47,547 nucleotides of DNA from positions 1 through 47,547 of the IMG/VR virus record IMGVR_UViG_3300043436_001758; one strand, 5' to 3'. Made by a program: the position numbers and the translations under genes. Below are positions 1 to 47,547 of this stretch, piece by piece. Numbering within the stretch: the first letter of the stretch is position 1; each line of letters begins with the position of its first letter. Below the pieces are notes generated by a model. It did no database searches. It was given only the letters and a program-made list of their open reading frames with translations, and was not told the origin of the DNA. The stretch is from a virus.

Positions 1-43
1 GTTGACGGAGTGATGGCGGCATCTGGCCCGTGCGAGCATAACA
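1..43. repeat. 43-bp terminal overlap, left copy
   Basis: These 43 bases are identical to 47505-47547. A reading frame that begins at 47421 continues through the join and stops at 129, so the overlap most simply marks a circular assembly of a complete genome. It is too short to claim as a physical terminal repeat. Confidence 0.9.
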
Positions 44-129
44 GGCTTATTGATTTGCTGAAGCACCTTGGATTTTCAGCAACAATTATCGGGAAAGACG
101 AAGACGGAGAGGACGCATGGGAACTATGA
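1..129 (+). CDS. Hypothetical protein, C-terminal part (gene spans the window join)
   Basis: This is the 3' part of a gene whose start is at 47421. Joined across the 43-bp overlap it encodes about 70 residues. The N-terminal half contains a CSDGCC cluster, which could bind metal, and the C-terminus is acidic, ending EDGEDAWEL. The stop codon overlaps the ATG at 126 (ATGA), which indicates translational coupling with the next gene. No function is recognised. Confidence 0.7.
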   Translation, partial: VDGVMAASGPCEHNRLIDLLKHLGFSATIIGKDEDGEDAWEL

Positions 130-323
130 CCACTCCCTACACAGAAAAGAACTTTAACGCCATGCTTGATAAGCTTTCCGAAGTTATGAAGCAACGCAAT
201 GCGGCAATGATCCTAGCCAAGGCCGCAGTTGACGGGGCAGACAAGCTAGAGATGCAGGAAGCATACGAACTACTCAAAACAGAAATCAGCAAAAACCATG
301 ACAACAACACCAGCCAGCCTTGA
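126..323 (+). CDS. Small hypothetical protein, 65 aa
   Basis: A 65-residue, mostly helical, charged protein. The ATG at 126 overlaps the upstream stop as ATGA, so it is preferred over the in-frame ATG at 117. The gene overlaps the helicase start at 298 in another frame. The tight packing suggests one operon with the helicase. No family is recognised. Confidence 0.65.
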   Translation: MTTPYTEKNFNAMLDKLSEVMKQRNAAMILAKAAVDGADKLEMQEAYELLKTEISKNHDNNTSQP

Positions 324-1542
324 CGCAGAGAAAGCATTTCTTTCTTGCGCTATCCAAAACATCAGCATTCTAAACGAGGCGGCAGACTATGCCTCTCCCA
401 AGCTATTCCATCACCCTTGCCACAAGCGGGTTTTTGAATCGGCATTGGAACTATGGAAAGAGGGAAAGGATTGCGATCTAGTCACGCTCACAGATGCCAT
501 GTCCAATGCAGGGACATTGGATGATGCGGGTGGTGCGGCATTCTTAACGGAATGCTTCATGGCCCCATCTGTTCAATCAAACTGGCGCGAATATTTAGAG
601 ATCCTTCGCCACAAGCACACGGCGCGACTGGCTATCTCTGCCGCTGAAAGGATCATTGCATCAGCACAGAACCCTTCCGAAGCAGGAGAGTTAAGCGAGG
701 TTGTGCAGAAAGCATTGGTCGCTGTAGCCGCTGATGCAGAGACAACATCTAAAATAGAGAGCATTAAAGAATCGGCTATGAATCGTGTAAATGAATACGA
801 ACAAATGGTAGCCAACAAAGGGAAGTTGATGGGTTTGACTTATGGGATTAAGCCACTTGATGACCATACGGGAGGAATGAGAGAGGGCCAACTTATTGTT
901 GTGGGAGGTGCAACCAAATCTGGCAAAACTGCATTGTCATTGAATATCGCACAAAGAACCGCTGATGCAGGTAACAATGTTGGATTCTTCAGCCTAGAGA
1001 TGTCATCTGGAGAACTTATCGACAGAATGGTTGCAAGTTACGCTGGCGTTGACATTAGCGTTCTTGGGAAAGATCCGACAAAACAAGACATGGACAAAAT
1101 AAGATTTGGAATTGGACAGATAAGCAAATTGCCTATCTGGATTAGGGACGAGTCTTCTATAAATCCATTGCAAATTATGGCGGCGGCTAGAAGGATTGTT
1201 GCGGCCCACCAAGTCAAAGTTTTGTTTCTTGATTACATTCAGCTAGTAAGTCCCCTAAATACAAAAGATTCAAGGGAGCGTCAAATTGCTGAAGTGTCTA
1301 GGTGCTTAAAACTTATAGCAAAAGAATTGAAGATTTGCGTTGTGGCATTGACGCAACTTAATAGTGATGGCGCGAGTAGAGAATCCAGAGCCATCGAACA
1401 TGATGCAGACTTAATGCTAGTTTTAAGGCACGACGATGAGCATGGATCTTTCCTTGATATTAAACTTGGAAGAAATTGCTCAAGGGCTTCTTTCCCAATG
1501 GAGTTTAGAGCAAACTATTTACGATTTGACTCAAGGTCATAA
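298..1542 (+). CDS. DnaB-like replicative helicase
   Basis: A 414-residue protein with the two-domain plan of DnaB. Residues about 9-110 form the helical N-terminal domain (DAEKAFLSCAIQ, then CHKRVFESALELW). A RecA-type ATPase follows, with Walker A GGATKSGKT at residues 203-211 and Walker B VLFLDYIQLV near 309-318. It is somewhat shorter than typical bacterial DnaB (about 450-470 aa), as is common in phages. It would unwind the replication fork and recruit primase, and since no phage primase or polymerase was found it presumably works with host enzymes. The last 28 bases overlap the 3' end of the convergent HNH gene. Confidence 0.92.
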   Translation: MTTTPASLDAEKAFLSCAIQNISILNEAADYASPKLFHHPCHKRVFESALELWKEGKDCDLVTLTDAMSNAGTLDDAGGAAFLTECFMAPSVQSNWREYLEILRHKHTARLAISAAERIIASAQNPSEAGELSEVVQKALVAVAADAETTSKIESIKESAMNRVNEYEQMVANKGKLMGLTYGIKPLDDHTGGMREGQLIVVGGATKSGKTALSLNIAQRTADAGNNVGFFSLEMSSGELIDRMVASYAGVDISVLGKDPTKQDMDKIRFGIGQISKLPIWIRDESSINPLQIMAAARRIVAAHQVKVLFLDYIQLVSPLNTKDSRERQIAEVSRCLKLIAKELKICVVALTQLNSDGASRESRAIEHDADLMLVLRHDDEHGSFLDIKLGRNCSRASFPMEFRANYLRFDSRS

Positions 1543-2141
1543 TCTAGTTTAGCACCTTTGCACCTGTTAAAATATGATGGTATTACTTGAAGGTTGGTGG
1601 GTATATGCGGCCCGCCTTTTGAAATGGGAATTATGTGATCGACTTCATGTTTTATACCCGTGCATTTAGATACTCTTTTGCATAATTTGTAAATTTCATT
1701 TACCAATTTAATATCATTAGCGGAACATGAAAGAAGTGATTTTCTTTCTTTTGCTCTTCTTGCACCCTTCCAATTTGAAATCTTATCTTTGTTTTTATTG
1801 CACCATTCTTTGTGCTTTTTCAAAACATATTCCTTATTTCTTTTAGCCCAATTTTTATAATTCTGCTTTGCTCTATCTTGATTTTCTGATTTCCATTTTT
1901 TAGTCAACTCTCTGTGTCTTTGTCTGTTTTTTTCTCTCCATTTTTTGCATTGCTCTTTTGGCTTTTCTGGATTTTTTTCTCTCCATTTCCTCATGTTCTC
2001 GTTATACCTTTTTTTCTTTTCAGCAAAGGCATTAGGAGAGATCCAATGCTGTCCACTTTTTAAGTGCTTTGCATATGCCCAAAACACAAAACCATCTTCT
2101 CTGGTGTCTCCTCTTTTTAATTTTCTTCTTGCTCTATCCAT
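1515..2141 (-). CDS. HNH homing-type endonuclease
   Basis: A 208-residue basic protein on the strand opposite to its neighbours. The N-terminal module (DTREDGFVFWAYAKHLKSG, then HWISPNAF) is followed by a Lys/Arg-rich segment of repeated WREKN-like units (residues about 50-140). The C-terminal HNH core reads EVDHIIPISKGG followed by NLQVIPSYFN. The N-terminal module closely resembles that of the HNH protein at 26840, so the two are paralogues. Its position between helicase and SSB-like genes, its reverse orientation and its own promoter all fit a free-standing homing endonuclease. The ATG at 2141 is preferred over longer frames because the upstream part has no protein-like composition and contains the promoter. 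Confidence 0.85.
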   Translation of the reverse strand: MDRARRKLKRGDTREDGFVFWAYAKHLKSGQHWISPNAFAEKKKRYNENMRKWREKNPEKPKEQCKKWREKNRQRHRELTKKWKSENQDRAKQNYKNWAKRNKEYVLKKHKEWCNKNKDKISNWKGARRAKERKSLLSCSANDIKLVNEIYKLCKRVSKCTGIKHEVDHIIPISKGGPHIPTNLQVIPSYFNRCKGAKLDYDLESNRK

Positions 2142-2147
2142 GTGTGG

Positions 2148-2176
2148 ACTATATCGTTTCAATATGGAACTGGCAA
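2148..2176 (-). promoter_or_regulatory. Sigma70-type promoter for the HNH gene
   Basis: Read on the minus strand, TTGCCA (2176-2171) and TATAGT (2153-2148) are separated by exactly 17 bases. Each matches consensus at five of six positions. The -10 box ends six bases before the HNH start codon at 2141, so the transcript would be leaderless or nearly so. Confidence 0.6.
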
Positions 2177-2202
2177 CGGATTCCTCAATCATCAAAAACA
2201 CT

Positions 2203-2472
2203 ATGAACAACAAACCATACGACAACACCAATAGCGGAGCCGCATTCCGCAAAGAAAATGCAAACCCCAACGCTCCCAAGTGGAGTGGCCCGATCAATGT
2301 GAACGGGAAGGAATACGAGATCAGCATTTGGGAGAAGACCAGCAAGGCAGGGAAGGAATTCCTTTCCATGAAGATTGGCGAGCCTTACAAGAAGAAGGGC
2401 TTTGACCAGCACAACAAGGACAAGAGCAACGGCTACGCCCCCAAGGACAGGGACGAAGACATCCCATTTTAA
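2203..2472 (+). CDS. Small protein resembling phage SSB-like / DUF736-type proteins
   Basis: An 89-residue protein whose core (KWSGPINVNGKEYEISIWEK, then KAGKEFLSMKIGEP) looks like a small beta-barrel of the kind found in DUF736-type and SSB-like phage proteins. The C-terminus is acidic and ends DEDIPF, close to the DDDIPF tail of bacterial SSB that recruits partner proteins. This supports a role at single-stranded DNA. An alternative in-frame ATG lies at 2164, inside the HNH promoter zone; neither start has a clear Shine-Dalgarno sequence. It sits downstream of the helicase, separated only by the inserted HNH gene. Confidence 0.7.
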   Translation: MNNKPYDNTNSGAAFRKENANPNAPKWSGPINVNGKEYEISIWEKTSKAGKEFLSMKIGEPYKKKGFDQHNKDKSNGYAPKDRDEDIPF

Positions 2473-2473
2473 T

Positions 2474-2710
2474 ATGGAAAAGAAATTCTCCAAGACTATC
2501 ACAAACCCTAAAACTGGCAGGGAGAAGACTGTCCGATACGGGCAGAAGGGCGCGACCATTAAGCCGGGGACTTCCAAGGGCGATTCATATTGCGCTAGAT
2601 CCGCTGGACAAATGAAGAAGCACCCCGAAGCGGCAAAGAACCCCAACAGCCCATTGCGCTTGTCCCGTGCCAAATGGAAGTGTTCTGGCACAAAATCACG
2701 AAGGTCGTAA
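2474..2710 (+). CDS. Small basic phage protein, 78 aa
   Basis: A 78-residue lysine/arginine-rich protein beginning two bases after the SSB-like stop. The pattern is KTVRYGQKG, then KGDSYCARSAGQMKK, then NSPLRLSRAKWKCSG. It resembles a family of small uncharacterised phage proteins with GDS-[YF]-C-A-R and a terminal W-x-C (possibly DUF6321; memory only). Two conserved-looking cysteines could bind metal or be structural. It is followed by a strong terminator at 2779, so it is probably the last gene of the helicase operon. Confidence 0.7.
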   Translation: MEKKFSKTITNPKTGREKTVRYGQKGATIKPGTSKGDSYCARSAGQMKKHPEAAKNPNSPLRLSRAKWKCSGTKSRRS

Positions 2711-2778
2711 TACTTTGCGAATAGAGCCAAGGGAGAACCTTGGACGGCGGTTCATGTTCCGTCTGTTGAACACGCATC

Positions 2779-2810
2779 AAGGGCGAGGAGAAATCCTCGC
2801 CCTTTCCTTT
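2779..2810 (+). terminator. Rho-independent terminator
   Basis: A perfect 11-bp stem (2779-2789 with 2794-2804) is capped by a GAAA tetraloop and followed by TCCTTTT. It ends the helicase/SSB-like operon. Confidence 0.85.
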
Positions 2811-2863
2811 TAGCCGCATAAACACTAGCTCCAGAGCCGATGAAATTTTTTTCATTTTGTGTG

Positions 2864-2896
2864 TTGACTCATTCAAAAATTCTGAAAGACTCATTC
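2864..2896 (+). promoter_or_regulatory. Possible promoter/operator with a duplicated 9-mer
   Basis: TTGACT at 2864-2869 resembles a -35 box. No good -10 box follows at 16-18 bases (AAGACT is the best). GACTCATTC occurs twice, at 2866-2874 and 2888-2896, 22 bases apart, so two sites would face the same side of the helix about two turns apart. This could be a protein-binding site controlling the next operon. Confidence 0.3.
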
Positions 2897-2925
2897 CCAG
2901 CGGCACAACCTCCGCTGAACAAAAC

Positions 2926-3201
2926 ATGAACACCATAATGAAAGCCAAGGCAGACGCAGTTGTAGCGCACGATGCGCTTTTCAAGGTCAGCATCACCCAA
3001 GCCGAACACGCAGGGCTGGATGAGATCCGAATCTCCGTTCCCCGTGCGCGAATCATCCTCAACGATTTGATCGCGTTGAAGAAGGCAGTGGAATCCCCAT
3101 ATCGCAACCTCAAACAGCCAGCCCATTTTGACAGGCTGGACTCCATGTTCTTCCAACAAGCGGAAGCCATCAACGAGGCCATGACAAAGATCCTCCAATG
3201 A
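2926..3201 (+). CDS. Hypothetical protein, 91 aa
   Basis: A 91-residue helical protein, first of a chain of small rightward genes after the terminator at 2779. A second in-frame ATG at 2938 is possible. Its stop overlaps the next start (ATGA at 3198). No motif of known function is seen; the sequence is rich in Ala, Lys and Ile with heptad-like spacing. Confidence 0.65.
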   Translation: MNTIMKAKADAVVAHDALFKVSITQAEHAGLDEIRISVPRARIILNDLIALKKAVESPYRNLKQPAHFDRLDSMFFQQAEAINEAMTKILQ

Positions 3202-3416
3202 TCGCCGTCGTCAACATTGGAGGGGGAGATGAATCCAATCCCCTTGGAGAAAGAAACTACGAGGTTAGAATCAACCACGAAGTCATTACCACATTCAAGC
3301 ACAAGCGAAGCGATGGACTTGGAGCTTGCTTACTTGAAGCGTCAAAAGCAGTAGAACGATCTAAATGGAATGCAGTAGAAAAGCTTATTCAAAACTTCAA
3401 CGAAACATCCAAATGA
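3198..3416 (+). CDS. Hypothetical protein, 72 aa
   Basis: A 72-residue protein overlapping both neighbours by ATGA junctions (3198 and 3413), which argues for coupled translation and for being real. It begins MIAVVNIGGG and has a mixed alpha/beta appearance. No family is recognised. Confidence 0.65.
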   Translation: MIAVVNIGGGDESNPLGERNYEVRINHEVITTFKHKRSDGLGACLLEASKAVERSKWNAVEKLIQNFNETSK

Positions 3417-3637
3417 TTACTATCGTCATCATTACTGGCACACTTGGCATTGTGGGTGCGCTCCTGATTGGTGCGTTCCAGTTGCTTGAGTATAGCCGCA
3501 AAAAGACAGAGCGAAGCATCGCCATCTTCTACAGGGATCATCCTCTGGAATGCACGATGATGCTGAATAAAATCTCCCTTCAAGAAACCAAGAAGGAGAT
3601 CAACAACCTAAAACACAAGGAGGAAAATGGATTCTAA
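3413..3637 (+). CDS. Small membrane-anchored protein, 74 aa
   Basis: Residues about 2-26 (ITIVIITGTLGIVGALLIGAF) form one hydrophobic helix, followed by a charged cytoplasmic-type tail containing KKTERS and a Lys/Glu-rich C-terminus. It starts at an ATGA overlap with the previous stop. A single-pass membrane protein of unknown role, possibly an early host-takeover factor. Confidence 0.65.
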   Translation: MITIVIITGTLGIVGALLIGAFQLLEYSRKKTERSIAIFYRDHPLECTMMLNKISLQETKKEINNLKHKEENGF

Positions 3638-3815
3638 AGCATTTGTTTCTTGGCACGAGACTCCAGAAGAAAAATTAATCAATCACCTGCAAGCTGAACT
3701 GGACGCATTGCTACAATCGCTTGAACTTATCAACCGCTACAATTCTCTAGGCAAAACCAAAAAAATAGCCGACGAGATCAGAACCATACTAACACACTAC
3801 AAACGCAACCAATGA
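3627..3815 (+). CDS. Hypothetical protein, 62 aa
   Basis: A 62-residue helical protein with a coiled-coil-like middle (EEKLINHLQAELDALLQSLE). It is preceded by AAGGAGG about four bases before the ATG, one of the few strong Shine-Dalgarno sites in the genome. It overlaps the previous gene by 11 bases and the next by ATGA. Confidence 0.65.
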   Translation: MDSKAFVSWHETPEEKLINHLQAELDALLQSLELINRYNSLGKTKKIADEIRTILTHYKRNQ

Positions 3816-4024
3816 AAAAGAAACACAAACGGCCAGCACAATCGCTGATGATAATGAAATACCTCGCCACAGGAAAGCCCCTAACGGCACTCCAAGCACT
3901 CAACAAGTTTGGATGCTTTAGGTTAGCCGCCCGTATCCACGAGATGAGGAGCGAGGGGCTTGCCATCAACGAGAAAACCATCAACAAGAACGGGAAGCGT
4001 TTTTCCCAATACCAAATCGCATAA
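3812..4024 (+). CDS. Helix-turn-helix protein (HTH_39-like)
   Basis: A 70-residue protein with the pattern ATGKPLTALQALNKFGCFRL, then AARIHEMRSEG and NGKRFSQYQ. This matches a small winged-helix/HTH family common in phages (Pfam HTH_39, from memory). It probably binds DNA or regulates phage genes. It starts at an ATGA overlap with the previous gene and has a very basic N-terminus (MKKKHKRP). Confidence 0.75.
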   Translation: MKKKHKRPAQSLMIMKYLATGKPLTALQALNKFGCFRLAARIHEMRSEGLAINEKTINKNGKRFSQYQIA

Positions 4025-4026
4025 CC

Positions 4027-4350
4027 ATGAGCAACCTAATTGTTCCCAACGAATTCAAGGAGGAGAACCCATTCCAGCTTCCGTTCCGTGCTGATGCGGA
4101 TATGGTTCTGGATGCCAATGATAGGGGAGTTGCAAAGATTAGCGAGCAAGCAGGGCCGCAAGAGGCATTGCGTATCGCCAAGCTGTTCGCCTCATCCACG
4201 GAAAGCCTTTCATTCCTGCACGACATCGCGCAGTTTATTGAGGCCGCAACGAAGGATGAAGAGGGATATAACCACGGACAAGATGGCGAGGATAAGGCTA
4301 ACTGCGTCATTTGCTCCATCAACGCATATATTGAAAGTGTATTGAGCTAG
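4027..4350 (+). CDS. Hypothetical protein, 107 aa
   Basis: A 107-residue acidic protein two bases after the HTH gene. It has a helical middle (PQEALRIAKLFASS) and a C-terminal CVIC pair. No family is recognised. A long inverted repeat follows at 4358. Confidence 0.65.
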   Translation: MSNLIVPNEFKEENPFQLPFRADADMVLDANDRGVAKISEQAGPQEALRIAKLFASSTESLSFLHDIAQFIEAATKDEEGYNHGQDGEDKANCVICSINAYIESVLS

Positions 4351-4357
4351 GATTAAC

Positions 4358-4418
4358 CCTCCAGCGGGGATTCACAAACAACCAAATACGTTTTGTGGAG
4401 CAAGTACCCCGCTGGAGG
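4358..4418. repeat. 12-bp perfect inverted repeat forming a long hairpin
   Basis: CCTCCAGCGGGG at 4358-4369 is the exact complement of 4407-4418. The 37-base interior contains a second weaker pairing (CACAAA with TTTTGTG). The element lies in the gap between two genes and is followed by AACCCTTTT, so it may act as a terminator/attenuator or an mRNA-stabilising structure. Confidence 0.6.
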
Positions 4419-4433
4419 AACCCTTTTAAGAAA

Positions 4434-4835
4434 ATGAAAACTCACACACCACGCACGGATGAGCAAGTCTGGACGGCATTTCACCATCACGAGATGTGTG
4501 CTGTCGTGGATAAAGACTTTGCGAGGCAACTTGAAATAGAGCTTGCCGCCTCATTAGAGAACCAATGCATTGCACAAGCCGAGGTCGAGAGGCTTACTAA
4601 ACGACCATTTGGTTGCAAGTGTGAAACCTTCAGAGAGAAGGCTCTTGGAGATGGTTGCGAAGAATGCAACAAGGCTCTTGTTATTGAGATGCTAACCGAC
4701 GAGCGGGATGAGCTAAAAACTGAAAACGCCAAGCTCCGCGAAATCGTGGAAAGGTATCGAGTCTGGGCAACCAGCGAGAACCCAACCGAATTAGAACTAC
4801 GCCACCTCAAACAAAAATACGATGAACTCAACTAA
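4434..4835 (+). CDS. Hypothetical phage protein with coiled coil, 133 aa
   Basis: A 133-residue protein. The N-terminal HTPRTDEQVW is followed by DFARQLEIELAASLE and AEVERLTKR, then a cysteine group (CKCETFREKALGDGCEECNK, residues about 60-80) and a C-terminal coiled coil (ELKTENAKLREIVERYR). The FARQLE...EVERLT block recurs in the gene at 5175, so the two share a duplicated segment. Function unknown. Confidence 0.65.
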   Translation: MKTHTPRTDEQVWTAFHHHEMCAVVDKDFARQLEIELAASLENQCIAQAEVERLTKRPFGCKCETFREKALGDGCEECNKALVIEMLTDERDELKTENAKLREIVERYRVWATSENPTELELRHLKQKYDELN

Positions 4836-5178
4836 CCCCAACACCAACAACGATGTCGCAAGGCTCCGATGGGAACTCAAAATAAGCGAAGAGGACGGGA
4901 TCACTCCCTACCTCTGGGATAACCGCAAGTATGACAACTATGACTTGGGATCGCTTTGCCGAATACTAAACGAATATGAGGAGAAAACCAACGAGGTCGC
5001 AAGGCTCCGTGAGCTACTAAACCGAGCGATTGAGATTGCTGAAACAGCGTGTAAGTACCTAGATACTGGCGGCTGGAATGAGGACGAGATGTATTCTGGA
5101 AAAGATGGATGGGTAACGGAGACGGAGATAAATGAGGTGTGCGCCACCCTCGCCTCACTCAAATCTGAAATCAAATGA
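4822..5178 (+). CDS. Hypothetical phage protein, 118 aa
   Basis: A 118-residue acidic protein overlapping its neighbours by 14 bases (4822) and ATGA (5175). It contains two VARLR blocks and helical segments, and probably belongs to the same set of small coiled-coil phage proteins as its neighbours. Function unknown. Confidence 0.65.
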   Translation: MNSTNPNTNNDVARLRWELKISEEDGITPYLWDNRKYDNYDLGSLCRILNEYEEKTNEVARLRELLNRAIEIAETACKYLDTGGWNEDEMYSGKDGWVTETEINEVCATLASLKSEIK

Positions 5179-5396
5179 CAATAACCGACACACCACGATG
5201 CGAAGCCGAACGCTTTGAAGCTCTTGAAGGCTCTGCACTTCGCAGGGACTGCGTTAAATTAAACTTCGCTAGACAACTTGAACGCGAACTAACCGCATCA
5301 AAGGCCGAGGTCGAGAGGCTTACAGGCATATTAAAATCCCTACGAAAATCACCATCAACGGAGTGGCATAAATCGAATAAAGTTTTACTTAAATAA
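5175..5396 (+). CDS. Hypothetical phage protein, 73 aa
   Basis: A 73-residue protein sharing the segment NFARQLERELTASKAEVERL with the gene at 4434. This indicates partial duplication, or exchange of a common coiled-coil module, within this early cluster. It starts at an ATGA overlap. Function unknown. Confidence 0.6.
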   Translation: MTITDTPRCEAERFEALEGSALRRDCVKLNFARQLERELTASKAEVERLTGILKSLRKSPSTEWHKSNKVLLK

Positions 5397-5405
5397 CATA
5401 ACAAT

Positions 5406-5615
5406 ATGAAAAAAGAAAAAATCAAAAATTACCTACCCCATGCAGGAATCGAAACCATTGATCGCGTTAGCGAGGAACATCAATACTTGGTATCCCTTTC
5501 AAGAGTGGTTGGAACCGCTTGCGACAAATGGCTAGAGGCCAAGGGGCTTAAAAATGGATTTAGACACGACTTCTCATATGGCAAAATGAAATCACCTGCA
5601 CAAAATGTGAAATGA
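5406..5615 (+). CDS. Hypothetical protein, 69 aa
   Basis: A 69-residue protein, last rightward gene before the tRNA-Gln. Its final codons (MKSPAQNVK) are encoded by the first copy of the direct repeat at 5586, so the repeat array runs into the coding end. No family is recognised; the start lacks a Shine-Dalgarno sequence. Confidence 0.6.
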   Translation: MKKEKIKNYLPHAGIETIDRVSEEHQYLVSLSRVVGTACDKWLEAKGLKNGFRHDFSYGKMKSPAQNVK

Positions 5616-5784
5616 AATCACCTGCACAAAAAGCGATATAAAATCACCTGCATAAAAGCAGGATGAAATCACCTATTTAATTTAGATAATGCCTCGTGGT
5701 GTAATGGTAGCACCGATCCCTTTGGAGGATCTTGTCTAGGTTCGAGTCCTAGCGAGGCAGTTTTATGAAATCACCTATCCGATA
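5586..5784. repeat. Iteron-like direct repeats framing the tRNA-Gln
   Basis: Five copies of ATGAAATCACCT or a one-base variant start at 5586, 5612, 5638 (ATAAAATCACCT), 5663 and 5765. The first four are spaced 26, 26 and 25 bases. The fifth follows the tRNA, 102 bases after the fourth, about four repeat periods. Copies 1-2 also share the extension GCACAAAA and copy 3 has GCATAAAA. The regular spacing suggests protein-binding iterons (replication origin or regulation). Confidence 0.7.
5690..5760 (+). tRNA. tRNA-Gln (TTG anticodon)
   Basis: A 71-nt cloverleaf. The 7-bp acceptor stem is TGCCTCG/CGAGGCA. The D-arm is GTGT/GCAC with a 7-nt loop. The anticodon arm is GATCC/GGATC with loop CTTTGGA, giving anticodon TTG. 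The T-arm is CTAGG/CCTAG with loop TTCGAGT. The discriminator is G and CCA is not encoded. It sits inside a direct-repeat array and upstream of a strong terminator. It would read CAA codons. Confidence 0.92.
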
Positions 5785-5884
5785 GGATGGGGCAAATACC
5801 TATTCAAAAAAGCGGCATGAAATAGGAATGGAAGGGTCAGAATAAAAACCTTTTTAAGTGACGGCCTGAACGTCAAAGGCACGA

Positions 5885-5915
5885 AAAAGGGGAGGGGAAA
5901 ATCCCCTCCCCTTTT
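5885..5915. terminator. Bidirectional rho-independent terminator
   Basis: A perfect 14-bp stem, AAAAGGGGAGGGGA with its complement, has a 3-base loop and A and T tracts on its two sides. It lies between the rightward early genes/tRNA and the leftward cluster that ends at 5923, so it can stop transcription from both directions. Confidence 0.88.
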
Positions 5916-5922
5916 CTTTGAC

Positions 5923-6069
5923 TTAATTCCCCTTTTTAATTTCTTGCAAGCAATCAATTAGTGTTTGCATAACAAATGTTTCCCCTGATTTCTCGCCTTC
6001 TTCATCATATTGAATATGATCCTCTATGATGGATATTGATTGCACTATTTTTGCTTCTAATTCTTCCAT
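5923..6069 (-). CDS. Small hypothetical protein, 48 aa
   Basis: A 48-residue acidic protein beginning MEELEAKIVQS, with EDHIQYDEEGEKSGETF in the middle and a helical end (LIDCLQEIKKGN). It is the last gene of a leftward cluster and ends eight bases before the terminator stem. Coding character is good for its size. A possible AGGA lies rather far (about 17 bases) upstream of the start. Function unknown. Confidence 0.55.
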   Translation of the reverse strand: MEELEAKIVQSISIIEDHIQYDEEGEKSGETFVMQTLIDCLQEIKKGN

Positions 6070-6168
6070 GTTGTTTGTGTTGTTGTCCTGTAAAGGCTAC
6101 AGAAAGCCCCGTGAAGCTATCCCCCCGGCTTCTCCCCCCTGCTAGGCAAGAGGGAGATTGTCGGGAGG

Positions 6169-6375
6169 CTAGGCAAAACAGAGGAGAAAATCTCCTAATG
6201 GCTTGTCGCCCGGTGAACTTGTCGCCTCTATAGCTTCCATGACGGCACTTGGGGACGGCCTGACTCCTAACGCCGTTTGATAATTAGGCAACACAATGGA
6301 AAACGCTCTTTTCCCATGCTTCCCAAGCCATACGCCAGAAAAATCAGGATGTTCTTTTAGTGTGATTTTTTTCAT
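6169..6375 (-). CDS. Small hypothetical protein, 68 aa
   Basis: A 68-residue leftward protein starting MKKITLKEHPDFSGVWLGKH, with a C-terminal PSAVMEAIEA segment. The ATG at 6375 is chosen because the longer frame overlaps two upstream genes. A GGAG lies about 20 bases upstream, too far for a clear ribosome site. Function unknown. Confidence 0.5.
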   Translation of the reverse strand: MKKITLKEHPDFSGVWLGKHGKRAFSIVLPNYQTALGVRPSPSAVMEAIEATSSPGDKPLGDFLLCFA

Positions 6376-6392
6376 AATGTTTTTTAATGTTA

Positions 6393-6479
6393 TTAACTCC
6401 AAAATAAACAAGCCATGATGAAAAGCACGAATGCCAGCCATATCAGGAAATGAAGCGCGTGAATAAGGAAGGATTTCAT
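6393..6479 (-). CDS. Tiny membrane peptide, 28 aa
   Basis: A 28-residue frame that is almost one hydrophobic helix (FLIHALHFLIWLAFVLFIM), starting MKS and ending CLFWS. It begins four bases after the upstream stop and is preceded by AGGAAGAA, a plausible ribosome site about nine bases away. It is probably a small membrane-acting peptide of the leftward cluster. Confidence is limited by size. Confidence 0.5.
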   Translation of the reverse strand: MKSFLIHALHFLIWLAFVLFIMACLFWS

Positions 6480-6482
6480 TGG

Positions 6483-6674
6483 TTATTCTTCCTCGTAACC
6501 GTCGAACCATGCTCCACTGCTGGTTCCTACTTCCTGCAAGGTTTCATCTGAACAGGTGCGGGAACTGGTTTCCTTGTCCCTGCAATGTTCTTGTGCTTCC
6601 TCCAGTGTCAATCCTGTGGCGATAATCTCACGATCACCGTCAAAGAACCCCCTAACGATTTTGTATGTTTTCAT
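6483..6674 (-). CDS. Small hypothetical protein, 63 aa
   Basis: A 63-residue protein starting MKTYKIVRGFFDGDREIIAT, then LTLEEAQEHCRDKETSSRTC, and an acidic end (FDGYEEE). This layout (short beta segments then EEAQxHC..PE-like) is common in small uncharacterised phage proteins. The start at 6674 is fixed by a strong AAAGGAG about seven bases upstream, which excludes the longer frame. Function unknown. Confidence 0.75.
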   Translation of the reverse strand: MKTYKIVRGFFDGDREIIATGLTLEEAQEHCRDKETSSRTCSDETLQEVGTSSGAWFDGYEEE

Positions 6675-6691
6675 GTTTTTTCTCCTTTGTT

Positions 6692-7084
6692 TTAGATGTC
6701 TTCCTCTGTGAATCCTGCAATGCTCACGGCATCCCAAAACATAGACTCACAAGCTCCGTTGTCTTTTGAATCACGGCAAGGCTTTCCAGTTTTTGCGCTA
6801 ATCTCATTAGCAACTGCACCATTTCCGTTGAGAAGATCCCTCGTGTTTTTAAGAACTGAAAGAAAGCAAGGCCCTAGATAATAATCCTCAGATAGTTTGC
6901 TTTCCATATTTTGCTCGTGTGCTTTCGCGTAGCGTATAAGGCTATCAAGGATGACAATCAACGGCTCCGTTCCGTTCATGCCTAGGGAATGGCACTGTTG
7001 AGAAACCGTTCGCTCTGGTACCTTTGCGAATGCGGAAACGGTCTCGGGCTGGTAAGTATAGTTATAGGCTGTGTATTCTTTCAT
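6692..7084 (-). CDS. Hypothetical protein, 130 aa
   Basis: A 130-residue protein, first gene of the leftward cluster. It has helical segments (VILDSLIRYAKAHEQNMESK) and a C-terminal CESMFWDAVSIAGFTEEDI. The N-terminal part (PETVSAFAKVPERTVSQQCH) could hold a short helix-turn-helix, but this is weak. Its start faces a divergent intergenic region that probably holds control signals for both directions. Confidence 0.65.
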   Translation of the reverse strand: MKEYTAYNYTYQPETVSAFAKVPERTVSQQCHSLGMNGTEPLIVILDSLIRYAKAHEQNMESKLSEDYYLGPCFLSVLKNTRDLLNGNGAVANEISAKTGKPCRDSKDNGACESMFWDAVSIAGFTEEDI

Positions 7085-7117
7085 GGTGTCTTATTTTGGT
7101 GTTGTTTGTGTTGTTTC

Positions 7118-7135
7118 GCTGGCGTGATTGCCAGC
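7118..7135. repeat. Inverted repeat in the divergent intergenic region
   Basis: GCTGGC (7118-7123) and GCCAGC (7130-7135) form a perfect 6-bp stem with a 6-base spacer between the leftward gene start (7084) and the rightward ORF at 7259. It may be an operator or a leader hairpin of the leftward transcript. Confidence 0.4.
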
Positions 7136-7258
7136 TTCCCGCACGATACGCAAATCAGGCTTTTCATCAATAAATATATTTTCAGAAATTGAAAAATAGT
7201 TGTTGACTTGCTCTTTCTATCAGCTTCAACAGGTCATTTGTATGACAGAAATATTTTC

Positions 7259-7378
7259 ATGGATCATCCCGCATTCATGGAAAATCCCCCCTTGTCACCA
7301 TACCAACCACCACGGGAAAACGCGTTTGCGGCCATCCTCGTGCGCTGTTATCTTGATGTTATTGATCTATTGACATAA
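7259..7378 (+). CDS. Tiny hypothetical protein, 39 aa
   Basis: A 39-residue frame starting MDHPAFMENPPLSPYQ, followed by a helix (NAFAAILVRCYLDVIDLLT). It lies in an otherwise empty stretch between divergent genes. The amphipathic end and proline-rich start look protein-like, but there is no clear ribosome site. A TTGACT at 7203 might be part of its promoter; no matching -10 is seen. Confidence 0.4.
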   Translation: MDHPAFMENPPLSPYQPPRENAFAAILVRCYLDVIDLLT

Positions 7379-7429
7379 ACGGGGAGAAAGTGTCACGTTA
7401 CAGAAAAGGCAAAGCAAAGGCACAAAATC

Positions 7430-7918
7430 ATGGCTTCAAAATTGGCAGTGGACAGAAAACAAGTAAGGGCTACATACGTCGCCACAGGCTCACTAATAGA
7501 AGCGGCCAAGGCTCACGGCCTAAAGCCAGCCACGGTCAGACAATGGGCAAAACGTGAAGAATGGGAGACTTCATCCAATGCGCTAAAGCTAGTCGCTAGG
7601 GCTGAAGAGATTCAAGAACTTAAAAGAGAAAAGAAACATCCTGATGCCGTTGCGGTATGTCACGCTGTGGATGCAATCAGTGATGTTTTTCAGAATCAAA
7701 AGGAAGGATTCAAGGCGAATATGTCACAGGCTATGTCAAGGGCTGGCGAGTATGTCGCAACACTTCCCGCTGATGCGATCCTTTCAGAGTCACGCAAGGT
7801 TAAAGATATCATGGACACAGCGGGTAAACTCTACGGCTTCGGGGAAGACGGGAGCAAGGCGGGATTATCGGTCAATATACTGAATCTCACGGCTGATTCA
7901 CTCCATAACATCAGATAA
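7430..7918 (+). CDS. Putative terminase small subunit (HTH DNA-binding)
   Basis: A 162-residue protein. The N-terminal helix-turn-helix is ATYVATGSLIEAAKAHGLKP followed by ATVRQWAKREEW (residues about 12-46). A helical central region and a short hydrophobic C-terminal tail (SVNILNLT) follow. This plan is typical of phage small terminase subunits and related packaging-site binders. It is far from the large subunit (43199) even around the circle (about 10 kb), which is unusual, so a transcriptional regulator remains possible. AAAGG lies about nine bases before the start. Confidence 0.6.
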   Translation: MASKLAVDRKQVRATYVATGSLIEAAKAHGLKPATVRQWAKREEWETSSNALKLVARAEEIQELKREKKHPDAVAVCHAVDAISDVFQNQKEGFKANMSQAMSRAGEYVATLPADAILSESRKVKDIMDTAGKLYGFGEDGSKAGLSVNILNLTADSLHNIR

Positions 7919-7951
7919 CAGTCATAGTGAATAGTTATAATATCGCGACGT

Positions 7952-8179
7952 TTACAGAGTAGGAAAAGACTTATCGCGATTCCCGTAGTTCATTTGACGA
8001 TTTAACGTAGGAAAGCGGCACGTTAAATAGGGCCACGCGACCAGTGGCGAGAATATAAAATAAGGATTCTTTTTTTCTGTAGGGCCGTTGACGCGCACCC
8101 CCTTCGACCCTCTAAATTTCGCGGCCACTCTCTCACGAATATCCCCATACAATTTTTCACCATTTTCCCAAAGTGACAT
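7952..8179 (-). CDS. Doubtful small ORF, 75 aa
   Basis: A 75-residue leftward frame (MSLWENGEKLYGDIRERVAA...) whose start overlaps the stop of the upstream leftward ORF (TAATG at 8179). This supports coupling, but the C-terminal half is not obviously protein-like and contains a 9-bp perfect inverted repeat (8000-8028). It may be non-coding. Confidence 0.3.
   Translation of the reverse strand: MSLWENGEKLYGDIRERVAAKFRGSKGVRVNGPTEKKNPYFIFSPLVAWPYLTCRFPTLNRQMNYGNRDKSFPTL
8000..8028. repeat. 9-bp perfect inverted repeat
   Basis: ATTTAACGT (8000-8008) is the exact complement of ACGTTAAAT (8020-8028), with 11 bases between. It lies in the doubtful ORF 7952-8179 and could be a protein-binding site or an RNA hairpin. 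Confidence 0.5.
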
Positions 8180-8418
8180 TATCTTTTCTTTTTCGTCTTT
8201 GATTGGTCGTTCCAGTGGACTTTCCCGTAGATTGTTTTTTCCGCTACTGATTGTGGTAGTGATTGGACGAATATTTTGAGTCGGAGTCCGTATTCTGGAG
8301 TGAGGAATTTTACTAGGTGGGAGAATTCTTCTCCTTGTGAGGCTAGTTTGGTAGCTTCTTGGAAGGAGTGGAGAGTTAGTTGGTCGTGTTGGTTATACAT
8401 GAGAAGTTTAGATTTCAT
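8179..8418 (-). CDS. Small hypothetical protein, 79 aa
   Basis: A 79-residue leftward frame with reasonable composition: SFQEATKLASQGEEFSHLVK, LTPEYGLRLKIFVQSLP and a basic tail KTKKKR. No ribosome site is visible. If a leftward transcript starts at the promoter near 9320, this would be its first protein gene after the structured RNA. Function unknown. Confidence 0.4.
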   Translation of the reverse strand: MKSKLLMYNQHDQLTLHSFQEATKLASQGEEFSHLVKFLTPEYGLRLKIFVQSLPQSVAEKTIYGKVHWNDQSKTKKKR

Positions 8419-8447
8419 TCTAATTTTTGGGTGATATGTTTAGGTTT

Positions 8448-8456
8448 TGGTATAAT
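8448..8456 (+). promoter_or_regulatory. Extended -10 promoter
   Basis: TGGTATAAT at 8448-8456 is a perfect extended -10 element (TG-N-TATAAT). TTGGGT at 8427 is a weak -35 at 18 bases. The predicted start near 8463 lies just before the structured RNA domain that begins at 8511, and no protein gene follows on this strand until 9450. Confidence 0.6.
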
Positions 8457-8851
8457 TTGTACATGATTGGAGTGATATGTCGATGAAGTTGATTTATTTG
8501 AACGTGATTTGGTAGGTTGCGCACTAGCTTTAGCTTGTTCTGCACCTGCGGTGGGCATAAGAAGCCCTAGGTAGAAATAGAGCTTCTGCATCCCCTCGGC
8601 TTCAAGTATGACCTATGGAGCCTTGTCTGCTGGGTGGACTGGGATGAGATGGAAGGCGGGACTTCCTCAAATTAAGAACAGGCGGCTATTCCTGTTCTCT
8701 TGACCTTCACCTGTGATTCGACACGATCTCGATTCTCAGAGGCTACACCAACCTATGCATCTTGTGCAGTGGTTGGGAGGAAGGTAGGTGGATGTTGTGG
8801 ATGTGTCAAGCACCAGTTTGATTATATTGGAGGGATTTCAAGCGCACGGGA

Positions 8852-8896
8852 TAAACTCCCTAAACTCCCTAAACTCCCTAAACTCCCTAAACTCCC
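8852..8896. repeat. Five tandem copies of a 9-bp unit
   Basis: TAAACTCCC is repeated five times without change. It lies between the 5' strands of two nested helices of the candidate RNA, so it would sit in a single-stranded side. Each unit carries ACTCC, complementary to GGAGT at 9035-9039. The exact identity of copies suggests recent expansion by slippage. Confidence 0.9.
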
Positions 8897-9090
8897 TAAT
8901 TTGGCTATAACCTATTTCGTGGCATCACGAAAATGGTCGGGGGAGGATCAGGTCGCTAGGATTTCGGAACGAGGCATGAAGCCTTCTTCGTCCGTGTTCC
9001 CCCCTCATTGCCTCCCCCGATTATAATGCCCCTTGGAGTCCTTGCGGCGTGTCCTTGTGGCAGTGGTTCACCGAAGATCCCCACGAAAAT

Positions 9091-9166
9091 TGGAAGCAGA
9101 GGTTGGAATTGAACCAACTATCTCTCACGTTATGAGCGTGGTGACTTGCCGTTTGTCCTCTCTGCT
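9091..9166 (-). tRNA. tRNA with CAT anticodon (Met or Ile2), CCA encoded
   Basis: On the minus strand a 76-nt cloverleaf runs from 9166 to 9091. The acceptor stem is AGCAGAG/CTCTGCT. The D-stem is GAC/GTC with GG in the loop. The anticodon loop CTCATAA gives CAT. The T-arm is GTTGG/CCAAC with loop TTCAATT, and an encoded CCA ends it. Oddities are A rather than T at position 8, a C-A mismatch at the top of the anticodon stem and a 3-bp D-stem, so it may be divergent or partly decayed. It lies inside the candidate structured RNA region. A minus promoter near 9320 could transcribe it. Confidence 0.75.
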
Positions 9167-9275
9167 TTGAAATTTTTCTGGCTACTCTTTTCGAGCAGAA
9201 TTCGTGCGCCAGAGGCACTAGTGGTTAGGCCACCCCGACCATCCAACCTACCCTTTCAGGTGAACCTTACTCGGC

Positions 9276-9294
9276 AAAGCCCGTGGGCTTTTGT
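9276..9294 (+). terminator. Short rho-independent terminator
   Basis: AAAGCCC and GGGCTTT form a 6-7-bp stem with a very small loop, followed by a T run (CTTTTGTC). It lies 24 bases after the last helix of the candidate RNA and before the promoter of the virion genes. Confidence 0.6.
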
Positions 9295-9319
9295 CAATCA
9301 GATGGAACCTTTGAATTGA

Positions 9320-9348
9320 GTTATCGAGCATTCCTCGGCAACTGGCAA
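9320..9348 (-). promoter_or_regulatory. Possible leftward promoter for the tRNA(CAT)
   Basis: On the minus strand TTGCCA (9348-9343) and GATAAC (9325-9320) are separated by 17 bases. Five of six and four of six positions match consensus. Transcription would start near 9313 and run through the tRNA(CAT) and the structured region toward 8418. Confidence 0.4.
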
Positions 9349-9366
9349 GCTTTAATTTTCACATGG

Positions 9367-9394
9367 TTGTATTTTTAACACATTTGTTTATAAT
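9367..9394 (+). promoter_or_regulatory. Possible promoter for the virion gene block
   Basis: TATAAT at 9389-9394 is a perfect -10, with TTGTAT at 9367-9372 (three of six) 16 bases upstream. It precedes the first gene (9450) of a long rightward run of structural genes. Confidence 0.5.
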
Positions 9395-9449
9395 TGGCAG
9401 TCGCCATATGTGGAATATCTTTACAAAATATTTCAAATAATGCAATAAG

Positions 9450-10142
9450 ATGTGCATGGGGTGCGACATCTTTTATAGATCATATAGGAAGGATTTTGAG
9501 TGGCTTGGGTATTCTTTGAAGTCGCTAAACAAGTTTGCAAGCGGGTTTAATCGGGTGCATATTGCGGTTCCTGCTGAAGACTTGGCTCATGTGCCTTCCG
9601 TGCATGGGGAGAGCTTGCATATTGTTCACGATAATTGTGAGGGGTATATGGCCCAACAGATTACCAAGCTCCACGCTGATGAGTTTTGTGAGTCTGATTA
9701 TGTGGCGCATCTGGATTCTGACTGCATTGTGGAAAGGAAGCTATATGCTGGGGGCCTGTTTATTGGCGGGAAGCCTGTTTATTTGCGCGAGGATGGCACG
9801 GATTCGCCTTGGATTGACATTGCCGCAGTCACGTTGGGGTGGAGGGATTCAAACGAGTATATGAGGCGTTTGCCGATTGTGTACCCGAAGTGGATCTATG
9901 CTGAGTTTCGGGAATGGATTCAAAAAAAGCACGGGATGACGCTGGATAACTGGGTGGCTATTCAACCAGAGAGAAGGTTTAGCGAGTTTCAGAGCTTGGG
10001 CCAATGGGCTTATGAGTATCACAGGGATGCGTTTCATTGGATGCACCCATCTGAATTTCCTGCTTATGTGAGTCAGTTTTGGAGTTGGGGAGGCATCACG
10101 CCAGAAATTAAAGAGAAGATTGACAACATCCTTGCTAGTTAA
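9450..10142 (+). CDS. Glycosyltransferase-like protein (GT-A, DUF6492-like)
   Basis: A 230-residue protein. It begins with a beta strand (CDIFYRSYRKDFEWLGYSLK) typical of GT-A enzymes. The metal/sugar-nucleotide motif DSD sits in YVAHLDSDCIV (residues about 85-95), followed by a Trp-rich acceptor region (PKWIYAEFREWI; AYVSQFWSWGGI). It resembles DUF6492-type phage glycosyltransferases. It heads the virion gene block, so it may glycosylate a capsid or tail protein; transfer to DNA or host surface sugars is also possible. A second ATG two codons later is an alternative start. Confidence 0.7.
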   Translation: MCMGCDIFYRSYRKDFEWLGYSLKSLNKFASGFNRVHIAVPAEDLAHVPSVHGESLHIVHDNCEGYMAQQITKLHADEFCESDYVAHLDSDCIVERKLYAGGLFIGGKPVYLREDGTDSPWIDIAAVTLGWRDSNEYMRRLPIVYPKWIYAEFREWIQKKHGMTLDNWVAIQPERRFSEFQSLGQWAYEYHRDAFHWMHPSEFPAYVSQFWSWGGITPEIKEKIDNILAS

Positions 10143-10169
10143 TGCTTGTGGGGTTATTCCAAGTGGAGC

Positions 10170-10487
10170 ATGGCAAGAAAACGCAAAACAACTCCAGTTT
10201 CGGAGACTCCGTTAAGTGAGAAGGAACTATCCGAAAGGGGGCTTCTTCAGATACGGAACCTTACTGCTGAATTCTTTGACCATGCTATTATTTTGGTAAG
10301 CAGGGAAATTGACGGGGAAACAGTAATGTTGAACTGCAATCTAGGAAATGAGTTTGCAGTTAAGGGCATGATGAGTGTGTTTATGAACGAGTTTATGAAT
10401 GATGAGTTGGAAGACGTGGAAATTGAGGGGGAAATTGAGATTGACGATGATGATGACGATGGGGATGATTGGAAGAAAGTTCATTGA
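10170..10487 (+). CDS. Hypothetical acidic protein, 105 aa
   Basis: A 105-residue protein with a basic N-terminus (MARKRKTTP), a central helical/beta part and a strongly acidic tail (EIEIDDDDDDGDDWKK). The ATG at 10170 has TGGAG four bases upstream, which decides against a TTG start at 10146. It lies between a glycosyltransferase and a connector-like gene and is probably a minor virion or assembly factor. Confidence 0.6.
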   Translation: MARKRKTTPVSETPLSEKELSERGLLQIRNLTAEFFDHAIILVSREIDGETVMLNCNLGNEFAVKGMMSVFMNEFMNDELEDVEIEGEIEIDDDDDDGDDWKKVH

Positions 10488-10523
10488 CTTTTATTATAAC
10501 TACAAGTTAGTGATAAATTAACC

Positions 10524-11237
10524 ATGCCCTCCCTCACGTTTTCCCAAGCTAAGACTCTGCTTGCTCCGTTTGTTACCTCACAAGGGGCAAGCGATCCAGC
10601 GGTGGCTGACGCTATTAATTTTGTGAATGAGAGGTTTATTTCCTCTGGACAATGGAAAGGGAACCGATTCATTAAAACCTTCAACGTGAGCCAAGCTGGA
10701 GATGGCACTTATTACTTTGATACCGTCCCCGGCGTGGAAAGTGTGTTGAAGGTAATGGCGATTGATTCGATTTACGACAACGGCGAGATTGTGGAGATTC
10801 AATCCGACTGGTATCCATTCAACGATGGCGGGATTGGCTATATGCCAGCGAACTATGTAGGAGATACGCAGATTATTAGGCTTGGCCCTTCTCCTGCTTC
10901 CAACCTGCCAAGTGGAGCCACTTCTGACACGCAAAGGTATCGCGTGGTTGGTCGCGTTCCAGAAAACAGGATTTTGTATTGTATTGTTAGGAGGGGGTAT
11001 GTGCCTCTGGTTAACAATAACGACCTCCTTATCCCATCCAATCGTAACGCATATCGTTATGGGGTACAGGCATATAACTATGACAATGTTAATGAACTGG
11101 AGCGAGCTAATGTTTATTGGAGTCTTGCTTATCAGTGCCTTAATGATGAAACTATTGCCTTCCAAGAGGGAGAGCAAGCGCAAGTCGATATTCAGACGAA
11201 AGCATTTGCGGCTGGGGGGATTCAAAACTTAATCTAA
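10524..11237 (+). CDS. Putative head-tail connector/adaptor protein
   Basis: A 237-residue protein. The N-terminal helical segment (FSQAKTLLAPFV, then DPAVADAINFVNERFISSGQ) is followed by a beta-rich middle and a C-terminal helix (NELERANVYWSLAYQCLNDE). This layout resembles head-completion/adaptor proteins of podovirus-like phages that join the portal to the tail. The assignment is by pattern only. It is followed by internal-type proteins, as in podovirus tail modules. Confidence 0.45.
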   Translation: MPSLTFSQAKTLLAPFVTSQGASDPAVADAINFVNERFISSGQWKGNRFIKTFNVSQAGDGTYYFDTVPGVESVLKVMAIDSIYDNGEIVEIQSDWYPFNDGGIGYMPANYVGDTQIIRLGPSPASNLPSGATSDTQRYRVVGRVPENRILYCIVRRGYVPLVNNNDLLIPSNRNAYRYGVQAYNYDNVNELERANVYWSLAYQCLNDETIAFQEGEQAQVDIQTKAFAAGGIQNLI

Positions 11238-11241
11238 ATAT

Positions 11242-11763
11242 ATGGCTACTAAACAAGAAATTCCGTGGTATCAGCAAGGGTTTACAAACTGGCAACCTCA
11301 AAGCATTAACCAACCCCCGGTTGGAGGATATGGAATGGGATTTCAAGGCTTTGGATCAATGTCGCAAGCTGACATTCTTTCCAAGGGAATACTTCCATCT
11401 TCTGAAGTGGCAATGCAAGCAAGCCAACTCAACCCAGCAACCAACGCCGCTCAAAATGGACAAAGCGGAGCAGACTCATTGGTAAAAGCTCAAGAGCTAA
11501 TTGCATCTATGTTTGCTGGGGGAGGAGGCGGAATTAATACTGGAGGAATTCCAATCCCCGGATCTGAAGACGTAAAAAGAAAATTTAGCGCAAGCGGAGT
11601 GCCATATTACGTTACTGACATAAGCCCAAGGGATGAGCGGGGGCAACTTCAAGGCCCATCTGACGGGGGCAGGATGACCTTTGGCATTACGCCAGAGAAA
11701 AAGGCAGAAATGTCAAAGCAGTATGCCACTGTTCCTCATAGCTGGGAAAAGAAACCAATTTAA
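11242..11763 (+). CDS. Putative virion protein, Gly/Gln/Pro-rich, 173 aa
   Basis: A 173-residue protein with a low-complexity N-terminus (WYQQGFTNWQPQSINQPP; GGYGMGFQGFG), a six-residue poly-Gly run near residue 95 and a C-terminus with DISPRDERGQLQGPSDGG. No enzyme motif is seen. Its place between connector-like and internal-type genes suggests a minor structural protein. The next gene begins two bases after its stop. Confidence 0.6.
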   Translation: MATKQEIPWYQQGFTNWQPQSINQPPVGGYGMGFQGFGSMSQADILSKGILPSSEVAMQASQLNPATNAAQNGQSGADSLVKAQELIASMFAGGGGGINTGGIPIPGSEDVKRKFSASGVPYYVTDISPRDERGQLQGPSDGGRMTFGITPEKKAEMSKQYATVPHSWEKKPI

Positions 11764-11764
11764 T

Positions 11765-12946
11765 ATGGCAAGAGAAGACTCCATAAGAACATTTACTACA
11801 AGAACCGCTGGCGCGAGAAACGCTTACGCTGATGCTTTTCTGGATTCAGCAACAGGCAATCAGGAAGCAAAAGCAGGGCGCAGTAGGGTTAAGGATGTTC
11901 TGGACGTAGCTAGGTTCTTGCAATCTGAAGAAAAGGATGCAAGGGCAGAGCGCAGGCTTGAATTGTCCCAAGAGATTGAGGCGAGGCGGCAAAGAATGGC
12001 AGAACAGGAGCTTGATTTTAAGATGAGGTCGCAAGAAAGGGCAGACAGGGCAGAGCAACGCCGACTGGCTAGAGAGGAACAGAAGCAGGAATTGCTGGAC
12101 AAGGCAGATGAGTTTGCCTTTAAACTTGAGTCTCTAAATCCGATGAGCAAGGATTCGCCCCAAGCTATTGAACAGCTTCGCAAGAGTGCTGACTTTAATT
12201 TTTTGATGTCGAATAGGGACACGCGACAAGCCGTTACCGAATCACTTAAAAACAAGATCGGTCAAATCTCTGAAATCACGCAGGGGATTCAGCATGAGGG
12301 AAGGTCGAAGTATGGGGTTGATGTGGATATTTCCAAGTTCCCTACTGACGATCAAGGCAATTACGACTTTGATAGGGGATACAATGAATACCTCCCCATG
12401 CTTGGAGAGCAGATGAAACAAATTTCTGAATCTGCTTATCAGCAAGCTCCTGTTAGACCGGGATATGAAAAATATCAAGAACTTGATGAATTCGGTAGGC
12501 CAGTTGCAAAATTTACAAAAGCCGCGCCATTACCCAAACCAGAAGACATTAAAAAAGGATTCCAGCAAACATATGGTGCTTCAGTTGAAGCATTGTCACA
12601 ACCATATGGAACAAAGCTCGTTAAGGGTGGAATTTCAGTTAATAGGGGAATCTTTGAAGATGGGGAATTTAAGCCTCTTGAAACTGGAGATATAGTTCAA
12701 GTGATTGATGCAAGCAAAGGGATGAACAAAAAAGTAATTCACAATATCCCATACGATCAGTTTGAGTCATATAGATCAAAGGTTCAAGGACAAGAAAAGC
12801 CATCGCAAATTATTTCCGCACCAGATGGAATTGAGGTATCGTCTCCAATTGGAATTCAAGCAACCCCATCTTCCTTGCCTTCTGCCACTCCGCAAGTTAC
12901 AACAGAAGAACAACCAGCTAGAAAACCGCTGGGTGAAATCTTCTAA
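11765..12946 (+). CDS. Coiled-coil virion/internal protein, 393 aa
   Basis: A 393-residue protein. Residues about 50-150 are a long charged coiled coil (ARAERRLELSQEIEARRQRM; ERADRAEQRRLAREEQKQ), followed by a mixed middle and a Pro/Ser/Thr-rich C-terminus. The ATG at 11765 immediately follows the previous stop; a longer frame from 11681 overlaps that gene and is rejected. Together with the giant downstream protein it is a candidate for the internal (ejected) proteins of a short-tailed phage. Confidence 0.6.
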   Translation: MAREDSIRTFTTRTAGARNAYADAFLDSATGNQEAKAGRSRVKDVLDVARFLQSEEKDARAERRLELSQEIEARRQRMAEQELDFKMRSQERADRAEQRRLAREEQKQELLDKADEFAFKLESLNPMSKDSPQAIEQLRKSADFNFLMSNRDTRQAVTESLKNKIGQISEITQGIQHEGRSKYGVDVDISKFPTDDQGNYDFDRGYNEYLPMLGEQMKQISESAYQQAPVRPGYEKYQELDEFGRPVAKFTKAAPLPKPEDIKKGFQQTYGASVEALSQPYGTKLVKGGISVNRGIFEDGEFKPLETGDIVQVIDASKGMNKKVIHNIPYDQFESYRSKVQGQEKPSQIISAPDGIEVSSPIGIQATPSSLPSATPQVTTEEQPARKPLGEIF

Positions 12947-12948
12947 CA

Positions 12949-15900
12949 ATGGCCTTTTCTGAACAATCTCTTGCTGATGCAAGGCAACAAGGATATAGCG
13001 ACGATGAAATTTTCGATCATATCGCTAAATCCGATGAACGCTTTAGCGTTGCAAAACAACAGGGGTATTCCCTCGACGATATTGCCTCGCATTTAAAACA
13101 AAAAGAAGGAGGTGTTAATTATGAAGATGCAACCAGCCAAAGTGGTCAAGGGCCACGCGACAATCGCAATGAACAAGCCGTCAGCGGCGAAGTCCAAGCA
13201 ACCAATCAAGTCGGGGTACAAGCCGACAGTATGTTGCCAGCCGAAGACCAAGGCCAGTTTCGGAGCGATGACCAAGCCAGTGTAACAACTGGTATTGCTC
13301 AAGGAGGTGAGTTAATTGAAGGACAAACGAAAGATGCCCAAGGAGGAATCCAAGGGAAAGAAGATGGGCAAGGGCTACCAAGCCAAGTCACTACGGGGAA
13401 CGAAGCGCAAGTAATTGCACCCCAACAAGCGGCTATGCAAGCCGCCCCATTCGGAGCAGAGGGTGTTCAATCCGTCCCTGCTAAATCCTTTGTGGAGAAA
13501 GTAACAGAAGATCCGAAGTCTGCCATTATTTCTGGAGTTGCAACAGCGGCAGAAGCAGGAATTCCATTGCTTGCGGGTAGTGTTGCCGCAAGGGTTTTGA
13601 CTCCGCTCGCAACAGCGGCGGCAATAGAAACTGGGCCCGCCGCACCTTTTATTGGTGCTGGAGCAGGGTTGACCGCATTTGCTGGAGTTGCTGATATAAC
13701 AAAAAGGATTGTTCAAAAAACAGAAGAAGCATTGGGCATTTCTGCTCCTATACGAGAAGCGCAAGCCAAGCAACCAGAAGTAGCAAAAGCCGCAGAAATT
13801 GCTACAATGGCTCCATTTTTGGTTCAATCTGGTGCTGGGCTACTAAAAGCCGCCGCTACTGGCACTGTTGAGGCGGCAATTAAAGGGGGAAGTCTTGCCG
13901 CTGGAGCCGCCAAAGAAGTTGGGAAACGATTGGCGGCAGGAGGGGCCGCTGGAACAATTTATGAGGCTGGCGTTCGTTATCCAGTTGAAAAGGGGATTCA
14001 AATGATTGCTGGAGGTGAGGAGCCTCAAAAACCAACGCTTGAATCAACGGCAGAATCGGCATTGATGATGGCGGCATTGTCTGGTGCTGGAGAAGAAGTT
14101 ATTAAAAACGCAGGGTTGCCAGAAACGGCAAGGGTTGCTAGTGAAATTGCTCCAGATGATGCTATTGTTAAAAGGTTTGAAGAAGCTCCTATCCCACCAG
14201 AAACACCCCCTTTAGCACCAGAGGAGGCGGCTCCATCTTTGCCAAAAGAGGAAGCCCAACCTCCTGTATCGGTTGCTGGAGAAGCCCCTGTTGTAGAACC
14301 AACCGCTGAAGTTCCTGTTGTATCTGAAAAACAAATTGAACAACCACAGGAGAAATTAATTCCAGTAGATGTTTTTGACAACATATTGGAAACCGTTGAT
14401 TTAGAATCATCTGATTCAATTAGCGATTTTGTAGCATCGGCAGAATCTCAAGAAGAGGCTAATGCTGGATATGCTGTAATGCAAAAAGGACAAGAGCTTA
14501 AAAAAAGATTAATCCAACTGCAACAGCAATCAAATGGTGGAGATGTTAACCTTCCTCAAGGAGAGCTTAATAACATTGCTCAATTTATTGCAGAAAGAAA
14601 TGCGTTGGCAGATTTTTCTAACATTTACAAGCCAACCAAAGAAATTGAGTCGTCTCAAAAGCTCCTTGAAAATCTTGGTGTTTCAGTTCCAGCACTAAAG
14701 GCGGGAGAAGCAAAGTTACAAGTTTTAACTCCAGTCGAAGGTGCTGACAGATATTCTAAAGATCCAAAAGAAAGGGTTAATGCTTGGCTTAATACAGAGT
14801 ATGCAGGTGGATCTAATTGGAAGGAAGTCGGTGGCGGATATTTTGTTAGGGAGTCTGAATCTGGATCTAGGGAGATTCTTGCTCCAGAAGGATATGTTGC
14901 GAGCTACGATCCTAAAGACGGGAGTTTTGTTATTCCAGTAGCATTAACTGGAAAAGATGCCCAAGGAAGGTCTTTTGAGCAAAGAATGAAAGATGCAGTA
15001 GCGGCAGATCCAAAATTCAAAACACAGCAAGGCTCAATAGACATTAAATCAGAGATTATAAATCCGAAAGGAGCAGAAGTAAAACAAGCCGAAGCCCCCG
15101 CTGAAGCACAACCAACCAAGCCAAGTGAGTCGCAAGCTCCTGCCGCTGAAGCGGCGAAGCCAACAGCAGTCAAAGCTGAAGAGGGAGTTGCACCAAGGCA
15201 AGGTGAAGGTGAAGCGGGGCAAGTAGCCCCTCTTGCCGCTGAAGCGGTGAAGGAAGAAATGCCGAAAAAGAGGATCGGCCCCGGAGCGGCAGGAATCCGA
15301 GAATTTGAGTTGCGAGATGTTCAGCAAGGCGCAGAAATTATCAAAGGATATAAAGATCAAAACAATGCTGTTCTTCCATATGAAGATTGGAAGCGCAATT
15401 TTGAATCAACACTATCATATGAAGGCAAATACACAGAAAATCAATTAAAGGAGTTTTACGATCAGTCAGTTTCAGTTGCTAACGAAGCCGCTAAAGGCAA
15501 GCCAATTCCAGAAGCAATTCAACAGCTTGATATTCCAATAACTAAAACAGGATCAACAACTGCGTTGGCAAACGCTAAAATAGATGAAGATCGCTTTAAT
15601 AGAGGAAGACCAAGGCTGATGGGCGTAGCTAGAAAAGATTGGGGAACAGCTTGGGAAGAAGCAGTTTATAAAATTGACCAAGATTCTAGCGTCCAAGACA
15701 GGCTAATTATAGAGCTTTCAAAAAATCCTAGAGCAGTTAATGACACGGAGGGGGCATTGCTTGTCCATCGTCTAATCACCAAGAAAAATGAATATGACAA
15801 TCTAATTGATCGCCTTGAAAAAGGGGGTTTGTCTTCAGAGGAGCAGGCTGATTTAAGAAATAAAATTGCTGATTTAGACGATCAAATTTATGGATTGGAA

Positions 15901-18900
15901 ACTCTTGGAAAATCAGTTGGGACTGAAACAGCAAGGGGGTTAAACTTCAGAAAGGCAATGATTGCCAATGATTATTCTCTGGAGGGAATGAGAACAAAGG
16001 TAAGGGCCGCAAAGAATGGTGAAAAGTTAACTCCAGAAGAAGAAGAAAAAATTAAACAATTACACGATTCAATTAAAACTGGAGAAGAAGAGGCAGAGCA
16101 AATCCAAAACGGAGAAAAGGAAAAGTTTTCAAAGGAAGACACAAAAGACTTTATTGAGTCAGCAAAAAGCGGGTCGCGCCAAAGAAAAGAAAAAGAAACT
16201 CCAGATCAATCACTTTCAAGGCTAAAGGATGTGGCAAAATCCAGAATGGAAGACTATCCAAAGCTGGCTTCAACAATACGCAAGATTGCAATTTCATTTG
16301 TAGATAAAGGCATTACAGAAAGAGAGCCATTGCTTGATGCCGTTCATGGCTTCTTAAAAGACGAAGTTGGAATGCCAGAGTCTTGGACTAGACAGGAAAC
16401 AAGTGATGCTATTTGCCAATATGGAATTTTCCGAACGCTTAGTAAGAATGCCACAATGGAAGCATTCCGAAAAATCAACGGACAACTTCTTGAGCTTGGC
16501 AAGAGGGCAGACATTCTTGCTGGAGAAGCCCCAAAGAAAACTGGAATGGAGCGAGCCAAGCCAGACGTGGAGGCAAGAAAGATTGCTAGAGAAAATCGCA
16601 AGTTAATCAAGAAATATAACATTAAGACGGAAGATCCAGAAACACAACTTGCAGGTGCGCTTGAAGGAATTAAAAACAAACTCAAGAACGAGATTGAGGA
16701 TTTGTCGCTACGCATCAAAACTGGAGAACAAGCACCATCAAAAGAAGGCGCACCATCTGATCCAGAAATTGCATCATTAAAAGAACTTCGTGCGTCATTG
16801 CAGTCGCAGTTTGAGATTATGTACGGGAAGCCAGAAAAGGCCGCACCCACATATGAAGAGCAAGTTACTGCGGCTGAAAGAGCTTACGAAAAACTTATTG
16901 AAAAAAAGAAAGAAATCCTTGCCAATCAAGGAGTAACAGATTTAACGCCAGCAAAGCCAGAGGTTACTAGCCCCAAGATTGAAAAGCAAAAAGCAGAGAT
17001 ACAAGAACTTAATGCAGAGTTAAAAGCTATGCGCTCTGCCGATTCCGCTAGAAATGAGGAAATAAAAAAGAATCAACTTGGTCAAAGGATTGAACAACTT
17101 AAAAAGAAAATAGCTGGAGAAGTTAAAGAAAAAGGCGGCGATGCTTATGGGCCAGAGTCAGAAGAAGTTACAAATCTTAAAAAAGAAATAGAATCGCTTC
17201 AGAAAACTCTGGATGAAATGAAGCCTAAAAAGTCTCCAGAAGAAAAGGAAATTGAACGTCTTCAAGCCGCGATTGACGATGTTAATGACAGGATAGCAAG
17301 CGGAGAAAAGGTTGCTCCGACTCCTAAAAAAGAGCCGCTTACAGAATATGCCAAAAAACTGCGTGAAGATTTGGAAAAGGCTAGAAAGCAACTTAAAGAA
17401 GTTACAAAGCCAGAGCCAAAATCAGAAGAGCAGAAAAAAATAGATTCTATTAACAGACAAATTGAACAAAAGAAAAAACAACTTGCCGAAAAGTTTGTTC
17501 TACAAAAGAAAGAAAAATATGATGTAGCATCATTGGAAAGATCAGAGGCAGTTAAAGAACTTCAATCATTAAGGGATCAAATTAAATCGGAAGATTGGTA
17601 TATTGCTTCGCGCCAGCAAGCGGCTATTGATAGCTATGTTGCTAGGCAAAATAAAGTGGCAAATGAGTATCTTCGTAGGATTGAAGAGCAGGATTTTGCT
17701 CCGCGACAAAAAACAGAAAGAGTTTTGAATTCACGGGAACTTGAAGCGCAAGCAAATACTGAAAAAGCAAAAGCTAAGTTCCAGAAAGAACTCGCTTTGT
17801 ATAACTATAAAAACAGGACGAAAGAACAAAAAGTTCTTGATTTTATTGTTAACTTTTCTAGAGCAATGTTGCTATCTCACATTACAACTCTTACAAAGTT
17901 GACTGCCGCATCTGTTGAGATTGCCTCGTTGAAGCCACTTAAAGCAACCGCTGGATATGCATGGCAGTTACTCCCGCCAGTAAAAGAAATTGCTAAACTT
18001 GCTCCGACTGAAGGTGGAGGGAAGCCATCAGAGGATGTAAGATTGTTTGTTAAAGGAATAGTTGAAGGCATTAAAGATTTTCCTCAAGTTGTCAAAATGG
18101 GACAATCAAAAATTGATGCAATGGTAAAAGAAAAAACACAAATTTCAAATAGCGTGTTGGAATACTTTGGGCACTTGCACAAAGCTATGAAAAATCCAGT
18201 TTTTACTGGCGAATTTAAAACTTCATTAAATCGTTATTTGAATTGGATGGAAAAGCAAGGTATGGACATATATGATCCAGTAAATCAAAAAACCGCTATG
18301 GATGCGGCGTACAAAAATGCACAAAGAAGCATTTTTTCTGAAGATAATTCCATTGTTAATTACATCAATACAGCTATTTCTGTAGGAAAAAGAAGCAACA
18401 ATAGAGCGGTTCGTTACTCTGCTTATGCTCTTCAATTTGGTCTTCCTATTGTTAAAATTCCAACAAATATCATTAAACAAGTTTTTGAATCACAACTTGG
18501 TACTGGAATAGCGGCGGCTAAAATAACTAAAGCCATGATTAAGGGGATAGACACTCTTTCACCGATGGAGGCAGACACTATTATGCGTCAATTAAAAGTT
18601 GGTAGCATTGGCTTGGCAATGTTTGCTTTGGGTGCAATGAGGCCAGATATGTTTGGTGGTTTGCATTTAGCTGGCATTACTGAAGAAGATGAAGACCTTC
18701 CTACTGGTGGTGCGAATATATTAGGAGTTAAGGTTCCTAAAGTATTTTTTGATAACCCAATTCTAATTGCCGCTCAAGTTGGGGGCACTGTTAGAAAGTA
18801 TTGGGATGCAAAAGCTGGTGAATATGGTTACAAGGGCGAGGAAGCAGTTGATTTTGCAATGGCAATGGCGACGGCAGAATTTGAGCTTGTAAAAGAAACT

Positions 18901-19182
18901 CCGTTGCTTTCCTTGCCCAAAAACATAGAGCAAACAATGAACATAGAAAGAACTCCAGAAAATCTTGGAGGTCTTATTGCTGATAGAATCCCCGGCCCAA
19001 TTCAAGACTTGGCTAAAGCTCTTGACACAGAGGAAGATGGGGCATTGCCAAGCATTAAAGCCTTGATTGGAATTAATAAAGACATTATTAAAAGAAAGCC
19101 AGATGGATCTCCTCCAGAGAGATTCTTGCAAACCATTCAAAAGAATCTCCCGTACTTTAGAAAACAAGTTTCAGAAAAATAA
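12949..19182 (+). CDS. Giant internal-type virion protein, 2077 aa
   Basis: This gene takes 13% of the genome. The N-terminus has two copies of a short motif (RQQGYSDDEIFDHI and KQQGYSLDDIASHL, residues about 15-50). An Ala/Gly-rich hydrophobic region (about 185-260) could insert in membranes. A Pro/Glu/Ala-rich linker follows (about 400-450), then long Lys/Glu-rich coiled coils (about 1000-1600) and a more globular, partly hydrophobic C-terminal quarter. No peptidase or lysozyme active site was recognised. Size, composition and position match ejection proteins or large polyvalent proteins packaged in the head and injected with DNA. The stop overlaps the next start (TAATG at 19182). Confidence 0.7.
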   Translation: MAFSEQSLADARQQGYSDDEIFDHIAKSDERFSVAKQQGYSLDDIASHLKQKEGGVNYEDATSQSGQGPRDNRNEQAVSGEVQATNQVGVQADSMLPAEDQGQFRSDDQASVTTGIAQGGELIEGQTKDAQGGIQGKEDGQGLPSQVTTGNEAQVIAPQQAAMQAAPFGAEGVQSVPAKSFVEKVTEDPKSAIISGVATAAEAGIPLLAGSVAARVLTPLATAAAIETGPAAPFIGAGAGLTAFAGVADITKRIVQKTEEALGISAPIREAQAKQPEVAKAAEIATMAPFLVQSGAGLLKAAATGTVEAAIKGGSLAAGAAKEVGKRLAAGGAAGTIYEAGVRYPVEKGIQMIAGGEEPQKPTLESTAESALMMAALSGAGEEVIKNAGLPETARVASEIAPDDAIVKRFEEAPIPPETPPLAPEEAAPSLPKEEAQPPVSVAGEAPVVEPTAEVPVVSEKQIEQPQEKLIPVDVFDNILETVDLESSDSISDFVASAESQEEANAGYAVMQKGQELKKRLIQLQQQSNGGDVNLPQGELNNIAQFIAERNALADFSNIYKPTKEIESSQKLLENLGVSVPALKAGEAKLQVLTPVEGADRYSKDPKERVNAWLNTEYAGGSNWKEVGGGYFVRESESGSREILAPEGYVASYDPKDGSFVIPVALTGKDAQGRSFEQRMKDAVAADPKFKTQQGSIDIKSEIINPKGAEVKQAEAPAEAQPTKPSESQAPAAEAAKPTAVKAEEGVAPRQGEGEAGQVAPLAAEAVKEEMPKKRIGPGAAGIREFELRDVQQGAEIIKGYKDQNNAVLPYEDWKRNFESTLSYEGKYTENQLKEFYDQSVSVANEAAKGKPIPEAIQQLDIPITKTGSTTALANAKIDEDRFNRGRPRLMGVARKDWGTAWEEAVYKIDQDSSVQDRLIIELSKNPRAVNDTEGALLVHRLITKKNEYDNLIDRLEKGGLSSEEQADLRNKIADLDDQIYGLETLGKSVGTETARGLNFRKAMIANDYSLEGMRTKVRAAKNGEKLTPEEEEKIKQLHDSIKTGEEEAEQIQNGEKEKFSKEDTKDFIESAKSGSRQRKEKETPDQSLSRLKDVAKSRMEDYPKLASTIRKIAISFVDKGITEREPLLDAVHGFLKDEVGMPESWTRQETSDAICQYGIFRTLSKNATMEAFRKINGQLLELGKRADILAGEAPKKTGMERAKPDVEARKIARENRKLIKKYNIKTEDPETQLAGALEGIKNKLKNEIEDLSLRIKTGEQAPSKEGAPSDPEIASLKELRASLQSQFEIMYGKPEKAAPTYEEQVTAAERAYEKLIEKKKEILANQGVTDLTPAKPEVTSPKIEKQKAEIQELNAELKAMRSADSARNEEIKKNQLGQRIEQLKKKIAGEVKEKGGDAYGPESEEVTNLKKEIESLQKTLDEMKPKKSPEEKEIERLQAAIDDVNDRIASGEKVAPTPKKEPLTEYAKKLREDLEKARKQLKEVTKPEPKSEEQKKIDSINRQIEQKKKQLAEKFVLQKKEKYDVASLERSEAVKELQSLRDQIKSEDWYIASRQQAAIDSYVARQNKVANEYLRRIEEQDFAPRQKTERVLNSRELEAQANTEKAKAKFQKELALYNYKNRTKEQKVLDFIVNFSRAMLLSHITTLTKLTAASVEIASLKPLKATAGYAWQLLPPVKEIAKLAPTEGGGKPSEDVRLFVKGIVEGIKDFPQVVKMGQSKIDAMVKEKTQISNSVLEYFGHLHKAMKNPVFTGEFKTSLNRYLNWMEKQGMDIYDPVNQKTAMDAAYKNAQRSIFSEDNSIVNYINTAISVGKRSNNRAVRYSAYALQFGLPIVKIPTNIIKQVFESQLGTGIAAAKITKAMIKGIDTLSPMEADTIMRQLKVGSIGLAMFALGAMRPDMFGGLHLAGITEEDEDLPTGGANILGVKVPKVFFDNPILIAAQVGGTVRKYWDAKAGEYGYKGEEAVDFAMAMATAEFELVKETPLLSLPKNIEQTMNIERTPENLGGLIADRIPGPIQDLAKALDTEEDGALPSIKALIGINKDIIKRKPDGSPPERFLQTIQKNLPYFRKQVSEK

Positions 19183-21785
19183 TGGCTACTATAAACAGAC
19201 CCACATTCCCTGATCCAGCCTTAGAGGTTGGCATAGCTCAGTACCCCACTCCAAACGTACCAGACTATTATACAAGAGATGGTCATATCATCCTTGTTGA
19301 GAAGGTCAGTATTGAGAAGGGTAATTACAATCCCCAGCCGCTAGATGGCTCTGTCAAGTATGCCAAAAGAGATGCAAATGATTGGCCAGATGACTTGTAT
19401 CTTGTATTTCAGCAAACAGAACCAACTGGCAAATTTGTTTTTAACTATTGGGCAAATGATCGCACCCTAGCAAGCCAAGATCCTTGGAACTACGGGATTT
19501 CATATAGTCTGAACCATCCAGACTATAAGATCGTAACAAGGACGTATATCACCCCCCGTGAAGACTACGCTCCAGTAGCCCTTAACGCTGTTGATCCAGT
19601 ATTCGGCGGCAATGCAATTATTGCCCAACAGCAGATGGTGGAGTTGCCAGATGATAACCCGTTGCGCTCTCGTTATGTGCAAGTGCAGAGGGTGTATGAG
19701 ACTATCCCAAGCTCAGTTATTACTGGCAAGAGGTTAACGGAAAGGGGCGATATTGAAACCCTCGACACGCAAATCGTAGTAGCTGGAACGGAACCAGACG
19801 CAGATGGACTTTTGGTTACCCAAACTTCTATTGAGGCAATTGATGCCGTTAAGAGCAAGAGGACAGTTGGATCTGTCGAGTCATACTCTCCCCTTACAAC
19901 CAAGGCAAAAAAGGCTGGATTGTTGGGGGAAGTTGATGTTTCCGACAACATTGTTGATCCTGCTACTGAGCCAGATGATCTTACCACATCCATTATTGAT
20001 TCTACTGTAGAGGCAATTTCTGCAACCAAGAGTAGAAAGCGCACAACAACATCCAGCGGCCCCACCGAGCTTACAGCCGAAAGGATCAGCGAACGTGGAG
20101 ACACGCAGACAATCACGAAATCTATTGTTGCGGCATCTACAGGAGTTACCCCTGACTCATTGACGTTGGTATCATCCCAAGTTGATGAAATTGATTTAGC
20201 CAAGAGTCAGAAGACTGACGTAACAGTTGAAAGCTACTCACAGCTTACCACTAAAGCAAATAAATCGGGACTGTTGGGCAACACGGAAACAACCGATGAT
20301 ATTGTTGAGCCTTCTACTGATCCAGATGAATTAAGCACAACTATTATTGAATCATCGGTGGAGGCTATTTCTAAGACCAAAAGCAGGAAGCGAACTACCA
20401 CATCAACTGGCCCAGACTCATTAGAGGGTGTTGAAAAAAAAGGCGGCTTGCTAGGCGAGACCACAACAACAGAGTCTATTGTTCCCTATGGTGATCCCGC
20501 AGATTCATTGTCAATAAGTGTTATTCAATCTTCAGTAACTCCAATCGACGAATTCAAATCAAAAAAAATTACAGTAGAGTCAACTAACCCGACTAGCTTA
20601 ACTGCTAAAAAGATTAGCGAGCGTGGAGATGTCCAAACGATTACAAAGTCGATTGTGTCTGCCGCAACTGGCACAACTACAGATTCTCTAACGCTGGTAT
20701 CATCCCAAGTTGATGAAATTGATTCGGCAAAAAGCCAAAAGACGGACGTAACAGTTGATAGCTACTCACCGCTTACAACAAAGTCTAATAAAGCTGGATT
20801 ACTTGGAAATGTGTCAATTTCCGATAATATTGTTTCGCCATCTACTGATCCAGACGCACTTAGCCTATCAATTATTGACTCTTCGGTAGAGGCTATTTCT
20901 GCAACAAAAAGCAGGAAGCGCACAACCACTGCCTCTGGCCCAACGCAACTTGACGGGAAGGCAATTGGAGAATTTGGACTTGTTTCGCTGGAGCAATCAA
21001 TTGTTTCGTATGCGTCTGCATTACCAACGCCAACAGAAAATACTATTGATCTAAAAAAAGAACCGATTGACTTGGCAAAAGCCAAATTAATTGAATCTAG
21101 TTATGATTCTCCAGAGGTGCTAAATGGATACCAATATGATGCAGATTTAAACTTAATTATTAGCAATACAAAAGAAATAATATCAGAGGGGGCCGCTCCA
21201 TTATCTCCCACAAACGGATTGCTTGCTTACACTGATACACCAATAAATGCTTGGCAATCTATTAGGATTCAGTCTAAAATTACATCGCTTCCAACAGCAA
21301 GGACTGAATACAAGACAGGGGCTTATTCATCTCCAAATCTAATTACTGGGTTTAATGTATCAACCCTTCCTCAAATGCCCAACTGGGATATTAATGTTAA
21401 TGTAACTCCTGTAATGAGGGCTAAGAGAAGTTATCAGACTGTATTCAAGAGCGTTACTAGCTATGTATATGGGAATCCAGATCCAACTCCTTCGTCATAT
21501 ACAATTTATGATCCAGTATCCATTAATGTGTATTATGATGGGTATTTCTTTAAAATAAATATACCAGATGCATTAACAAATCCAAATTTATCTGTGTCAT
21601 TTACTACCGCAAGTAATGATCCAGTTCACGGCTATATTAACGAAACTTATAATGTTCCAGCATCCACCGAGCCTGCATCTGTTTATGTAGGAAAAATCGG
21701 ATCTTATCAATTGATTGCATACGAAATTGATTACTGGAAGGCGAATATTTGGAGAGTTTCCGAGCAATGGGTTCTACTAAAATAA
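19182..21785 (+). CDS. Repeat-rich tail/appendage protein, 867 aa
   Basis: An N-terminal domain of about 200 residues (Pro/Tyr-rich, beta) is followed by tandem repeats (residues about 225-600). The repeats are built from blocks such as LTTKAKKAGLLG, VEAISATKSRKRTTT and ISERGDTQTITKSIV. A large unit of about 176 residues is duplicated. A C-terminal beta domain of about 230 residues follows. Repeated Ser/Thr-rich beta segments suggest an elongated virion fibre, shaft or tape-like element. No enzymatic motif is seen. Confidence 0.65.
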   Translation: MATINRPTFPDPALEVGIAQYPTPNVPDYYTRDGHIILVEKVSIEKGNYNPQPLDGSVKYAKRDANDWPDDLYLVFQQTEPTGKFVFNYWANDRTLASQDPWNYGISYSLNHPDYKIVTRTYITPREDYAPVALNAVDPVFGGNAIIAQQQMVELPDDNPLRSRYVQVQRVYETIPSSVITGKRLTERGDIETLDTQIVVAGTEPDADGLLVTQTSIEAIDAVKSKRTVGSVESYSPLTTKAKKAGLLGEVDVSDNIVDPATEPDDLTTSIIDSTVEAISATKSRKRTTTSSGPTELTAERISERGDTQTITKSIVAASTGVTPDSLTLVSSQVDEIDLAKSQKTDVTVESYSQLTTKANKSGLLGNTETTDDIVEPSTDPDELSTTIIESSVEAISKTKSRKRTTTSTGPDSLEGVEKKGGLLGETTTTESIVPYGDPADSLSISVIQSSVTPIDEFKSKKITVESTNPTSLTAKKISERGDVQTITKSIVSAATGTTTDSLTLVSSQVDEIDSAKSQKTDVTVDSYSPLTTKSNKAGLLGNVSISDNIVSPSTDPDALSLSIIDSSVEAISATKSRKRTTTASGPTQLDGKAIGEFGLVSLEQSIVSYASALPTPTENTIDLKKEPIDLAKAKLIESSYDSPEVLNGYQYDADLNLIISNTKEIISEGAAPLSPTNGLLAYTDTPINAWQSIRIQSKITSLPTARTEYKTGAYSSPNLITGFNVSTLPQMPNWDINVNVTPVMRAKRSYQTVFKSVTSYVYGNPDPTPSSYTIYDPVSINVYYDGYFFKINIPDALTNPNLSVSFTTASNDPVHGYINETYNVPASTEPASVYVGKIGSYQLIAYEIDYWKANIWRVSEQWVLLK
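20068..20960 (+). repeat. Large direct repeat (about 528 bp) inside the appendage gene
   Basis: The segment starting at 20068 recurs from about 20595-20596 with an offset of about 528 bp (176 codons). For example, TGGTATCATCCCAAGTTGAT occurs at 20167 and 20695. The second copy diverges after about 20950. Smaller related blocks lie upstream (19870-20065), so the region grew by repeated in-frame duplication. Confidence 0.8.
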
Positions 21786-21786
21786 A

Positions 21787-23130
21787 ATGGATACGAGAGA
21801 CGTAAAAGCTGAGTTTGCTGGGTTTGGCCCAATAACAAGTTCCAAAACAACTTTTGCACAAGGAGTTGGATTAGGATCATCATTTGCTCCAGTTTGGACG
21901 ACAGAGCCAAAGCTCCCGCCTAAAACAATAGCGACAAGTGTATCATTGAATGATTACCCATTCATGCTTCAGCCCCGACAAGAAAACTTCGGGTATGTTG
22001 TAAAACTCAATTACGGAGAAATTGCAGGAGTTGCACCAGATGGACTTACACGCACTGAGGACTACATTATAAATCCCGGAGTCGGGGAGAATTTTGTTTA
22101 TTTAATCATCACATTTGACGGAGATGGATTGATTACGGGTCGCACTATTGAATATGGTGAAGAGGTTCCAGATGATACAGACGATATTAAACACATGGTA
22201 ATAGGGCAAGTGATTTCCGAAGGTTCGCTATTCCCATATTCAGTATATCAGAATATATCGCAGGATGTTTACACGGAGAAAGCAACATTCATAGAAAATG
22301 ACACCATCCCAAGTCATCTATTTGCCGATCCAAGGAAAATACATTTAACAAACATTGATGAGACTTTTGTGGCTGACATTGATGGAACAGAAACTATCTC
22401 TAAATTGTATTTAGAAAATGCAGGAGAAACTGAATACATTGAATTAAAAAAAGATTCTGCGGCTGGGGAAGTGGTGGTGGGTGGATATGCTGGCACAGAA
22501 GCACAGAACTTTATTCTGTCTTCTAATGACACAGATGGAGTTTCCAAACTGGCGTTATTTGATACTGGTAGCCAAAACTATATTGAGATCAAGGAAGAAA
22601 ATGATGTAGCAAGCGTTTATGGCTACATGAACAACCAAAACCACAACTTCTTGTTGAAGGCTCAAGCTGGTCAATCCTTTTTGCAATTATTCAATCAAGC
22701 AAACGATGCGTATGTAGAGTTAAAGCAAGCAAACTCAGAAACATCGTTATATGGATATATTGGAAGTGGGGACGAGTATTTTATATTACAGGCAAAGGCT
22801 GGAGATACTAAATTGTATTTAGAGGCTGGCGATGATAATGCCACGATGAAGACAACTGGTATTGCGTTTACTGATACAGGAAACACAAGAAACTCAGCCC
22901 TTTCTGAAACTGGTCTTCTTATTGCTAAACCCAATGGACAAACGACCATTACCGAAAGCTCAATCACGATAGAAGAGCCGAATTCGGGGCCAAATGTGTA
23001 TATCAACATTCCTACTGCAGGTGGATCTACAGTGAGCGCGTCTTGGAAAGAGATTGACGTTTGCGTTGACGGAGTTGCAAAGAAGATGCAAGTCCTTGGC
23101 ACAGATCCTTACGACCCCCCAGCCCCATAA
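21787..23130 (+). CDS. Tail fibre-like protein, 447 aa
   Basis: A 447-residue, beta-rich, acidic protein. The N-terminal third probably attaches to the virion. Residues about 185-350 contain related segments of the form (F/Y)ILSSNDTDGVSKLALFDTG and NYIEIKEENDVASVYGY, followed by NHNFLLKAQAGQSFLQLFNQ. These look like the repeated strands of a trimeric fibre. The C-terminus has a Gly/Ser-rich end (PTAGGSTVSASWKEIDVCVD). It follows the appendage gene by two bases. Confidence 0.6.
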   Translation: MDTRDVKAEFAGFGPITSSKTTFAQGVGLGSSFAPVWTTEPKLPPKTIATSVSLNDYPFMLQPRQENFGYVVKLNYGEIAGVAPDGLTRTEDYIINPGVGENFVYLIITFDGDGLITGRTIEYGEEVPDDTDDIKHMVIGQVISEGSLFPYSVYQNISQDVYTEKATFIENDTIPSHLFADPRKIHLTNIDETFVADIDGTETISKLYLENAGETEYIELKKDSAAGEVVVGGYAGTEAQNFILSSNDTDGVSKLALFDTGSQNYIEIKEENDVASVYGYMNNQNHNFLLKAQAGQSFLQLFNQANDAYVELKQANSETSLYGYIGSGDEYFILQAKAGDTKLYLEAGDDNATMKTTGIAFTDTGNTRNSALSETGLLIAKPNGQTTITESSITIEEPNSGPNVYINIPTAGGSTVSASWKEIDVCVDGVAKKMQVLGTDPYDPPAP

Positions 23131-23135
23131 GCCTC

Positions 23136-23696
23136 ATGGCTACTTTTATTAAAAATTTCTGTTCTACCTGTCCACCAACTGTGTGCGAAGCACCTCCAGT
23201 TTGCGAGGAGTGCGGTTGCCCTTCGACATCCAAAAGATTCCTAGCTCCGGGATCTGACCCTCAAGAGGGAATGATTATTGTTAATAGGTTTATTATTAAT
23301 ATGTCGGGCGTTACACTTTGCCCTTGCGAAGATAACCCTGACCCCTTTGCACCTTTTCCTTGTGGCCCGATATATGCAGGATGGCAGAATCCGATTATAT
23401 TGGAATACAATCCAATCAATTTCCCAAACTACGATCGAATAAGTGGATTCCCTTACTTTTGTATTAATGGCGGTGATCTGTACTTTCCTATCAATGAACC
23501 ATTTTCAGTGCTTGGCCTAGTAGGAGCCGATGGCTTTCCATGCTACGGGCCAGAGTTCTTTAGAGGAGACTGCGTTACGTCAGAAACGGAAACAAGCATT
23601 ACAGTTAGAAATTCACTAGGACTAGAATCTTGCTCTCCTTTCCCTTATAGTTATCCTACTGGGTATGGAGGTTCAGTAACTATAACGTGGGAGTAA
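23136..23696 (+). CDS. Cysteine-rich structural protein, 186 aa
   Basis: A 186-residue protein with a dense N-terminal cysteine cluster (CSTCPPTVCEAPPVCEECGC, residues 9-28) and further cysteines (CPCEDNP; GDCVTS). The rest is aromatic and proline-rich and probably beta. It may be a metal-binding or disulphide-stabilised tail component. It lies between fibre-like and zinc-finger-like genes. Confidence 0.6.
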   Translation: MATFIKNFCSTCPPTVCEAPPVCEECGCPSTSKRFLAPGSDPQEGMIIVNRFIINMSGVTLCPCEDNPDPFAPFPCGPIYAGWQNPIILEYNPINFPNYDRISGFPYFCINGGDLYFPINEPFSVLGLVGADGFPCYGPEFFRGDCVTSETETSITVRNSLGLESCSPFPYSYPTGYGGSVTITWE

Positions 23697-23700
23697 CAAA

Positions 23701-24159
23701 ATGAATTTCACAGAGTCGCCGCTTTGCCAAAACAGGCAAGCGTGTACATACTGTAGGTTTATGCCAGATTGGAGACTCCAGTTTGGTGCGCCAGAAGAAT
23801 GCCCACATGGCATCACTTTGGACAATTTGCCAGAGGCTAAAAGTATGTTAAACAGGATGATTCGTGAGGATGGGTTGAGGCCCCCGAAATATCCCAATCC
23901 AAGCTTATTGGAAAAAGCTGGTTCATTGACCTCTAGCGTTGGGAACTGGGCCAAGTCTGGATTTAAGGGCGTTGACGAATCACAACTTCAGAGCCGCTTA
24001 GACATCTGCCAAGGATGCGAGTTTTGGGATCAGTCTGGATTTGCTGGCACAGGCAAGTGCAAGAAATGCGGTTGCTCCACTCAGGCAAAGCTCCGAATGG
24101 CTACTTCAAAATGCCCTATTGACAAGTGGGGGCCGATTGAGGTAGTTAAGACGGATTGA
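23701..24159 (+). CDS. Zinc-finger-like phage protein, 152 aa
   Basis: A 152-residue protein with two cysteine groups: an N-terminal CQNRQACTYC and a C-terminal CQGCEFWD followed by CKKCGCSTQAKLRMATSKC. The C-terminal pattern (C-x2-C ... C-x2-C-G-C ... T-x-x-C-P-x-x-K-W) is seen in small uncharacterised phage zinc-binding proteins (DUF6171-like, from memory). A related arrangement occurs in the gene at 37990. GGAG lies about eight bases before the start. Confidence 0.65.
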   Translation: MNFTESPLCQNRQACTYCRFMPDWRLQFGAPEECPHGITLDNLPEAKSMLNRMIREDGLRPPKYPNPSLLEKAGSLTSSVGNWAKSGFKGVDESQLQSRLDICQGCEFWDQSGFAGTGKCKKCGCSTQAKLRMATSKCPIDKWGPIEVVKTD

Positions 24160-24160
24160 A

Positions 24161-25123
24161 ATGATTGTATTTATATCTTATCACCACGACGATAAGCCCC
24201 TAATGCTTCGGTGGGCTAATCACATTAAGAAGCTTGGAGGAGCTTCCAAGCATCATATTATCGTGATGCCAGCGCACGGAGTATCTACCGAAGGCGTGAT
24301 GGAGCCTTTGAATGAAGCGTTTGGAAAGACTGAAGAGTTGCCATGCTTCCACACGGAACAAGGGTGGCCCGTGAGTTGCAATCGCGCATTTGAGCAAGCC
24401 GCATGGCATTCCTATCAAGTTACCAAGCAGTCATTCCTTTGGATGGAGCCAGATGCCATCCCTCTTAAGTCATCTTGGCTGGACGATATTGAGGCTGAAT
24501 ACAAGCAATGTGGCAAGCCATTCATGGGCGACTTTGTTAAGATTGCTGGCGTGTTGCCTAATGGAATTGACCATATGAGCGGCATTGCTGTTTATCATTG
24601 GGATATGCCTAGCATTCTTCCTAGCGTGTTTAATAACGATCATGCCGCATGGGACATTGTTTCTGGAAGGGCAGTATCCACGCAGATGCACAGAACAAGC
24701 CTAATACACCACGATTGGGTTCCATCAAAGCAATGGAGGCGCGATGTTGTAACCAAAGAATGCGTTAATCCACTTGCAGTAATTTACCATCCAGATAAAC
24801 TGGGCGTGTTATTTAATGACTCATTAGCTGGAGTCGAGACTAGAGCGAAGGGAGAACCTTTGACGGGAGCGTGTGGTGACGCATCCTCATTTGAACAATC
24901 GGCTCCAGCCCCCTCCACATTATCGGCACTTAATGAGATAAGGGATTTTCTATCAGCGCAAACCCCAAATGAGGAAGCTGATTCTTTAATAGATGCCATT
25001 ATTCTTCATGCAAAAAACCACCCCAAACTCAAAAAGAAAATCATCGCTCGCCTTGCCGAAGAAGGACTTGTTGCCAAAACCAAAAAAGCCAAGCCAGTCA
25101 AGCGTCCTAGAAAACAAGTTTAG
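24161..25123 (+). CDS. Second glycosyltransferase-like protein, 320 aa
   Basis: A 320-residue protein. The N-terminal strand MIVFISYHHDD and the motif SFLWMEPDAIPLKSSWLDDI (residues about 95-114) form a GT-A-like core, with EPDA as the DxD-like site. HDWV and WRRDVV lie in the acceptor region. The C-terminal 90 residues are low in complexity and end in a basic tail (KTKKAKPVKRPRKQ). It probably adds sugars to virion proteins. The C-terminal coding region overlaps the start of the endonuclease gene in another frame. Confidence 0.6.
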   Translation: MIVFISYHHDDKPLMLRWANHIKKLGGASKHHIIVMPAHGVSTEGVMEPLNEAFGKTEELPCFHTEQGWPVSCNRAFEQAAWHSYQVTKQSFLWMEPDAIPLKSSWLDDIEAEYKQCGKPFMGDFVKIAGVLPNGIDHMSGIAVYHWDMPSILPSVFNNDHAAWDIVSGRAVSTQMHRTSLIHHDWVPSKQWRRDVVTKECVNPLAVIYHPDKLGVLFNDSLAGVETRAKGEPLTGACGDASSFEQSAPAPSTLSALNEIRDFLSAQTPNEEADSLIDAIILHAKNHPKLKKKIIARLAEEGLVAKTKKAKPVKRPRKQV

Positions 25124-25418
25124 ACTGCTTTGGTCAACGATTAGCAAGACAGAGCTTGTCGAGGAGCATAGGTTCCACGACACAAGAAAGTGGAGGCTGG
25201 ACTTTGCCCATATAGAAGCAAAGGTTGGAATTGAGATACAAGGCGGAATCTGGAATGGGGGTCGTCATGGAAGGGGATATGGAATCGCTCAAGATAACGA
25301 GAAGTCTAACGAGGCTATTTTTTGTGGTTGGGTAATTATCAAGTTGGCAGGAAATCAGATTACTACAGAGACATTGGAGAAAATCGTCACATTAATTAAA
25401 ACCAGAAGCATTTTTTAG
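24993..25418 (+). CDS. Vsr/DUF559-like PD-(D/E)XK endonuclease
   Basis: The core reads LENKFRLLW, then EEHRFHDTRKWRLDFAHIEA, then VGIEIQGG. This gives a catalytic E, D and E-x-Q like those of PD-(D/E)XK nucleases of the Vsr/DUF559 type. It is 141 residues if started at 24993. The true start is uncertain: 25008 or a TTG near 25066 are also possible. All lie inside the glycosyltransferase gene, so its N-terminus is an overprinted Lys/Pro-rich stretch. It may act in DNA processing or as a free-standing mobile nuclease before the capsid gene. Confidence 0.6.
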   Translation: MPLFFMQKTTPNSKRKSSLALPKKDLLPKPKKPSQSSVLENKFRLLWSTISKTELVEEHRFHDTRKWRLDFAHIEAKVGIEIQGGIWNGGRHGRGYGIAQDNEKSNEAIFCGWVIIKLAGNQITTETLEKIVTLIKTRSIF

Positions 25419-25557
25419 TTGACGCAATTTAATTAATCGTTTAGTGGTCGCTTATAACGTAAGTGGGGTCGTTGCCACAAAGCGTAGAAGATGTCGCTAC
25501 TTCAAAACAAGCGTGGAGTAAAACCCACAAAACCAAACCCAATAACTATTTTAACTT

Positions 25558-26745
25558 ATGGCAATCACTTGCAGTACGGTTGACAGCCTTTTCCAGCGCG
25601 AAACTGGCCGTTTCTCCGTCGATATTCAGCAACGCTATCAGGTCGAGTCCCCTTGGGGTCGCCTCGTCCGTGTTGGCAAATTCCCCCTCGGAATGGGTAC
25701 TTCCCTTAACGAGATCACCGTCGAGCGTGTCCTTTCTGGTTCCATTGAGAACGATTGGTCGAACGTCTCTACTTCCAACGGCACTTCGTCCAATGGTTGT
25801 ATTCCTGCTACGAATGATCTGGCCTTTGGTCAGACTGTTCAGAACTGGAATCTCCAGACCAAGGCTTATCAGACTCCTTGCATCTGCTTGGACGATCTGA
25901 AGACCAGCTTCCAAGTTGAGTCGCAGGTTGCCAAGACGGTCGAACAGCTTACCCAGCTTACCAAGACGGTTCTCGACAACCGCCGCCGTAGCGAGTATCT
26001 GCGACTCGTTCCCAAGATCCAGTCTGGATTCACCACCGAATACACCAACCTTAACGGTGTTGGTGGCGTTCCCGTGCCTACCCTCCAGCTTTCGCAAGAT
26101 CAGCTTGACGTTATCCGCGTTCAGCTTATCCGCGATGGTGCAGGTCACAACCCCCTCGGTCGAGAGAATGGTGCGGCAGTCCTCGGACTCATCACCAGCC
26201 CTGAGACCAGCCGTGCACTCCTCCGCAACAACGCTGATCTTCGTCAGGACATCCGTTTTGGTACTCCTAGCGAGCTTGTTCAGCCCCTTGGTGTTGATCG
26301 TAGCTACGGTGGGTACTACCACATGGTTGATTTCGAGGTTCCTCGTTTCACCTATTCCACCTCTGGTGGCGGTACTTACACGCAGGTTTATCCCTTCGTG
26401 CAACAGTCCACGACCAGCGGTTACAAGTGGGTTCCTAACCCCGCCTACAACACTGCGCCTCTTGAGGCCGCATACATCTTCCACCCCGATGTGTATGAGG
26501 AAGCAGTTCAGCAGGTCGGGCCGAACATCCCCGGTGCGGCGTTTGACGACTATCCGTACTACTACAGCGGTCAGTTCTTCTGGCTGAATATCCGTAATGC
26601 CACGGACAACCCGCTTGGCAAGATCGGTCGCTGGCTCGCAATCTTCCAGAGTGGAAGCCGCCCCCTCCAGCCTTGGTTGGGAAGGGTTGTTATTCACCGT
26701 AGGTGCAGTAACGATCTTTCGTTCGCGTCTTGTACGAACAGCTAA
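25558..26745 (+). CDS. Probable major capsid protein, 395 aa
   Basis: A 395-residue protein of the right size for an HK97-fold coat. An N-terminal helical/beta region is followed by SQVAKTVEQLTQLTKTVLDN, like the long spine helix (about residues 123-142), and a beta-rich C-terminal half with PYYYSGQFFWLNI. Codon use differs sharply from its neighbours: C- or T-ending codons dominate, CGT/CGC replace AGA/AGG and AAA is rare, as expected for the most highly made protein. A strong terminator follows. The 139-bp upstream gap holds an A-rich, unstructured leader without a Shine-Dalgarno sequence. No sequence signature names the family, so the call rests on size, codon bias and context. Confidence 0.7.
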   Translation: MAITCSTVDSLFQRETGRFSVDIQQRYQVESPWGRLVRVGKFPLGMGTSLNEITVERVLSGSIENDWSNVSTSNGTSSNGCIPATNDLAFGQTVQNWNLQTKAYQTPCICLDDLKTSFQVESQVAKTVEQLTQLTKTVLDNRRRSEYLRLVPKIQSGFTTEYTNLNGVGGVPVPTLQLSQDQLDVIRVQLIRDGAGHNPLGRENGAAVLGLITSPETSRALLRNNADLRQDIRFGTPSELVQPLGVDRSYGGYYHMVDFEVPRFTYSTSGGGTYTQVYPFVQQSTTSGYKWVPNPAYNTAPLEAAYIFHPDVYEEAVQQVGPNIPGAAFDDYPYYYSGQFFWLNIRNATDNPLGKIGRWLAIFQSGSRPLQPWLGRVVIHRRCSNDLSFASCTNS

Positions 26746-26764
26746 TAGCTAAACGCTAAAACAC

Positions 26765-26801
26765 AAAATGCCTCCCTAGGAAACTAGGGGGGCATTTTTT
26801 T
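26765..26801 (+). terminator. Strong rho-independent terminator after the capsid gene
   Basis: An 11-bp stem (TGCCTCCCTAG with CTAGGGGGGCA, one G-T pair) is capped by a GAAA tetraloop and followed by seven T. AAAA upstream extends the pairing. Confidence 0.93.
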
Positions 26802-26839
26802 GCCTTGATTGCAATATATTTCCGTGTAATTATTCACAA

Positions 26840-27508
26840 ATGAATAAAAGAAAATACAAAGATGTTAGAGAAGACGGATGGATGTTTTTATCATATACAA
26901 AAAGAATTTTAAGTGATGGATCAGAAAAACTTTATGAGCATTGGCTATCACCAGAAGCGATGCAAAAGAGAACAATGAATCACGCAAAAAGAGTCTCATT
27001 CAATCGGAGAAAAAACAAAGAGAAGTATAACAAAACAGCCATGGAATACAGAGAGAAGAACAGAGAAAGAAATCTTTGTCTTCGGAGAGAGTGGTATCAA
27101 AAAAACATAACTAGGCTTCGTGCAGAAAAACGAGTGAGATCAAACAATCGCAGAAAGACAGATAATCTTTACAAGCTCACTGAAAATTGTAGGAATTTAA
27201 TCAGAAAAGCAATTATTAGAATGGGATACTCAAAAAAATCAAAAACAACAGATTTGCTTGGATGTGATTTTAAGCAACTCAAATCCCATCTTGAGTCAAA
27301 ATTCACAAATGGAATAAATTGGGACAATTATGGGAAATGGCACATAGACCACATTGTTCCTATAGCTTCAGCCAAAACAGAAGATGAGATTGTTGCATTG
27401 AATCACTATACAAATTTACAGCCATTGTGGGCGGAAGAAAATATAAGAAAAGGAGCCAATCAGAACTTTCATTTTCCATTGACACAATCTTGCCAATCAA
27501 CTAATTAA
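26840..27508 (+). CDS. HNH homing-type endonuclease
   Basis: A 222-residue basic protein. The N-terminal module (DVREDGWMFLSYTKRILSDG, then HWLSPEAM) matches that of the HNH gene at 1515. A Lys/Arg-rich linker with REKNRERN-like units follows. The C-terminal HNH core is WHIDHIVPIASAKTEDE, then ALNHYTNLQPLWAEENIRKG. It sits directly after the capsid terminator, a usual landing site of free-standing homing endonucleases, and it is AT-rich relative to the capsid gene. An AT-rich promoter-like stretch (TTGATT, then TAATTA) runs close up to its ATG. Confidence 0.88.
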   Translation: MNKRKYKDVREDGWMFLSYTKRILSDGSEKLYEHWLSPEAMQKRTMNHAKRVSFNRRKNKEKYNKTAMEYREKNRERNLCLRREWYQKNITRLRAEKRVRSNNRRKTDNLYKLTENCRNLIRKAIIRMGYSKKSKTTDLLGCDFKQLKSHLESKFTNGINWDNYGKWHIDHIVPIASAKTEDEIVALNHYTNLQPLWAEENIRKGANQNFHFPLTQSCQSTN

Positions 27509-27515
27509 CTTAATT

Positions 27516-27794
27516 ATGCCATCTTTTAACATCCCCAAAAACTACTCTGCACCAGAAGGCGTTAAAGAAGGAGTGGAGTTTTCTGACATCGCTACCTTCA
27601 AAATCAAGGATGGCAAGATCCATATCGTAACGATTGGAGAGGACGCTACTCCCGTTTCCAGCAAGGAAGACAAGCCCAAGGGCGGCAAGGCGGCTATTAA
27701 GGAACAGCTTTCAGAGATGGAAGGCGAGGAAGAAGCTGAAGGGATGGAAGAAGAATCCTACGAAGAGGAAGGTTCAGAAGAGGAGATGGATTAA
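27516..27794 (+). CDS. Acidic virion-associated protein, 92 aa
   Basis: A 92-residue protein with a small N-terminal domain (VEFSDIATFKIKDGKIHIVT) and a C-terminal tail made almost only of Glu, Gly and Met (GEEEAEGMEEESYEEEGSEE). It is probably a capsid-associated or assembly factor, as acidic tails are common next to coat genes. It starts seven bases after the HNH gene. Confidence 0.6.
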   Translation: MPSFNIPKNYSAPEGVKEGVEFSDIATFKIKDGKIHIVTIGEDATPVSSKEDKPKGGKAAIKEQLSEMEGEEEAEGMEEESYEEEGSEEEMD

Positions 27795-27797
27795 GCC

Positions 27798-29093
27798 ATG
27801 AGCAGGGTACTCAACCCTGTTTATTCGTCCACATCGGACGGGTCGGATATTACGCTTTGCCGTATTCTTGAGGCGTTGGGAGCTATTGAGAACTCAACAG
27901 CACTTGGCAATGGGGGGTTTAATTTCTCTAGTAAGAACAGGCTGAAGGTTAGCCCATATCAAGCTGTATTCTTTAACACCTTCCAGTACGGGAAGGAGAC
28001 TGATGTGTGGGATGAGTCAACGGCAAATGGAGGAACCGCAACTCACGACCCTAACTTGAGTGGAGTTGACTTAAGCGTTACTAACACCCTTGGGTCTGAA
28101 GTTGTGAGGCAGACAGTCCATACGATGCGGTATATCCCCGGTCGCACCTCAACGCTTACCTTCTCCGTTAAACTTACCCCACCCACCGCTGGAATTCGTC
28201 GTAGGCTTGGCCTTAACAACGGATCAGACGGGTTTTATTTTGAGGATGATGGATCTGGAGATTATTTCTGTTGCATTGCCAATACTGGTGGGACTCCCGC
28301 CCTTCAGAGGGTTGGAAGGGCGCAATGGAATGGGGACAAGCTGGATGGTAATGGCCCTAGCGGAATTGTTGCAGACCCTACCAAGCAACAGATGGTTAGC
28401 TTTGAATACGAGTGGTACGGGGCTGGACAGGTTAAGTTTTGCTGGGTGATTGATGGACAGACTCACGTTATCCACACATTCAACACTGCCAACGCGCTTG
28501 TTAATCCTTGGTGCAAAACCCCATTCCTGCCGATTAGGATTGAAATTAAGAATACCACGGGAGGACAAGCAAACGGAACATACAAGCTTGAACAAGGTTC
28601 AAACAGTCTTATTTCTGAAGGAGAACCAGAGAAGCTGGGAACAGCGCAAAACATTCAGACTGCAATTACTGGGATTAGCACGGGTTCGTCTAATACTTAC
28701 GCTCATCTTCTTTCCATCAGGCTCAAGTCATCTCAATTACAGGGCATTGTATTGCCGTCTTATTTCCAAGTTGCCACAACGGACAACACGAGCATCTTCT
28801 ATAGGATAATCAGAAACGCTACTATTACTGGTGGAGAATGGAATGATATGCCAGACCCCAACAGCTTTACTCAATACAACATCACGGCGACTGGCTTTTC
28901 TGGAGGCATTAACCTTGATTCTGGATTTGTAATGTCTGGTAGCGGAGGAAGCATTAGAATTGACAAGGATACGCAGTTCCAGATTGGACGCAGTTCTATG
29001 GGTACAGTTAGCGATACAATCACAATCGTTGGTGCTTGCTCTAATAGCAACAAATCCGCTATTGCGGCTATGACTTGGATTGAGCAACGATAA
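27798..29093 (+). CDS. Appendage/fibre protein with shared N-terminal module, 431 aa
   Basis: A 431-residue protein. Its first 25 residues (MSRVLNPVYSSTSDGSDITL, then CRILEALG) recur nearly unchanged at the start of the proteins at 29137 and 31266. The rest is beta-rich (TLTFSVKLTPPTAGIRRRLG; VSFEYEWYGAGQVKFCWVID), like a lectin or jelly-roll domain, with a Gly-rich end. This fits a virion attachment peptide joined to a receptor- or sugar-binding domain. Confidence 0.6.
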   Translation: MSRVLNPVYSSTSDGSDITLCRILEALGAIENSTALGNGGFNFSSKNRLKVSPYQAVFFNTFQYGKETDVWDESTANGGTATHDPNLSGVDLSVTNTLGSEVVRQTVHTMRYIPGRTSTLTFSVKLTPPTAGIRRRLGLNNGSDGFYFEDDGSGDYFCCIANTGGTPALQRVGRAQWNGDKLDGNGPSGIVADPTKQQMVSFEYEWYGAGQVKFCWVIDGQTHVIHTFNTANALVNPWCKTPFLPIRIEIKNTTGGQANGTYKLEQGSNSLISEGEPEKLGTAQNIQTAITGISTGSSNTYAHLLSIRLKSSQLQGIVLPSYFQVATTDNTSIFYRIIRNATITGGEWNDMPDPNSFTQYNITATGFSGGINLDSGFVMSGSGGSIRIDKDTQFQIGRSSMGTVSDTITIVGACSNSNKSAIAAMTWIEQR

Positions 29094-29136
29094 TCTACTT
29101 GCATTGATGCTAATAAAGCATTAAACAAATAAAACT

Positions 29137-29631
29137 ATGAGCCGCATATTCAACCCTGTTTATTCGTCCACATCGGACGGATCAGACATCACTCTTTGTC
29201 GCATTCTTGAGGCGGCTGGTTCAATTAAAGATGCCATTGCAGGAGGGGGCGGAGGTGGAGCAACGTCGGCAAATCCTGCCGTTGGGCCAGATGGCGTTAC
29301 TCGCGTTCCTCTTAATGTTAATTCTGATGGAGAGCTAAAGGTTAATGTTGAAGCCAGCGTTGACGCTGATCTTGCACAGATCGAAAGCCAGCTAAACACG
29401 ATTATTGGCATTGAGACACCGCAAGCGGCAGACGTTGCTAATATCAATACCAATACCGCATCTATTGCTGGGCTTCAAATACCTCCATATAATTATGTAT
29501 CTTGCTCATATACTGGTAGTAACCTTACTGGAGTAGTGTATAAGACAGGAGGATCAGGTGGAACAACTGTCGCTACTCTGACGCTTACTTATGATGGCTC
29601 AAACAACTTGACATCTGTAACCAAGTCTTAA
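29137..29631 (+). CDS. Appendage protein with shared N-terminal module, 164 aa
   Basis: A 164-residue protein. The N-terminus (MSRIFNPVYSSTSDGSDITL, then CRILEAAG) is almost identical to that of the protein at 27798, also at DNA level. A Gly-rich linker (AGGGGGGA), a short helical part (LAQIESQLNTIIGIE) and a beta C-terminus follow. It probably attaches to the same virion site as its two relatives. Confidence 0.6.
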   Translation: MSRIFNPVYSSTSDGSDITLCRILEAAGSIKDAIAGGGGGGATSANPAVGPDGVTRVPLNVNSDGELKVNVEASVDADLAQIESQLNTIIGIETPQAADVANINTNTASIAGLQIPPYNYVSCSYTGSNLTGVVYKTGGSGGTTVATLTLTYDGSNNLTSVTKS

Positions 29632-29634
29632 CTT

Positions 29635-30609
29635 ATGCCGTTTGTTTTTAATCCTGTTACTGGCAAGCTGGATTTTGTTAATCCTCCAACCACGGACGCC
29701 TCGCTCCTGACCAGCGGAACTCTTGCCGATGCGCGACTCTCTTCCAACGTCTCGCTCAACAACATCAACAACAACTTCACGGCAACGCAGACCATCACCG
29801 CCCCTGCAAACACCTCGGCCTTGACTGCAAGCTACTCCGTCACAGGAACGAACACGACACCGCTTTTGGATCTCAGCGGAACTTGGAACACCACGGGCAT
29901 CGCACGGGGCATCCTGCTTAACATCACCGACACGGCGAGCGCGGCAACGAGTCGCCTGCTTGATCTTCGGTATCAAGGCGCAACGAGCTTTGCTATCGGC
30001 AAAGATGGTTCATGGACATTCAACTCCACGGCAAATTCTGGTGCTGGATCTGGCAGTCTAACTCCCGGAAATACACCGCTTTTCAATCTTGTTCAATCAA
30101 CGGGGCTTCGTTCGTCACTCTCACCTACGACACTTACATTTTTCACAGCAATAGGCAATACTAACCCAGTCTTGCTAACGGCAGACGCAGCCAACACGCT
30201 TGCCGTTCGTAATGGCACGAATGCACAGGCATTCCGTCTCTACAATACCTTCACAGACGCTTCCAACTATGAGAGGGCGTTCATGCGCTGGACCTCCAAC
30301 ACGCTTGAAATCGGCACCGAGGCGGGCGGCACGGGGACGGGGAGGGATCTAAGGTTATTAGCAAACGGCATCGCTCGCGTGACTTGCAGTAATTCCATCA
30401 CGCTTTCGCCGACGGGGACGGCTAACGTCACGATTGCAAGCGGCATCGCTTTAATATTGTCCACCGGAAACTTGCGGCAGGCTACAAGCGTCACGCCAGC
30501 ATCCGCAACCGCCACAGGCACGACTGGCGATATTCAGTGGGACGCCAACTATGTCTATGTCTGCACCGCGACAAACACATGGAAGCGGTCGGCAATCGCC
30601 ACATGGTAA
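29635..30609 (+). CDS. Tail fibre-like protein, 324 aa
   Basis: A 324-residue Ser/Thr/Asn-rich beta protein. The N-terminal FVFNPVTGKLDFVNPP is followed by SLLTSGTLADARLSSNVSLN, a motif frequent in phage fibres. The C-terminus DIQWDANYVYVCTATNTWKR is the common end of trimeric fibre tips. GC content is clearly higher than in neighbouring genes from about 29690, suggesting acquisition from another phage. Confidence 0.7.
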   Translation: MPFVFNPVTGKLDFVNPPTTDASLLTSGTLADARLSSNVSLNNINNNFTATQTITAPANTSALTASYSVTGTNTTPLLDLSGTWNTTGIARGILLNITDTASAATSRLLDLRYQGATSFAIGKDGSWTFNSTANSGAGSGSLTPGNTPLFNLVQSTGLRSSLSPTTLTFFTAIGNTNPVLLTADAANTLAVRNGTNAQAFRLYNTFTDASNYERAFMRWTSNTLEIGTEAGGTGTGRDLRLLANGIARVTCSNSITLSPTGTANVTIASGIALILSTGNLRQATSVTPASATATGTTGDIQWDANYVYVCTATNTWKRSAIATW

Positions 30610-30612
30610 TTT

Positions 30613-30786
30613 ATGAACAACGAAATGACACCGCAACAAGCCCTGCAACTCCTCTCCGAAGCGTTGGAGCCACGCAACATCAACGCGATCTCTCGTGCTG
30701 GCTACATCGCCATCCAACAGGCCATCGAAGTCCTTGCCTCCGCGATCAAACCCGAACCCTCCGAAGATCATGCAACTAACGATTGA
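30613..30786 (+). CDS. Small hypothetical protein, 57 aa
   Basis: A 57-residue helical protein starting MNNEMTPQQALQLLSEALEP, directly after the fibre gene and overlapping the next gene by 17 bases. It shares the high GC content of the fibre gene, so it probably arrived with it. It could be a small fibre-assembly helper, but this is inference from position. Confidence 0.6.
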   Translation: MNNEMTPQQALQLLSEALEPRNINAISRAGYIAIQQAIEVLASAIKPEPSEDHATND

Positions 30787-31030
30787 CCCCTCCAAGCTGA
30801 ACGGCCTCACCGCTATCGTCTCCCGACTCAATGCAGTCGAGGGTGTCGAGCAGACCACGCCAGAAGCCTACCTACTCGCTCGTGTGAACGAGATACTGGA
30901 CAGCTACACCCAGCAGGAAGTGGATCGTGTGAAGGCCGAGGCGGCACCGCTCTTCGACCTAGCTGCGACCCTGCCCGTGGAAGCGCAGGAGCAGATTAAG
31001 GCCCTCGTCCAGCAACTCGCGCAAAGCTGA
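30770..31030 (+). CDS. Small helical protein, 86 aa
   Basis: An 86-residue protein starting MQLTIDPSKLNGLTAIVSRL, rich in helices with heptad-like hydrophobics (QEQIKALVQQLAQS). It shares the high GC composition of 29690-31030. Its last base is the first base of the next start codon (TGATG). It is perhaps a fibre chaperone or capsid-associated helper; function unknown. Confidence 0.6.
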   Translation: MQLTIDPSKLNGLTAIVSRLNAVEGVEQTTPEAYLLARVNEILDSYTQQEVDRVKAEAAPLFDLAATLPVEAQEQIKALVQQLAQS

Positions 31031-31254
31031 TGAAATTCATTAAATACATTTCGCTTTTAATCAAGTGCTACCCCGTTGCAAAACAACGTGTATTGGTTAC
31101 GCGCGACAATGTTTATAATGGAGTTGTTTTAACTCAGATTGCATACCAAGAAGTTCGCACAGAGCTTACTCGTAAGGGCGTAAAAACCGAAGATATTACA
31201 GGAGCTATTGTATATTTAGCAATTTCCCTTGCTTACATACTTAATAAGGGATAA
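31030..31254 (+). CDS. Hypothetical protein, 74 aa
   Basis: A 74-residue protein (MKFIKYISLLIKCYPVAKQR...) with a hydrophobic C-terminal helix (GAIVYLAISLAYILN). Composition returns to AT-rich here, marking the edge of the GC-rich block. Function unknown. Confidence 0.55.
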   Translation: MKFIKYISLLIKCYPVAKQRVLVTRDNVYNGVVLTQIAYQEVRTELTRKGVKTEDITGAIVYLAISLAYILNKG

Positions 31255-31265
31255 CACTTAAAATT

Positions 31266-31598
31266 ATGAGTCGCGAATTTAATCCCATTGTTTCTTCCAC
31301 TTCAGACGGCATGGACATTACTCTCTGTCGAATCTTGGAATCTGTTGCTGGCGTTCAGAATGTTTCAGATCGCAATTCTGGAGCTAATGGAGGCAAGATT
31401 GTGCCAGCTTCTACCGCTTCTGGATCTGGAACTTGGTACGCACTTCAGTTTGTAACTAGCGGAACGCTTACTGCTTACGCTGGCAACATTACTGGAACTG
31501 TTACTGGCGTTACTTTCCCCGCTGGCTTTGTCCTGTACGGGAATACTACCAGCTTCACAACTGGTGCTGGAACGTCCGTAGTGGCTTACACAATCTAG
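31266..31598 (+). CDS. Appendage protein with shared N-terminal module, 110 aa
   Basis: A 110-residue protein whose N-terminus (MSREFNPIVSSTSDGMDITL, then CRILESVAG) is the third copy of the module in the proteins at 27798 and 29137. The rest is a short Gly/Thr-rich beta domain. It is probably a minor virion protein or a truncated fibre. It lies four bases before the next fibre-like gene. Confidence 0.6.
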   Translation: MSREFNPIVSSTSDGMDITLCRILESVAGVQNVSDRNSGANGGKIVPASTASGSGTWYALQFVTSGTLTAYAGNITGTVTGVTFPAGFVLYGNTTSFTTGAGTSVVAYTI

Positions 31599-31601
31599 GC
31601 C

Positions 31602-32552
31602 ATGCCAAGCCTCGCTCTGAAGGCTAGTATCAATTGCCCGTTTGTTGGGCCAAGCGGCCCTTCGTACGATCCTGATGCCGCCGATTGGTTCACTCGTGTA
31701 GAATCCGCTGGAGGAGCAATCACGCTAGATAATAAAACTGCTTTTAACACAGCGTTTCTATCTCTAAAAGCAACTATCGTTGTTAATTCTGTTTCGGCAA
31801 CACTATGGGATCACGTTGGAGTGGGCTACTTCCTGATGGGTCAAGAGAGTTTTACGAATGGACTATTTGTACCTTTTGTTGGCAATGGCTTTAACTACAC
31901 AAATTATGGCCCTATAGCTTGGAATCCAGCTACGAATTTTAATTATGTGTCGGGCGATTACAATAAAGTTACAGGACTAATTGGAGACGGGGCTACAAAA
32001 TACATACAAGTCGATCAGTTGCCAAATAGCGCAACTGGAGAGACAGATTTATGGCGAAGCGACATGAGGATGGGGTACACATATAAAAACTGCCAATATA
32101 GCGATTTTAATGCCAGCACTGTTCCTTTTGGAACCGCAAGCAACACTAGACCTTTTATGATGAGGTTTGTTGCAACTACTGCTGGGTTGTATTCTAGTGG
32201 GGCAAGGCAAAATAATAGTTCGTCCTCAATGAGCCTTAACACCCCTCTCTTAGGTCAAACTTTACCAACTGGTTATGGTGGTGTTGGTATGTTTGAGTCG
32301 GCGGGAGCAACACAAGGAGGGCAAGGGGTTTTTTCAGTGGGAGGTGATCCGATTTCACAAGTTTTAAATACTGCAGGAAGTGGGGCAGTTGGTCCAATGC
32401 TATTCGGAAGGCAAGGAACTAATTACGACCAACAAAGAACAGCTTGCGCTGTTTTCGGAAAAGCGTTTTCTGGCATCAACCAAACTAACGATGTAAATGA
32501 CTTTAAGAGTCTAAATACTATCATGGAAACCCTGCGAACTTCACTGATATGA
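31602..32552 (+). CDS. Tail fibre/receptor-binding-like protein, 316 aa
   Basis: A 316-residue protein. The start PFVGPSGPSYDPDAADWFTR followed by VESAGGAITLDNKTAFNTAF resembles an N-terminal domain found in many phage fibre or appendage proteins (DADA...F...V...G). The C-terminal part is Gly/Ser/Asn-rich beta, lectin-like. It is the last fibre-type gene before the lysis cassette. Confidence 0.6.
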   Translation: MPSLALKASINCPFVGPSGPSYDPDAADWFTRVESAGGAITLDNKTAFNTAFLSLKATIVVNSVSATLWDHVGVGYFLMGQESFTNGLFVPFVGNGFNYTNYGPIAWNPATNFNYVSGDYNKVTGLIGDGATKYIQVDQLPNSATGETDLWRSDMRMGYTYKNCQYSDFNASTVPFGTASNTRPFMMRFVATTAGLYSSGARQNNSSSSMSLNTPLLGQTLPTGYGGVGMFESAGATQGGQGVFSVGGDPISQVLNTAGSGAVGPMLFGRQGTNYDQQRTACAVFGKAFSGINQTNDVNDFKSLNTIMETLRTSLI

Positions 32553-32767
32553 AATGGCTAACAATATCAAAAGAACAGGAGTCCGAGTTGAAAGCAATTA
32601 ACCAAGCTCATCCATTCCAAAAGTGCGAGCCAGTTAAAACGGCAGATGGAGTTATAGTAACATCATCTGATAAACTATCAGACGAATATTGGGCAGATTG
32701 GCATAATTGGCTAAAAACTCTTAGCCCATTTATCGGCACACCTTCTTGGATTACAAACGATGAGTGA
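32549..32767 (+). CDS. Hypothetical protein, 72 aa
   Basis: A 72-residue protein (MKWLTISKEQESELKAINQA...) with many Trp in the C-terminal half (EYWADWHNWLKTLSPF). It overlaps the fibre gene by ATGA and the next gene by 8 bases. It may be a small fibre-associated protein; function unknown. Confidence 0.6.
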   Translation: MKWLTISKEQESELKAINQAHPFQKCEPVKTADGVIVTSSDKLSDEYWADWHNWLKTLSPFIGTPSWITNDE

Positions 32768-32939
32768 TAACGCAACAGTAACTGAACTAGGCCCAACAAG
32801 TGCAATCGTTTCCTTGTTTTCCCTAATTATTTCATTCTTCGGTTCTACCCACGTTTGGTTGCAAAACTTAACTCTTCTAGTTTCGCTATGCGCTGGTTTG
32901 ATAGCAATCTACGCTGGAATTAAGAAACTACTAAAATGA
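32760..32939 (+). CDS. Small two-helix membrane protein, holin candidate, 59 aa
   Basis: A 59-residue protein with two hydrophobic segments (AIVSLFSLIISFFG, about 15-28, and LTLLVSLCAGLIAIYAGI, about 37-54) and a KKLLK end. It begins the lysis cassette, overlapping genes on both sides. Size and topology fit a class II-type holin that would release the endolysin or depolarise the inner membrane. Confidence 0.6.
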   Translation: MSDNATVTELGPTSAIVSLFSLIISFFGSTHVWLQNLTLLVSLCAGLIAIYAGIKKLLK

Positions 32940-33304
32940 ACAAACTTATTATTGTATTCGCATCTGGACTTCTTATTGGATGTGCATCAGAGGAGCCTGT
33001 AAAGTACACGCCTCCTTCCGTTGTTGCGGTTAAGTCTGGCATCGAACGGCTCAAGCCGCACGTTACAAACTCCGCAGGGAATGCGGCGATTAAGGAGATA
33101 ATCACCGCAGTTGAGGCATACGAGGTTCAAGTTGACCAGCAGGCCAAGGATCTTGCCAAGGCTCAAAACGATTCTGTTTATTGGAGAGAGAAGCAAGTTA
33201 AGGCACTCAAGGAGCTTTGGTGGTGGAGGGGGATTGCTCTAATTGGCGTGGCTTGCGTTGTGTTTTACGTTGGCATCAGAACCGCTTGGACGTTCAGACC
33301 ATGA
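32936..33304 (+). CDS. Unimolecular spanin (u-spanin) candidate, 122 aa
   Basis: An N-terminal lipoprotein signal ends in the lipobox LLIGC (Cys16). A periplasmic helical region rich in Lys/Glu/Gln follows (QVDQQAKDLAKAQNDSVYWR, residues about 65-85). A C-terminal transmembrane helix (GIALIGVACVVFYVGI, about 100-115) has a short Arg-containing end. An outer-membrane lipid anchor plus an inner-membrane helix in one protein is the plan of T1 gp11-type spanins, which fuse inner and outer membranes in the last step of lysis. This implies a Gram-negative host. It lies in the lysis cassette with ATGA overlaps. Confidence 0.75.
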   Translation: MNKLIIVFASGLLIGCASEEPVKYTPPSVVAVKSGIERLKPHVTNSAGNAAIKEIITAVEAYEVQVDQQAKDLAKAQNDSVYWREKQVKALKELWWWRGIALIGVACVVFYVGIRTAWTFRP

Positions 33305-33612
33305 TTACCAAAATGGTATCCCAAAGGCTGATCGTTTCCATCATTGGGATTGCCTTGATTCAAGCCTCTTGGAGGTGGGCCGTCGAGCATCTATACACGC
33401 TTCCAGAGCCAGCGTTTGCTGGTTTTGTGACGATCACTACCAACACCCTGTATGTGACGGGAGCAATCGTTATTTTTTTGGTTACTGGTCGCATGGTTTA
33501 TGACTGGAAGATAAGAACAAACCAAGTTCAAGAAGTCGCATCTAGCGTGGAGCAATTGACTGAAAAGCTGACTAAAAACTCAAAGGAAGATGGGTATGAA
33601 GCATCCATCTAA
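33301..33612 (+). CDS. Second holin-like membrane protein, 103 aa
   Basis: A 103-residue protein with two hydrophobic segments (LIVSIIGIALIQASW, about 9-23, and LYVTGAIVIFLVTGRMVYDW, about 49-68) and a charged C-terminal coiled tail (VASSVEQLTEKLTKNSKED). The ATG at 33301 overlaps the spanin stop (ATGA). With the 59-aa protein it gives two candidate holins, or a holin and antiholin. Which one forms the hole cannot be told from sequence. Confidence 0.6.
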   Translation: MITKMVSQRLIVSIIGIALIQASWRWAVEHLYTLPEPAFAGFVTITTNTLYVTGAIVIFLVTGRMVYDWKIRTNQVQEVASSVEQLTEKLTKNSKEDGYEASI

Positions 33613-34210
33613 AAACACGTTAAAGTTGATTTATGACTTTGAAGTTGGTGGTGGACGGGAATACTACAATAAGTTTTTAAGTCACTTCACTTGGCCGGGG
33701 CTTCATTCTGGCCCGACGATAGGGATCGGAGTTGATTGCGCTTATTACCAGCCAAGCGAGCTTAAAAATATATTTTCTTTCTTGCCAGCAAAACACTTGT
33801 CTTTGGTTTGTGGAGCATACGGAAAATCTGGAGAGGCTGGAAGAAAATACACTAAAATTTTAAGGGACGCAGGAATCGAAGTGAATTGGGAACAAGCTCA
33901 AAAGATTTTTTTGAATACCACATGGGCAAAGTTTTCAAAACTGACTGACAGGGTTTTTCCGAAAAGTGATGAATTGTGTGATGACGCTTATGGAGCATTA
34001 GTGTCGTTGGTCTTCAACAGAGGGGCAAGTTTGTCTGGTGATTCAAGGTCTGAAATGAGAGACATCAGAAATCTTGTTCAAGATAAAAATTATTATGCTA
34101 TAGCAAGGAAAATCAGAAGCATGAAGAGATTGTGGTTTGGAAAGGGGGTTGACGGATTGATTGATAGAAGAGAAATGGAAGCAAGAATGGTTGAGAGTTG
34201 TGCTGTATAG
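33596..34210 (+). CDS. Lysozyme-like endolysin
   Basis: A 204-residue protein. A probable catalytic Glu16 in YDFEVGG is followed by PTIGIGVD (residues about 40-47), which resembles the E...T-x-G-x-G pattern of phage lysozymes (GH24-like). A later GALVSLVFNRG segment is the usual substrate-cleft helix. It would cut peptidoglycan. No signal peptide is seen, so export depends on a holin. The ATG at 33596 is chosen over 33590 because AAGGA lies eight bases upstream. Confidence 0.75.
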   Translation: MKHPSKNTLKLIYDFEVGGGREYYNKFLSHFTWPGLHSGPTIGIGVDCAYYQPSELKNIFSFLPAKHLSLVCGAYGKSGEAGRKYTKILRDAGIEVNWEQAQKIFLNTTWAKFSKLTDRVFPKSDELCDDAYGALVSLVFNRGASLSGDSRSEMRDIRNLVQDKNYYAIARKIRSMKRLWFGKGVDGLIDRREMEARMVESCAV

Positions 34211-34271
34211 GCAGTCACATCGACTCTGGCCTCGCTCTGCTCGGATTTTAAGGGTGTGATTTTTTTGTAGT

Positions 34272-34291
34272 CAAGCCTAAAATTTGGCTTG
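34272..34291 (+). terminator. Weak hairpin after the lysis cassette
   Basis: CAAGCC and GGCTTG form a perfect 6-bp stem around an 8-base loop. A T-rich run follows only after a few bases (GCATTCATTTTTG). It may be a weak terminator for the lysis genes. Confidence 0.4.
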
Positions 34292-34316
34292 CATTCATTT
34301 TTGTTTTAGAGATACT
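34289..34316 (+). promoter_or_regulatory. Possible promoter for the RNA ligase operon
   Basis: TTGCAT (34289-34294) and GATACT (34311-34316) are separated by 16 bases, each matching consensus at four of six positions. The -10 ends six bases before the ATG at 34323, so the mRNA would be nearly leaderless. The spacing is the same as for the HNH gene at 2141. Confidence 0.4.
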
Positions 34317-34322
34317 TCGCAA

Positions 34323-34931
34323 ATGCAAACACCACTTGCCGAAACATCATTCAATGGGTTCCCGAAGATCGCAAGATTGAACCGACAGGTAATTGTAACT
34401 GAGAAGATCGACGGAACAAATGCTCAAATCAAAATTACCGAGGATGGTCAATTTTTGGTTGGATCTCGATCCAGATGGATCACCCCCGACAATGACAACT
34501 TTGGCTTTGCAAAATGGGCACACGCTTACAAGGATCAACTTATGGAACTGGGAGTTGGTTCTCATTTTGGAGAATGGTGGGGGGCTGGAATTCAACGTGG
34601 ATACGGGCTTAAGGAAGGAAGAAGGTTTTCATTGTTTAATGTTCAGCGTTGGTGCTTGCGAGGAAAAGACAGGCTTCTCATCCCAACGGCAGATCCTCGC
34701 ATTGTTAAATATCAAGACTATTTACCAGAATGTTGTGGGCTTGTGCCAGTCTTGGGAGTTGGCGATTTCAACGAGGCAAATAAACAGATTGAGAGACTAA
34801 AAGAAGAAGGAAGCAAGGCCGCTCCGGGGTATATGAATCCAGAAGGAGTGGTTGCGTTTCACGTTGCTGGCAATGTGGGGTTCAAGGTCACAATTGAAAA
34901 AGACGAAGAACCGAAAGGCAAACTCAAATAA
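34323..34931 (+). CDS. RNA ligase (Rnl2-like nucleotidyltransferase)
   Basis: A 202-residue protein with nucleotidyltransferase motif I EKIDGTN (catalytic Lys28, binding AMP). Motif III-like FSLFNVQRW, motif IV EGVVAFH and a basic/acidic C-terminal motif V region (FKVTIEKDE) follow. It seals RNA ends using ATP. It is short, with only the catalytic domain. Such ligases in phages repair tRNAs cut by host defence nucleases, which fits the two tRNA genes here. DNA ligase activity is less likely, as the family lacks an OB domain here. Confidence 0.8.
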   Translation: MQTPLAETSFNGFPKIARLNRQVIVTEKIDGTNAQIKITEDGQFLVGSRSRWITPDNDNFGFAKWAHAYKDQLMELGVGSHFGEWWGAGIQRGYGLKEGRRFSLFNVQRWCLRGKDRLLIPTADPRIVKYQDYLPECCGLVPVLGVGDFNEANKQIERLKEEGSKAAPGYMNPEGVVAFHVAGNVGFKVTIEKDEEPKGKLK

Positions 34932-34943
34932 TCGCATCTACAA

Positions 34944-35144
34944 ATGACAACGCCCGCGCCACAACCACACACATTCAACTTCGCTCGCTACGCAGAGCAT
35001 GATCCTCTTGTATCAATGACAATCTCCAAGGATTCGGAATTGTCGGAAACAATTGAAGCGTTTGAAATATTCCTTCTTGCTGTTGGGTATATGCTTCCCA
35101 AGGGGGCGCATATTGGGTTTGAGTACGAGGATGAAAATAATTGA
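34944..35144 (+). CDS. Hypothetical protein, 66 aa
   Basis: A 66-residue acidic protein with a helical centre (SETIEAFEIFLLAVGYML) and an acidic end. It lies 12 bases after the RNA ligase in the same direction. No family is recognised. Confidence 0.55.
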   Translation: MTTPAPQPHTFNFARYAEHDPLVSMTISKDSELSETIEAFEIFLLAVGYMLPKGAHIGFEYEDENN

Positions 35145-35192
35145 AAATAAATCTCGACATTGATTCATCCGCACAATAAAACCAGTTCCGTT

Positions 35193-35426
35193 ATGAAAAA
35201 CACCAAGCCCAAATCCACCAAAGCCACGAAGCCTAAAAACAATGAAGTCACCATCGAAGACTGCTTGTTTTCTATCGCGTCAACGCTTGCCAGAATTTCT
35301 GAAGAAACACACGAACTGCGAAATTCAGCGAATGAAATTGTTGACAGCGTTCGACTCTGGCAGGGGACAACGCTTGCATTTGCAGTCCTCACAATCATCA
35401 ACACCATCTGGCTGTTCCTCAAGTAA
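35193..35426 (+). CDS. Small membrane protein, 77 aa
   Basis: A 77-residue protein with a very basic N-terminus (MKNTKPKSTKATKPKNNE), a helical middle and one C-terminal membrane helix (TTLAFAVLTIINTIWLFLK). The start at 35193 is preferred over 35160, which would add a non-conserved leader. Role unknown; a tail-anchored membrane protein. Confidence 0.6.
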   Translation: MKNTKPKSTKATKPKNNEVTIEDCLFSIASTLARISEETHELRNSANEIVDSVRLWQGTTLAFAVLTIINTIWLFLK

Positions 35427-35460
35427 GCGTAGCGAAATCTTCTCATAACCAAAAACAACA

Positions 35461-36198
35461 ATGGAAAAAACACCACAGCAGGAATACTCAATGGCACTCG
35501 TAAGTGCTATTGGTGAGCTACAAAACGTAGCCAAAACAGCATCCAACCCGTACTTCAAAAGCAAGTACGCACCATTGGACGCAATTGTTGATGCAACCCG
35601 TCCCGTGCTATTGAAGCATGGGCTTGCAATCAGTCAGACTCCCTTATACATGGAAGGATCGGCTGGCGTGGAAACAACCATCCTGCACACGGCTGGTCAC
35701 TCCACAACTACCACGCTCCTTCTCCCATTAAAGGATCAGTCTCCGCAGGGAGTAGGTGGAGCGATTACCTATGCCCGTCGCTATGCGCTTGCCGCAGTTC
35801 TTGGGCTTGCAACCGAAGAGGATGATGATGGCAACGTGAGTTCTGGCTTGTCCAAAAAGACGGCTGAAGAGGCTCGCCCTGCCGTGGCAAGGGCAATGGA
35901 CAAAAACCCCGTTGTTCGTCCAGCAGGGAACGTGACTGCCACTTGGAGGGGGATTCTCCCGACCCAAGCCAAGGTTGCCGCACAGAGCAAGGATGGAGCC
36001 GCAAAGAAGTGGACTCTATACTCCGTGGAGTTCAACGACAACGGCAAGGTTATTGAGGCAATGACCTTTGATGAAAAGCTATTTACGCTCGCCCTTCAGT
36101 ATGGATCTGATGGTGTTGTTGTGGACGCTGGAGTTGCCCCCGGAAAGAAAGATCCCTCCAAGTGGGAGGTTGTAACAATCACACCAAGTGAAGCATAA
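35461..36198 (+). CDS. erf: ERF-family single-strand annealing recombinase
   Basis: A 245-residue protein. The ERF core is clear: NPYFKSKYAPLDAIVDATRP, then LLPLKDQSPQGVGGAITYAR and RYALAAVLGLATEEDDDG. This is the conserved ERF region of P22 Erf-like proteins (residues about 28-120). The C-terminal half is variable and may form a separate small domain. It anneals complementary single strands during phage recombination, genome circularisation or replication, and probably works with the PD-(D/E)XK exonuclease at 46566. Confidence 0.9.
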   Translation: MEKTPQQEYSMALVSAIGELQNVAKTASNPYFKSKYAPLDAIVDATRPVLLKHGLAISQTPLYMEGSAGVETTILHTAGHSTTTTLLLPLKDQSPQGVGGAITYARRYALAAVLGLATEEDDDGNVSSGLSKKTAEEARPAVARAMDKNPVVRPAGNVTATWRGILPTQAKVAAQSKDGAAKKWTLYSVEFNDNGKVIEAMTFDEKLFTLALQYGSDGVVVDAGVAPGKKDPSKWEVVTITPSEA

Positions 36199-36958
36199 AG
36201 CAAAATCACGGGGGGCGAAAGCCCCCCATATTGCCACAAAATATGAACGCTTCATTGCCGTATCCTGTAGTCACGGGAAGTACGCTGACCCTACTGCAAT
36301 TTCTGCGGTTCTTGCCATGCGAGATAAGTGGAACCCGACGATATGTGTTCATTTGGGTGATTGGTGCGATACAACCGCTTGGAGATCAGGTGCGGCTGGA
36401 AGTAGTGACGAATCAGAGCCAGTTGCCCCCGACATTGATGGAGGGATTGCTTTCTTGCGAGAGTATCGACCAACTCATGTGTTGGATGGAAACCATGAAT
36501 GCAGAATCCCTAGGATGCTCAATCACCGTAACGCAATTGTCGCCTATGCCGCACAAAAAGCTACAGACTATATTGACAAGGCATTTGTCGAGATTGGTTG
36601 CCGAAGGATTCCGTATGATGGAGTTTTTCAAAGGCTTGTTATTGGTGATGTGACGTTCACTCATGGAACCATCTACAACGAAAATGCGGCTAGGGATATG
36701 GCTGAAACGTATGGCGGCAAAGTCATATTTGGGCATACTCATCGCTCGTCACAAGCAGAGGGCAGAACAATCAAGGAAAGCACAGGATATTGCGTTGGTA
36801 CGCTTACTCGCAGAGGCGAAATGGATTATGCGCAGTGCCGCAGAGCAACCCTTGGATGGAGGCAAGGATTTGTCTTTGGAGAAATTGGGCCAAAGGATTC
36901 CGCCATATGGCTCTGCACAAGAGGAGAATTCCAGAAAGAATGGAGGTTGCCAATATGA
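36188..36958 (+). CDS. Calcineurin-like metallophosphoesterase, 256 aa
   Basis: Motifs of the family appear in order: VSCSHGKY (motif I), LGDWCDTTAW (GDxxD), LDGNHECRI (GNHE), FTHGTIY and FGHTHRSS (GHTH). Motif I normally has D-x-H; here the Asp position is Cys, so one metal ligand may be altered. The enzyme may cleave phosphoesters of nucleic acids or nucleotides. It overlaps the ERF gene by 11 bases, suggesting a recombination or repair role (such as end processing). Confidence 0.82.
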   Translation: MKHKAKSRGAKAPHIATKYERFIAVSCSHGKYADPTAISAVLAMRDKWNPTICVHLGDWCDTTAWRSGAAGSSDESEPVAPDIDGGIAFLREYRPTHVLDGNHECRIPRMLNHRNAIVAYAAQKATDYIDKAFVEIGCRRIPYDGVFQRLVIGDVTFTHGTIYNENAARDMAETYGGKVIFGHTHRSSQAEGRTIKESTGYCVGTLTRRGEMDYAQCRRATLGWRQGFVFGEIGPKDSAIWLCTRGEFQKEWRLPI

Positions 36959-37197
36959 GTGCTAACGAGTGGGTAAGTGCAATTACCGAAGCATTAAGCA
37001 AGAAGGCTGACAAGGTTCCCGCTGGATGGAAAACAGCAAGTGAGCTTGAAGGTGTCTTTAAAAGAAGCAGGAGGGTAGTTGCAACAAAAATAGCGGATTT
37101 GAAAAAACAAGGGTTGGTAGAATCAAGAAAATTTACAATACTAACAAACAGGGGATTGTATCCAGAGCCTCACTACAAATTGATTAATAAGAAATAA
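36955..37197 (+). CDS. Winged-helix-like protein, 80 aa
   Basis: An 80-residue protein. KTASELEGVFKRSRRVVATK followed by IADLKKQGLVESRKF looks like a small winged helix. The start overlaps the phosphoesterase stop (ATGA) and has GGAGG eight bases upstream inside that gene. It is a possible transcription regulator or DNA-binding accessory. Confidence 0.6.
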   Translation: MSANEWVSAITEALSKKADKVPAGWKTASELEGVFKRSRRVVATKIADLKKQGLVESRKFTILTNRGLYPEPHYKLINKK

Positions 37198-37198
37198 A

Positions 37199-37396
37199 AT
37201 GGAAAAAGAATACTACATTGAAAAAGAATTTGCAGTTCTAGCTGGGCCTTATGTCCACGGGAACAAGAAGGATGCTATCTATAGACAGGCGGTAATCGCA
37301 GACATGATCCGAGGAGGTATTCCTTATAGGGTAAAAACAGAAGGAGATAACGATTACATCGAACGCAAAGGGATGATTCTAACAAAAGAAAAATAA
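37199..37396 (+). CDS. Hypothetical protein, 65 aa
   Basis: A 65-residue protein (MEKEYYIEKEFAVLAGPYVH...) of mixed charge, one base after the winged-helix gene's stop. No family is recognised. Its stop overlaps the next ATG (TAATG). Confidence 0.55.
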   Translation: MEKEYYIEKEFAVLAGPYVHGNKKDAIYRQAVIADMIRGGIPYRVKTEGDNDYIERKGMILTKEK

Positions 37397-37482
37397 TGAG
37401 TGACTTCAACATGGTTTGTATTTGTCTGTTATCAGTTATATCTGGATGGATTCTTATTAAAATCTTTAACTCAAGGCTATGA
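37396..37482 (+). CDS. Tiny membrane peptide, 28 aa
   Basis: A 28-residue frame with one hydrophobic helix (MVCICLLSVISGWILIKIF). It is locked between neighbours by TAATG (37396) and ATGA (37479) junctions, which supports it as a real coupled gene. Role unknown. Confidence 0.55.
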   Translation: MSDFNMVCICLLSVISGWILIKIFNSRL

Positions 37483-37763
37483 GATTGAAATTTCATTGCG
37501 TTACCAAAGTTGAAATAAACGGAAAGAAATGGGAGGTAGGATATGGACACCCCGGCACAACAAAAGGTAAAACAGATGATGGAATTTGCAGGTATGCAGA
37601 GCGCAGAATCATCATCAATCGTCGAGCAAGTCGCAGTCTCCTTGATGTGCTGGCGCATGAACTTATTCATGCAAGGCTACCAGACCTATCTGAAGAATCT
37701 GTGGAAGCAACAGCAAACCTTGTTGCTAAAACATATGATGAGTTTTCCAAGCAACCTTCCTGA
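37479..37763 (+). CDS. HExxH metalloprotease-like protein, 94 aa
   Basis: A 94-residue protein with a zinc motif HELIH at residues 60-64 and downstream acidic residues (LSEESVEATANL) that could give the third ligand. The pattern LLDVLAHELIHARLPDLSEE is known from small phage putative metallopeptidases. It might trim capsid proteins or act on host proteins. It lies upstream of the portal block. Confidence 0.65.
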   Translation: MRLKFHCVTKVEINGKKWEVGYGHPGTTKGKTDDGICRYAERRIIINRRASRSLLDVLAHELIHARLPDLSEESVEATANLVAKTYDEFSKQPS

Positions 37764-37780
37764 TATTGGAGATGATGAAG

Positions 37781-37993
37781 ATGAAATTTACAAGTAAAGA
37801 TTATTTTAACGAGTGGTATGATACCTATGGAGTTAGGACGTACTCACAAAACCACGGCACAGCGGATGGTCACATGGATTACATGAAGGCGGCATTCCTT
37901 GCTGGATACCATACTTACGAAAAGAACGATTCTCTTATAAAGCAATTGCAAGATGAGAACAAAAAGCTAAATGATGCCCTTGCCTCGCTATGA
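37781..37993 (+). CDS. Hypothetical protein, 70 aa
   Basis: A 70-residue protein (MKFTSKDYFNEWYDTYGV...) with a C-terminal coiled coil (DSLIKQLQDENKKLNDALAS). The ATG at 37781 is chosen because GGAG lies nine bases upstream. It overlaps the next gene by ATGA. Function unknown. Confidence 0.6.
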   Translation: MKFTSKDYFNEWYDTYGVRTYSQNHGTADGHMDYMKAAFLAGYHTYEKNDSLIKQLQDENKKLNDALASL

Positions 37994-38652
37994 ATTATCA
38001 AAAGCTAATCCAAAAGAACCTGATCCCTCCGGGGAAATTCACATTCGTTGTTCCAGAAAACGGATACCGAATCGCTGATGTCATGTCTCTGGATGAGCTT
38101 TTTGATAGGGTTCATAACCATTACAGGGACAATAAAATTCCATTGCCTAGCGACTGGAGGGATAGGGTGGAGGATCAGATTTGCAAGAAGCTACCTTCTG
38201 GCTGGTGCAACTATGTTGATGGAGGAGATGGAAGAGGATTCGTTCCCAACCTATCTGGAGAGAAGATCCTAAAGGGAATTCAATCTCTAGCGGCAATGGC
38301 TATGTCTGTTGCAAAAGGGGAAGAGGTATTCGTTACGCAAAACGAGGCTAACAAACGTGCAGAAATATGCACTCGTTGTTACTATAATATGCCATCTAAC
38401 TTTTGTTCTGGATGTGCTGTAGGCCAAGCGATCACTAGCACAGTTGCAAAAGTTAAGGGAGATAGAACAACCCCATCAGATAAGTTTCTACAGAGTTGTG
38501 GGATATGCGGTTGCAAGAATGAGGCGATTGTTCATGTCAACCGAAATCTATTGCTAACTGGAGAGAAAAATGAGACAACTAACGCTAGGCCCGACTGGTG
38601 TTGGGTTAAAAACCCCGACACTACACAAGCAGATTCCCTATTAAAGATATGA
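37990..38652 (+). CDS. Cysteine-cluster protein, 220 aa
   Basis: A 220-residue protein. The C-terminal third has a zinc-finger-like arrangement: CTRCYYN, CSGCAVG, SCGICGCKNE and DWCWVKNP. This resembles the C-terminal part of the protein at 23701. The N-terminus (PPGKFTFVVPENGYRIADVM) is followed by helical regions. It lies directly before the portal gene with an ATGA overlap, so it may help at the portal or in head assembly; this is inference. Confidence 0.6.
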   Translation: MNYQKLIQKNLIPPGKFTFVVPENGYRIADVMSLDELFDRVHNHYRDNKIPLPSDWRDRVEDQICKKLPSGWCNYVDGGDGRGFVPNLSGEKILKGIQSLAAMAMSVAKGEEVFVTQNEANKRAEICTRCYYNMPSNFCSGCAVGQAITSTVAKVKGDRTTPSDKFLQSCGICGCKNEAIVHVNRNLLLTGEKNETTNARPDWCWVKNPDTTQADSLLKI

Positions 38653-40874
38653 TTCAAAACGCATTGATAGACCCCAATGTTGGGGAAGCTGTTCCAAAAA
38701 CTCGCGTAAAAGACGCAAGTTCTGCTAGGTCAATGCTTTATACTTTGATTGAAGACGACCAGATCGCTTCTCATCGTCGTTCGCAGATTCAAGGAATCAT
38801 TGATGGCAATCCTCCTTACAACGAACAGCAGTTGAGGGAGCTTGGGCAGAGCGATAGAATCAACGTAAACTGGGGACACGCGGGGGCAAAAATTGAGGCG
38901 GCAGTTATTCCTTACTTTGACATCCTTACTTCTGTTCCTCACTACATGACCGTCAAGACAAAGTACGGAAAAGACATGGGCAAGAGGGAAGAGTGGAGCC
39001 GCATCATTACCGAAGAGGCGCACAATGCTCTGGTTAAGACCAACCCCAGCTTCATTACGCAACATCAGGTTGCAGTCAAACAGCTTACCATCCACGGGCA
39101 GGGATGTCTTTATTGGGCAGATGGTACTGACTTCCGTGCAAAGGCTATTGAGCCTTGGGCATTGGTTGTTCCCAAGGGGGCTGGCGTGGATCAAGACTCT
39201 TGGGAGTTCTGTTATGTATTGGATGAGATGTATTGCGAGGAGCTTTATCGCTATATCGAAGATTCCGAAGCGGCAGAGCGTGGAGGCTGGAATGTTGATG
39301 AATGCCAGCAAGCCATTATGGATGCCAAGGTTGATGAGCAGGATCAACGCCGACCTTGGGAGTGGTATCAGAGGGAGCTAAAAAACAACGCTCTTTACTA
39401 CAGCTATGCAAAGTCCAAGGTTATCAAGGTGGCGCATATGTTTGTTCGCGAGTATGACGGGCGCATTTCCCACTACATCTTTGATCGTTTGAATGGCACG
39501 GAATTCCTTTGTGAAGTTCCTAGCCGTTACAAGAAGTTCTCTAATGCCTTTACGGTGTTCCTTAATGGCGTTGGCAATGGATACTATCATGGCGTTCGTG
39601 GGCTAGGACAGGCTCTATATCCTTGGGCAGAGGCAATGAATCGCCTTAACAACCAAACGGTTGAGGGCGCAATTCTTTCTGGTGCTACGATGTTCCAGCC
39701 TAACTCTGCGAAGGATGCAGAAGGATTGAAGACAATCCAGATTGGGCCTTATCGCCTTCTTCCCCCCGGACTCAATCTAGTGCAGGTCAACACGACTGCC
39801 AATCTGCAAGCGGCAATGGCAGTTGCTCAAATGTTCCAAGGGCAGGAATCCGATCAGACAGGATCGTATATGCCTTCTGTCTCTGGTGGAGGCAGGAAGA
39901 AGAGCAATAAGGAAGTTGAGATTGAGATTGGCGAAAAGAGCCGCCTAACTAATACCCGCGCAGAAATCTACCTTCAGTCACTTGACCTTCACTACAAAGA
40001 GGTTTATCGCCGCTTGGCTAATCCGAACATCCTAGAGGAAGATCATGGAGGGCCAGAGGCCATTGCCTTCCAAGAGGCTTGCATTAAGCGTGGAGTGCCA
40101 GCCGCCGCAATGATTGACATTGATTCAGTCAAGGCGACCCGTAGCATTGGGCAGGGATCGTCTGCCGCCCGTATGCAAGCTATGGAGCTTATTGGGCAAT
40201 ACCTTCCCCAGCTTCCAGAGTCGAACCGCAAGCGTGTTATTAACGCCAACATTGCGGCTATCGCTGGACAGACTGGCGTTGATACCTTTGGTATCCCCGA
40301 AGAGACTAAGCCAGATGGAAACGATATGTCTATTGCCTCGCTTGAGAACAATGCGTTCCAGAGCGGAGGTCAAGTCATCGTTGATCCTGACCAAAACCAC
40401 TTTGTCCACCTTAACGTCCACCTGCAATTTGCTGGTCAGATTGTTCAAGGCGTTCAAGATCAACAAGTCGATCCTCGCCAAGCGGCACAGATCATGTCTG
40501 CCGCATTGCCGCATATGCTGGTTCACCTTCAGAATATGGAGAATGATCCTACCCGCAAGGAGCAGTTTGACAACATGAACGAGCAGGTTGGTGAGCTTAT
40601 GAAGATTACCGATCAGATCAACAGCATGGCGCAGGACTTGCAGGAGCGCGAGCAGGAGGCGATGATGGAACAGCAACAGCAACCTCAACAAACTCCTCAA
40701 ATGATGGTGGCTATGAACAAGATCGAGTTGGATCAAGCCAAGTTCCAGAATGACGCAATGCTGAAACAGCAAAAGATGCAACACCAGCTTGCCCTAAAGG
40801 ACAAGCAAGTTGCTCAAAAGCTAATGATAGATAAGGTTAAGCTGGCCTCTAAATACTCAAGCATAGCACCTTGA
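38649..40874 (+). CDS. Portal protein, 741 aa
   Basis: A 741-residue protein of podovirus-type portal size. The N-terminal region (DDQIASHRRSQIQGIIDGNP; INVNWGHAGAKIEAAVIPYF) is followed by a large clip/stem region containing GQALYPWAEAMNRLNNQTVE. The C-terminal half is helical and Gln-rich, with EQQQQPQQTPQMM near residue 680 and a Lys-rich coiled coil, as in P22-like and other long portals. It forms the dodecameric ring through which DNA is packed, with the scaffold and large terminase encoded just downstream. Confidence 0.8.
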   Translation: MIQNALIDPNVGEAVPKTRVKDASSARSMLYTLIEDDQIASHRRSQIQGIIDGNPPYNEQQLRELGQSDRINVNWGHAGAKIEAAVIPYFDILTSVPHYMTVKTKYGKDMGKREEWSRIITEEAHNALVKTNPSFITQHQVAVKQLTIHGQGCLYWADGTDFRAKAIEPWALVVPKGAGVDQDSWEFCYVLDEMYCEELYRYIEDSEAAERGGWNVDECQQAIMDAKVDEQDQRRPWEWYQRELKNNALYYSYAKSKVIKVAHMFVREYDGRISHYIFDRLNGTEFLCEVPSRYKKFSNAFTVFLNGVGNGYYHGVRGLGQALYPWAEAMNRLNNQTVEGAILSGATMFQPNSAKDAEGLKTIQIGPYRLLPPGLNLVQVNTTANLQAAMAVAQMFQGQESDQTGSYMPSVSGGGRKKSNKEVEIEIGEKSRLTNTRAEIYLQSLDLHYKEVYRRLANPNILEEDHGGPEAIAFQEACIKRGVPAAAMIDIDSVKATRSIGQGSSAARMQAMELIGQYLPQLPESNRKRVINANIAAIAGQTGVDTFGIPEETKPDGNDMSIASLENNAFQSGGQVIVDPDQNHFVHLNVHLQFAGQIVQGVQDQQVDPRQAAQIMSAALPHMLVHLQNMENDPTRKEQFDNMNEQVGELMKITDQINSMAQDLQEREQEAMMEQQQQPQQTPQMMVAMNKIELDQAKFQNDAMLKQQKMQHQLALKDKQVAQKLMIDKVKLASKYSSIAP

Positions 40875-40875
40875 T

Positions 40876-41298
40876 ATGGAATACAAAAAAGAAAAGCCGA
40901 AAGGCGCATTGGAAATGGTTAGGCAACAATTGAGGCCCATTGAGTTTTCAGATTGGAAGCCAAACGCTAAAGATATTCGTCCAGATGGGACGATTAAGGG
41001 ACTTGGATTTCTTGGGCCATTAAAGCGACCAGACGGAGGTGTATCTACAGAGATTTCTGTGGGCGTTGGGCTGGGTGGAAAGGAAATTGATATTCCAATG
41101 ATGGTTCCCAACCTTGCAAAACATGAAATTGATTTTCTTTTGAACACACCAGAAGATAAATTGATAGAGGCAGATAAAAATCTATATAAATCTATTGTTG
41201 ACAAAGCAGTAGAACACGCCAAAATGAGACTCAAATTAGGGAAATCGGTATTTGCAGAAGAAGGCGAAACACCAGATGTCCCTCCCTCATTTGAATAA
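40876..41298 (+). CDS. Hypothetical protein in head block, 140 aa
   Basis: A 140-residue protein (MEYKKEKPKGALEMVRQQLR...) with a Gly-rich middle (GGVSTEISVGVGLGGKEIDI) and helical ends. It begins one base after the portal stop. It is possibly a small virion protein; similar segments occur in phage minor head proteins, but no family is assigned. Confidence 0.6.
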   Translation: MEYKKEKPKGALEMVRQQLRPIEFSDWKPNAKDIRPDGTIKGLGFLGPLKRPDGGVSTEISVGVGLGGKEIDIPMMVPNLAKHEIDFLLNTPEDKLIEADKNLYKSIVDKAVEHAKMRLKLGKSVFAEEGETPDVPPSFE

Positions 41299-41316
41299 AC
41301 ACCAAAATAAAAACCA

Positions 41317-41541
41317 ATGACCACCACGAATGATGGGGCTAATGACCCCATCAACCCAAGCCACTACAAGGATATTTATCCTGTTGAGATAATCACCATC
41401 ACCGAGTGCATGAACTTTAATCGCGGCAATGCCGTAAAGTATATCTCACGGGCTGGATATAAAAACAAAGCTACCGAAGTTGAAGACCTAACCAAAGCAG
41501 TTTGGTATTTGCAGAGAGAAATCCAACGCATATCAAAATGA
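41317..41541 (+). CDS. DUF3310 protein, 74 aa
   Basis: The pattern INPSHYKDIYPVEIITITEC, then NFNRGNAVKYISRAGYK and EDLTKAVWYLQREI is the full DUF3310 motif set. This is a family of small phage proteins often annotated as nucleotide kinase-like, but without proven activity. It sits between head genes and overlaps the next gene by ATGA. Confidence 0.85.
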   Translation: MTTTNDGANDPINPSHYKDIYPVEIITITECMNFNRGNAVKYISRAGYKNKATEVEDLTKAVWYLQREIQRISK

Positions 41542-41720
41542 ACCCATTCGATCAAGGAAAGCTAGAGGCAACGGAGCAAATTGTGGCTCTGATCTATGAC
41601 AGGTATATGTATCACAGAACCTTTCATGGAAAGGATTCCGAACTTGCCCTAGCTCACAAGCTATTGATTCAAACCATACGAGATGCACAGGCTATCGACA
41701 TGGAGGAAGAAAGCGAGTAA
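41538..41720 (+). CDS. Hypothetical protein, 60 aa
   Basis: A 60-residue helical acidic protein starting MNPFDQGKLEATEQIVAL at an ATGA overlap with the DUF3310 gene. No family is recognised. Confidence 0.55.
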   Translation: MNPFDQGKLEATEQIVALIYDRYMYHRTFHGKDSELALAHKLLIQTIRDAQAIDMEEESE

Positions 41721-41747
41721 TTATTAATCCCTAACTGAACTAATGAA

Positions 41748-42032
41748 ATGACATACAATGAGTGGAGAAAAGACCCCAAGAATGCCACGGCACTTGCTGA
41801 ACTACTTAACCAGCCGATCATGCAAGAGGCACTTGCCCTTCTGGAAAGTCAAACAATGGCAAAGACAATCGGAAGTGGCCCCTCACTTCTACAATCTGCA
41901 AACAACTCCCATGTCCTTTTTGGTTGGGATTGCGGTAGGGCTTCTGCTTGGAGCGATCTTGCTAACTTGGCTCTGGTTCAATCCGACGATGACCTAGCAC
42001 CAATTACACCAACCTACCAAGGCGAATTTTAA
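41748..42032 (+). CDS. Hypothetical protein, 94 aa
   Basis: A 94-residue protein (MTYNEWRKDPKNATALAELL...) with a helical start (LLNQPIMQEALALLESQTMA) and NNSHVLFGWDCGRASAWSDL. It lies just upstream of the scaffold-like gene and may be a capsid accessory protein; function is not recognised. Confidence 0.6.
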   Translation: MTYNEWRKDPKNATALAELLNQPIMQEALALLESQTMAKTIGSGPSLLQSANNSHVLFGWDCGRASAWSDLANLALVQSDDDLAPITPTYQGEF

Positions 42033-42043
42033 TTTAACCCAAT

Positions 42044-43195
42044 ATGAGCGAAACCAACACACAACCAGCAGACCCCATCGTAGCAACCACGCCAGAAGCA
42101 CCAGTTGATTCTTGGCAGGATAACATTAGCAAGAGATTCAAAGCACCAGAGATTCCCAAGGTGGATTACTCGCAAGTCGAGAAAACTCCACAGGGCATTG
42201 AAGAGGTGCAGGAGATGACTTCATCGGAATTCCTAAAGCACCTTGAGGGTGGCGAAAGGGAAATTGAGGAGCCAAAGCAGGAGAAGAAGGTCGAGAAGAA
42301 GAGTCTTGCTGACCTTTCGATTGATGACCTTGACTTGTCCAAAGATGAAGATCCTATCTTGGATGAGAAGCCAAAGAAGAAGTCCAAGGAGGACAATATC
42401 GCAGAGCTTCGCAAGAAGGCAGAGGCTTATGAGCTAGAGTCCAAAGGCAAGGAGGAGAAGCTTGCAGAATATCAGCGCAAGCTGGAGGAGATGGAAGCCA
42501 CTCTTGAGAAGACTGCATTTGAGAAGTCTCCCAAGTTCCGCGACAAGTTCCAAGCTCCCTATGAGCAAGCCATTCAGAATGCTGTAGCCTATGCGCAGGA
42601 GATGGCAGATGATGCCAAGATCGCAGATAGGGCATTGTCGTTGAAGGGCAAGGAGCGTATTGAGTTCATTGATGAAGCATTCGGAGGTGGAGCCGCTTCC
42701 GCTCAATTCCTCAACCTGATTAACGAGGCCGACAGCAAGCGTGGATCGCTTGAGTCTGCTATTGAAAACTATCGTTCCACCAACCAAGCCTTGATTCAAG
42801 AGGAGGAGAATGAAAGGAATTCCTTTAATGAGAAGCTGACAAAGAATTTTGATCGCGTTGCTAATCATCTTTCCAATCAGTCTGATTTCTTCCGCAAGGG
42901 GGATGACGATGAAGCGAACAAGATGGTTGAGGAAAGGTTTGCCGCCGCAAAGAATATCTTCCTTGGGACTGCCAGCAAGAACGACATGGCTATTGCCCCG
43001 TTCCTTGCAGTCATTGCGAAGGATGCGGTTGACAAGCTATCGCAGGTTGAGGCAGAGCTTGCCAAATACAAGACCCGTGCCAAGCAAGCGGCTAGTGTCC
43101 AGCCAAGGATTAACCGATCCTCTTCTGATGAGGAGTCTTCCAGCAAGCCGAAGTCTGCGCTTGATTCGATCAGGAATCAACTGAAGGGGCTTTAA
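42044..43195 (+). CDS. Putative scaffolding protein, 383 aa
   Basis: A 383-residue, strongly charged protein. An acidic, disordered N-terminal third (SLADLSIDDLDLSKDEDPIL) is followed by a long coiled coil (KAEAYELESKGKEEKLAEYQ, residues about 125-170), helical segments and a basic C-terminal tail (SKPKSALDSIRNQLKGL). These are the usual properties of phage scaffolding proteins, which direct coat assembly and leave the head before packaging. It lies between portal and terminase genes. Confidence 0.65.
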   Translation: MSETNTQPADPIVATTPEAPVDSWQDNISKRFKAPEIPKVDYSQVEKTPQGIEEVQEMTSSEFLKHLEGGEREIEEPKQEKKVEKKSLADLSIDDLDLSKDEDPILDEKPKKKSKEDNIAELRKKAEAYELESKGKEEKLAEYQRKLEEMEATLEKTAFEKSPKFRDKFQAPYEQAIQNAVAYAQEMADDAKIADRALSLKGKERIEFIDEAFGGGAASAQFLNLINEADSKRGSLESAIENYRSTNQALIQEEENERNSFNEKLTKNFDRVANHLSNQSDFFRKGDDDEANKMVEERFAAAKNIFLGTASKNDMAIAPFLAVIAKDAVDKLSQVEAELAKYKTRAKQAASVQPRINRSSSDEESSSKPKSALDSIRNQLKGL

Positions 43196-43198
43196 TCC

Positions 43199-44890
43199 AT
43201 GAAGCTCCAGACCTACGGGCTGGATGTCAGCAAGTTCCCGAAGGTAACTCAACTAGAGATTGAGTTGCTGATGGTGGCTAACCATGACCCAAGCCGATTC
43301 TCTGGCTTGAGTCGTGGACAGCATATCAAGCATTGCATTGGTATGCTCTGGCCCGATGTCATGACTAGGTGGAACGATTGGAACGAACTAGCTCTATGGG
43401 CTTGGACTAATCACAACGAGATCGGAGTCACGGGATGTGCGGCGGCAGGGAAGACATTCACATTCACGCTATTGTCGCTGGTGGAGTATTTGGCAAAGCC
43501 AATGGGAACCCGTGTGGCTCTCACTTCAACAACTGTTCCATCCTTGCGTGGTCGCATTTGGGCAGAGATGATGAAGTTTGCAAGGCCAGTTGTGCCTTTG
43601 TTTGGACTTAATGTTGTTGATTCTCAAACAAAGATCCAATTTGAAAAAGGGGATGACAGAAGCGCAATCATTGCATTGGCTGTTGACTCTGGAGCTATTG
43701 AACAAGCAGTTGGAAAATTGCAGGGTGTTCACTTGCCACGGATGATTATTTGCGTGGATGAAGCCGCCGCCAGTAACCCGGCAATATTTTCAGCGAGGGC
43801 CAACCTAGCTGTTGGAACTGATTTTTATCATTTCGTTGCACTGGCAAATGCCTCTTCGCATTTTGATCCTCACGGCCTATTCTGCGAACCTAAAATGGGG
43901 TGGAACTCATTAAGAGATGATGATGAGTTTTGGGAAACAAAGACAGGCGTATGCATTAGATTTGATGGATTACGGTCGCCAAATGTAAAGGCAGGAAAAA
44001 CGCTTTACCCGTATTTATTCGGTCAAGAAAACATTGACACCATTGAAAAGAACTTTGGTAGAGGATCAATGGAGTGGGCCATGTATTGTCGGGGAACTTG
44101 GTCGTCGGCTGGAGCAAGAAATACAATTATTGACTCCTCATTGATTGAAGCAGGAAAGGCAAGGGAGAGCATTGTTTGGCAAGGAGGTGGGCTTGAAACA
44201 ATAGCCGCACTAGACCCTGCATTTACGTCAGATGGTGATGATGCCATACTGCGATTCGCAAAAGTTGGAAGGGATGTTAATGGAAATTTAATAATGCTAC
44301 TGACCGAAACCATTCGCCTAAATCTAATGGAGGATCAATCAATCCCCCTATTTTACCAAGTGGCAGATCAAACTATTGAAGAGCTAAACAAGCGTGGAGT
44401 TAAACCAGAGAACTTTGCCTTGGATTCCACGGGTGCTGGTGCTGGCATAGCCGACATCATAAGTCAAAGGTGGAAGGTTGGATTCCATCGCGTGAGTTTT
44501 GGAGGTTCTGCCACAGAAGATCCAATTAGCGTTGAGGACAATAGACAAGGGAAGGCTGTATATGCAAATCGCGTAAGCCAATTGTGGGGGCAGATCAAGA
44601 CATTGATAATGTCTGAAAGCATTAGGGGTCTTGATGACCAAACGGCAAGAGAGCTTTGCGGCAGGATATACTCATTAAAAAATGAAAAAACATTACTTGA
44701 GAGCAAGCGTGACTTGAAGAAAAGAACGAAAGGAAACTCTCCCGATAGGGCAGATGCACTTGCGCTTTTGTGTCAAGTGTTTATTTCTCAAAATGGAATG
44801 CTTGGAGCAAATAATAAAGATGGAGAAAATGGTGGTGATTGGGACTTGCTGTGCGAACAAAGCCAGCTATACTCCAACTATGACTCGTAA
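43199..44890 (+). CDS. terL: Terminase large subunit
   Basis: A 563-residue packaging ATPase-nuclease. Walker A GCAAAGKT is at residues 79-86 and Walker B MIICVDEAAA near 181-190. Nuclease acidic residues appear in AALDPAF (about 339), FALDSTGAG (about 401) and DRADALAL (about 520). It pumps DNA through the portal and cuts it. The start is four bases after the scaffold gene's stop. The last 11 bases overlap the following homing endonuclease gene. Confidence 0.92.
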   Translation: MKLQTYGLDVSKFPKVTQLEIELLMVANHDPSRFSGLSRGQHIKHCIGMLWPDVMTRWNDWNELALWAWTNHNEIGVTGCAAAGKTFTFTLLSLVEYLAKPMGTRVALTSTTVPSLRGRIWAEMMKFARPVVPLFGLNVVDSQTKIQFEKGDDRSAIIALAVDSGAIEQAVGKLQGVHLPRMIICVDEAAASNPAIFSARANLAVGTDFYHFVALANASSHFDPHGLFCEPKMGWNSLRDDDEFWETKTGVCIRFDGLRSPNVKAGKTLYPYLFGQENIDTIEKNFGRGSMEWAMYCRGTWSSAGARNTIIDSSLIEAGKARESIVWQGGGLETIAALDPAFTSDGDDAILRFAKVGRDVNGNLIMLLTETIRLNLMEDQSIPLFYQVADQTIEELNKRGVKPENFALDSTGAGAGIADIISQRWKVGFHRVSFGGSATEDPISVEDNRQGKAVYANRVSQLWGQIKTLIMSESIRGLDDQTARELCGRIYSLKNEKTLLESKRDLKKRTKGNSPDRADALALLCQVFISQNGMLGANNKDGENGGDWDLLCEQSQLYSNYDS

Positions 44891-45437
44891 AACAAGCAAC
44901 AAGGATTTAACTGGAAAAACATTTAATAGGCTAACGGCAATAAGGGCACTTGATAAGCGAAGTGGAACATCTATTGTATGGGAATGCAGGTGTTCTTGCG
45001 GCAATATATGTGAAGCGGCATCACACGCATTGTCACGATCAACAAAGAAAAGTTGTGGTTGCTTGATGAAAGAAAAGAACTGGAAGAAATATCCAGAATA
45101 TCAAATTTGGGGAGGGATGAATAACCGTTGTTCTCCAAATGCAAGTGGGCACAACTATATCCATTATTATTCCAATGGAATAAGGGTTTGCGAAAGGTGG
45201 AAGGGACGAGGAAAGTTTATGAATTTCCTTGAAGATGTTGGAAGAAGGCCATCAAAGTTGCATTCATTGGACAGAATCAACCCCAAGGGAGATTACGAGC
45301 CTAGTAATGTGCGATGGGCAACTGCACTTGAACAAGTTCAAAACAGAACTGTAAAGAGAATAGAAGACTTTTCAGATGCAGAGTTCATCGCAGAAGCCCT
45401 TAGAAGGGGCATGAAGATTTCTCAAAAAAAGATTTGA
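44880..45437 (+). CDS. HNH/AP2-like homing endonuclease
   Basis: A 185-residue basic protein. An N-terminal DNA-binding region (TFNRLTAIRALDKRSG, then WECRCSCGN and SCGCL) is followed by YQIWGGMNNRCSP, IRVCERWKG and LHSLDRINPKGDYEPSNVRW. This is the well-known layout of phage HNH endonucleases with an AP2-like region. It begins inside the terminase end, a frequent landing place of such mobile genes. It belongs to a different subfamily from the HNH genes at 1515 and 26840. Confidence 0.82.
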   Translation: MTRKTSNKDLTGKTFNRLTAIRALDKRSGTSIVWECRCSCGNICEAASHALSRSTKKSCGCLMKEKNWKKYPEYQIWGGMNNRCSPNASGHNYIHYYSNGIRVCERWKGRGKFMNFLEDVGRRPSKLHSLDRINPKGDYEPSNVRWATALEQVQNRTVKRIEDFSDAEFIAEALRRGMKISQKKI

Positions 45438-45509
45438 CCACGAAATCACCGCCTCGTATAGCTAGGGGCGAACAAGAGGAATCACCATCCTCGCAACAAC
45501 AAAAAAACA

Positions 45510-45707
45510 ATGAAACCATACAAAGTCGATTATGACTGCCCCGAATGCGAGGAGTCGTTTGAAGTGAAAGTATATCCCTACGAGGAGCCTAAGAACATGA
45601 GCGGTCGAATGGAAGATGCAGAGCCAGCAGAGGGGGGCTATTGTGAGCCGGGGGAATGCGAATGTGGACGCTCTGTTGATTACGAGGACGTTCAAGAACA
45701 CGAATGA
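45510..45707 (+). CDS. Zinc-ribbon-like acidic protein, 65 aa
   Basis: A 65-residue acidic protein with CPECEES and CEPGECECG, two cysteine groups that could form a zinc ribbon (residues about 10-53). It overlaps the Mom-like gene by four bases (ATGA), so the two are probably co-translated and may act together. Confidence 0.6.
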   Translation: MKPYKVDYDCPECEESFEVKVYPYEEPKNMSGRMEDAEPAEGGYCEPGECECGRSVDYEDVQEHE

Positions 45708-46381
45708 TGAAATGGGCCGTTCATCAAATTACTTTTCGTGATGCGGAGCCTTGGCTTTTGAAAAAACATTACGCAAAGCGAATGCCACCTATATCTTATG
45801 CATTTGGAGCATATGACGGCAATTGCCTTATAGGGGTTGTGACATACGGGGTTCCTTTAAGTTCAACTTTAAGAACTGGAGTGTGCGGTGAAGAATGGGA
45901 ATCTTGTGTGCTTGAGCTAAATAGATTGTGTTGCAAAAACGATAAAAATATAGCAGGGAGATTGATTTCAAATTCCATGAATCTTTTGCCTCGACCTAAA
46001 ATTATTGTGAGCTATGCTGATACAGGTCATGGACATATAGGCTATGTGTACCAAGCAACCAATTTTATTTATACTGGCATCACATCAAAGATGTATGATT
46101 GGAAAGTAAAAGGAAAGGGCGATCTTCATCATTGCTCAATAGGAGATGAGTTTAGAGGGCAAGAAAACCGATCACAAAAGATGAGAGAGAAATATGGGGA
46201 CTTGCTATACAGGGAAGAGAGATCGCAAAAACATCGCTACATTTATTTTATTGGAAGCAATAAACAAAAAAGAAAAATGAAAAAACAATTAAATTATCAA
46301 ATGCAACCTTACCCAAAGGGAGAAACAAAAAGATATGATGCAAGCGCATTGGTTGATACTCAAATGCTTTTAATCGCATAA
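45704..46381 (+). CDS. Mom-like DNA modification protein, 225 aa
   Basis: A 225-residue protein with the pattern known from Mom-type proteins. HYAKRMPPISYAFGAYDGNC leads to GVVTYGVP, then CVLELNRLCCKN and IVSYADTGHGHIGYVYQATN followed by FIYTG. Mom of phage Mu (about 231 residues) belongs to the GNAT-like fold and modifies adenines in phage DNA, protecting it from restriction. The same role is inferred here. The C-terminal 60 residues are basic. A plain GNAT acetyltransferase remains possible. Confidence 0.7.
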   Translation: MMKWAVHQITFRDAEPWLLKKHYAKRMPPISYAFGAYDGNCLIGVVTYGVPLSSTLRTGVCGEEWESCVLELNRLCCKNDKNIAGRLISNSMNLLPRPKIIVSYADTGHGHIGYVYQATNFIYTGITSKMYDWKVKGKGDLHHCSIGDEFRGQENRSQKMREKYGDLLYREERSQKHRYIYFIGSNKQKRKMKKQLNYQMQPYPKGETKRYDASALVDTQMLLIA

Positions 46382-46386
46382 ACTAT

Positions 46387-46578
46387 ATGAACAAAGTAAA
46401 CATCCAAACGAAAACATATATCCTCTGCCAAGCAGGATTAAAAAGATCCATTAGGTCACATTGGAGAAAAAGGTCGCGCAGAACCAACAAGGAGGCTGTT
46501 GACTATTGGACGAACAAGGTGAAAGAAAACATCGCCGCATATAGAGACTTTACAAAAACACAAAAATGCAAACAGTAA
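46387..46578 (+). CDS. Hypothetical basic protein, 63 aa
   Basis: A 63-residue very basic protein (KRSIRSHWRKRSRRTNKEAV in the middle), likely to contact nucleic acid. It overlaps the exonuclease gene by 13 bases. No family is recognised. Confidence 0.5.
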   Translation: MNKVNIQTKTYILCQAGLKRSIRSHWRKRSRRTNKEAVDYWTNKVKENIAAYRDFTKTQKCKQ

Positions 46579-47282
46579 AACTAGAGCGCAACGCTCCACA
46601 CCAAACCTACCACCTATCCGATGGCACGAAAGTCCCCGGAGGTTCAACCATCTGCAAGATTGGAGACGATGCAAGCGCATTGCTTCATTGGGCATGGAAA
46701 CTAGGAACTGAAGGCAAGGACTACCGCAAGGAACGCGACAAGGCCGCAGACATTGGCACGATAGCCCATTTCCTTATCGAGTGCTTCTTGAATAATCAAG
46801 TGGCCGATCTATCCGACTATGGACAGGAGGACATTGACAAGGCTCTTTTGTGCTACAACAAATTTGTAGATTGGTGGGATGGCCAGAACCTTGAAAAAGT
46901 CGCCACGGAGATTCAGCTTGTAAACGAGGCTCACAAGTACGGAGGAACCATTGACTTGATCGCCAAGAAACCGAATGGAGATCATGTGTTAATTGACTTC
47001 AAGACTAGTAAGAAAATCAGCGAGAGCTATTGGAGACAATGCGCTGGATACGCACAGCTATGGAATTGCAATGGATGGGAAGGCGAGATTGATGCTGAAG
47101 ACCACAGGATCACCAACCACGCAATCGTCCGAATCGGCAAGGAAGAGGAAGGAGACTTTGAGGTTATCTGGCGCGATGACTTGTCAAAGGAGTGGTTTGT
47201 CTTCCGGAAGCAAGTTGAACTTTATTGGGCTATGCAAGCCGCGAAGCCAGAGCCAAAGCCACGTGGGAGGAAGAAGAAATGA
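46566..47282 (+). CDS. PD-(D/E)XK exonuclease (RecB/Cas4-like)
   Basis: A 238-residue nuclease. His68 lies in GTIAHFLIE, Asp130 in YGGTIDLIAKK, the D-x-K pair (Asp144, Lys146) in VLIDFKTSKK, and the QxxxY motif (Gln158, Tyr162) in QCAGYAQLW. These are the motifs of RecB-like exonucleases. It would resect double-stranded ends so that the ERF protein can anneal them. The C-terminus is basic (RGRKKK). Confidence 0.85.
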   Translation: MQTVKLERNAPHQTYHLSDGTKVPGGSTICKIGDDASALLHWAWKLGTEGKDYRKERDKAADIGTIAHFLIECFLNNQVADLSDYGQEDIDKALLCYNKFVDWWDGQNLEKVATEIQLVNEAHKYGGTIDLIAKKPNGDHVLIDFKTSKKISESYWRQCAGYAQLWNCNGWEGEIDAEDHRITNHAIVRIGKEEEGDFEVIWRDDLSKEWFVFRKQVELYWAMQAAKPEPKPRGRKKK

Positions 47283-47389
47283 GTCCACAAGAACAATTTG
47301 CTTATTATTTTGGATACTACTGGGGATTATTTACGACATTAATATTTTGCATAATCGTAATAATCATCTCTCACAAGATAGATAAATGA
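47279..47389 (+). CDS. Tiny membrane protein, 36 aa
   Basis: A 36-residue protein with an aromatic N-terminus (EQFAYYFGYYWG) and one hydrophobic helix (LFTTLIFCIIVIIIS), ending KIDK. It starts at an ATGA overlap with the exonuclease stop, with GGAGG about eight bases upstream. Role unknown. A 12-codon frame (47386-47424) links it by ATGA overlaps to the gene at 47421. Confidence 0.55.
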   Translation: MSPQEQFAYYFGYYWGLFTTLIFCIIVIIISHKIDK

Positions 47390-47420
47390 TAACACCAAAA
47401 TCCACGCGCATAGAATACGC

Positions 47421-47547
47421 ATGAAAAATATCACAATCACCATAAAGCCTTATTACGATCAATGCTCCGATGGTTGTTGCACAGAATTTGGCGAAACCAT
47501 CTTGGTTGACGGAGTGATGGCGGCATCTGGCCCGTGCGAGCATAACA
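47421..47547 (+). CDS. Hypothetical protein, N-terminal part (gene spans the window join)
   Basis: This is the 5' part of the gene that ends at 129. It starts MKNITITIKPYYDQ and contains the cysteine group CSDGCC. The last 43 bases of the window repeat the first 43, so the full product is about 70 residues. It lies downstream of the exonuclease and small membrane protein genes and upstream of the helicase operon, so the two ends form one transcription block. Confidence 0.7.
   Translation, partial: MKNITITIKPYYDQCSDGCCTEFGETILVDGVMAASGPCEHN
47505..47547. repeat. 43-bp terminal overlap, right copy
   Basis: Identical to positions 1-43; see the left copy. It supports circularity of the assembly. 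Confidence 0.9.

Follow-up and report, generated by a model that had tools for sequence, protein, structure and literature searches.

A modular, covarying RNA family on the minus strand beside phage tRNA genes, and its possible role as a decoy

The window analysed here, a 47,547-nucleotide stretch of viral DNA (IMG/VR record IMGVR_UViG_3300043436_001758), carries on its minus strand a tRNA-Met gene (anticodon CAU; 9091-9166) which ends in CCA and is followed immediately on its 3′ side by a structured core RNA of 157 nt (8931-9087, minus strand). This core, designated ABC, consists of hairpins A and B and a terminator-like module C, and is matched by our covariance model R1 (see below) with 154 bits, the window being one of the model's own seeds. 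Hairpin A (9061-9085, minus; CGNGGGGAUCUUCGGUGAACCNCUG) presents a conserved GGAUCUUCGGUGAA loop on a covarying stem, and hairpin B (9027-9062, minus), closed by UGCC/GGCA in the window, exists in the family as six interchangeable alleles. Module C (8937-9020, minus) reads UCGGGGGAGG-CA-N-UGAGG(variable hairpin)AGCGACCUGA-N′-CCUCCCCCGA, that is, a long stem interrupted by a conserved CA bulge of two nucleotides, an N-N′ pair, a conserved AGCGA stretch and, on top, a variable apical hairpin (8958-9002, minus), which in the window belongs to the same allele group as in L056, L068 and L071. The module is followed by a U-rich, terminator-like tail (8929-8936, minus; CCAUUUUC); at least four U residues within the 8 nt after the stem were found in 43/51 distinct C modules, which have the G+C-rich stem and U-run of an intrinsic terminator.

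Upstream of the tRNA lie two further structured modules. Module V (59 nt; 9178-9236, minus) is common to L052, L066, L077, L095 and L102, and its GGUGG/CCAC pairing becomes GGCGG/CCGC in L095. Module X (75 nt; 9238-9312, minus) has a 10-bp closing stem, CCAUCUGAUU/GGUUGGAUGG, which is kept in eight distinct versions, and inner hairpins; an 8-bp long-range pair between GGUUCACC in module X and GGUGAACC in hairpin A is possible within the window. The locus begins with element Z (9314-9349, minus), a promoter-like TTGCCA-17-GATAAC sequence with a dyad (hairpin); relatives also carry this putative promoter, 5′ of tRNA-Trp, X or W.

Several other features were noted around the locus. Just past the terminator-like tail, a palindrome-like sequence, TTTCGTGRCGYCACGAAA (8915-8932), is shared with L012, L019 and L039. 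A 9-bp direct repeat, CTCCCTAAA (TTTAGGGAG on the minus strand), occurs five times at 8862-8906. L002 has three copies at the same place, L048 and L053 have comparable arrays 5′ of the RNA, and different short arrays (AACGGCTAGAG, AGTACCGACCC) lie nearby in other relatives; possibly these are iterons or recombination sites. A minus-strand ORF of 79 aa (8179-8418), probably a real gene, is conserved in L002 and L006; L016, L019 and L025 have a same-strand homologue immediately ahead of their tRNA cluster. Immediately on the 3′ side of module C, tRNA-like sequences, mostly missed by ARAGORN or called with an undefined anticodon, are present in L016, L024, L026, L035 and L043, and are perhaps degenerate or unusual tRNAs.

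In order to find relatives, IMG/VR was searched with a gapped pattern derived from the 10-bp stem 8937-8946/9011-9020, which retrieved 13 contigs, 12 of them sharing much more sequence, on the minus strand. Further patterns, from the core and the upstream hairpin, retrieved 19, 50 and 47 stretches; sequences obtained in this way match in the pattern columns by construction. R1, built from 26 sequences (alignment A1), finds the RNA in 46/49 contigs including the window, with one copy each in nearly all, and in 25 additional contigs at E-values of 4e-7 or better, which are rough owing to a short calibration. Pattern scans and covariance model together give a family of at least 71 viral contigs. 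A BLAST search of the region against phages and plasmids returned no real relative, its low E-values falling on the tRNA. The only pattern match in genomes of bacterial and archaeal species, L038 (Microvirga), was judged to be due to chance, as it scored 18 bits, had no matching flanks and lay in a region of long open frames.

The RNA is found mostly beside tRNA genes, and many members have no adjacent tRNA. The large terminases of the carriers range from 80% down to 26% identity to that of the window, or were not found; in L009, whose terminase is 26% identical, the RNA can nevertheless be aligned to that of the window over 244 nt at 76%, an indication that it is under selection and is exchanged horizontally. 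The nearest relatives, L002 and L003, carry other DNA in place of the RNA at the site occupied in the window, with 96% and 86% DNA identity to the window on the two flanks, and it is therefore dispensable in these phages. At this site L002 (3200-4300) and L006 (7740-8840) have a conserved leader of ~350 nt, which may be a structured RNA in its own right, together with an ORF of 76 aa and an HNH-like protein of 160 aa.

Covariation across the family supports the structure. In A1, 98.5% of 672 cells are paired, compared with 33-57% in slid structures, 73 cells are double changes, and both sides vary in 10 pairs. Shuffled alignments score 0.128 for covariation, whereas A1 scores 0.348, a value reached in 0/500 of them. 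One pair of hairpin A occurs as GC in 11 sequences, UA in 10 and CG in five, without exceptions. Because A1 was mostly fetched via the hairpin A pattern, retrieval bias is largely absent from the pairs of module C. Here the N-N′ pair is found in all four Watson-Crick forms among 51 distinct modules (UA 24, AU 22, CG 2, GC 2, and a single UU), with compensatory changes at several positions of the outer stem as well. The sequence-only reading of this DNA had left the strand unsettled; G-U occurs in 81 cells of the consensus pairs and A-C in none, which places the RNA on the minus strand of the window. Folding energy, taken from the single sequence, is unremarkable. That these sequences form an RNA family encoded on this strand seems to us close to certain.

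The same reading had proposed a single, intricately folded RNA of ~0.83 kb at 8463-9295. A structured non-coding RNA is indeed present there, but neither the proposed extent nor the single fold held: the supported RNA measures 157 nt, or ~380 nt when the 5′ modules and the embedded tRNA are included. All sequence strings on which the fold was based are found in the window, and three of its helices join exact complements (8511-8519/9244-9252, 8520-8524/9204-9208 and 8937-8946/9011-9020). Only the last covaries across relatives and is the sole long-range helix to survive; the predicted hairpin at 8965-8994 survives with it, lying inside it as part of the apical hairpin of module C and representing one of at least 15 interchangeable forms. 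The other long-range helices on the list lack such support from relatives. The outer 9-bp helix, 8511-8519/9244-9252, is contradicted by the local pairing of module X, since its 3′ arm lies within this module and is locally paired in 8/8 distinct X sequences; the downstream partner CAACCTACC is absent from the other X-bearing members examined. The helix 8520-8524/9204-9208, despite exact complementarity, has no support from relatives, nor has 8839-8848/9048-9057, whose arms are complementary but with 2/10 mismatches, or 8903-8910/9021-9030, whose arms are unequal (8 versus 10 nt). Perfect helices of at least 9 bp are in modest excess (three, compared with 1.3 ± 0.9 in dinucleotide shuffles), and the folding z-scores of the whole stretch are -1.8 for the plus and -2.3 for the minus strand.

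The transcription signals assigned to the long RNA fared similarly. A terminator scan found none just after the region, where one had been claimed, and the hairpin in question (AAAGCCC/GGGCUUU) forms one of the helices of module X on the minus strand. The extended -10 sequence at ~8448 on the plus strand exists, but has no link to the conserved RNA; it lies within a stretch common to the window and its nearest relative. It precedes a tiny plus-strand ORF, MSMKLIYLNVIW (8478-8516); the counterpart in L002, MSMKWYFVTMFFGYGVVSSMFG, is hydrophobic and 22 aa long, and has promoter and start in common with it. The minus-strand tRNA-Met adjoins the core, so that the RNA does lie next to a tRNA; this gene had been overlooked inside the claimed region, where its presence settles part of the claimed fold and hints at the strand.

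We compared the locus with known RNA families. Only tRNA reaches its Rfam cut-off in the window, and a permissive scan of 7800-9900 gave just tRNA and chance matches, with no large-RNA family among them. Specifically, cmscan found no match to GOLLD or ROOL in 7800-9900 at E-values up to 10, or in 23 related loci at E-values of 0.5-1. 6S RNA, tmRNA, 5S rRNA, RNase P and group I/II introns were likewise unsupported by any Rfam match. As no Rfam family matches, the RNA is by model neither GOLLD nor ROOL, and of the two options offered by the sequence-only reading, a member of these families or a new class, the latter fits better. GOLLD RNAs occur in tRNA islands and have a conserved 3′ and a variable 5′ part, sometimes with a tRNA inside (PMC12286853). 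The RNA described here shares with them its phage-borne nature, the tRNA niche (a tRNA-Met directly upstream in the window, tRNA clusters in most relatives), the conserved 3′ and variable 5′ parts and the embedded tRNA. However, GOLLD measures ~800 nt and its conserved 3′ domain forms a homo-oligomeric cage, whereas the unit seen here is 157 nt long and a mosaic of short exchangeable hairpins. ROOL (PMC12286853) is also a phage RNA found near tRNA islands, but its model is unmatched and its size and architecture differ. The nearest analogues in size and place are rnaC (139 nt) and rnaD (119 nt) of phage T4, the stable RNAs also called species 1 and 2, with which the T4 tRNA cluster ends on its 3′ side and which share the strand of the tRNAs; R1 gave no match to T4 69800-73200 at E-values up to 1, and hence no detectable homology to either. 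A full-text literature search, covering few subscription papers, found no description of the family. The family, absent from Rfam 15, appears to be a new addition to the phage RNAs of tRNA clusters.

The family is built from exchangeable parts. Module C is the common 3′ part, often accompanied by hairpins A and B, and is preceded by structured 5′ modules which can be exchanged. Its apical hairpins fall into 15 allele groups, single alleles being paired with up to three different B alleles, and modules X, V, Y, W and U recombine among phages. The order Z-X-V-tRNA-Met-ABC is common to the window, L066 and L077, while L052 has X-V-ABC, without the tRNA, L007 and L047 have X-ABC, and further modules (W, U, Y or a different tail) are present in L068 and L042; the tRNA thus counts as an insertable module as well. 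The additional structured 5′ modules (W, U, Y and a short tail; L068 2185-2400, L045 7703-7782, L042 6301-6351) gave no Rfam match in these three contigs and are candidate new small RNA motifs. In L086 and L092, where module C stands alone, a promoter-like TTGACA-17-TAGGAT sequence ends 5 nt upstream of it; in L057 the distance, measured to hairpin A, is 7 nt.

One 5′ module could be assigned to a known motif. The abiF RNA motif (RF03085) was found on the same strand, directly 5′ of the RNA, in six contigs, which include the near-copies L053/L060 and L083/L100. Three of the matches exceed the RF03085 cut-off of 37 bits, namely those in L053 and L060 (40.9 bits, ~6 nt before the RNA) and in L100 (43.8 bits, 8 nt), and three fall below it, in L083 (32.4 bits, 8 nt), L089 (32.5 bits, 21 nt) and L086 (27.9 bits, ~56 nt). 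Two further matches are probably spurious, one in L090 falling on the terminator hairpin 3′ of the RNA and the other, in G014, lying on the opposite strand ~450 nt away. The HEPN-type toxin AbiF is subject to neutralisation in trans, through an RNA that bears abiF motifs and ends in a terminator (PMC12373285). The likeness to such RNAs consists in the 5′ module of these six contigs, after which the RNA ends in a terminator-like helix, as in RCd22 (PMC12373285). No Abi_2 protein was found in the 32 contigs searched, which included L053, L083 and L089, with L060, L086 and L100 outside the set. The window itself differs from abiF RNA in that the motif is absent (RF03085 gives no match in the window contig at E-values up to 5, and no other known antitoxin RNA was found in the window); nor is there any relation between the motif and modules A, B, C, X or V.

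An orphan antitoxin motif carried by a phage RNA is most simply explained as a decoy. There is precedent in phage PhiTE, which evades such systems by RNA mimics of the antitoxin (PMC3475682); its pseudo-ToxI mimics a host RNA antitoxin and evolves by recombination, but differs from the RNA described here in consisting of tandem ToxI repeats directed at a type III ToxIN target (PMC3475682), a relation which we tested via Rfam only. Because modules A, B, C, X and V matched no known host RNA, the decoy idea rests on one module in six contigs.

Other functions have to be weighed against this one. The RNA could be a specialised intrinsic terminator and 3′-end stabiliser of the phage tRNA operon and nothing more, ending transcription and protecting or shaping the 3′ end of the tRNA precursor. 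The many members that sit a few nt past a tRNA CCA and the strong stem and U-run of 43/51 modules would fit such a role, but many other members lack an adjacent tRNA, and the promoter-like sequence 5 nt before module C in L086 and L092 would leave nothing else to be transcribed. Moreover, the conserved GGAUCUUCGGUGAA loop, the CANUGAGG/AGCGACCUGAN′ core and the swapped hairpins are unneeded for termination, and the single copy per genome in nearly all contigs is that of a gene rather than of a repeated terminator. We consider this explanation unlikely. A trans-acting stable RNA resembling T4 rnaC/rnaD, whose host target has nothing to do with defence, for instance a regulatory RNA or a sponge for an RNA-binding protein, is in our judgement neither better nor worse placed; it would agree with the similar size and place of the T4 RNAs, whereas R1 finds nothing in the T4 cluster and the abiF module would be left unexplained. 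Less probable still is a GOLLD/ROOL-like self-assembling scaffold with a tRNA between a conserved 3′ and a variable 5′ domain, an arrangement which the niche and the layout recall (PMC12286853), but to which the unmatched Rfam models and a core of 157 nt, reducible to module C alone, are ill suited. Finally, despite the stretches of complementarity, a single RNA spanning 8463-9295 is hardly credible, given that nothing related to its left half (8463-8840) was found in the contigs examined, that its long-range helices are unconserved and the outer one clashes with module X, and that helix counts are near chance.

We therefore return to the decoy. Our preferred statement, which we offer tentatively and with slightly less than even confidence as a whole, is that the phage encodes a structured minus-strand RNA, made as its own transcript or derived from a tRNA transcript, which acts in trans as a decoy. 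Its transcription would start at a sigma-70-type promoter of its own, or it would be the 3′ trailer on a tRNA transcript and be freed by tRNA processing, as might happen in the window after tRNA-Met; it would then accumulate as a stable small RNA of ~85-160 nt, or longer when 5′ modules remain. Less surely than these steps, it may act in trans by binding protein, most likely as a decoy or antitoxin mimic against RNA-controlled defence toxins of the host, with each swapped hairpin suited to a different target and C/A serving as a common scaffold for stabilisation or binding. That the RNA is transcribed, processed out of the tRNA precursor, stable, bound to protein and active in counter-defence is in each case inferred, and the decoy mechanism taken by itself is the more doubtful part. 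Its extension to the other modules, including those of the window, would follow by analogy with abiF. The boldest form, which we regard as rather unlikely, is a modular counter-defence cassette in which exchangeable imitations of the RNA antitoxins or other defence RNAs of the host (abiF for some phages; X, V, W, U, Y and the A/B/C hairpins for others) would be carried on a common self-terminating 3′ domain and swapped according to the defences of the host; simple recombination at conserved flanks would be another source of such swapping.

The RNA adds a strongly covarying, mostly single-copy member to the group formed by GOLLD, ROOL and T4 rnaC/D, the functions of which are poorly understood. 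An antitoxin motif without its toxin in some members gives rise to a concrete and testable idea, namely that RNAs of tRNA islands may be instruments of RNA-based counter-defence. If this were true, the swapped hairpins would constitute a readable list of the RNA ligands of defence proteins.
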